A DNA stretch of 34,086 nt from Nostoc sp. B(2019) (GTDB lineage Bacteria > Cyanobacteriota > Cyanobacteriia > Cyanobacteriales > Nostocaceae), in NCBI RefSeq assembly GCF_010091925.1, contig NZ_WVID01000044.1, forward strand, positions 1-34,086. The letters run 5' to 3'. The notes under the pieces were generated by a model. That model made no database searches. It was not told the DNA's origin and saw nothing but the letters and a program-made list of their open reading frames with translations. Each line of letters starts with the position of its first letter. The first letter of the stretch is position 1. Both the position numbers and the translations under genes were made by a program. Positions 1 to 34,086 of the stretch are shown piece after piece.

Positions 1-64
1 GCTGCTTGTTTATCCCAATATAATGATATCTCTAAATTCGCTTGTCAATAGCATTTGAGATGCG

Positions 65-331
65 CTAACCCTGATACCACTGGATTAATTGAGCTATTAA
101 GCTAGGATTAGTCAGGTAAATATTAGGTAAGCCAAATAGGTTTCTCAAAGCTGTACATATCTCATGTGGTTTAAATTTGTATGCGAACCTTAACACCCAC
201 TCAGTCTCAAGGATTACCGTATCTGCAATAAAAATATCTTGAGTCTGGAAAATTTCTCTGCTCTTTTGGAACTGTAATTCATCATCTTGAGTCAAAAATC
301 TAACAATTATATTTGTATCAACCGCAATCAT
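65..331 (-). pseudogene. VapC-like PIN-domain toxin, C-terminally truncated
   Basis: The 88-residue product starts MIAVDTNIIVRFL, the first acidic strand of a PIN ribonuclease, with the metal-binding Asp at residue 5. It has a second acidic position in ILETEWVL. PIN toxins usually run about 125-140 residues and carry a DFADA-type motif after a WYQ-G-like segment. Here a stop codon (65-67) falls just after WYQG, so that motif and the last acidic residue are absent. A one-base shift at the end would read GL, as family members often do, but the shifted frame soon meets a stop. This suggests a frameshifted or decayed gene. The ATG overlaps the antitoxin gene by 14 bp, the usual vapBC arrangement. 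Inactivity is inferred; a truncated but expressed protein is possible. Confidence 0.65.
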
Positions 332-581
332 GCCACGATTCCTCTACACCTTGGCGAATTGCATTATCCATATCCTCAACAGTTTTGGGTTTTCCTTGAT
401 ATTGTAAGCAACCTGCTACAACCTCTAAAGTAGTTTCTAGAAAAGGTTTTTTAGGCTTTAAAAGAATTCCATCACCCATATCAATAATAATAAATTCTTG
501 GCCTACTTCCCATTGATGAGCTTCCCGCAAAGATTGGGGAATAATTACTTGTCCTTGAGGAGACAATTTTGTAATTTCCAT
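318..581 (-). CDS. AbrB/VapB-type antitoxin
   Basis: An 87-residue protein beginning MEITKLSPQGQVIIPQ, the swapped-hairpin AbrB/MazE DNA-binding signature (T/S-x-x-G-Q-V-x-I-P). Antitoxins of this fold bind their own promoter, and a C-terminal tail neutralises the toxin. I chose the ATG at 581. A longer reading from a TTG at 617 adds twelve hydrophobic residues that the family lacks. The 3' end overlaps the PIN gene at 65-331 by 14 bp, which indicates translational coupling as a toxin-antitoxin operon. Because the partner toxin looks broken, this antitoxin may now be an orphan. Confidence 0.8.
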   Translation of the reverse strand: MEITKLSPQGQVIIPQSLREAHQWEVGQEFIIIDMGDGILLKPKKPFLETTLEVVAGCLQYQGKPKTVEDMDNAIRQGVEESWHDCG

Positions 582-684
582 TAAGTTAAGAAGTAAAAAA
601 CTAAGACTAATATACAAATTTTAGCATTTTTGATTATCCTAATTTTTCCTCTTACTCAGCGTCCTTTGCGCCTTTGCGGTTCGT

Positions 685-713
685 AAAAAAAAAGGCGAAC
701 CCAAAAGTTCGCC
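685..713 (-). terminator. Rho-independent terminator of the chl operon
   Basis: On the minus strand, a stem of GGCGAAC pairing with GTTCGCC (7 bp, 6-nt loop, 694-713) is followed directly by nine U residues (685-693). It lies 43 nt past the chlN stop codon, with no other gene between. Confidence 0.8.
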
Positions 714-756
714 CCTACTCACATGGTGTTATGGTGTTGCTCGATTAAACCCAAAT

Positions 757-2217
<1,461 letters not shown>

Positions 2218-2279
2218 TTATGAGTTTTTACTAACTCCTAACTAAATTTTTCCCCTAAATTCAACAGGAACGGCAGTAA

Positions 2280-3074
2280 TTAAGCGTTGGGGAAGAGACG
2301 GGCAATTTCTGATTCGTCAAAAACGCCAGCTGGCAGTTCTTCCCCTAATAAATCGTTATTCTCTTCACTCTTTTGCAGTAGTGCTGTCTCATCACCCCAC
2401 ACATCTGACAACACGTCTCTAAACGCATTCTCGTCTATTGGATTGAGATCCTCAAGTGCCTGGTCGTCATCCAGCTTTACTTGTGTTGCAGTTGCAGTAT
2501 CGAAGGTAATACCCCCAAAATCATCTGCTTCTAAACTTGCTGTCTGGCGAGATTCGTCTTCCAAATTATGTCCGTTAGATAACGAAATATCGCCAAGCTC
2601 ATTTTGGGCTTCCTTCGACTCGCTTACCCCCAGCCTTTGATGAGCAGAATCCACCGCCATTAACCCTTGAGCTACCGCCAACGACTCAAAGCCATTTGTA
2701 TGAGGATGTGCCAAGGTTTCATCTTCAGGGCTGTCATCCATGATCATCGCTGAATAATCTTGGTATTTCTCTGGTTCTGCTTTGGGAAGGATACGATGAC
2801 CAAGAGCAATATCTGGGTCAAAATGCAAATCCAGCACCTCAATCAGGGTATCGGCGTCAGGATTGAGTTTGGCAAAGGGCAGCATTAACTGGGCTAGCTT
2901 GGGTTCTAGCGCGTTAACAACTCCCAGGATGAGGTAAGAAGGTGGTCGCTTCCCTCCATCAGGGGTGTACACTGATTCCACTTCCATGTGCAGGGTAATC
3001 CAGTCACGATTTGCCTGGAAAAATTGCAACCACTTTTGCTTTATTGAATCTGTAAAGCTGTGAAAGAAAGCCAT
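2280..3074 (-). CDS. DUF5331-like protein encoded between chlL and chlN
   Basis: A 264-residue protein starting MAFFHSFTDSIKQKWLQFF. I recognise it from memory as the cyanobacterial DUF5331-type protein found between chlL and chlN; no function is assigned. Residues 1-115 look folded, with conserved NRDWI and a hydrophobic ILGVVNALEP segment. The rest is acidic and low in complexity, with many Asp/Glu/Ser/Asn, and ends in a short ESEIARLFPNA motif. The ATG at 3074 is preferred because GGGGGAC sits 6 nt upstream; an ATG five codons earlier would overlap that site. It lies 32 nt after chlL on the same strand. No transmembrane segment or enzyme motif is seen. A role in assembly or regulation of the reductase is suggested by position only. 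Confidence 0.85.
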   Translation of the reverse strand: MAFFHSFTDSIKQKWLQFFQANRDWITLHMEVESVYTPDGGKRPPSYLILGVVNALEPKLAQLMLPFAKLNPDADTLIEVLDLHFDPDIALGHRILPKAEPEKYQDYSAMIMDDSPEDETLAHPHTNGFESLAVAQGLMAVDSAHQRLGVSESKEAQNELGDISLSNGHNLEDESRQTASLEADDFGGITFDTATATQVKLDDDQALEDLNPIDENAFRDVLSDVWGDETALLQKSEENNDLLGEELPAGVFDESEIARLFPNA

Positions 3075-3106
3075 TTTATTGTCCCCCATCCTGAGAGCTT
3101 GGTGAT

Positions 3107-3973
3107 TTATACAATCATCAAGTCTAGTTCCTCTTCTGAATTAGGAACCTGGGGTTTACCCGGATTTAGATAAAAATCGGACAACAAAGAGAACAATTCG
3201 CGGTCTGGAGCATCGTTAGGCACAACACCTTCGGGACGCGCTAAAATTTGGTCGGCGATATTGAGATAGTAGTCGCAAACGTAGTTCAGAGAAGGATCAG
3301 ACTCAGCCATCTCAAACAAAGTTTTACCCTTTACACGAGAAACGCGGATATCTTCAATCAAAGGTAAAACTTCTAGAACTGGCATTGGCACGGCTTCTAT
3401 GTATTTTTCAATTAAGTCGCGCTTGGAGGTGCGGTTGCCAATTAAGCCAGCTAGACGCAGTGGGTGAGTCCGGGCTTTCTCGCGTACTGAAGCCGCAATG
3501 CGATTAGCAGCAAACAAAGCATCAAAGCCGTTGTCGGTAACAATCAAGCAGTAATCTGCATAGTTGAGTGGTGCTGCAAATCCCCCGCAAACTACGTCGC
3601 CCAGAACGTCAAACAGAATGACGTCGTATACATCAAAGGCGTTGAGTTCTTTAAGTAATTTTACGGTTTCGCCGACTACGTAGCCACCGCATCCAGCACC
3701 AGCAGGCGGGCCTCCTGCTTCGACACAATCAACACCACCGTAGCCTTTGTAAATCACATCTTCTGGCCAGACATCTTCGTAGTGATAGTCTTTTTCCTGG
3801 AGGGTGTCGATAATTGTGGGAATCAAAAACCCAGTAAGGGTGAAGGTGCTGTCATGTTTGGGGTCGCAGCCAATTTGCAGGACTTTCTTGCCGCGTTTGG
3901 CTAGGGCAACGGATATGTTACAGCTAGTTGTGGATTTACCAATACCACCTTTTCCGTAAACTGCTAGTTTCAC
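3107..3973 (-). CDS. chlL: Light-independent protochlorophyllide reductase iron-sulfur ATP-binding protein
   Basis: ChlL is the NifH-like, ATP-dependent reductase that passes electrons to ChlN/ChlB. The P-loop GKGGIGKST lies near residues 8-16. The two cluster cysteines that bridge the homodimer are seen in AGCGGYVVG and [10 protein letters not shown]. The GTG at 3973 is chosen as start: it gives 288 residues, the family length, and has AGAGG 9 nt upstream. A ten-residue N-terminal extension is rejected. The C terminus (EEELDLMIV) is typical. It is the first gene of the operon with the DUF5331-like gene and chlN. NB-type reductase is oxygen sensitive, so the operon is expected to serve dark or low-oxygen chlorophyll synthesis. 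Confidence 0.97.
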
Positions 3974-4545
3974 TGTCGTTTGCCTCTTATAGTTTCTTGT
4001 CAAACTCGTGACTTAAACATTTGCCTTCGCCTAGCCTCAGATGGCGATGCGTTAGGTCTCGTGAGTGTCATTATTGTCCAAATCCGATGGAAAATAAAGT
4101 AGCTCTTAAGATGTAAAGCTGTCTTATATGCTGAATTGTAGCTTAATCAGGTGTTATTCGATTTAGAACATCTTTAAAAAGATACATAGCTTTAAAAACA
4201 GACAATTAAAAGTTTTTATTGTTTTTTTTTATAAAGAAAGTTACAAAATACAAAAACTCTGTAGTTGGCTTTTTTGAATGGTTTTCATCGAATTAACTGA
4301 TTGTTATACATGGTGATTTCAGCAAATTAGGGCATGGAAGTCAAGACGAAGAGAGTTATACGTATACTTATGCTGAAAATACTGCTGCCATTTCCCATAG
4401 CAGGTAAATTGGCAGGTTTAAGTTAGCTGCCAAGATCATTTAATTGCTGATTGTGAGCTAGCGATCGCTAATTTGTAAACAATAATTAAATTACCAAATA
4501 TTGTCTAAATTTATTACAATCTTTGGTTTGCGCCAGTTCAGGTAA
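3974..4545. other. 572-bp intergenic region upstream of chlL
   Basis: AT-rich spacer with no convincing gene. It must hold the chlL promoter on the minus strand, but I could not pick a reliable -10/-35 pair. It contains a HIP1 octamer at 4461-4468. No NtcA- or LexA-type palindrome was found. Confidence 0.6.
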
Positions 4546-4800
4546 TCAGGAAACGCCGCCTTCTATTTGTTCTATTTCCTGTAATGTTTGCCAGCCAGCT
4601 TGCCACTGAGAGTTATCTTGTAATAATTTGGCGTTGATCCAAAAGCGGACTTTAGGATCACAAGCAGCAACCATTTCGGCATACACCCACTTACTCTGAT
4701 TTTTACGGTTAACGACTTGGAAGTGTCGCCAACCATCAACTTTTTGCTGTGCTGTCCACTTAGAGCCAACTAGGTAAGGGAATTTTTGCTTTTTAGTCAT
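4546..4800 (-). CDS. Small Trp-rich protein (TIGR02450-like)
   Basis: An 84-residue protein with six tryptophans, arranged as GSKWTA, GWRHFQVV, SKWVYAEMVA, RFWIN, SQW and AGW. This matches the short Trp-rich family TIGR02450 of cyanobacteria and some proteobacteria, which has no known function. It is basic at the N terminus and has no signal peptide or membrane segment. The ATG at 4800 is preceded by heptamer repeats that create two upstream ATGs with very short reading frames (see 4801-4835). It is on the chlL strand but separated by 572 bp, so probably a separate transcript. Confidence 0.85.
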   Translation of the reverse strand: MTKKQKFPYLVGSKWTAQQKVDGWRHFQVVNRKNQSKWVYAEMVAACDPKVRFWINAKLLQDNSQWQAGWQTLQEIEQIEGGVS

Positions 4801-4835
4801 TTGTTATTTGTCATTTGTCATTTGTCACTTGTACT
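4801..4835. repeat. Heptamer tandem repeat (TTGTCAT-type)
   Basis: Five consecutive 7-bp units: TTGTTAT, TTGTCAT, TTGTCAT, TTGTCAC, TTGTACT. This is the short tandemly repeated repeat class common in heterocystous cyanobacteria. It ends exactly at the start codon of the Trp-rich gene, so it forms that gene's 5' leader. Confidence 0.85.
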
Positions 4836-4960
4836 GAGCGACTCGTACCGAGCTTGTCCTGAGCGTAGTCGTTCGCGCAGCGTCTCCGACAGGAGAAGGG
4901 CGTAGTAGTTGGCGTAGCCTCCCGTAGGGAAGGGCAAAGCCGAGGTAAGTCGAAGTATTT
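4836..4960. repeat. Dispersed GC-rich palindromic repeats
   Basis: A patchwork of short palindromes typical of Nostoc intergenic DNA. It includes TCTCC-GACA-GGAGA near 4882-4895 and a GGCGTAGCCTCCCGTAGGGA block near 4910-4930. A related TCTCCGACGGGCTACGCC block occurs at 18211-18230. No coding potential is seen. Confidence 0.6.
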
Positions 4961-5175
4961 GTTATTTGTTATCAGGAATTACTGACTGGAAACCTGAAAC
5001 TTGTTCTAGTTTTTCTTCGGAATTTGGCGGTACAAAAACTGTTGCCTAGGTGTTAAATAAATCTGTATGGAGGTTGTTATGTTTTTGGGCTAAAAGCAGG
5101 TGATGGCTGCGCCAACGTCTGCGACGAACACACTTCTCTAGTAAAAATGGCTAATTCTGCGATCGACCCTTAGCT

Positions 5176-5213
5176 AAAAAATTAGCCTTCTCCTTACTTG
5201 CAAGGAGAAGGCT
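5176..5213 (-). terminator. Rho-independent terminator downstream of smc/PRC-barrel genes
   Basis: A perfect 12-bp stem, AGCCTTCTCCTT pairing with AAGGAGAAGGCT (5184-5213), has a 6-nt loop. On the minus strand it is followed by AA and then six U residues (5176-5181). It lies about 117 nt past the PRC-barrel stop codon. Confidence 0.75.
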
Positions 5214-5229
5214 GGAATAATCTTAAAAT

Positions 5230-5330
5230 AATTCGTAATTTTAGAGTTGAATTACGAATTACGTAAAGCCTGCGGCATAGCTGCGCTTAGAGCGTAGCGG
5301 GGCGTAGCCCCAGAGCGAATTACGAATTAG
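5230..5330. repeat. Dispersed repeat, copy A, with inverted repeat
   Basis: An 11-bp inverted repeat, AATTCGTAATT (5230-5240) and AATTACGAATT (5250-5260), leads into a block reading ACGTAAAGCCTGCGGCATAG and then GCGTAGCCCCAGAGCGAATT. The block ends at the PRC-barrel stop codon. A second copy lies at 30688-30751, in the same orientation and also just past a minus-strand stop codon. Copy A has about 10 bp more in the middle and carries a third copy of ATTACGAATT (5320-5329). Confidence 0.8.
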
Positions 5331-6320
5331 TTAATATCCGCCTTCTTCTTCGTATTCAGGCTGTCTTTCCTTGACTTTCTTGGGAATATTCACTGGCTTT
5401 GGCACATCTTCCCAAGCATCGCCCTCGACATCATCATAATTATCGTAATCTTCTGTGTATGGCTTGTTGTAGGGTTGAGATTCATATCTTGGCGGTTGTT
5501 GATACTTATCCCTGCCCGTTGCCTCACTCCAATTATCTTCTTCCTCGTCTTCTTCGTATTGGATAGATTCATACTGCCGCGCTTTCATTACCTGACGCTG
5601 CGGTATTTCTTCTTCTACATAGTCTTCAGTCCATTCTTCTTCCCGCGCTACGGGTTCGGGGGCGCGAACTTTTGGTCTGGGTGGCTGCAATGGCACTCCG
5701 CTGGGTAGTTGATTGGATGGTGCAACTGCACGAGGGGGAGTATAGCCGTATTCTTCTTCTGCATCGCGCTCCCACGGGGGTTTGCCAATACCTAGACGCT
5801 CTAGAAAACCGACTGTCAACTGGTTTACCCGTTCTTCGGCTCCCTCAAACACTATCAGCCTTTTGGGCCCAGTGCTAACGATTTCGTCCACTGAGATCTC
5901 GTAGGTACTTAGCACTTGGTCAGGAATTTGTGGCAATCCAAAGGAAGCAATCACTATGGAGTAAATCTTGCCAGTTTCGCCATTAAACTTGAAGCCCCGC
6001 ACCTTGCCTAATACTTCACCTGTTTCTGTAATTACTTCCCAGTTAATCAGGTCGCCGTAAACTTCAATTTCAATATCTTCAAGTACGTCCTCGTTATCAA
6101 CCAGGATGACATCGCCAATCTGATTGATGTTGTTGAGGTACATATAGCGCGGTATGCCCGAAATAGAGATCAGGCTGTCTCGCAAACCAAGAGCCACAAC
6201 CTCTCTTTGATCAATATCAACCCAGACTTGACTGACGATGCCTAGCCGCTTACCGTTGTCGCGGGTAATCACCTGGGTATTCAATATGTCGGAACGCCTA
6301 ATTATCTGTTCAGAGGTCAT
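5331..6320 (-). CDS. Tandem PRC-barrel protein with acidic disordered tail
   Basis: A 329-residue protein with two PRC-barrel domains. The first is residues ~5-80 (RRSDILNTQVITRDNGKRLG then VSQVWVDIDQREVVALGL). The second is ~85-170 (GDLINWEVITETGEVLGKVRGF, split here as GDLINWEVI and GEVLGKVRGF). PRC barrels are small beta domains found in RNA-processing and photosynthetic reaction-centre proteins. The final 140 residues are Pro/Glu/Tyr/Asp-rich, probably unstructured, and end YEEEGGY. It starts 58 nt after smc on the same strand, so co-transcription is likely. No catalytic motif is seen and the function is unknown. Start ATG at 6320. Confidence 0.88.
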   Translation of the reverse strand: MTSEQIIRRSDILNTQVITRDNGKRLGIVSQVWVDIDQREVVALGLRDSLISISGIPRYMYLNNINQIGDVILVDNEDVLEDIEIEVYGDLINWEVITETGEVLGKVRGFKFNGETGKIYSIVIASFGLPQIPDQVLSTYEISVDEIVSTGPKRLIVFEGAEERVNQLTVGFLERLGIGKPPWERDAEEEYGYTPPRAVAPSNQLPSGVPLQPPRPKVRAPEPVAREEEWTEDYVEEEIPQRQVMKARQYESIQYEEDEEEDNWSEATGRDKYQQPPRYESQPYNKPYTEDYDNYDDVEGDAWEDVPKPVNIPKKVKERQPEYEEEGGY

Positions 6321-6378
6321 TCTATACCGAGTCCTGATCTCGAATCCGGTTTATCTATACACTATTATTAACAAAAAC

Positions 6379-9300
6379 TCAAGCAGACGTATTGGAGGAT
6401 TGTAACTTAATACCCAAAACTTGGGTGTAAGCTCCTCGTGCTTGAGTAACGCCAATTGTGCGTTCGGCTGATTCTATCATCGGACGACGCAAACTCACAA
6501 CTATAAATTGTGCCTGTTGTGCCTGTTGTTTAATCATTCTAGCTAATCGTTCTACGTTTGCTCCATCCAGAAACATATCAACCTCGTCAAAGGCGTAAAA
6601 CGGCGATGGGCGGTAGCGTTGGAGGGCAAAGATAAAGCTCAAGGCTGTGAGTGATTTTTCTCCCCCAGACATGGAAGCTAAGCGCTGTACGGGTTTCCCC
6701 TTGGGGTGTGCGACTAAATTCAAACCGCTGCTAAATGGATCTTCGGGATCTTCGAGTTGTAAGTAGCCGTCACCGTCGGAAAGCGTGGCGAAAATTGATT
6801 GAAAGTTTTCATTGACAGCATCGAAAGCTTCTTTAAAAGCAAGTTGGCGCAATGTAGTAAAGTTTTCAATCCGCAAAAGTAGCTCGGTGCGCTCTCCTTC
6901 TAATGTCTGCAATTTTTGCGTAAGTTCTTGGAGACGGTTTTGGGTGCGTTCGTATTCTTCCAAAGCCAGCATATTTACGGGTTCCATTGCTTGCAAACGT
7001 TTGGAAAGCGATCGCAATTCTTTTTGCAATTCTTCCAAATCTACCTGATTTGGAACTTCTGGCAAAGGATTAGGCAATTCTGCTGCGACATCCCGCAACT
7101 GGCTTTGCAAAGCAACGAGTTCTTCCCGGCGCTTCTCTTGGGTTTCTTGGAGTTTTTCTAGTTCCCATTCCAATTGTTGTTGACGCAAAAGATGCGATCG
7201 CACCTCCTGTTCTGTGGCGTCGCGTTTTCGTTTCTCTTCTCCCAAATTTTGTTCCATAAGGCTCAGCGTCGCGCGTGTTTCAGCAATTTGAGTGCTGAGT
7301 GCTGAGAATGAAGTGCTGAGTGAAGTTATTTGATTTTGTTGCGTTTCTTGCTCGTGATGATATTGGGTAATCCGTTGTTCCGCTTCCTGGATTCTCTCTT
7401 GCAGCCGTTGTTGCTGATTTTCCAAATTTTTTAATCTTTGTTCAGCTTCTCGTAATGCTGCCTCTTGTTGTTGTAATTGTTGCTCTTGTCCTTTAATGGT
7501 TGCCTGAATTTGTTGCCATTCACTAGGAGTTTGGGAAGATTCCAACTCTGCTAACACCTGTCGCAATTGCTGCAACTGACCTTCTTGTCCTGGTAATTCC
7601 CGATCTAAAACTTCTAAACGGGATTGAGCAACCATGAATTTTTCGCTGTTTTGCGCGAGTTGCGATCGCGTTCCTTCTAATTGCGCCGTCAAACTCTTAA
7701 TATCTTTCTGCAACTGCTCCAATTGCAACTGCTGTTCTCGCCGCGCCTGGCGTGCTTCTGTAACCTCCTGCGCCAGTCGTTTAGTCTTGGCTGACAAAGT
7801 AGCGATCGCTTCAGTACAACGCTCTAAAATTCGCTCAATGTCTACCAAGCGATTTTTCAAAGCAATTGCTTCATCAGATTCCGCTGCTTCCGCATTACCA
7901 AACCGCAATGACGAACGCTGTGTATTGCTACCACCAGTCATCGCGCCGCTAGTTTCCAACAATTCCCCATCTAAGGTAACGATGCGATATAGTCCTAAGT
8001 TTTTCCGCGCCGCCTCAAGGCTGGCAAATACCACCGTGTTGCCAAAAACATAGCTAAATACGTCTTTATAGCGGCGATCGCAATCAATTAAATTTACAGC
8101 ATAGTTAACAAAACCGTTAGCAAAACGTAGCGTTGCATCTTGAGTAAATTTCTGAGCATGAATTTTATTCAGTGGTAAGAAAGTTGCTCTCCCAGCACGC
8201 TTTTGTTTGAGCAGTTCAATACCCGCTGCGGCAATACCATCATCTTCCACCACAATATGTCCTAAGCGCCCACCAGCAGCAATTTCCAAAGCTAGTTGAT
8301 AGCGTGGTTCCACCCGTCCTAACTGTACAACTAAGCCACAAAGTCCAGGCATTCCTGATTGTAAAATCACTTTGCTAGCTTGGGTTCCTTGTACTTCTTG
8401 CTGTGCTTGTGCTTGCGCCTCTATTTTATCCAACTGCCGTTGTTTTTCCCGTTGCTCTTGCAAGAGCCGCTTTTGGGTTTCCTGTTGAATTTGCAATTCT
8501 TGCTCTGTGGCTGCGAGATTTTGGGCTAAATTTTGGATGGGTTCACTAGAAGCATTAAATTCCGTTTCAACTCTACTGCACTCGGCTTGTTTTTCTGCTA
8601 ATTGGGGTTCGTCGCGCTCAATTAACTGAGTTTGCTCCTGGATAAGTTGCTGTAATTGGTTATTGCGTTCCCTGAGTTGTGCTTGTTCTGTGCGTTGCGG
8701 TTCCAAAGTTTGCAGCAAAGTTTCAATTTGACGGTTTAACGCTGTTTGTTGCTGCACCCACGCTTCTGAAGCCGAGGCAATTTCCGCTGCTGCTTCGCGG
8801 GAATTTTCTAAGGCTTGTTGCGCCTCATCTCTTTGCTGCTGTAGAGACGTTACATGTAACGTCTCTACAATTTGTTGTTGTGCGGCTTGTTCAAGAGAAT
8901 TTTGGTGTTGTTGAATTTCTTGCGCTTGTTGAGCCAGTCGCTTGACAGTTTCTTGCAAAGCTGTTTCTAATTCCGTTTGCTGACGCTGGAGTTGTTTACG
9001 TTCCGCCTCTTGGGTGGCGAGAGTAGCTTGTACCGCCAAAAGTTCATCTTCCCCCAATGCTTTCACATGAGCATTGAGTTGTTCCAGCTCAACGGTTTTT
9101 TTAGCAATCTCCGAATTTAGAGTTGTGAGTTGGGTAGTGAGTTCGCTAAAAGTGCGATCGCCACTTTGAAGTTGCGTAACTAACTTTTCTTGTTGTGCTT
9201 GCAGAGAACGCCATGATAAAACTGCTTCCCAGGATTGTTTCTGGAGAAATTCCGTACGGAGTTTTTGATATTTTTCCGCTTTAGCACGGTCTTGGGAGAG

Positions 9301-10068
9301 GCGATCGCGCTGTACAGTTAATTCTGTCTCAATAATCCGACAGCTATCTTCCTTCTCCTTCACCTCATCCAAAGTTGCTTTAGCTTGATGAATCTTGCGA
9401 TCAAACGCCGCCACACCAGCCAATTCATCAATGATTTCCCGTCGTTCCTTAGCATTCATCGAAATAATGCTAGTCACATCCCCTTGCAGCACAACGTTAT
9501 AACCTTCAGGATAAACCCGTAAGTTACTTAATTCCTCATGCAACTCCGTCAGCGTGCAGCCTACACCGTTGATATAGTAATTCGACGTGTAAGTCCCTTG
9601 GTGAGTAACTCGCAGCCTTCTAGTTACACTCCACTCTCCCAATTTTGGATTTTGGATTTTGGATTTTGGATTTTCTTCTTCTGCTTCCCCATCTTCATCT
9701 ACCTCCTCTGCTTCCTCCTCACTCTGCGCCTCTGCGCCCACCGAAGTTTTGATCGGCGGAAGCCGCCGCTCAAACTTCTCTCTGCGTGAGAAATCCTCCC
9801 CCGACAAATCAAACGTCACCGTAACGCTAGCCTCAATAGAAGCCCGTCCCTTAGACGTTTGAGTATTATTAACCAAATCTGGCAGGCGATCGGCCCGCAT
9901 TCCCTTAGAACTAGAGAGTCCCAGGCAAAACAGCAGTGCATCGAGAATATTAGATTTACCGGAACCATTTGGCCCAGATATGACAGTACACCCCGGCAGT
10001 AAAGGGACAGAGGTAGTACCGCCGAAGGATTTGAAGTTGGTAAGTTCCACGCGCTTGATATGAACCAT
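6379..10068 (-). CDS. smc: Chromosome segregation protein SMC
   Basis: A 1229-residue condensin-type ATPase that compacts and segregates the chromosome. The N-terminal head has Walker A GPNGSGKS at 32-39. Long Gln/Glu-rich coiled coils flank a hinge at about 520-690 (GMPGLCGLVVQLGRVEPRY to TSGAMTGGS). The C-terminal head has the ABC signature SGGEK at 1134-1138 and Walker B FYAFDEVD with Asp1161/Glu1162. The usual H-loop reads VVSLRRP, with Leu where most SMCs have His. Two repeat-derived insertions are visible in frame: a heptamer array at residues ~132-142 next to an acidic stretch, and a 28-bp palindrome at residues ~401-410. Start ATG at 10068. The PRC-barrel gene follows at 58 nt. scpA/scpB are not in the window. 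Confidence 0.97.
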   Translation of the reverse strand: MVHIKRVELTNFKSFGGTTSVPLLPGCTVISGPNGSGKSNILDALLFCLGLSSSKGMRADRLPDLVNNTQTSKGRASIEASVTVTFDLSGEDFSRREKFERRLPPIKTSVGAEAQSEEEAEEVDEDGEAEEENPKSKIQNPKLGEWSVTRRLRVTHQGTYTSNYYINGVGCTLTELHEELSNLRVYPEGYNVVLQGDVTSIISMNAKERREIIDELAGVAAFDRKIHQAKATLDEVKEKEDSCRIIETELTVQRDRLSQDRAKAEKYQKLRTEFLQKQSWEAVLSWRSLQAQQEKLVTQLQSGDRTFSELTTQLTTLNSEIAKKTVELEQLNAHVKALGEDELLAVQATLATQEAERKQLQRQQTELETALQETVKRLAQQAQEIQQHQNSLEQAAQQQIVETLHVTSLQQQRDEAQQALENSREAAAEIASASEAWVQQQTALNRQIETLLQTLEPQRTEQAQLRERNNQLQQLIQEQTQLIERDEPQLAEKQAECSRVETEFNASSEPIQNLAQNLAATEQELQIQQETQKRLLQEQREKQRQLDKIEAQAQAQQEVQGTQASKVILQSGMPGLCGLVVQLGRVEPRYQLALEIAAGGRLGHIVVEDDGIAAAGIELLKQKRAGRATFLPLNKIHAQKFTQDATLRFANGFVNYAVNLIDCDRRYKDVFSYVFGNTVVFASLEAARKNLGLYRIVTLDGELLETSGAMTGGSNTQRSSLRFGNAEAAESDEAIALKNRLVDIERILERCTEAIATLSAKTKRLAQEVTEARQARREQQLQLEQLQKDIKSLTAQLEGTRSQLAQNSEKFMVAQSRLEVLDRELPGQEGQLQQLRQVLAELESSQTPSEWQQIQATIKGQEQQLQQQEAALREAEQRLKNLENQQQRLQERIQEAEQRITQYHHEQETQQNQITSLSTSFSALSTQIAETRATLSLMEQNLGEEKRKRDATEQEVRSHLLRQQQLEWELEKLQETQEKRREELVALQSQLRDVAAELPNPLPEVPNQVDLEELQKELRSLSKRLQAMEPVNMLALEEYERTQNRLQELTQKLQTLEGERTELLLRIENFTTLRQLAFKEAFDAVNENFQSIFATLSDGDGYLQLEDPEDPFSSGLNLVAHPKGKPVQRLASMSGGEKSLTALSFIFALQRYRPSPFYAFDEVDMFLDGANVERLARMIKQQAQQAQFIVVSLRRPMIESAERTIGVTQARGAYTQVLGIKLQSSNTSA
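8841..8868. repeat. Perfect 28-bp palindrome inside smc
   Basis: Two 14-bp arms, GTAGAGACGTTACA and its exact complement, meet without a spacer. It is translated in frame as part of VETLHVTSLQ. A sister palindrome with arms GTAGAGACGTTGCA lies in intergenic DNA at 20581-20609, so this is a dispersed repeat that entered a coding region. Confidence 0.9.
9643..9674. repeat. Heptamer array (TTTTGGA) inside smc
   Basis: Four full units of TTTTGGA plus TTTT. On the coding strand it is read as part of KSKIQNPK in the N-terminal head of SMC, beside an acidic Glu-rich stretch. Because 7 is not a multiple of 3, each unit is read in a different frame. Confidence 0.9.
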
Positions 10069-10570
10069 AGGCGCTGGTTAACTGGGCTAATGAAGAACAA
10101 GTGTATCAATTAATTACAGATTCGCAAGAGGGTAGAGAGGAGAATTCAGGATTATTCAAACCACCATCGCCGTGCCAAGGTTCCCTCCGTTGAGGCGACT
10201 GGCGTACCAAGGACGCAAAGAGGAGGTGAGGATAATTCAGCAGCGATTTTTATCAGTTGGTATAGTTTGAATTATCTGTGAGCTATCTAAATCTTAGTCA
10301 TAAAAATGCTCAACATCGTCTTTTCACGCTGGTATTGATTTGTTTATTGGCGGCAGTTGTTGAGGATTCCCTGATTAATTTTTAGTCTGGAATTTGAAGA
10401 TTTCCTGGTAGAAAATCGCCAATAATGAAGTTAGAAGAACTGAGCGATCGCAAACTATCAACAATAAGCCTTCTTTGTTTAATTGCTATTAGTTTATTTA
10501 TAATTTGTTGCACAAGCATTTTGCAAGTATGTAAAATTATATTATGAGTAAATAAATCATTGGGTAAATT
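10069..10570. other. 502-bp intergenic region between divergent smc and DUF433 genes
   Basis: No gene supported. It holds degenerate dispersed repeat text near 10150-10235 (GGACGCAAAGAGGAGGTGAG) and a GCGATCGC site near 10443. A 64-codon minus-strand frame (10382-10576) covers part of it and is not convincing. Promoters for both flanking genes must lie here. Confidence 0.5.
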
Positions 10571-10921
10571 ATGCAATTAGAAGACTACTTCGATTTTCAG
10601 CGCCCTGATGATATTCGATTGAAAGGCACAAGAGTAGGCATTGAAACTATACTTTATGATTTCATCCATCGGTGTCGGACTCCAGAAGAAATTGCCCAAA
10701 GTTATCCATCAGTAACTTTAGAGCAGGTATATGCAACTATTCTCTATTACCTGCATAACAAGGAAGCAGTCAGTACTTATATAGCTGATTGGCTAGAACA
10801 TAGTCACAGAATGCGAGAAGAACAGCGACGCAATCCTCCGCCAGTTGTAGTCAAATTATTGAAACTGAAAGCTGAAAGAGAAGCAATGAAAAAAGCAGAT
10901 GACTCTCAAATATCTTCTTGA
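10571..10921 (+). CDS. DUF433 family protein, probable antitoxin
   Basis: A 116-residue protein with the DUF433 core: RPDDIRLKGTRVGIETILYD, then TPEEIAQSYPSVTLEQVYATILYYL. This compact helical domain resembles a winged helix and is commonly paired with DUF5615 PIN-like proteins. The C terminus is a charged helix rich in Arg/Lys/Glu. Its stop codon lies inside the next gene (23-bp overlap), so the two are co-translated. The antitoxin role is inferred from the pairing. A second, unpaired DUF433 gene is at 27226-27438. Confidence 0.85.
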   Translation: MQLEDYFDFQRPDDIRLKGTRVGIETILYDFIHRCRTPEEIAQSYPSVTLEQVYATILYYLHNKEAVSTYIADWLEHSHRMREEQRRNPPPVVVKLLKLKAEREAMKKADDSQISS

Positions 10922-11270
10922 TGAAAATGTAGATAAAGTCTACAAGAGACAATTTGTCCAGCGCAATCCCACATTAATCATGTGGGTGGTTGGTGATCCT
11001 GGTGCTCCTCCCAGAGGCACATTAGATCCAGAAATATTATGCTGGTGTGAGGAACACAACTTTCTTTTGGTCACAAATAACCGCACATCTATGCCTGGAC
11101 ATTTAGCTGAACATATCGCACAAGACCGTCATATACCAGGTATTTTTATTTTGAATGATAAATTAACTATCGGTCAGACTATCGATGAATTGATTTTAAT
11201 TGCTCAAGCATCTTTTGATAATGAATATCAAAACCAAATTATTCACTTACCACTGCTTCAATCGCAATAA
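10899..11270 (+). CDS. DUF5615 PIN-like protein, probable toxin nuclease
   Basis: A 123-residue protein beginning MTLKYLLDENVDK, the DUF5615/Mut7-C PIN-like signature with conserved Asp-Glu-Asn in the first strand. It continues with DPEILCWCEEHNFLLVTNNR and HIPGIFIL, which fit the central strands of that fold. Members are predicted metal-dependent ribonucleases; activity here is inferred. It overlaps the upstream DUF433 gene by 23 bp, as toxin-antitoxin pairs often do. The next gene, a predicted nuclease, follows after 40 nt. Confidence 0.85.
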   Translation: MTLKYLLDENVDKVYKRQFVQRNPTLIMWVVGDPGAPPRGTLDPEILCWCEEHNFLLVTNNRTSMPGHLAEHIAQDRHIPGIFILNDKLTIGQTIDELILIAQASFDNEYQNQIIHLPLLQSQ

Positions 11271-11310
11271 TGCTTATAACGTATAGTTTTTATTAGAAAG
11301 GAGTGAATTA

Positions 11311-11949
11311 ATGACCGTTACTTTAGACGCAAGGAATATAAGTTTAGAAGATGTTCAACAGCTTTTGAAATTTGAGGAGGAATTGAATAACTCATTTACA
11401 TCGTTATTATCTCTAGAATCCATTACAGAATTTGAGCAGCAGGAACTATTACAAATTCGCAATTTATATCGCAGTTATTACACAGCAGGTAAAATCTCTG
11501 AAGGACAAATAAAATTTCTCTTCCTTGCGCCATTAATGAAGTTAGCTGGCTTTTATTGTCCTGGCATTAAAATTACCTTAGAAGAAAATATTGCTGATAT
11601 CTACGTCGAAGATGAAGATACAAATATTAAAGGACGGATGGATATTTTAGCTGTTAACAAGACTCAAGGAAAAAAAGTAACTATACCATTTTGGATACTA
11701 GTGATTGAAGCTAAAAATAGCAGTATTAATGCCTCAGAGGGTTTGCCACAATTGCTTAGCTATGCCTACAAAAGTCTAGAAAATCAAACATCAGTTTGGG
11801 GTGTGACTACTAACGGAATGGATTACCAATTTGTATATTTACAGCAAGGAAATCCTCCAATCTACCAACTATTGCCAAAACTAGATATGACTCGCCCTGA
11901 ATCTTCAATAGAGTTGTTGCAAGTATTCAAATCAATCTGCAAATTATAA
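11311..11949 (+). CDS. HsdR N-terminal-like PD-(D/E)XK nuclease domain protein
   Basis: A 212-residue stand-alone protein resembling the N-terminal nuclease part of type I restriction R subunits. The putative catalytic core is GRMDILAV (Asp), followed by FWILVIEAKN (Glu-x-Lys) and a Gln in EGLPQLLSYAYKS, the D...ExK...Q layout of this superfamily. No helicase, HsdM or HsdS is nearby, so it is not a complete restriction system. A strong AAAGGAG site precedes the ATG at 11311. It lies 40 nt after the DUF5615 gene and its stop is 1 bp from the stop of the convergent kinase gene. Function unknown; it may act in defence or nucleic-acid turnover. Confidence 0.8.
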   Translation: MTVTLDARNISLEDVQQLLKFEEELNNSFTSLLSLESITEFEQQELLQIRNLYRSYYTAGKISEGQIKFLFLAPLMKLAGFYCPGIKITLEENIADIYVEDEDTNIKGRMDILAVNKTQGKKVTIPFWILVIEAKNSSINASEGLPQLLSYAYKSLENQTSVWGVTTNGMDYQFVYLQQGNPPIYQLLPKLDMTRPESSIELLQVFKSICKL

Positions 11950-11950
11950 T

Positions 11951-14002
11951 TTAATTCTTTTCTCTTTTCCCAGATATAGCACGAGTAGTTTTAACGGGTG
12001 CTGAATTTTGCAGAATTGCGATTTCCTTCTGTGCATCTTTATAACTATCTTTTTCCCCAGTTTGCTGAAACAGTTTGGCGGCTTTTTGAAAATCTGCGAT
12101 CGCGCCTTTTTTATTCCCCACCCTAGCGCGAACTATTCCCCGATTATAATAGGCTAAACCATAGTTAGCATTAATGGCGATCGCCTGAGAATAATCTTCA
12201 TTAGCTGCTTTTTTATTTCCCATTTCCAAATAGGCGTTACCACGGTTATTGTAAGCCGCAGCGTCTTTAGAATTTAGCTCAAGAGCTTGGTTATAATCTT
12301 CAATTGCTCCTTTATAATCTCCAAAAGAAAAGCGGTGTAAACCTCTATGGATGTAAGCTGCTATAAATTTAGGATTAATTTGTAAAATTTTGTTATAATC
12401 TTCGGTCGCTTCTAGCTGTTCTCCTTGGTCACTATAAATATCACCACGATTAAGATAGGCTTCTATATATTTGGGATTGATATTAATTGCGTTCGTGTAA
12501 TCTTTAATTGCAGCATCTTTTTGTTTACTAGCAACTTTAGTTAAACCTCGTTGATAATAAGCTTTAGCATCACTAGGATTAATCCCAATCACTGCATCAA
12601 AATCCTGAATAGCTGCTTGTCTAAGTTTGAGGCGACGACGAAGAATTCCCCGCTGTAAGTAGGCTTCGGTATAGTCAGGTTTAACGGCGATCGCTTTGCT
12701 AAAATCCCCAATTGCTTTTTTATTATCTTTTAGTTTTATCCAGGTAAGACCCCGCCCATAATAAAAAAATGGGTTTTTAGAATCAAGTTTTATTGCTTGG
12801 GTATAGTCAGCGATCGCTTGTTGATACTTGCCTAGTTCATAAAGAGAAAATCCTCTATCATAATAAGCGTTGGCATCTTGAGGATTGAGCACAATCGCTT
12901 GGCTAGAGTCTGCTTGAGCTTTTTGATAATCTCCTAGACGATAAAAAGCATCCCCTCGCCTGTTGTAAGCCAGCGCATTTTGCGAATCTAATTCAATAGC
13001 TTGAGTGAAATCTTCAACTGCTTGTTGAAACTTCCCTGCTTCATATTTGCTTATGCCTTGCTGGTATAGTTTTTGAGCATTACTTACAGGTTTTGGCGGC
13101 TGAAAAAACCAAGTCCCGACACCAAGTGTGATGCAGCCAGCTATACCTGACAGCATTAACCAGAGTTTTTTCTGATCCTGTTTTTTATCATATTCATGAT
13201 TTATTAACTGTTTTAAATCTTCTAAAACTTCAGTCGCATACTGGTAACGCTTGCGATAATTCAAGCGCACCATCTTATTAAGGATTTTTGCTAATTTCCT
13301 GCTGACTTCTGTAGTTTTGTTATGCCAGATAATTTCGCCAGTTAGCCGATTTTTCTGATTTTTTAATCTAGATATCTCGTTTGCTTGTAAACCCATAATT
13401 GCTGTGATCGCAACTATACCTAAAGCGTATATATCACTGTTATATTTTGGGTTTCCATGAGATTGTTCATCTGGCACATATTCAGAATTTTCAATACTAG
13501 TAATGATGACTTCCTTAACAACACCAAAGTCAACCAAAACTAACTTATTATCTGACTGTCTACGAATAATATTTGCTGGTTTAATGTCCCGGTGAATTAC
13601 TCCTCGAACATGTACAAACACCAAAATTTCTAATATTTCTAATAAGAGACTAATTAGTTGGTCTTCCCTTAGAGGTTTACCCTGTAAAACTTCCTCCGTT
13701 AAAGGATTACCAGGTATGTATTCTTGAACAATATAGAATTCTTCCTTCTCTTCAAAATAAGTAACTAACTTCTGGATTTGGTTGTGTTCCTGTCCTAGTT
13801 GTTGTAAGGTTGTTGCCTTACTTGCAAACAACTGGCGCAGAATTTTTAAAGTTTGAGGATTTTTACTGGGAGGACGTAGCTGCTTCAATACGAATTTGCT
13901 GTTAGGAAGGCTAGTATCTTCAACTAGATAGGTTTGTGTTACTTCCTCCGTATTCAGAACTGTCAGTATTCGGTAACGTCCGTCCAACAGATGACTATTC
14001 AT
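11951..14002 (-). CDS. Membrane Ser/Thr protein kinase with ten TPR repeats
   Basis: A 683-residue protein. The kinase domain (residues ~5-270) has the VAIK-type Lys in KFVLKQLRP, the catalytic loop GVIHRDIKPANII and the metal motif VDFGVVKE. The glycine-rich loop is lost: where GxGxxG is expected the sequence reads LNTEEVTQTYL. The activation segment is also divergent (SEYVPDEQSHGNP). A single membrane segment, LWLMLSGIAGCITLGVGTWF, follows at about 280-300. Ten TPR units then fill the C terminus, each with an AYxxRG motif. This layout places the kinase in the cytoplasm and the TPRs across the membrane. The ATG at 14002 is chosen; a TTG three codons earlier is less likely. Activity is uncertain because of the missing glycines. 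Confidence 0.88.
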   Translation of the reverse strand: MNSHLLDGRYRILTVLNTEEVTQTYLVEDTSLPNSKFVLKQLRPPSKNPQTLKILRQLFASKATTLQQLGQEHNQIQKLVTYFEEKEEFYIVQEYIPGNPLTEEVLQGKPLREDQLISLLLEILEILVFVHVRGVIHRDIKPANIIRRQSDNKLVLVDFGVVKEVIITSIENSEYVPDEQSHGNPKYNSDIYALGIVAITAIMGLQANEISRLKNQKNRLTGEIIWHNKTTEVSRKLAKILNKMVRLNYRKRYQYATEVLEDLKQLINHEYDKKQDQKKLWLMLSGIAGCITLGVGTWFFQPPKPVSNAQKLYQQGISKYEAGKFQQAVEDFTQAIELDSQNALAYNRRGDAFYRLGDYQKAQADSSQAIVLNPQDANAYYDRGFSLYELGKYQQAIADYTQAIKLDSKNPFFYYGRGLTWIKLKDNKKAIGDFSKAIAVKPDYTEAYLQRGILRRRLKLRQAAIQDFDAVIGINPSDAKAYYQRGLTKVASKQKDAAIKDYTNAININPKYIEAYLNRGDIYSDQGEQLEATEDYNKILQINPKFIAAYIHRGLHRFSFGDYKGAIEDYNQALELNSKDAAAYNNRGNAYLEMGNKKAANEDYSQAIAINANYGLAYYNRGIVRARVGNKKGAIADFQKAAKLFQQTGEKDSYKDAQKEIAILQNSAPVKTTRAISGKREKN

Positions 14003-14011
14003 CAATATCAA

Positions 14012-14364
14012 TAAGTTTTATTTTTAATTATTTGATTATAGTGTAAGTGTTATCAATGAGTTTCATTAAATACAAACATAAAATTTAAGGTCATTACACT
14101 AGACTACAAGTATTAATAATTAGCTAAATTACACATATTTTTAGGTAATTGTTTTTCTATATTGAAGGAATATAACAGACTCAATGGCAACTATTCTATC
14201 AGGTTTGAGTGAACTATGTGCAGCAAATAAGAGGTGAGTTTATGGGATGGTTAAATATACAGATAATTTTCGCCATATTCTTCAGCAATCCCACTCATGA
14301 CGTTTGATCCCAAAATGAGGTACAAAAGGGGCAATTTGAATTATCCAGAACCCCACATAAAAGA
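14012..14364. other. 353-bp region between divergent kinase and unknown gene
   Basis: AT-rich. It holds one short frame with a good ribosome site (14242-14307, listed separately). Otherwise no gene, hairpin or recognisable operator was seen. Confidence 0.5.
14242..14307 (+). CDS. Possible 21-codon leader or broken N terminus
   Basis: An ATG preceded by AAGAGGTGAGTTT, a strong Shine-Dalgarno at good spacing, opens MGWLNIQIIFAIFFSNPTHD plus Val and stops at TGA 14305-14307. It is in the same frame as the 302-residue gene that begins at 14365, with no other stop between them. It could be a leader peptide, or the true start of that gene interrupted by one nonsense codon. Neither can be settled from this sequence. 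Confidence 0.3.
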   Translation: MGWLNIQIIFAIFFSNPTHDV

Positions 14365-15273
14365 TTGAAAATCAACGGATTTGGAGAAAACAAAGATCAG
14401 GGCGTTACTGCGAAGCGACAATTACTTAAGGCATTGAGTCGCCGCGACAAAACCGCTATAAATAGCTTAGTTGCACGGTGGCAAACGATTCTGGGAGCAG
14501 AAAAGTTAACTGCTTTGATCGTTAACGAAGTAATGGTCGAATGCGATTCCGATAGCCACAGTTGGTTTTGTCAAACTTTTTTTGGACAATCCCAATATGC
14601 ACAGATGCACCGAAAAGCCCAAAGTAACATTTTTAGAATTTTAGTTGGTGAAGGCTTGGAACCGGGCAAGGACTTCAGCTTTGGATTAGATGGCGAGATA
14701 ATTATAAGCGATCGCGCCGAGCAAATCTTACTCAGCCAATTGCCAGAGGAACGCATATCCTCATTTGAGGCTCAATTGCAGTCCTCCCCAGTTCCAAGTC
14801 CAGTCGCCGCCATCGAACAGCAATTGGGGTGTCCATTTTTTACCAATTTGACGGAAATTGCAACTCGACAGATACAGATGCTAAGTAATTCCCAAGCAGC
14901 AGCTTATCTGGGAGTGCTGCTGGCTGGGTTAGTGAAACGTCATCCTGCACTCCAGAGTGTGGACTTCCCTACACTATTCATTGTCAGCACTCTCGAAAGC
15001 TTATCGCCACAAAGAGCAATGGCAATCCTCAACGATCCTCAAACCGATCCTGAGTTCGATGAGACTATCATTTTTCAACATTTATTAGCAGCAATGGAAG
15101 ATACAGAATATCATCGCATTGCTGGTTTAGATGGTGTTATTAGTATCGAACATCTTAAAAAACTTGATTTAGTTTGGTGTGGCGATCGCCGGATTTCGGA
15201 AATCATCGCCATGATGGAAAAATGGCATTCCAGAAGACAAATTAGGAGCCAAGAGCCAGGAATTGGAAGTTAG
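14365..15273 (+). CDS. Hypothetical protein, cyanobacterial
   Basis: A 302-residue protein I do not recognise. It is predicted soluble, without signal peptide or membrane segment. The first half contains KRQLLKALSRRDKTAINSLV and a conserved-looking SWFCQTFFGQSQYAQMHRKA. The middle is a linker rich in Ser/Pro. The C-terminal half is helical (SQAAAYLGVLLAGLVKRHP, then LDLVWCGDRRISEIIAMM). No ATG lies in frame before residue 57 of this reading, so a TTG at 14365 is the nominal start, without a ribosome site. The in-frame ATG at 14242, with a strong site, is separated by one TGA. Its stop lies 63 bp from the stop of the convergent lysC. Confidence 0.7.
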   Translation: MKINGFGENKDQGVTAKRQLLKALSRRDKTAINSLVARWQTILGAEKLTALIVNEVMVECDSDSHSWFCQTFFGQSQYAQMHRKAQSNIFRILVGEGLEPGKDFSFGLDGEIIISDRAEQILLSQLPEERISSFEAQLQSSPVPSPVAAIEQQLGCPFFTNLTEIATRQIQMLSNSQAAAYLGVLLAGLVKRHPALQSVDFPTLFIVSTLESLSPQRAMAILNDPQTDPEFDETIIFQHLLAAMEDTEYHRIAGLDGVISIEHLKKLDLVWCGDRRISEIIAMMEKWHSRRQIRSQEPGIGS

Positions 15274-15336
15274 AGCATAAAGAATTCCTAACTTCCTAAG
15301 CAAGAACTGATTGCAGGCAATAGTAAACTACTTTGT

Positions 15337-17211
15337 CTAGGCTGGTATAACAAATTTTTCGCTCCCAGCCAATCCAAAGGCAGCATGTATAGCTTGCAAA
15401 GCCTTAACACCTTCGTCTTGTGCTACGACGCAACTAATTTTGATTTCTGAGGTGGCGATCATTTGAATATTGATTCGGTTTTGGGCTAGCGCTTCAAACA
15501 TTTTAGCGGCAACACCTGGTTGTCCCACCATTCCTGCACCCACAATACTCACCTTGGCGATCGCACTGTCTAAAACAACTTCACCCCATCCTAATTCTGT
15601 GGATACTTGAGTGAGCATTATTTTGGCATTTTCCCCATCCATCCGAGCAACGGTGAAGGCAATATCTCGCCGGGGAATACCATCAATCACTCGACAGCGC
15701 TGAGATTGAATAATCATATCAACGCTGATGTTATGTCGTGCCAACAGTCCAAACAGCTTCGCCGCCATCCCCGGACGATCTGGCAATTGACGAATCGCAA
15801 TACGCGCTTGGTTCATATCTAGAGCGACGCCACGCACGGGGGGAGGGGAGTAGTGAGTGCTGTTGGTAGCGGGGCGTTTAGCCCGTGCTGAGTGAGGAGT
15901 TAGGAATTCTCCCCCTGCTCCCCCTGCTCCCTTGCTCCCCTGCTCCCCTGCCTCTATTTCAAAGGCTGTGCGGAGTGCGGTGACGGCGCGATCGCACTCC
16001 GCTGCATCCACTACGCAACTCACTTTTACTTCACTGGTAGAAATCATTTGGATATTCACCCCTGCTTCTGCTAAAGTGGCGAACATCTTGGCAGCTACGC
16101 CAGGACGCCCAATCATACCTGCACCGGCGATACTGACTTTGGCGATATTGTGCTCTACCATTACCTCGGCTTCTTCCGATTTGGGATTAGATTGACTTCT
16201 CAGTGCTGGGGCGATGGCGGCTGCTACTGCTTCTGCTCGCTTTAATATTGGTGTTGTGACAGTAAAAGCAATGTCATTGCTATTACCTTCATGAATTGAC
16301 TGAATAATCAAATCCACATCCACTTTTTGCCGGGAAATCTCGCCAAATAATCTTGCTGCTACACCTGGTTTATCGGGTACGCGCAATAGAGAGACTTTCG
16401 CTTGGTCTGTGTCAAATTCTACATTATCTACTGGACGCGCAATTTCTAAATTTACTAGCGATCGCCCTTGGGGTTTGGGCGATGTTACCCAAGTACCAGG
16501 GTCATCTGTCCAGCTAGACCTAACCACTAAGGGAACACCATAATTACGGGCAATTTCCACGGCACGGGGATGCAATACTTTTGCCCCCAAGCTAGCTAGT
16601 TCCAGCATTTCATTGCAGGTGATTTCATCTATTAACTTGGCTTGAGGAACTAAGCGAGGATCTGTAGTTAAAATACCTGGAACGTCTGTATAAATTTCAC
16701 AAAAATTTGCCTGTATTGCTGCTGCTACAGCCACCGCTGAAGTGTCAGAACCGCCACGCCCCAAAGTTGTAATTTCTAATTCTCCGTTGCTGGATATACC
16801 TTGAAATCCTGCTATTACAACTACTTTGCCCTCATTAAGATGTCGGCTGAGACGATCAGTTTCAATATACAAAATCCGAGCGCGAGTGTGTTCAGCTTCA
16901 GTAACAATTCCCACCTGAGCACCAGTCATCGAAATTGCAGGCTGTCCAAGTTCCTGCAATGCCATACTGACTAAGGCAATAGTTACTTGCTCACCAGTAG
17001 AAAGCAGCATATCCATTTCCCGGCGGTTAGGACTTATAGAAATTTCATTGGCTAGTTTGACAAGTCCATCGGTGGTTTTGCCCATTGCGGAAACCACTAC
17101 TACAAGCGAGTTTCCTGCTTTCACAGTTTTGTAAACACGCTGTGCAACAGCCTGAATACGTTCGACTGAACCGACAGATGTACCACCGTATTTTTGAACT
17201 ATGAGCGCCAT
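15337..17211 (-). CDS. lysC: Aspartate kinase with four ACT domains
   Basis: Aspartokinase phosphorylates aspartate, the first step to lysine, threonine and methionine. The kinase domain starts MALIVQKYGGTSVGS, with KYGGTS at 7-12. It continues with VVVSAMGKTTDGL, LLSTGEQ and GRGGSDTSAVA. Four ACT regulatory domains follow as two pairs (LLRVPDKPGVAARLFGEIS and AKVSIAGAGMIGRPGVAAKM; IRQLPDRPGMAAKLFGLL and AKVSIVGAGMVGQPGVAAKM), the cyanobacterial arrangement that senses end products. Between the pairs, residues ~420-458 are a Gly/Ala/Pro-rich insert encoded by repeat DNA (15838-15952), making this 624-residue copy longer than the usual ~600. The ATG at 17211 is chosen; a six-residue extension is rejected. 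Confidence 0.96.
   Translation of the reverse strand: MALIVQKYGGTSVGSVERIQAVAQRVYKTVKAGNSLVVVVSAMGKTTDGLVKLANEISISPNRREMDMLLSTGEQVTIALVSMALQELGQPAISMTGAQVGIVTEAEHTRARILYIETDRLSRHLNEGKVVVIAGFQGISSNGELEITTLGRGGSDTSAVAVAAAIQANFCEIYTDVPGILTTDPRLVPQAKLIDEITCNEMLELASLGAKVLHPRAVEIARNYGVPLVVRSSWTDDPGTWVTSPKPQGRSLVNLEIARPVDNVEFDTDQAKVSLLRVPDKPGVAARLFGEISRQKVDVDLIIQSIHEGNSNDIAFTVTTPILKRAEAVAAAIAPALRSQSNPKSEEAEVMVEHNIAKVSIAGAGMIGRPGVAAKMFATLAEAGVNIQMISTSEVKVSCVVDAAECDRAVTALRTAFEIEAGEQGSKGAGGAGGEFLTPHSARAKRPATNSTHYSPPPVRGVALDMNQARIAIRQLPDRPGMAAKLFGLLARHNISVDMIIQSQRCRVIDGIPRRDIAFTVARMDGENAKIMLTQVSTELGWGEVVLDSAIAKVSIVGAGMVGQPGVAAKMFEALAQNRINIQMIATSEIKISCVVAQDEGVKALQAIHAAFGLAGSEKFVIPA
15838..15952. repeat. 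Repeat DNA inserted in frame in lysC
   Basis: About 115 bp made of a tandem 8-9 bp unit (GGGGAGCA on the coding strand, five copies, ~15910-15952) and an imperfect hairpin near 15869-15891 (TAGCGGGGC / GCCCGTGC). It is translated as a Gly/Ala-rich then Pro/Ser-rich linker between the two ACT pairs. Composition differs sharply from the flanking ACT coding sequence. Confidence 0.8.
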
Positions 17212-17517
17212 AACTTTATATTCAATCAATTGTGCCTGCTTTCATCAATGCCCCGCCGGGTCAAAAAGCTGTGCAAGCATTACCAGCTATTTAGTTTACT
17301 AACTTATCAGAATCAGTTGACACGAAAAACCTGTAATTTATATTTTGTTAGCGATTTTTTGCGTACCGAGCTAATTTCATGAAGTCCTCGTAGGTTTGCT
17401 AGCAGTAGTAAAAGTAGAAAATAGTGTACTCCGCGCTCAGCCAGATAAGGACGTAACGATAATTATACCTACACACTTCATGAACCGCTTACCAATGAAT
17501 TGGCGATCGCGTGATAA

Positions 17518-18087
17518 TTATTCAAAAACTACGTCTTCGTAAAGTGCTGCCATTGTTTCCTCAAAATCCACGCTGTTTAGTCGAAATGCTTTATGTTCTG
17601 ATGTGTAGGATTGTAAAACCCATAGCCCTTGATCATTGCGTCGAAAACATTCAACTCGTTGACGCTTTGTATTAATCAGTACATACTCCTGGAGACTTTC
17701 CAAAACCTGATAATCGGCGAATTTGTCGCCCCTGTCAAAGGCTTCAGTCGAATTAGATAAAACTTCGACAATTAAGCGAGGAAATCTTTTATAAGCTGGC
17801 GTTTCTTGGTCTCGTTGGTCGCAAGTAACCATAACATCGGGATAATAAAAGCGATTTAGAGATTCAATTCGTGCTTTCATATCAGCGATGTAAACACGAC
17901 ATCCAGAGCCGCGTACATGATTACGGAGGAGAGTAGCAAGGTTAAGAGCAATGGTGACATGTGCGTCAAGCGCTCCAGCCATTGCGTAGATATAACCGTC
18001 GATGTATTCATGTTTGACAGGGTTTTGTTCCTCTATTTGGAGGTACTCTTCAGGAGTAAGGTAGTTTTGCTGGGGCGAGGCTATCAT
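17518..18087 (-). CDS. Uma2 family (DUF820) putative endonuclease
   Basis: A 189-residue protein of the Uma2 family, hugely expanded in cyanobacteria. It has the PD-(D/E)XK-like fold: YLTPEEYLQIEEQNPVKHEY, then YYPDVMVTCD with the metal-binding Asp, FPRLIVEVLSNST with the Glu, and GDKFADYQVLESLQEYVLI. Biological role is not established; many copies are thought to be mobile or regulatory nucleases. The ATG at 18087 gives the usual family length. A 34-residue N-terminal extension up to 18189 looks unrelated and is rejected. It stands alone between lysC and a secreted protein gene. Confidence 0.88.
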   Translation of the reverse strand: MIASPQQNYLTPEEYLQIEEQNPVKHEYIDGYIYAMAGALDAHVTIALNLATLLRNHVRGSGCRVYIADMKARIESLNRFYYPDVMVTCDQRDQETPAYKRFPRLIVEVLSNSTEAFDRGDKFADYQVLESLQEYVLINTKRQRVECFRRNDQGLWVLQSYTSEHKAFRLNSVDFEETMAALYEDVVFE

Positions 18088-18285
18088 GGTTGAAACTTCA
18101 AAGCTTGAGTGATACTGATTTCTAGGGTAGCGTTTGCTGTTGATTGAAGTTGGTTTTTGAGTATTAATAAAATCCAACAAAAAAGACAAAAGAGATTATT
18201 TAGGCGAGCGATGTCTCCGACGGGCTACGCCTACGCCTTTACAACACCATCATTCAATAGTAGAAGAAATTATAAAACAATTTAA

Positions 18286-18314
18286 GGGACGACTTCTACA
18301 GGTGAAATCGTCCC
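18286..18314 (-). terminator. Possible terminator hairpin
   Basis: GGGACGA (18286-18292) pairs with TCGTCCC (18308-18314) across a 15-nt loop. It lies 27 nt past the stop of the secreted Tudor-like gene. The U-run is weak (UUAAAUUGUUUU on the minus strand). Confidence 0.4.
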
Positions 18315-18341
18315 CCTCAACTTATAAAAGTGAAATATTCC

Positions 18342-18731
18342 TTATCTGCTTACCCTTGCAGGTTCAACCCACTCATTCCAAGAACTATCGTAGCCATCAT
18401 AAGTAATTTTATAAAGATTTTTCCTAACTTCTAAAACTCGCCCTTGATACCATTTACCCTTCCACAAAATTCTTACTGAATCTCCCGTTTTAAATGATGC
18501 TCTAAAACGTGCAGTTTTAATCCATTCATTCCAAGAACTATCATAACCATCGTAGGTAACATAGCACTTGTTATCATTAACATTAAGTACCGTTGCTGGA
18601 TACCATTTTCCCTTCCAAAGAACCTCAGCTTTTTGTCCCACAGAACATGGTGAAGCAGCAAAAGCGCTGGGAATTGATGTTCCTAACCAGGTTGCCATGA
18701 AAATGCCAGCAAACAATAATTTCTTTTTCAT
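18342..18731 (-). CDS. Secreted protein with two Tudor/agenet-like repeats
   Basis: A 129-residue protein with a clear signal peptide: MKKKLLFAGIFMATW, a hydrophobic core and an AFA cleavage site at residue 25. The mature part is two ~50-residue repeats, about 31-74 and 81-125. Each has LWKGKWY, then a VL-x-V strand, then TYDGYDSSWNEW and AR. The WYxAxV and YDGYDSSW-EW pattern resembles Tudor-knot/agenet/chromo-barrel domains, which in eukaryotes bind modified peptides. The partner of an exported bacterial version is unknown. The repeats are similar at DNA level with 153-bp spacing, indicating tandem duplication. An AAGGAT ribosome site precedes the ATG. No operon partner. Confidence 0.82.
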   Translation of the reverse strand: MKKKLLFAGIFMATWLGTSIPSAFAASPCSVGQKAEVLWKGKWYPATVLNVNDNKCYVTYDGYDSSWNEWIKTARFRASFKTGDSVRILWKGKWYQGRVLEVRKNLYKITYDGYDSSWNEWVEPARVSR

Positions 18732-19077
18732 TATTTTTTATCCTTAATCGGGAAAACCAAATTTTAATGATGATTAATGGAAATCTAATTCAAAATTTGC
18801 CACTAACTGTCACTATTTTTATGGATTTAAATTAGCGATCGCCTCAGCAAAAATCACGAAATTACAGCGCAATATGTGAAGATAGCGCTAATTTATTACG
18901 TATTTAATTTCAACAGTAGTTTTTAATATTACTTAGAGGATGACTGAAATATAGCGGTGATTAAAAAGTTTAATTTCACAATTTATTAATAATTCGTTAG
19001 CGATCACAACTATTATTTTATGGTACAATTGTACTATAAAAGATATTTAGCTTGACCTTTATCTGGAGGGTGGCAAT
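18732..19077. other. 346-bp intergenic region between divergent genes
   Basis: AT-rich. It contains a HIP1 octamer at 18836-18843 and, at its right end, the LexA-like box, a putative -10 and a GGAGGG ribosome site of the 463-residue gene. No other gene is seen. Confidence 0.6.
19022..19035 (+). promoter_or_regulatory. LexA (SOS) box
   Basis: GGTACAATTGTACT fits, at every position, the cyanobacterial LexA consensus RGTACNNNDGTWCB as I recall it for Anabaena. Its core GTACAATTGTAC is a perfect 12-bp palindrome. It touches a TATAAA -10-like hexamer (19035-19040), so a bound repressor would block RNA polymerase. It lies 42 bp before the start codon of the 463-residue gene. Confidence 0.7.
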
Positions 19078-20469
19078 ATGACAAATAATCAAATATCTCT
19101 GCTAGAACTTATCGAAATTTTTGCAGAATATCGCAACAATATTATCGTCAATATTAAACACCTACAAGAACATTATCAAAGAACAAGTATCAAGCGAGTT
19201 AAAGGTGTTAGAAACCAAAACGGCGAACTCATCCAGCCTTGGCTGCGAACAGAACATACAGATAATGCCGAATATGTTGGCATGGGTGAGTTTGAGTTTA
19301 ATCGCAACACTGCTACTATCAATATGCTTGTTAAACGTAAAGTCAAACTTGCCAAAGTTGAAGACCAAACCCCCATTCTTGAGGTTGCAGGTCTGCTAGT
19401 AAATGACCTAGATACCTTTAATAATTACACGATTGTAAGTGACGGGAAAATCAACGTACAGTCCTTACAAGTGAAAATTAGTAGTAAAAAAGCTTTTGAA
19501 TTACTCAAACAAAAAGGTGTATTAGATGCAGAGGAATTCGACTTCCGTGTTGAATATACTATCAAACTAGATAAGTTGCCCCTTGTTCCTTTTGATAGAC
19601 ACTATAGCGATATTAATGGCTTGTTTGATCAGCTAGCAGAAATTAAAGTACTTTCTAGTATTATTTCTGCTCACTTAAAAGGAGAGTCAGATGTATTTAT
19701 ACCAGCACAATTGGATGAGTTAAAAAATCATTATGTTTCTAATAACGTTTACATCAACTTCCCTACAACCAACGAATACACTGACATCACAGAAGCTCTT
19801 GCTAATGGTACTCTTGATTCACGAGTAAGTTATAAAATCGACATCGGTAGTCAAGATATTCTCAACCTCAGCAAGTTGCATTCTGCTAACAAGTTTTTAA
19901 ACAAGATGTATAGGGTTTATGACCAAGAAACTGGGGAGATTTTCGCTAAGCCGAGTTTTCATGTAGCGTTCAATCAAAATCTTGGCTTTAGGCACAAGCT
20001 ACTATCGTCCCGCATCAAGTTAACTAAAGTTGATGAGTTCATGAAACGAATTTTTGATGACTTTCTGGGACTTGAAAAGAATGGGATTGTTGCAGATATT
20101 CTCGTGAAAGCTGGTGCTGAGAGTTTGGCGCAATTATTGCAAGATAAACAAGCTGATAAGCAGATTAGCAAAGAGGAAATGATTGCAGCCTTGACAACGG
20201 CGAATACTAAGCTAGAGCAATATGCAGATAAAATTTACCGGGATAAAATTTGTCCTTTGGTATTCTACATTGGCTCTACTGGATTGTTGCCGGATGAAAT
20301 GGCAGTGAAAGCTATGGCTGCTGAAGAAATGGCTGCCAAATACCCCAATTTACAGTTTTCTAAAGATGAAAAAAAGGGGACATTTTTTGTAGTGGCCGAT
20401 AGTATTATCAGCGTGTATGCAAAGACTGAGTATTACAGTAAAAAGATTGCTGTTAGTTTGAAAGAATAA
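19078..20469 (+). CDS. Hypothetical protein behind a LexA box
   Basis: A 463-residue protein I do not recognise. It is predicted cytosolic, rich in charged residues and mixed alpha/beta, with no signal peptide, membrane segment, P-loop or clear nuclease motif. Visible landmarks are ELIEIFAEYRNNIIVNIKHL at the N terminus, an AEYVGMGEFEFNRNTATINM strand segment, and a helical region with EEMIAALTTANTKLEQYADK. Near the C terminus are LVFYIGSTGLLPDEMAVKAM and SIISVYAKTEYYSKK. The ATG has GGAGGG 7 nt upstream. The unit is monocistronic: its own promoter carries a LexA box and a strong terminator follows 20 nt after the stop. Induction by DNA damage is inferred from the box. Confidence 0.85.
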   Translation: MTNNQISLLELIEIFAEYRNNIIVNIKHLQEHYQRTSIKRVKGVRNQNGELIQPWLRTEHTDNAEYVGMGEFEFNRNTATINMLVKRKVKLAKVEDQTPILEVAGLLVNDLDTFNNYTIVSDGKINVQSLQVKISSKKAFELLKQKGVLDAEEFDFRVEYTIKLDKLPLVPFDRHYSDINGLFDQLAEIKVLSSIISAHLKGESDVFIPAQLDELKNHYVSNNVYINFPTTNEYTDITEALANGTLDSRVSYKIDIGSQDILNLSKLHSANKFLNKMYRVYDQETGEIFAKPSFHVAFNQNLGFRHKLLSSRIKLTKVDEFMKRIFDDFLGLEKNGIVADILVKAGAESLAQLLQDKQADKQISKEEMIAALTTANTKLEQYADKIYRDKICPLVFYIGSTGLLPDEMAVKAMAAEEMAAKYPNLQFSKDEKKGTFFVVADSIISVYAKTEYYSKKIAVSLKE

Positions 20470-20488
20470 GACTTAAAAACTCAAGCAT

Positions 20489-20530
20489 AAATGCAAAAGT
20501 GCCAAGTCTACCTTGGCACTTTTGCATTTT
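20489..20530 (+). terminator. Rho-independent terminator
   Basis: A perfect 18-bp stem with 5-nt loop: left arm AAATGCAAAAGTGCCAAG at 20489-20506, right arm at 20512-20529. The T-rich distal arm merges into TTTTATATTT. It ends the 463-residue gene. The near-symmetry means it may also stop antisense transcription. Confidence 0.85.
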
Positions 20531-20580
20531 ATATTTAGTAACATCAAAAATAAAATTCCTAAAGAAAAACCGATTATTTC

Positions 20581-20609
20581 GTAGAGACGTTGCAATGCAA
20601 CGTCTCTAC
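20581..20609. repeat. Dispersed palindrome, intergenic copy
   Basis: Arms of 14 bp, GTAGAGACGTTGCA and its complement, flank a single A. It is the same family as the 28-bp palindrome inside smc at 8841-8868 (two base differences per arm at the inner end). It lies free in the intergenic region before the symporter. Confidence 0.85.
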
Positions 20610-21141
20610 AGTCAACGATAATTGGTCGTTTTACCGACAAGAAATCGGGTTTTTGCGATTACTGAATCAATGCTCTAGCTTAGCAGAACGAAACTTAGCG
20701 GGGTTTATGCTTGTATATTTGACATAAAAAACATAAAGTCATTTTTTAGCATCTAATAATGTCAATAACATAGTAATTACTACGTAATATTTTTTAAATT
20801 TTTGTATATAAAGTTTTAATAAAGCGACGATAGTCTGAGTATCTTAGTTTCGTCAACTAACATTTTTGATCAGTGACTATCTTCTAATTTTCACCCAGCC
20901 CTTATCTGCACAATAAAAATATCTACCCCTGAGATACTTTTACTTCAAGTTATTTTTTATACTAAAAAAAAGATACAAAATGACAGAAATTTTTACCTAA
21001 GTAATGTTTGCGCTTTCCGCTTAGTAAGTTTTATTACTTTTATCAAGATATTACTTAGTAAGTAATTAAAAGTAACACATATTAAACAGTATAATATCGG
21101 CTTCTTGGTATTATTTGTGATGCACTGACGATAAAAAAACA
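20610..21141. promoter_or_regulatory. Long leader/promoter region of the symporter operon
   Basis: About 530 bp without a gene, strongly AT-rich. Near its right end are a perfect 17-bp palindrome (ATTACTTA-G-TAAGTAAT, 21050-21066), a second CTTAGTAAG core at 21020-21028 and an imperfect TTACCTAAGTAA at 20993-21004. A consensus -10 TATAAT lies at 21090-21095. If transcription starts ~7 nt after the -10, the palindrome is centred near -44, a position typical of an activator. Confidence 0.5.
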
Positions 21142-21396
21142 ATGGATGAACATCAGCGCCGCTCTTATTGGCGTGCTAATACTGCTTTAATTCGTAATCT
21201 TTTAATTGTCTGGGCACTGGTTTCCCTAGTTTTCAGTATTTTGTTGGTTCAACCATTGAATGCGATACGTTTTTTTGGGGTACCATTTGGCTTTTGGATG
21301 GCGCAACAAGGCTCAATTCTAATATTTGTAGCATTGATTTTCATTTATGCCTTCCAAATGGACAAGCTAGACCGCAAGTATAATCTTAAGAAGTGA
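21142..21396 (+). CDS. DUF4212 small subunit of sodium/solute symporter
   Basis: An 84-residue membrane protein with two transmembrane segments (LLIVWALVSLVFSILLV and ILIFVALIFIYAFQM), the TIGR03647/DUF4212 pattern. The N terminus RRSYWRANTALIRNLL and the C terminus MDKLDRKYNLKK are typical. These small subunits are always encoded just before a large symporter subunit, as here with a 9-bp gap. The stop codon lies beside the GAGGGA ribosome site of the large subunit, so translation is probably coupled. Confidence 0.93.
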   Translation: MDEHQRRSYWRANTALIRNLLIVWALVSLVFSILLVQPLNAIRFFGVPFGFWMAQQGSILIFVALIFIYAFQMDKLDRKYNLKK

Positions 21397-21405
21397 GGGA
21401 AAACC

Positions 21406-23058
21406 GTGTCAGTTGAAATTTGGACTATTGTGTTAGTTGGTCTTTCCTTCCTCGTATACATTTACATTGGTTGGCAATCACGAGTTGAAAATAGTAAAGA
21501 CTTCTTTATAGCAGGTCAGGGAATTCCCTCAATTGCTAATGGTGCAGCCACCGCCGCAGACTGGATGTCCGCGGCTTCGTTTATTTCTATGGCGGGGCTG
21601 ATTTCTTTTTTGGGATACGACGGTTCTATTTATTTGATGGGCTGGACTGGCGGCTATGTACTGCTAGCATTATTGCTGGCTCCCTACCTGCGGAAATTTG
21701 GTAAGTATACAGTGCCAGATTTTGTAGGCGATCGCTACTACTCAAACACCGCTCGGTTGGTGGCGGTAGTTGCAGCTATTTTCGTCTCCCTCACTTATGT
21801 TGCTGGACAAATGCGGGGCGTGGGTATTGTTTTCAGCCGCTTCTTGCAGGTAGATATCAATACAGGTGTGATCATTGGTATGGTGATCGTAGGCTTTTTC
21901 TCTGTGTTGGGGGGTATGAAAGGCATCACCTGGACGCAAGTAGCACAGTACTGTGTGTTAATTTTTGCTTACTTGATTCCGGCTATTGCGATCGCCTGGT
22001 TACTTACAGGTAATCCTGTTCCTCAACTAGCATTTACCTTTAGTGATGTTGCTGACAAGCTCAATCAAATCCAGCTTGACTTGGGGTTTAAAGAGTATAC
22101 TCAGCCATTTGTGAACAAGTCGATGCTTGATGTACTGTTCACTACCATTGCTCTGATGGTAGGTACTGCTGGCTTGCCTCATATCATCGTCCGATTTTAT
22201 ACAGTACCAAGTGTGCGTGCAGCTCGCTTCTCTGCGGGTTGGGCACTGTTATTTATTGCCATTCTTTATACAACCGCTCCAGCTCTATCCATGTTTGCCC
22301 GCTATAACCTGATCGATTCTCTGCACAATCATACGATCGCAGAAGTGCAGCAGCTAGACTGGGCAACCAAATGGGAAAAAACTGGACTGCTGGCCTTTGA
22401 GGATAAAAATCAAGATGGGCGTCTCCAATTAACCCCAAATAAAGACACCAACGAAATTACGATTGACCGAGATATTATTGTGCTTTCCACCCCAGAGGTA
22501 GCTAAACTTGCTCCTTGGGTGGTTGGCTTGGTAGCAGCTGGTGGGTTAGCAGCAGCTTTGTCTACAGCATCGGGTTTGTTGTTGGTAATTTCTAGTTCCG
22601 TTGCTCACGATATCTACTACCGGATAGTAGATTCAACGGCTTCAGAACAAAAACGGGTGTTTGTTGGGCGCATCATGGTTGGGCTGTCCCTCGTTCTGGC
22701 GGGATACTTTGGGGTAAATCCGCCGGGATTTGTGAGTGAGGTAGTAGCTTTTGCCTTTGGTTTAGCGGCTGCTAGCTTCTTCCCGGTGATTTTCTTGGGG
22801 ATTTTCGATAAGCGCACCAATTCTGAAGGGGCGATCGCTGGCATGTTGGCAGGTTTAATTTTTACAATTATCTACATTGTCGGCGTCAAGTTTGGGGGTA
22901 TGCAACCCTGGTTTTTTGGCGTTTCTCCTGAAGGAATTGGGACTTTAGGTATGCTAATTAACTTTGTAGTTACCTTAGTGGTTTCTCGGCTAACGCCACC
23001 TCCTCCAGCAGAAATTCAAGCGCTGGTGGAAGATCTTCGTAGTCCGGGTATTGAATAA
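21406..23058 (+). CDS. Sodium/solute symporter large subunit (SSS family)
   Basis: A 550-residue integral membrane protein of the solute:sodium symporter family, VC_2705-type subgroup (TIGR03648), with about 13 transmembrane helices. Landmarks are FFIAGQGIPSIANGAATAAD, WMSAASFISMAGLISFLGYD and the sodium-site region VGLVAAGGLAAALSTASGLL. Relatives such as ActP move acetate or other monocarboxylates; the substrate here is not deducible. A soluble loop at ~325-355 holds DKNQDGRLQL, which resembles an EF-hand calcium loop lacking the final Glu. The GTG start at 21406 is supported by the adjacent ribosome site and by coupling to the DUF4212 gene. Confidence 0.93.
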   Translation: MSVEIWTIVLVGLSFLVYIYIGWQSRVENSKDFFIAGQGIPSIANGAATAADWMSAASFISMAGLISFLGYDGSIYLMGWTGGYVLLALLLAPYLRKFGKYTVPDFVGDRYYSNTARLVAVVAAIFVSLTYVAGQMRGVGIVFSRFLQVDINTGVIIGMVIVGFFSVLGGMKGITWTQVAQYCVLIFAYLIPAIAIAWLLTGNPVPQLAFTFSDVADKLNQIQLDLGFKEYTQPFVNKSMLDVLFTTIALMVGTAGLPHIIVRFYTVPSVRAARFSAGWALLFIAILYTTAPALSMFARYNLIDSLHNHTIAEVQQLDWATKWEKTGLLAFEDKNQDGRLQLTPNKDTNEITIDRDIIVLSTPEVAKLAPWVVGLVAAGGLAAALSTASGLLLVISSSVAHDIYYRIVDSTASEQKRVFVGRIMVGLSLVLAGYFGVNPPGFVSEVVAFAFGLAAASFFPVIFLGIFDKRTNSEGAIAGMLAGLIFTIIYIVGVKFGGMQPWFFGVSPEGIGTLGMLINFVVTLVVSRLTPPPPAEIQALVEDLRSPGIE

Positions 23059-23074
23059 TAGTCTGATTTTGCCA

Positions 23075-23160
23075 ACGCATAGGCGCTTCGCCTTCCCGCA
23101 GGGTAGGAACGCTGAGGGAAGCGCTGAGGAACGCAAAGGAGGATAAATCGGCGTCTCTCG
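23075..23160. repeat. Dispersed GC-rich repeat
   Basis: Short palindromic text between convergent genes, with AGGCGCTTCGCCTTCCCGCA and GGGAAGCGCTGAGGAACGCA. It is of the general type seen at 4836-4960 and 30320-30625. No gene or clear terminator is visible. Confidence 0.5.
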
Positions 23161-23169
23161 GCGTTTTCA

Positions 23170-24009
23170 CTATTGAAGTTCTTGGATGTTATTCATCACT
23201 TGTTGGTATAAGTCGTTGTTACCTTGTTTTTTAAAGATGGCTGCGGCTTGTTGTAAGTCTTTGAGCGCACCTGGTTTGTCTTTGTTGGCGGCGCGGGCAT
23301 TTCCCCGGTTATTGTAGGCAGGGGCAAAGTTGGGATTGAGGCGAATGGCTTGATTGTAATCTGCGATCGCTCCCTGTGGATCTCCATTGGCAGCGCGGGC
23401 ATTTCCTCGATTATTGTAGGCGATAACATATTTCTGGTCGAGGCGAATCGCTTGATCATAATCATTTAGCGCCCCTCTTTGGTCTTTTTGGGCGGCGCGA
23501 GCATTTCCTCGATTATTGTAGGCTTCGGCATAGTTGGGAGCCAGGCGAATCGCTTCGTTGTAATCCTCAATCGCTGCTTTGTTGTCTCCTAGGGAAGCAC
23601 GCGCATTTCCTCGGTTATTGTAAGCTTCAGCATCGTTAGGATTAATACTAAGTGCTTGGTCATAATCTGCGATCGCTCTTTTTTTGTCTCCCAGATCAAA
23701 GTAGGCTAGTCCCCGACTCTTGTAAGCCTCTGCATACTGAGGATTGAGGCTAATCGCTTGGTTGTAGGAAGCGATCGCACTTTGCGAGTCGCCCTTGAGA
23801 TGTTGATTCTGTCCCTGAATGTAGAATTCCCCAGCTTTAGATGTTTTAGCTGGGCGACGGACAGGAGAAGTAACTCCTATTTCTGTCACCAATACATCTT
23901 TGTTGTTACTACAAGAAACGCCTGTAATCGCGCTCAATGTGGCAAAAACAGCTATGGTAAATGCTCTGCTTACTCTTATTCGCTTTTGCTGAAATAAGCG
24001 CCATCTCAT
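23170..24009 (-). CDS. TPR-repeat lipoprotein
   Basis: A 279-residue protein with an N-terminal signal (FTIAVFATLSAITGVSC) and a probable lipobox at Cys33, so likely anchored to a membrane from the outside. Residues ~60-265 form six tetratricopeptide repeats of 34 residues. Four of them share an almost identical AYNNRGNARA segment, and the DNA is also similar, pointing to recent internal duplication. TPRs mediate protein-protein contacts; no partner is indicated. It is convergent with the symporter and has no operon neighbour. Start ATG at 24009. Confidence 0.9.
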   Translation of the reverse strand: MRWRLFQQKRIRVSRAFTIAVFATLSAITGVSCSNNKDVLVTEIGVTSPVRRPAKTSKAGEFYIQGQNQHLKGDSQSAIASYNQAISLNPQYAEAYKSRGLAYFDLGDKKRAIADYDQALSINPNDAEAYNNRGNARASLGDNKAAIEDYNEAIRLAPNYAEAYNNRGNARAAQKDQRGALNDYDQAIRLDQKYVIAYNNRGNARAANGDPQGAIADYNQAIRLNPNFAPAYNNRGNARAANKDKPGALKDLQQAAAIFKKQGNNDLYQQVMNNIQELQ

Positions 24010-24361
24010 AAGTTGCTACACACCACCATGATACCTGGACGAAATTAGTACCAAAATCTCGTTAATTGTTAATTTTAAGAATGATTCTAACTTTGGGTAG
24101 AAGTATAAAATCAACTAATAAGCTTGTCTAATATTTGCCAGATTTATTTAAAGTTCACTGGTAGAATAAATTTCAAAATTTTAAGTATAAAACTTTTCAT
24201 CTTAATTTTTCCTGTTGTTATCTTACTGCTTTCTGGGAGTAGGTGTATTATGAACCTTATCAGTATTTAATATGTTATCTATAATACTTTCTTAAAAGAA
24301 TATTTCAAATCCTTAGCTGTCTAGATTCCTAACTTCTCAAAAAAGTCGGGGATCTAACTTT
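24010..24361. other. 352-bp intergenic region, nothing recognised
   Basis: AT-rich spacer between two minus-strand genes. No reading frame with a ribosome site, hairpin terminator or known operator was seen. Confidence 0.5.
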
Positions 24362-25279
24362 TCAATCCTCCATATCACTTTCTTGGGTTTTGGGAGTCAG
24401 TCGCCAAGCAGTAGTTTTATCAATATCTACAGATAGTTGTTCTAAATTTTGCCCTAAATCTTTTTGGAGCTTTTGAGTTAATGTAATGGGAAAATCTAAA
24501 TTAATACCTTGAGTTTGTGCTAGCCTTGCCAATTCTGTAAACGTAACTTTTACTGTAGTACGATCGTAACTAGTCAGTTTGCAATAAGAAGTTTCCGGTA
24601 CATTCTGAGCCTGCATAGCTTTCTTAATTCGCTCTTGCAAATTCTCAAATTCTGAATTTAACAGCTTCCACTGCTCTTCAAGTTGTGTGTATCTTGCACC
24701 AAGTATTGTGAGGTCTTCAGTTGCGGGATTGGGGCTAGTTTGGGCTTGTAATTCTAATAAATTTAAGTGTACCTGAGCAAGATAAATACAGTCTAGATAA
24801 GCATAATCTATTTGTTCTTCAGTCAGAGGTCGCTTTCCCCAATCGCTTTCTTGTTCTTGTTTGTCAATATTATTAAAGTTACAAAGTGCTGTAGCTAAGG
24901 TTTTGAGTTGATAGTTTGGTAATGGCAACAAATAGTAGGGAATTTTTTTTGCCATATCCAAAGTGCAAGTAATATTTTTCGCTTTCTTGTTGCCGAGAAG
25001 TTTAAGATCATAACTGGCATTGTGAAATACTTTTTCAATGGCAGAATTTATCATGATTTCCTGAATAAACTCAGCTATAACATCAGGTTTATCTAGGACA
25101 TCGAAAAGGTAAACGCGATCGCCACTCATATCTTGAGGATCGTCTAATACCTGAATTAGCGACAGTCGGGGATTACGACTTTTATAATCAGCGACTTCTG
25201 TATCTATCCACAGGGTTTTAGCTGTGGTATATTTAGCAACAATAGCACGAATTTCGCTGGCAGAAACAATGTATGGCAT
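24362..25279 (-). CDS. RNase D-like DEDDy 3'-5' exonuclease
   Basis: A 305-residue protein. The exonuclease domain (residues ~1-175) carries the DEDDy set: Asp26 and Glu28 in LWIDTEVA, Asp91 in VFHNASYDLKLL, and Tyr159/Asp163 in DYAYLDC. Such enzymes trim RNA 3' ends, for example tRNA precursors. The C-terminal ~130 residues are a helical Glu/Gln-rich part (QLEEQWKLLNSEFENLQERI) without a recognisable HRDC domain, unlike canonical E. coli RNase D, so a different substrate is possible. Start ATG at 25279. It diverges from the HAD-ATPase fusion across 240 bp. Confidence 0.9.
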   Translation of the reverse strand: MPYIVSASEIRAIVAKYTTAKTLWIDTEVADYKSRNPRLSLIQVLDDPQDMSGDRVYLFDVLDKPDVIAEFIQEIMINSAIEKVFHNASYDLKLLGNKKAKNITCTLDMAKKIPYYLLPLPNYQLKTLATALCNFNNIDKQEQESDWGKRPLTEEQIDYAYLDCIYLAQVHLNLLELQAQTSPNPATEDLTILGARYTQLEEQWKLLNSEFENLQERIKKAMQAQNVPETSYCKLTSYDRTTVKVTFTELARLAQTQGINLDFPITLTQKLQKDLGQNLEQLSVDIDKTTAWRLTPKTQESDMED

Positions 25280-25519
25280 TGGCTAATATTGGAGTATCGA
25301 TAATTAGAATATAGTTTCCCAAATTAGCATTCAAAGCAACACTCAACAATCATATTTATTGCTAGAAAGTAGTCGAATGGACGTACTAAATTCAGGTAAA
25401 CAACTACGGCTATAGTATTAGCTTCCTGTAAAATTTTCTCTCTCAGGCTGGATAAATAAAGCTGCTAGGGCAAGTAATTCTAATAAAAGAGCGAATTTAT
25501 CCAAGTTTTCTACTGCCTC

Positions 25520-27229
25520 ATGCGTTACTTTGTATTAGCTACAGACTACGATGGCACACTAGCTACAGATGGTCGTGTGCATGATGAAACTTTAACTGCA
25601 CTCAAACATCTGCGGGCTTCTGGTCGCAAACTTATCTTAGTGACAGGTAGACAGCTAGATGATTTACTGCAAGTTTTTGAGCAAATCGATTTGTTTGATT
25701 ATGTGGTGGCGGAAAACGGTGCTTTATTGTATTCACCAGCTTCCCGTCAAGAAAAGCTATTGGCCGAGCAACCACCAGAAGAGTTTATCAAAACATTGCG
25801 CGATCGCAAAGTAGATCCCCTATCAGTAGGACGAGTTATCGTCGCCACTTGGCATCCCCAAGAAACAACAGTTCTCCAAACCATCCGCGACTTAGGATTA
25901 GAACTGCAAGTCATCTTTAATAAAGGTGCAGTCATGGTGTTGCCTTCAGGTATCAACAAAGCGGTGGGATTAGCCGCTGCGTTGGATGAGATGAAGTTAT
26001 CACCGCACAATGTTGTTGGGGTTGGGGATGCGGAAAATGACCACGCCTTTCTCAGCCTATGTGAGTTTTCTGTAGCGGTTGCTAATGCTTTACCAATGCT
26101 CAAAGAGCGTGTAGATTTTGTCACTGATGGTAAGCGAGGGGATGGCGTCATTGAACTGATTGACAAACTGATCGCTTCAGATTTGTCTGAACTGGATGAG
26201 CAGTTGCAAAGACATAATATCTTGTTGGGTACGAAAGAAGACGGCTCTGAAGTAAATATTCAACCTTATGCCACCAGCATCTTACTAGCTGGGACTTCTG
26301 GGGGTGGAAAATCTACTCTCGCTACAGCCGTGCTAGAGCGCATCGCTGAGCAAGACTACCAATTTTGCATCATTGACCCAGAAGGCGACTATGAAAACTT
26401 TGAAAATGGCGTTATTTTAGGTGATGCCACACGTTCACCAAGGTTGACAGAAATTTTGGATTTACTTGAGAAACCCCATGAAAATGTTGTGATTAACTTG
26501 TTGGGTATTGCTGTAGAGGATCGTCCTGGCTTTTTTGCGGAAATTTTACCTGCTTTGCTAGAATTGCGATCGCGCACTGGTCGCCCTCACTGGATAGTTG
26601 TAGATGAAGCACATCACCTCATACCTTCATCTTGGAATCCCGCCGCGCTAACATTACCCCAACAACTCAAGGGCTTGATGCTAATTACAGTTCATCCCGA
26701 TCAGATTGCATCAGCAGGCTTGTCATTGATAGATACTATCCTCACCGTAGGCAATTCACCAGAAGCAAACATCAAAACATTCTGCGAAACTTTAGGTGAT
26801 TGTCCGCCGCAACTTTCGCCCCAAAGCCTAGAGCCGGGAGAAGCACTAGTTTGGTTTAGAGAAACAACAGAACCATTCCGTTTTCGCATTACTCCTGGGC
26901 ATACCGAACGCCGTCGTCATGTCCGCAAATATGCAGAAGGTGAACTTGGACAAGACAAAAGTTTTTACTTCCGAGGAACCCAGGGAAAGTTAAATCTCCG
27001 CGCTCAAAACCTGATTTTGTTCACTCAAATGGCAGAGGGTGTGGATGACGAAACTTGGTTATATCATCTGCAACAAGGAGATTATTCGCGGTGGTTTCAA
27101 GAAGCAATTAAGGATGAATCTTTAGCAGAGGAAGCCGAGAAAATTGAGAAACGGCCTCACATTTCATCTGATGAAAGTCGTGCAGCAATTAAAGAAGCGA
27201 TCGCCCAACGCTATACTCTCCCAGCTTAA
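25520..27229 (+). CDS. Fusion of HAD-IIB phosphatase and P-loop ATPase
   Basis: A 569-residue two-domain protein. Residues 1-225 are a Cof/SPP-like HAD phosphatase: motif I ATDYDGTLATDG (nucleophile Asp9, acid Asp11), motif II LVTGRQ, a Lys in SGINKAVGL, and motif IV VGVGDAENDHAF. Residues ~240-470 are a P-loop ATPase resembling the DUF87/HerA-VirB4 group, with Walker A AGTSGGGKST (~257-266) and Walker B WIVVDEAHH (~358-366). The phosphatase motifs are intact, so both activities are plausible. The substrate and the reason for the fusion are unknown. The C terminus is helical. Its last 4 bp overlap the end of the convergent DUF433 gene. Confidence 0.9.
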   Translation: MRYFVLATDYDGTLATDGRVHDETLTALKHLRASGRKLILVTGRQLDDLLQVFEQIDLFDYVVAENGALLYSPASRQEKLLAEQPPEEFIKTLRDRKVDPLSVGRVIVATWHPQETTVLQTIRDLGLELQVIFNKGAVMVLPSGINKAVGLAAALDEMKLSPHNVVGVGDAENDHAFLSLCEFSVAVANALPMLKERVDFVTDGKRGDGVIELIDKLIASDLSELDEQLQRHNILLGTKEDGSEVNIQPYATSILLAGTSGGGKSTLATAVLERIAEQDYQFCIIDPEGDYENFENGVILGDATRSPRLTEILDLLEKPHENVVINLLGIAVEDRPGFFAEILPALLELRSRTGRPHWIVVDEAHHLIPSSWNPAALTLPQQLKGLMLITVHPDQIASAGLSLIDTILTVGNSPEANIKTFCETLGDCPPQLSPQSLEPGEALVWFRETTEPFRFRITPGHTERRRHVRKYAEGELGQDKSFYFRGTQGKLNLRAQNLILFTQMAEGVDDETWLYHLQQGDYSRWFQEAIKDESLAEEAEKIEKRPHISSDESRAAIKEAIAQRYTLPA

Positions 27230-27438
27230 GTAAAAGCAAGGTTGTAATCTGCGGCAAAAGCGAGACAAGCTTTGATGTCTTGAGCAGTGAGTTCAAAAAA
27301 GTCTTCCAGAATTTCCGCCTCCGTCATACCACCCGCAAGGTATTCCAAAATATCATACACAGTAATTCGCATTCCTCGAATGCAAGGTTTACCACTGCGT
27401 TTGCCAGGTTCGATTGTAATAATACCTTGGTAATTCAT
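27226..27438 (-). CDS. DUF433 family protein, orphan
   Basis: A 70-residue protein with the complete DUF433 motif: ITIEPGKRSGKPCIRGMRIT, then VYDILEYLAGGMTEAEILED and a final helix. Members normally precede a DUF5615 PIN-like gene, but none follows here: the HAD-ATPase gene is immediately convergent, with a 4-bp overlap. The C terminus (ADYNLAFT) is shorter than usual. It may be an orphan antitoxin or a stand-alone DNA-binding protein. Confidence 0.85.
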   Translation of the reverse strand: MNYQGIITIEPGKRSGKPCIRGMRITVYDILEYLAGGMTEAEILEDFFELTAQDIKACLAFAADYNLAFT

Positions 27439-27491
27439 AAGTTAGCAGGGATGTTTGCCTACGAACATAATAGCGGGAGGCTGTTGTAGCA

Positions 27492-27920
27492 TCATAAATT
27501 TAGATGGTAATTAGACGTACTACGCCACTCTTTTAATCCAACGCCAGACCACAATAAAAAGCCTATAAGTAAAAGTCCCGTAACTCCATCTAGCCATATC
27601 AAACAATGCATTTTCAAAGACATCGGAGCAAGCATCGGAAACAGATAATGCCCCGGACTGGAGATACTGGTGATGGAGTACAGCCCCAAGGAAAGGTATG
27701 CTAACCAAAACATACCTTTTGTATATAACCAATATCCCAGCAGGCCTATTGGAGTCATCACAATCACAACACTAATTACTCCAATGGAAGTAAACCACTC
27801 TGGGCCAGGATATCGACTTATAAATAGTGCATTGTCTATGTAGTGTAGCCAAGTAGAAATCAAGTTGAATGTAATGATAGCTAGCAGAATCTTCTGACGG
27901 AGGCTAAAAGGGTTTGTCAT
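27492..27920 (-). CDS. Small four-helix membrane protein, unknown
   Basis: A 142-residue protein with about four transmembrane segments: ILLAIITFNLISTWLHYI, IGVISVVIVMTPIGLLGYWL, MFWLAYLSLGLYSITSI and WLDGVTGLLLIGFLLWSGVG. A conserved-looking TWLHYIDNALF sits at the end of helix 1. I do not recognise the family. It follows the desaturase gene on the same strand after 83 bp and could be co-transcribed. The DUF433 gene is 53 bp further on. Confidence 0.75.
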   Translation of the reverse strand: MTNPFSLRQKILLAIITFNLISTWLHYIDNALFISRYPGPEWFTSIGVISVVIVMTPIGLLGYWLYTKGMFWLAYLSLGLYSITSISSPGHYLFPMLAPMSLKMHCLIWLDGVTGLLLIGFLLWSGVGLKEWRSTSNYHLNL

Positions 27921-28003
27921 TAAACACCATTGCGTTACAAATTGCTAAGCCGACTGCTGATCGTGCCGTCGGCATAGTAAATCTATGATGGTTTAGTGGC
28001 AAT

Positions 28004-28861
28004 TTATTTTTGCCCTGCGGCTTGAGGCGGATGTGAGACAACCTTTTTGGCTAAACCCAAAGTCTTCAAGACTTTGATGCTCCACCAAGTCATATCAATT
28101 TCCCACCATAACAATCCAGATTTGGCCATGTGGGGATAAGTATGATGGTTGTTGTGCCATCCTTCTCCATAGGTCATCAGGGATACCCACCAAAGATTAC
28201 GAGCGCCGTCATTAGCATCAAAGGTGCGATAACCCCACAGATGTGATGCAGAGTTCACGAACCACGTCGAGTGCCAGAGCAAGACTGACCTGACAAAAAT
28301 GCCATAGATTACAAAAGACCACCCTCCTAAAGCAAACAATAGTAACCCGAAGGGAATTTGTAGGAGTAGGAAGTAGCGGTCTAGCCAGCGATAGAAAGGT
28401 TGTCTGGCTAAGTCTGGTGCATATTTTTGATAAACTTCATAGTCAAAAAACTCTGGACGAGGGTAGAAAATCCACAGAATATGGCTCCACCAAAAGCCTC
28501 GCTGAGCGGAGTAAGGGTCTAGGTCAATATCTTCGGTGTGAGCATGATGCTGGCGGTGTCCACCAACCCAAAAAATAGGCCCTCCTTGGAGAGCAACAGC
28601 TCCAATGGTGGCGATCGCATACTCTAACCACTTGGGAACCTGGAAACTTCGATGGCTCAGTAATCGATGATATCCCAGGCAAATGCCAATGCTGCCAAAC
28701 AACCAATGGAGAAACAGCAGCAAACCTAATGCTGGCCAGGAGAAAAACCAAGGAGCCAAGAGAGCTAAGGCATGAAATGCAGTAAAAAACACCACATTTA
28801 CCCATCTGAGTCGAGGGGAATTTCCTCTCTCAGGGGCGAACGCCGTAAAATTTGCGGTCAT
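28004..28861 (-). CDS. desC: Acyl-lipid delta-9-type fatty acid desaturase
   Basis: A 285-residue membrane di-iron desaturase. The three histidine boxes are H65-RLLS-H70, H102-RQ-HH106 and H236-NN-HH240. Flanking text such as GYHRLLSHRSF, WVGGHRQHHAH and GEGWHNNHHTYP is typical of stearoyl/delta-9 desaturases. It would insert the first double bond into membrane acyl chains, using ferredoxin in cyanobacteria. Hydrophobic helices at ~22-60 and ~165-200 fit the four-helix topology. It diverges from a TetR-family gene, with two matching palindromes between them, so TetR control is likely. The exact DesC subclass (sn-1 or sn-2, C16 or C18) cannot be read from sequence alone. Confidence 0.9.
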   Translation of the reverse strand: MTANFTAFAPERGNSPRLRWVNVVFFTAFHALALLAPWFFSWPALGLLLFLHWLFGSIGICLGYHRLLSHRSFQVPKWLEYAIATIGAVALQGGPIFWVGGHRQHHAHTEDIDLDPYSAQRGFWWSHILWIFYPRPEFFDYEVYQKYAPDLARQPFYRWLDRYFLLLQIPFGLLLFALGGWSFVIYGIFVRSVLLWHSTWFVNSASHLWGYRTFDANDGARNLWWVSLMTYGEGWHNNHHTYPHMAKSGLLWWEIDMTWWSIKVLKTLGLAKKVVSHPPQAAGQK

Positions 28862-28963
28862 AACAATTCCTGTTTATGGATGATCAAGCGATTTGCTTTT
28901 TTCTGGGTGCAACCCTACAGGGATTTACCTGCTCTGTATATTAGTTTGTTACAGTGAAGCAAA

Positions 28964-28978
28964 GCAAGTATCACTTAC
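28964..28978. promoter_or_regulatory. Putative TetR operator, site 1
   Basis: GCAAGTATCACTTAC, an imperfect palindrome centred on T28971. It matches the perfect site at 29010-29026 at 13 of 15 positions. It lies about 103 bp from the desaturase start codon and could overlap that promoter. Confidence 0.55.
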
Positions 28979-29009
28979 ATCTGTCATGCTAACAATTCTT
29001 TTCTTTTTA

Positions 29010-29026
29010 TGCAAGTGTCACTTGCA
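29010..29026. promoter_or_regulatory. Putative TetR operator, site 2
   Basis: TGCAAGTGTCACTTGCA, a perfect 17-bp palindrome with 8-bp arms around T29018. It ends 8 bp before the TetR start codon and so overlaps the ribosome-binding region, a position suited to autorepression. Confidence 0.65.
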
Positions 29027-29034
29027 TTTTCTGT

Positions 29035-30264
29035 ATGTCGTCTCAACCCCTTTCAACTCGTCAACGTCTGATTGAAGCCGCACTTGAGTTGTTTACGGCT
29101 CAGGGAGTAAGTTCTACCACAACTCGCCAAATTGCTGAAAAAGCCGAAGTTAATGAAGTGACACTATTCCGTAATTTTGGCAATAAGCATGGACTGCTTT
29201 TGGCTGTGCTGGAAGAATCCGCAGCCTTCAAGAATTTAGGCGAGTCACTGGTACGGCGGGCAACTCCGCCGGGGAATGTCTACCAAGCTCTAAAGGATTA
29301 TGCAAGCGATAGCTTACACGCATTAGAACGAGTACCAGAGTTTGTCCGGTCTGTGGTGGGTGAAGCCGACCAATTCCCGGCAGAAAATCGCCGCGCTTTA
29401 GGAAGAGGAGTCACAGAAGCAAACCGCTATGTAGCCCAGTATTTAGCTACTGTAATCCAGCAAGGACACCTAAATACCTATTTACCCGCAGAAAAATTAG
29501 CTAGTTTGCTAAATGGGATGATTTTGGGATATGCCGTAATTGAATTTACCAGTGAATTTCATGAACTTTGGGAAGATCGAGATGATTTTCTAGAGAATTT
29601 AGTGGAGTTATTTTTACACGGCGCTATGTCATTCTCAGCGGAATCAGCAACAGACTCCTTGTCAGGAAACCTTATTACTAGGGAAGTGGCTGATTTGCCT
29701 GCTGGTTTAGTCCACGAAATTCTCCGACAAGCCAGGAAGGCTGGAGTACAAGATTATGCACTAGCTTACGTGTTGTTTGGTGCTGGGTTATCTGTAACAG
29801 AAATAGTCAATTTGCAGCGATCGCACCAAATCTATGATCCTCAAGGGCATTTTTTGCAAATCACAACCCCAGGATTTGTCCGCCAAGTACCTGTGAATCA
29901 GTGGATTCTGGGCAACCGCTATGGTTCCTACACCAATAATCCTTTAACTAAATGGTTGAAAAGCCGTAAAGATAGTCAACCCGCCATGTTTCTTAATGGA
30001 TCTGGTCAACCAATCTCAGAGTCAGAGCTGCAAGTACATTGGCAAACATGGACTGAGGGATTATTAACTCCTCAAGGACAAGCGCCAGCGATCGCCCAGG
30101 CACAACAAACCTGGTGTGTAGAAATGTTAATGCGAGGTATTAACTTAGAAAATTTAAGTATTTTAACTGCTTGCGATCGGAGCCAGTTGCAGCCTTATGC
30201 CAAGAGAGCCAGAGAAAAGGCGGCCTTAGAGCAAGCGATCCGTTTAGATCATAAGCCTGGATAA
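29035..30264 (+). CDS. TetR-family regulator with integrase-like C-terminal half
   Basis: A 409-residue protein, twice the usual ~200 of TetR regulators. Residues 1-60 are the TetR helix-turn-helix (STRQRLIEAALELFTAQGVS, then TTRQIAEKAEVNEVTLFRNF). Residues ~60-205 are the helical ligand domain. The rest (~225-405) resembles a tyrosine-recombinase catalytic fold: ALAYVLFGAGLSVTEIVNLQ matches the box-I helix pair, FLQITTPGFVRQVPV the beta hairpin, and CVEMLMRGINLENLSILT the box-II helices. The catalytic Arg (GLR) reads GLS, and HxxR is absent, so recombinase activity is not expected. A role as an extra DNA-binding or dimerisation domain is inferred. The regulator probably controls itself and the divergent desaturase. 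Confidence 0.88.
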   Translation: MSSQPLSTRQRLIEAALELFTAQGVSSTTTRQIAEKAEVNEVTLFRNFGNKHGLLLAVLEESAAFKNLGESLVRRATPPGNVYQALKDYASDSLHALERVPEFVRSVVGEADQFPAENRRALGRGVTEANRYVAQYLATVIQQGHLNTYLPAEKLASLLNGMILGYAVIEFTSEFHELWEDRDDFLENLVELFLHGAMSFSAESATDSLSGNLITREVADLPAGLVHEILRQARKAGVQDYALAYVLFGAGLSVTEIVNLQRSHQIYDPQGHFLQITTPGFVRQVPVNQWILGNRYGSYTNNPLTKWLKSRKDSQPAMFLNGSGQPISESELQVHWQTWTEGLLTPQGQAPAIAQAQQTWCVEMLMRGINLENLSILTACDRSQLQPYAKRAREKAALEQAIRLDHKPG

Positions 30265-30687
30265 CAGCGTGAGCTGTTTATAGCGTTTCCTAATCTGTTG
30301 AGGTATAAATTTATCTGTCTTGAAAAATTTTGTGCCGGGAAACTCCGTTCGCCTTTGGCGTTGGCGGAGCCATCGCCATGCGGGTCTTACTGCCCAACCG
30401 TTCTTTCAGAACGATTGCCTTGTGTCCAAAGGACACAAGGGAGAGGCGCAAGGCTTTGCGCCTCTCGGCAGTGATAAAGACCATCGCCGGAAACCAGCGC
30501 ACCCTGCGGGAAGCAAGCTACAGACTTCTCTCCGCCTATAGAACTTTCCGCTGTGTTCATCTACTACGCAAAACCGTCCCTCTCCGAATCGCAGAGGGAC
30601 AGACTTGAACTTTAGTTCAAGTCAGGGAGAGGTTTATCAAATTCACGTTAATGCGATCGCCAAATCATATTCAGGACTATCTGTCCT
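30265..30687. repeat. Cluster of palindromic repeats
   Basis: A gene-free stretch packed with hairpins. They are: GTTCT-TTC-AGAAC near 30400; CCTTGTGTCC/GGACACAAGG (30418-30440); GAGAGGCGCAA/TTGCGCCTCTC (30441-30466); GTCCCTCT/AGAGGGAC (30576-30600); and GACTTGAAC/GTTCAAGTC (30602-30623). Two are directly adjacent. Short frames in this block are artefacts of repeat DNA. No transposase is seen. Confidence 0.75.
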
Positions 30688-30751
30688 AATTACGCATTAC
30701 GTAAAGCATACGGCATAGCTACGCTTAGAGCCTAGCCCCAGGGCGAATTAG
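30688..30751. repeat. Dispersed repeat, copy B
   Basis: It aligns with 5250-5330: AATTACGCATTACGTAAAGC, then ACGGCATAGCTACGCTTAGA, then TAGCCCCAGGGCGAATTAG. It lacks about 10 bp from the middle of copy A. It ends 4 bp before the invertase stop codon, the same position and orientation relative to a gene as copy A. Confidence 0.8.
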
Positions 30752-30754
30752 TCC

Positions 30755-32158
30755 CTACAAACTACATCCCGGCCCTTCAAGACCCTCGGCAAAACTGATT
30801 AATTCCAATGAATCTGGGTTTGCCATTAATTGCTTTGCTGCTAGTAATCCAGCAATACTCCAAGTTTGATAAATCCGGGCTTCTTTACCAATTAGCCGAC
30901 CATTATTGCCATCGTAGTATTCTGGAAATTGATCCTGAAATAAACGGCTTTCAGCAACGGCGATCGCTTCTTGAGCAAGTTCTACCCGGCCTGTTTTCTG
31001 TGCTGCCGCAGTAAATAACCAAAGTAAAACAGGCCAGTTCCCGCCGTTATGATAAGACCAAGCAATATTTTTAGGGTCACATCCTGTAACAATCTGCCAC
31101 TCTAAACCTTCCAAAGCGGGAAAGCAGATTTTAACAGGCATATAGCCAATCAAGTCTTCCCAGCGTTGAGCAAACAAATTCATGATGCTTTGAGATTCTT
31201 CTTCGCTAGCTAAAGAAGATATAATTGCCATCAAATTTCCCAAAGCAAAAAAGCGAAAATCCATCCGTCCCGGTCCTAGATTTCCTGCTAAATATCCTCC
31301 AGTTTCGGGCAACCATTCGGTTAACCAACTGGGTATTGATTGTGAGTAGATATTAAACTTGTTGGCAACTTCTTTACCAAACTCATCACCTTTGTAGCGA
31401 TAAATTTCCCGCAATCGCTTTAGGTCTAGCCAGTAATAGTTACGGATGTGATATTTTAAAGTTCCCAATCGCTGAGCAACGTTGCGGAGATAGCGATCGC
31501 CATTTCCATCCGGCAAAAGCAATTCACTAGCAGCCCTGAGAGACGCATAAAATAACACTTGAATTTCTAGAGGATGTTCGTAGACTCCCATCCGACGGTC
31601 AATCATAAACGCGCCATCGGGAACTAACATCGTTGGGTACATGGAAAACCGATGTACCAGGCAAAGATCTAGAATTAGCTTGATTCCTTCTTGAAAGTTT
31701 GGCTGACGCGCTAGAGCCAAATCGCCTGTCGCCTTTTCATAAGCCCGCAGCAGCAGAATCCACCACATACAAGAATCAACTGGAGGAACACGAGCGATCG
31801 CTTGCTCCCCAAAATCAGCGATCAAAAATTCCTCACTCCCACTGCCTACTACTTTAAAACTTGCAGGCATCAACCCGGCTCCCGGTTCAAAGCAGTCTAT
31901 CTGCTTTTCATGGCTTTGTAGTTTGAGTGTTTCTATTAAAAAGTTGCGAACAATCTCTGTTTTGCCATGCATGAGAAACACTAAGGCAGAAGGCACAAAA
32001 TCGCGGAGAAAGCACTGGTCATAATTGAGTGCATTTGACTCCGGATCGTGGGCGGCTACACTACCAATGGGTTTTCCTTGGTAATAAATTATGGAGTTTT
32101 CTAGGAGTTTCCAGGCTTGTGTTTCTAGTAAATTGTTCTTGTTGATCGCGCGAGTCAT
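30755..32158 (-). CDS. invA: Alkaline/neutral invertase, GH100
   Basis: A 467-residue GH100 enzyme that hydrolyses sucrose to glucose and fructose in the cytoplasm. The (alpha/alpha)6 barrel signature runs from [19 protein letters not shown] to [17 protein letters not shown]. The likely catalytic acid is Asp187 in AFMIDRRMG and the nucleophile/base Glu413 in FPEYYDG. These are one residue off the Asp188/Glu414 known for Anabaena InvA, which supports orthology. No signal peptide is present. It follows the SDR gene after 60 bp on the same strand. The other Anabaena paralogue, InvB, is the alternative identity. Start ATG at 32158. Confidence 0.92.
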
Positions 32159-32218
32159 AAAGCGTTTAATTCCACTACTAGTCTCGGTTCAATTGTGGAA
32201 AGCACGCCAGCCAAACTC

Positions 32219-33028
32219 TCAAGCTGACCAGGCTTCTCGGAAGTCAGCATAAAGAGTTAGTCCACCATCTACAAACAGAGTTTGTCCAGTGATGTAAGCG
32301 GCTTCATCCGAAGCTAAAAAAGCTACTACTGCTGCCATTTCTTCAGAAGTGCCTGCACGTCCCATTGGGATGTGACTTTCCACGATCGCCTTTTTTTCGG
32401 GGTTATCTGTCCAGTCTTGATTGATGGGCGTAATCGTGGCTCCGGGCCCAATGGCGTTTACACGAATACTCCGGTTGGCATATTCCAACGCCAGGCTTTT
32501 GGTCAGATTTTCCATACCGCCTTTGCTAATTGAATAGCTGATATACATCGGTCGAGGAATAATTTCGTGAACGCTGGAAACATTAATAATTACCCCCGAA
32601 CGATTTTGAGACAGGAGGTGTTTAATAGTTTCACGGGCGCAAAGGTAAGCACCCCGGAGGTTTACCGCAATCACCTGGTCAAAGTCTGCTGTGGTAACTT
32701 CGTGAGATGAAGATTCTGTTTGAATACCAGCATTGTTGACGAGAATATCTACACTGCCAAATTCATCAACCACGGCGTTGACCATTTCAATAATGTCTGA
32801 TTCCTGGGAAACATCTCCCTGGACTAGAAGCGACTTCACACCACAATTTTCGATATTTCCGCAGGCTTTTTGCATTGCCATTTCTTCCGTATCAACCCCG
32901 CCTTCAGGGTCTTTGCGGTAATTAATAGCGATGTTGCACCCCTCTTGGGCAAGTCTCACAGCGATCGCCTGACCAATACCTGACGTTGCGCCTGTAATTA
33001 AGGCGTTTTTGCCCTTTAATCCTATCAT
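32219..33028 (-). CDS. SDR family, glucose 1-dehydrogenase-like
   Basis: A 269-residue classical short-chain dehydrogenase. The NAD(P)-binding motif is TGATSGIG (12-19); Arg38 in INYRKD suggests NADP. NNAG is at 98-101. Catalytic Ser151/152 (NVSS), Tyr165 and Lys169 (YSISK) are intact. VDGGLTLY at the end is typical of glucose 1-dehydrogenase-like members. The ATG at 33028 has GAGGGA upstream; a 12-residue longer reading is rejected. It is the first gene of a two-gene unit with invertase, so glucose released from sucrose is a plausible substrate. Other sugars or alcohols cannot be excluded. Confidence 0.9.
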   Translation of the reverse strand: MIGLKGKNALITGATSGIGQAIAVRLAQEGCNIAINYRKDPEGGVDTEEMAMQKACGNIENCGVKSLLVQGDVSQESDIIEMVNAVVDEFGSVDILVNNAGIQTESSSHEVTTADFDQVIAVNLRGAYLCARETIKHLLSQNRSGVIINVSSVHEIIPRPMYISYSISKGGMENLTKSLALEYANRSIRVNAIGPGATITPINQDWTDNPEKKAIVESHIPMGRAGTSEEMAAVVAFLASDEAAYITGQTLFVDGGLTLYADFREAWSA

Positions 33029-33173
33029 ATTTCTTCCCTCGTCTGTCTGTGCTTTAACTTGCATTCAGTTACAAGCTAAGAGTTTGTCATGATTGCATTT
33101 GTATTATTTGAAGAAAATTCTGAGCGCTAACTTTCGACACTCAGAATTCAGTGATTTTAAATTCCTTATACGG

Positions 33174-33307
33174 AGCTGCATTCAAGCCTCGCTTTGAATT
33201 AGTGGTCTGTTTATAGTAAGGACTTTAGTCCTTGATTTTTTAAGCACTAAAGTGCTTACTACGAACCTCTCAAAATTGCGACAGACTATTTAGGACTGAA
33301 TGCAGCT
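33174..33307. repeat. MITE-like nested palindromic element
   Basis: A 134-bp stretch bounded by perfect 11-bp inverted repeats, AGCTGCATTCA (33174-33184) and TGAATGCAGCT (33297-33307). Inside, two 20-bp arms (33214-33233 and 33242-33261) are inverted copies with two mismatches. Each arm is itself a palindrome: AAGGAC-TTTA-GTCCTT and AAGCAC-TAAA-GTGCTT. There is no coding capacity, and no target duplication was recognised. Confidence 0.7.
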
Positions 33308-33319
33308 TGGCGTTAGCCC

Positions 33320-33970
33320 CTATTGCAAATTCGCTGGCACTTTTTCAGGAACCACCCAGTAGTAAATAGTTTTTCCTTCTACGTTCAATGTCTGCTGTGG
33401 TTTCCAATCACCCATGTCGAAAGCGTGGGAGACAATCCGAGTACCGGGTTTGAGTTCTTTCAATAACTTGGGGCGGAGTTTGAGGTTAACATCAGGCAAC
33501 AGGTAGAGTGTGACTACCGTTGCATCACTAAAATCAGTGTTGAACAAGTCTTGTTGAACAAACCGCACGCGATCGGTTACTCCTGCTTGCTTGGCATTTT
33601 CGTTAGCTTCTTGAATGCGTTCGGGATTAATATCTATACCAGTTCCGCGTGTGCCATACTTTTGCGCGGCTGTAACTACGATGCGCCCATCACCACTACC
33701 AAGATCGTAAAGCACATCATTCTTGCCTACTTTTGCCACTTTCAACATTGCATCGACAACTGGCTGGGGTGTTGGTACATAGGGAACATCGCCAGGGCGT
33801 TCTTGAGGTTGAGTTGTGGAAGCAGGTGTTTCAGTCGTTGGAGCTGTAGTCGCAGTAGGTACTTGTGCCCCTGCTTCAAAGTCGCGCTGTTGCGTCGTAC
33901 ATCCCGCAATTCCTAAGCTGGTAACGCTAGCTGTTGTAGCCAATAAAAACAGAATTTTTTTGAAGCCCAT
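33320..33970 (-). CDS. Exported lipoprotein with SAM-methyltransferase domain
   Basis: A 216-residue protein. The N terminus MGFKKILFLLATTASVTS leads to the lipobox LGIAGC with Cys24, so it is predicted to be lipid-anchored outside the cytoplasm. A Thr/Pro-rich linker (37-60) precedes a Rossmann methyltransferase domain with motif I VLYDLGSGDGR (86-96), GIDINPERIQEA and a QQDLF segment. Related proteins with YVPTPQPVVDAM and SHAFDMGDW motifs are widespread. SAM is not known to be available outside the cytoplasm, so the location and activity are puzzling. An AAAGGAG site precedes the ATG at 33970. The substrate is unknown. Confidence 0.9.
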   Translation of the reverse strand: MGFKKILFLLATTASVTSLGIAGCTTQQRDFEAGAQVPTATTAPTTETPASTTQPQERPGDVPYVPTPQPVVDAMLKVAKVGKNDVLYDLGSGDGRIVVTAAQKYGTRGTGIDINPERIQEANENAKQAGVTDRVRFVQQDLFNTDFSDATVVTLYLLPDVNLKLRPKLLKELKPGTRIVSHAFDMGDWKPQQTLNVEGKTIYYWVVPEKVPANLQ

Positions 33971-34018
33971 GAATTTTCTCCTTTGTCTTTGTTAATGCTT
34001 AAAAGTCAAGGTCAAGGG

Positions 34019-34086
34019 GAGCCAGCGCCGTGGTGTTAGCGTAGCGGTAGCGACGTAGGAGCGTCGGCAGTCCGGTCTTCTCCCAA
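34019..34086. repeat. Dispersed GC-rich repeat at window end
   Basis: Text such as TTAGCGTAGCGGTAGCGACG and AGGAGCGTCGG is of the same general palindromic class as 4836-4960. It is cut by the window edge, and no gene start is visible. Confidence 0.4.

Follow-up and report, generated by a model that had tools for sequence, protein, structure and literature searches.

What is the gene at 19078-20469 of this stretch of Nostoc sp. B(2019) DNA (34,086 nucleotides, analysed whole and called the window below), and what switches it on? A sequence-only reading had placed it beneath a perfect LexA box and, recognizing no family for its product, had suggested an undescribed DNA-damage response protein. 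The answer we favour, and hold to be probable, is that the gene is a member of the LexA (SOS) regulon in one family of filamentous cyanobacteria and that it encodes the C-terminal module (C-module) of a VWA protein family shared with phages. A DNA-damage function of the product is likely but unproven.

The gene and its signals

Both the reading frame (463 aa) and the box GGTACAATTGTACT were present as claimed. The locus is laid out as follows:

19009..19014, + strand: -35 slot, which reads ACTATT (degenerate); placed by the geometry of relatives, many of which have TTGACA
19022..19035, no strand assigned: putative LexA-type operator GGTACAATTGTACT; from the consensus match and conservation in relatives
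19032..19037, + strand: -10 hexamer TACTAT, overlapping the right half of the operator; inferred from the relatives' TTGACA-17 nt-TACTAT
19065..19069, + strand: ribosome-binding site GGAGG, 8 nt before the ATG; from the sequence
19078..20469, + strand: gene with ATG start; its 463-aa product is a C-terminal module of the VWA/C-module family (kin of PHROG 2426) standing by itself
20489..20529, + strand: intrinsic terminator, an 18-bp stem followed by a T-rich tail; from the computed fold

The ribosome site and the terminator proposed earlier both held, the latter with a folding energy of -28.4 kcal/mol (z -7.7). The claim that the gene has its own promoter stood in part: the geometry of relatives supplies the -10, but the -35 slot is poor, and a promoter scan of the window did not include the gene's promoter among the 8 sites that it found (7.9 expected). 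The box had also been said to abut the -10; the contact is closer than that, TACTAT overlapping the right end of the box. At the gathering threshold of Rfam the window gave no match.

As had been claimed, GGTACAATTGTACT fits at every position the LexA consensus given for Nostoc PCC 7120, RGTACNNNDGTWCB (PMC3091678). This consensus occurs at a single place in the window, the palindrome being read on both strands (shuffle mean 0.19; 4 of 100 shuffles reach two matches). A narrower pattern, RGTACNNNDGTACYATA, which was picked after the box had been seen, is found at two places in the 7.43-Mb genome, the window box and C11:75333, against one match for the reversed control.

The genome contains one LexA match, with an AG cleavage site, GDSM and a later Lys in the expected context (the Lys by eye), and AGTACTAATGTTCT lies upstream of this lexA. 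From its sequence the repressor is of the cleavable type. The locus thus resembles the Nostocales LexA/SOS regulon (lexA, recA, uvrA, ssb and others) in that its operator fits the published consensus and overlaps the promoter, and in that a cleavable-type LexA is present. It differs in that the product is no known repair protein and that control is here predicted from sequence.

A VWA-less branch of a phage-shared family

The earlier impression that the product has no known family was borne out by NCBIfam, PADLOC and Pfam, a sub-threshold HR1 match (E 0.039) aside, but not by the phage families, where the protein reads as a shortened relative of PHROG 2426. It is better described as the VWA-less branch of a phage-shared family, with a C-terminal fold that found no match in the PDB, than as unknown.

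Homologues fall into three length classes of ~460, 600-660 and 820-960 aa, the longest carrying an N-terminal VWA module with a DRSGSM metal motif. Set against a full form of ~840 aa, with the VWA part as its N-terminal half, the window protein corresponds to the C-terminal half; a VWA domain with the MIDAS motif DxSxS is present in full-length relatives and absent from the window protein. A homologue was present in 70 of the 150 genomes searched, its own genome counted, so the gene does not count as core SOS. When the phylum was sampled evenly, 34 of 292 genomes had one, all of the window's order. We examined 73 loci (68 of the 70, three from Planctomycetes, one phage locus and L113, a duplicate of L024) and kept 70 rows once the duplicate, a fragment and a stop-bearing copy had been taken out. 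A quick tree unites 55 of these rows, every one of them from the window's GTDB family, in a single group with SH-aLRT support of 100; the 15 outside it comprise 11 other cyanobacteria, three Planctomycetes and the phage.

Short, partial and full forms number 31, 8 and 31 among the 70 rows and 29, 6 and 20 within the family. The presence or absence of VWA changes eight times on the quick tree, an approximate count because of open forks. Loss is the likelier direction, since 11 of the 15 outside rows are full, and the VWA half has apparently been lost repeatedly, the window's lineage included. The family's VWA half used as a query found no match in the window's genome. Across 195 genomes of the order no VWA half was seen as a separate gene split from its C-module, each of the 27 matches lying in a frame of at least 611 codons. 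The phrog_2426 profile also matched three other places in the own genome (two on C17, one on C61; E 1e-14 to 6e-5, in the VWA part), which we read as other VWA proteins.

Full VWA/C-module forms occur in Planctomycetes, in a 485-kb phage and on further IMG/VR contigs. The window protein itself matches PHROG 2426 weakly (E 1.9e-6, residues 63-170, about 110 of 736 positions); one full-length cyanobacterial protein reaches E 1.1e-26 (best stretch residues 60-436) and a full-length planctomycete protein E 3.1e-30, each covering about half of the profile. A protein of phage AR9 and one from the Ackermannviridae are full-length members of PHROG 2426, and the AR9 protein as query matched 499 of 50,697 phage records at E 1e-4. 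When a full-length profile of 18 rows (12 cyanobacterial, three planctomycete and three from phage contigs) was aligned by hhalign with three Ackermannviridae proteins, the alignment reached into the C-module (probability 99.2, E 1.6e-19, 470 columns); the C-module profile alone gave a probability of 82.6. Among viral contigs the window protein as query matched none, alignment queries retrieved four and five loci and the phage protein two, in overlapping sets. PHROG 2426, found in Ackermannviridae and PBS1/AR9-like phages and by tblastn in other large phages, shares with the full-length family its order of VWA followed by C-module. The phage forms compared are 713-823 aa long and possess VWA, whereas the window protein consists of the C-module only, and the last part of that module is tied to the phage proteins by fold only (A0A7S5RAC6). 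In phages with the full-length protein, a protein resembling a caspase-type peptidase (by eye) lies about 1 to 6 kb upstream (L123:5235-6083, L127:37-870, L126:5072-5878).

AlphaFold models the window protein with a mean pLDDT of 89.8 and a pTM of 0.86. For the short form Foldseek, suggested earlier as a check, found nothing in the PDB with an E of 0.001 or lower and matched two viral models at that level: A0A7S5RAC6 (BFVD; E 1e-14, TM 0.50, rmsd 8.4) and a Bacillus phage SP-15 protein (E 4.6e-11, TM about 0.5). The best PDB matches, coronavirus spikes at E 0.12 and a TM of about 0.1, were set aside as noise, and a profile search of PDB sequences gave no match for the C-module. In the model of a full-length relative (pLDDT 81) the VWA half resembles ArnA-ArnB 8s05 (E 8e-12, TM by target 0.49), VWA2 5a8j and other VWA structures, and the VWA-bearing rows keep DRSGSM. 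This likeness to VWA domains of the ArnB or Sec23-24 type is one of fold only, with a TM by target of about 0.5, and concerns a half that the window gene lacks. Saccharolobus ArnB is described as having a part in DNA-damage regulation (PMC10470591).

An alignment of 28 C-module sequences, three of them from phage contigs, has invariant positions that include Y33, R35, K39, R45, N75, N82, K266, N271, D319 and E431. No His or Cys is invariant and only one Asp and one Glu are, which favours a role in binding or assembly over catalysis; the shared basic and polar residues are scattered. The C-module is therefore most likely a non-enzymatic binding or assembly module. In the complete form of the family an ArnB/Sec23-like VWA is coupled to this C-module, whose fold found no PDB match, and the VWA may serve as a metal-dependent regulatory handle that several lineages, the window's among them, have dropped.

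Kinship with phages can also be taken to mean that the gene is phage-derived and has been retained for defence or cell sacrifice under SOS control: LexA would be inactivated by damage or by a phage, and the product would hinder phage assembly or kill the cell. The relatives in large phages and the patchy presence of the gene would suit such a role, as would the vWA protein reported in purified LIMEstone1 virions (ORF108, 81 kDa, six peptides, 11.44% coverage; PMC3296691), which from its size and phage group probably belongs to this family. Against it, a VWA protein was retrieved once in another Vi01-like phage (PMC10892097), PADLOC, which covers known anti-phage proteins, matched neither the window protein nor one full form nor one phage protein, and no phage genes appeared among seven neighbours scanned with Pfam. 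We consider this role unlikely. No homologue was matched on plasmids.

Conservation of the operator

LexA control predicts that orthologues keep the box, and within the family nearly all do. When 650 nt of upstream sequence were compared with RGTACNNNNGTACY, 22 of the 73 loci had an exact best match (0.1 expected from shuffles) and 52 had one with at most one mismatch (2.6 expected). Set on the tree, a box with at most one mismatch is present in 51 of the 55 family rows and in none of the 15 outside, against a chance level in the family rows of 2.2 on average and 7 of 55 at most over 40 shuffle rounds. At two mismatches a further two family rows are added, together with 5 of the 15 outside rows, a number not above chance. 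The family rows L082 and L119 have no box within two mismatches, though both genomes have LexA. Such counts overstate the number of events because the tree rows are not independent. The simplest history would have the family's common ancestor acquire the operator once.

The expectation that the box would also keep its distance from the gene failed, since the distance to the start codon spans 35-609 nt (median 228, 51 rows) and the 42 nt of the window is confined to its genus. What stays constant in many relatives is the position of the box relative to the promoter, while the distance to the ATG varies. Among the 32 long leaders between box and start codon, the largest similarity cluster contains 11.

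The relatives' promoter reads TTGACA-N7-AGTACN4GTACTATA, that is, a -35 element, a 17-nt spacer and the -10 TACTAT, with the operator lying over the spacer's last part and the -10. The complete pattern of TTGACA, 17 nt and TACTAT with the box inside occurs in 11 of the 55 family rows; of the 51 box-bearing rows, ATA follows the box in 43, and a -35 with at most one mismatch stands at exactly this spacing in 30. Across 60 family genomes there are 7 exact sites, all at homologues of the window gene, and 11 sites with one mismatch, 10 of them at homologues (sites were assigned by coordinates, and 13 of the 17 were also read directly). At up to two mismatches 55 matches were listed, against three for the reversed control. 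Because the pattern was taken from these same promoters, the counts show its rarity elsewhere and are no independent discovery; a degenerate -35 slot keeps the window's own promoter out of the list. A related palindrome was seen in the promoter TTGACACTTTTGTAGTATTTATGTAGTATA, which recurs at C44:9777-9806 (L208) of the own genome and in several relatives and may stand ahead of a tRNA gene.

The repressor was searched for in 23 genomes, 12 from the family and 11 others. All 12 family genomes have a clear LexA. Among the 11 others it is clear in four, absent in five and weak in two, the weak matches (E 6.5e-5 and 4.1e-4, over the cut-off and in frames of more than 1000 codons) not being counted. 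The AG site and GDSM are present in all 17 LexA genes read (16 from the 23 genomes and the window's own), and RGTACN4GTWCY stands ahead of lexA exactly in 15 and with one mismatch in two. The four outside genomes with LexA have a box before lexA and none within one mismatch before the homologue of the window gene, so the operator of this gene looks like a family trait.

These four genomes could be cited for the view that the palindrome serves another repressor, one whose GTAC-N4-GTAC operator resembles that of LexA, which would put the gene outside the SOS regulon. So could the endings of the sites: GTACT is the usual one at this gene, GTTCT the usual one in the lexA boxes of the same genomes. 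Both endings, however, are covered by the published consensus (RGTACNNNDGTWCB; AGTACWNWTGTACT), and PMC3091678 gives AGTACTTATGTACT as the site of ssb in PCC 7120. The box is moreover absent before the gene in all 11 other cyanobacterial genomes, seven of which are without a clear LexA. A separate repressor is in our judgement improbable.

LexA control of the gene, by comparison of relatives, is well supported; from the sequences we infer LexA binding, induction by damage and the molecular function. As the box sits within the promoter, a bound repressor would cover the -10. LexA on 19022-19035 would keep the promoter shut, and DNA damage, through LexA self-cleavage, would allow transcription of this gene by itself, as far as the hairpin. 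Since a LexA-type box is kept in most close relatives and the protein is the surviving half of a phage-shared protein, the gene is a good candidate for an undescribed part of the damage response, and a strongly supported one for the poorly charted cyanobacterial SOS regulon. The titles, abstracts and some passages of the literature searched held nothing relevant on a cyanobacterial VWA protein under LexA; the survey PMC3091678 tabulates by locus tag.

A coiled-coil gene pair and the fate of the short forms

The sole other RGTACNNNDGTACYATA site in the genome precedes a gene at C11:75563-76543 for a 327-aa coiled-coil protein, which is followed by a paralogue (C11:75333-77607; L130, L166, L227). 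We found 36 orthologues of the first gene in 60 family genomes. Within 700 nt upstream, all 20 family orthologues checked have a box with at most one mismatch, exact in 11 (chance mean 0.8, maximum 4 of 20), and the five outside orthologues checked have none within one mismatch. At all 10 loci read, the two coiled-coil genes were tandem or near neighbours.

Across 59 family genomes, 28 have both the window gene and the pair, 10 the window gene alone, 7 the pair alone and 14 neither (one-sided Fisher p 0.003, kinship ignored). The pair is also present in all 11 outside genomes that carry the window-gene family, gene-bearing genomes being the only outside ones searched.

The first coiled-coil protein matches PHROG 29668, and its paralogue matches by tblastn gp268 of Bacillus phage G, a full-length member of that same PHROG. 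Aligned by hhalign with gp268, the first family scores 97.8, a type of score that coiled coils can inflate. Among INPHARED phages the first protein had no match and the second matched phage G; the family had no match among viral contigs. No VWA gene is annotated within 7 kb of gp268, where most genes are unnamed. Phage G gp265 has a similar length and was rejected, being an RNA-ligase-family protein without a match. Within gp264-gp268 (L226), gp268 stands near this gp265 and the polynucleotide-kinase-like gp264.

The window protein may work with the coiled-coil pair under a similar box. A bolder suggestion, which we offer tentatively and would not rate as the likelier outcome, is a LexA-run, two-part cellular module shared with giant phages, in which the VWA/C-module protein and the coiled-coil pair (PHROG 29668; kin of gp268) would take part in a damage-triggered assembly with a new-fold core; the VWA regulator would have been discarded repeatedly, and the C-module and its LexA promoter kept. 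With a second gene pair that has both a LexA-type box and kin in a giant phage, the two-component hypothesis becomes concrete enough to test. The window gene for its part would tie the SOS regulon to a protein family of unassigned function whose matches among phage records run into the hundreds, and its modelled fold, of high confidence, found no counterpart in the PDB. Being cellular, probably inducible, open to deletion and present in one copy in the window's genome, it offers a handle on the role of the phage protein.

It is very doubtful that the short forms are decaying remnants of VWA proteins with the box left over. Fragments or stop-bearing copies do exist (G002, G012, G018) and a search of the window's genome gave no VWA half, but the reading frames are complete, the box is present in 28 of the 31 short-form rows, and dN/dS is 0.13-0.21 in seven short-form pairs (four from one genus and not independent), like the 0.15 of one full-form pair. 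By this measure the short forms are under purifying selection. Less credible still is a Ku-like DNA-end binding protein under SOS control, which, Ku consisting of a VWA plus a barrel, would share with the family the general layout only (VWA then a beta-rich module, beneath a damage switch), the Pfam Ku family being absent at E up to 1 and no Ku chain appearing among the 50 matches listed for either the short or the full-length model.

Fragments or stop-bearing copies of the window-gene family were noted at L026 / L120, G012 and L115, one of them in the window's own genus.

Gene context gives no pointer to DNA repair, since no neighbour family is common to more than 12 of 71 loci in relatives. 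Next to the gene in the window, on the - strand at 18342-18731, lies a gene for a small protein with two Agenet/Tudor-like stretches and an apparent signal peptide (by eye, from a relative); Agenet/Tudor-like domains are usual in eukaryotic chromatin proteins. Also on the - strand, 17518-18189 encodes a putative endonuclease of the Uma2 family (Pfam PF05685, E 2.8e-42).
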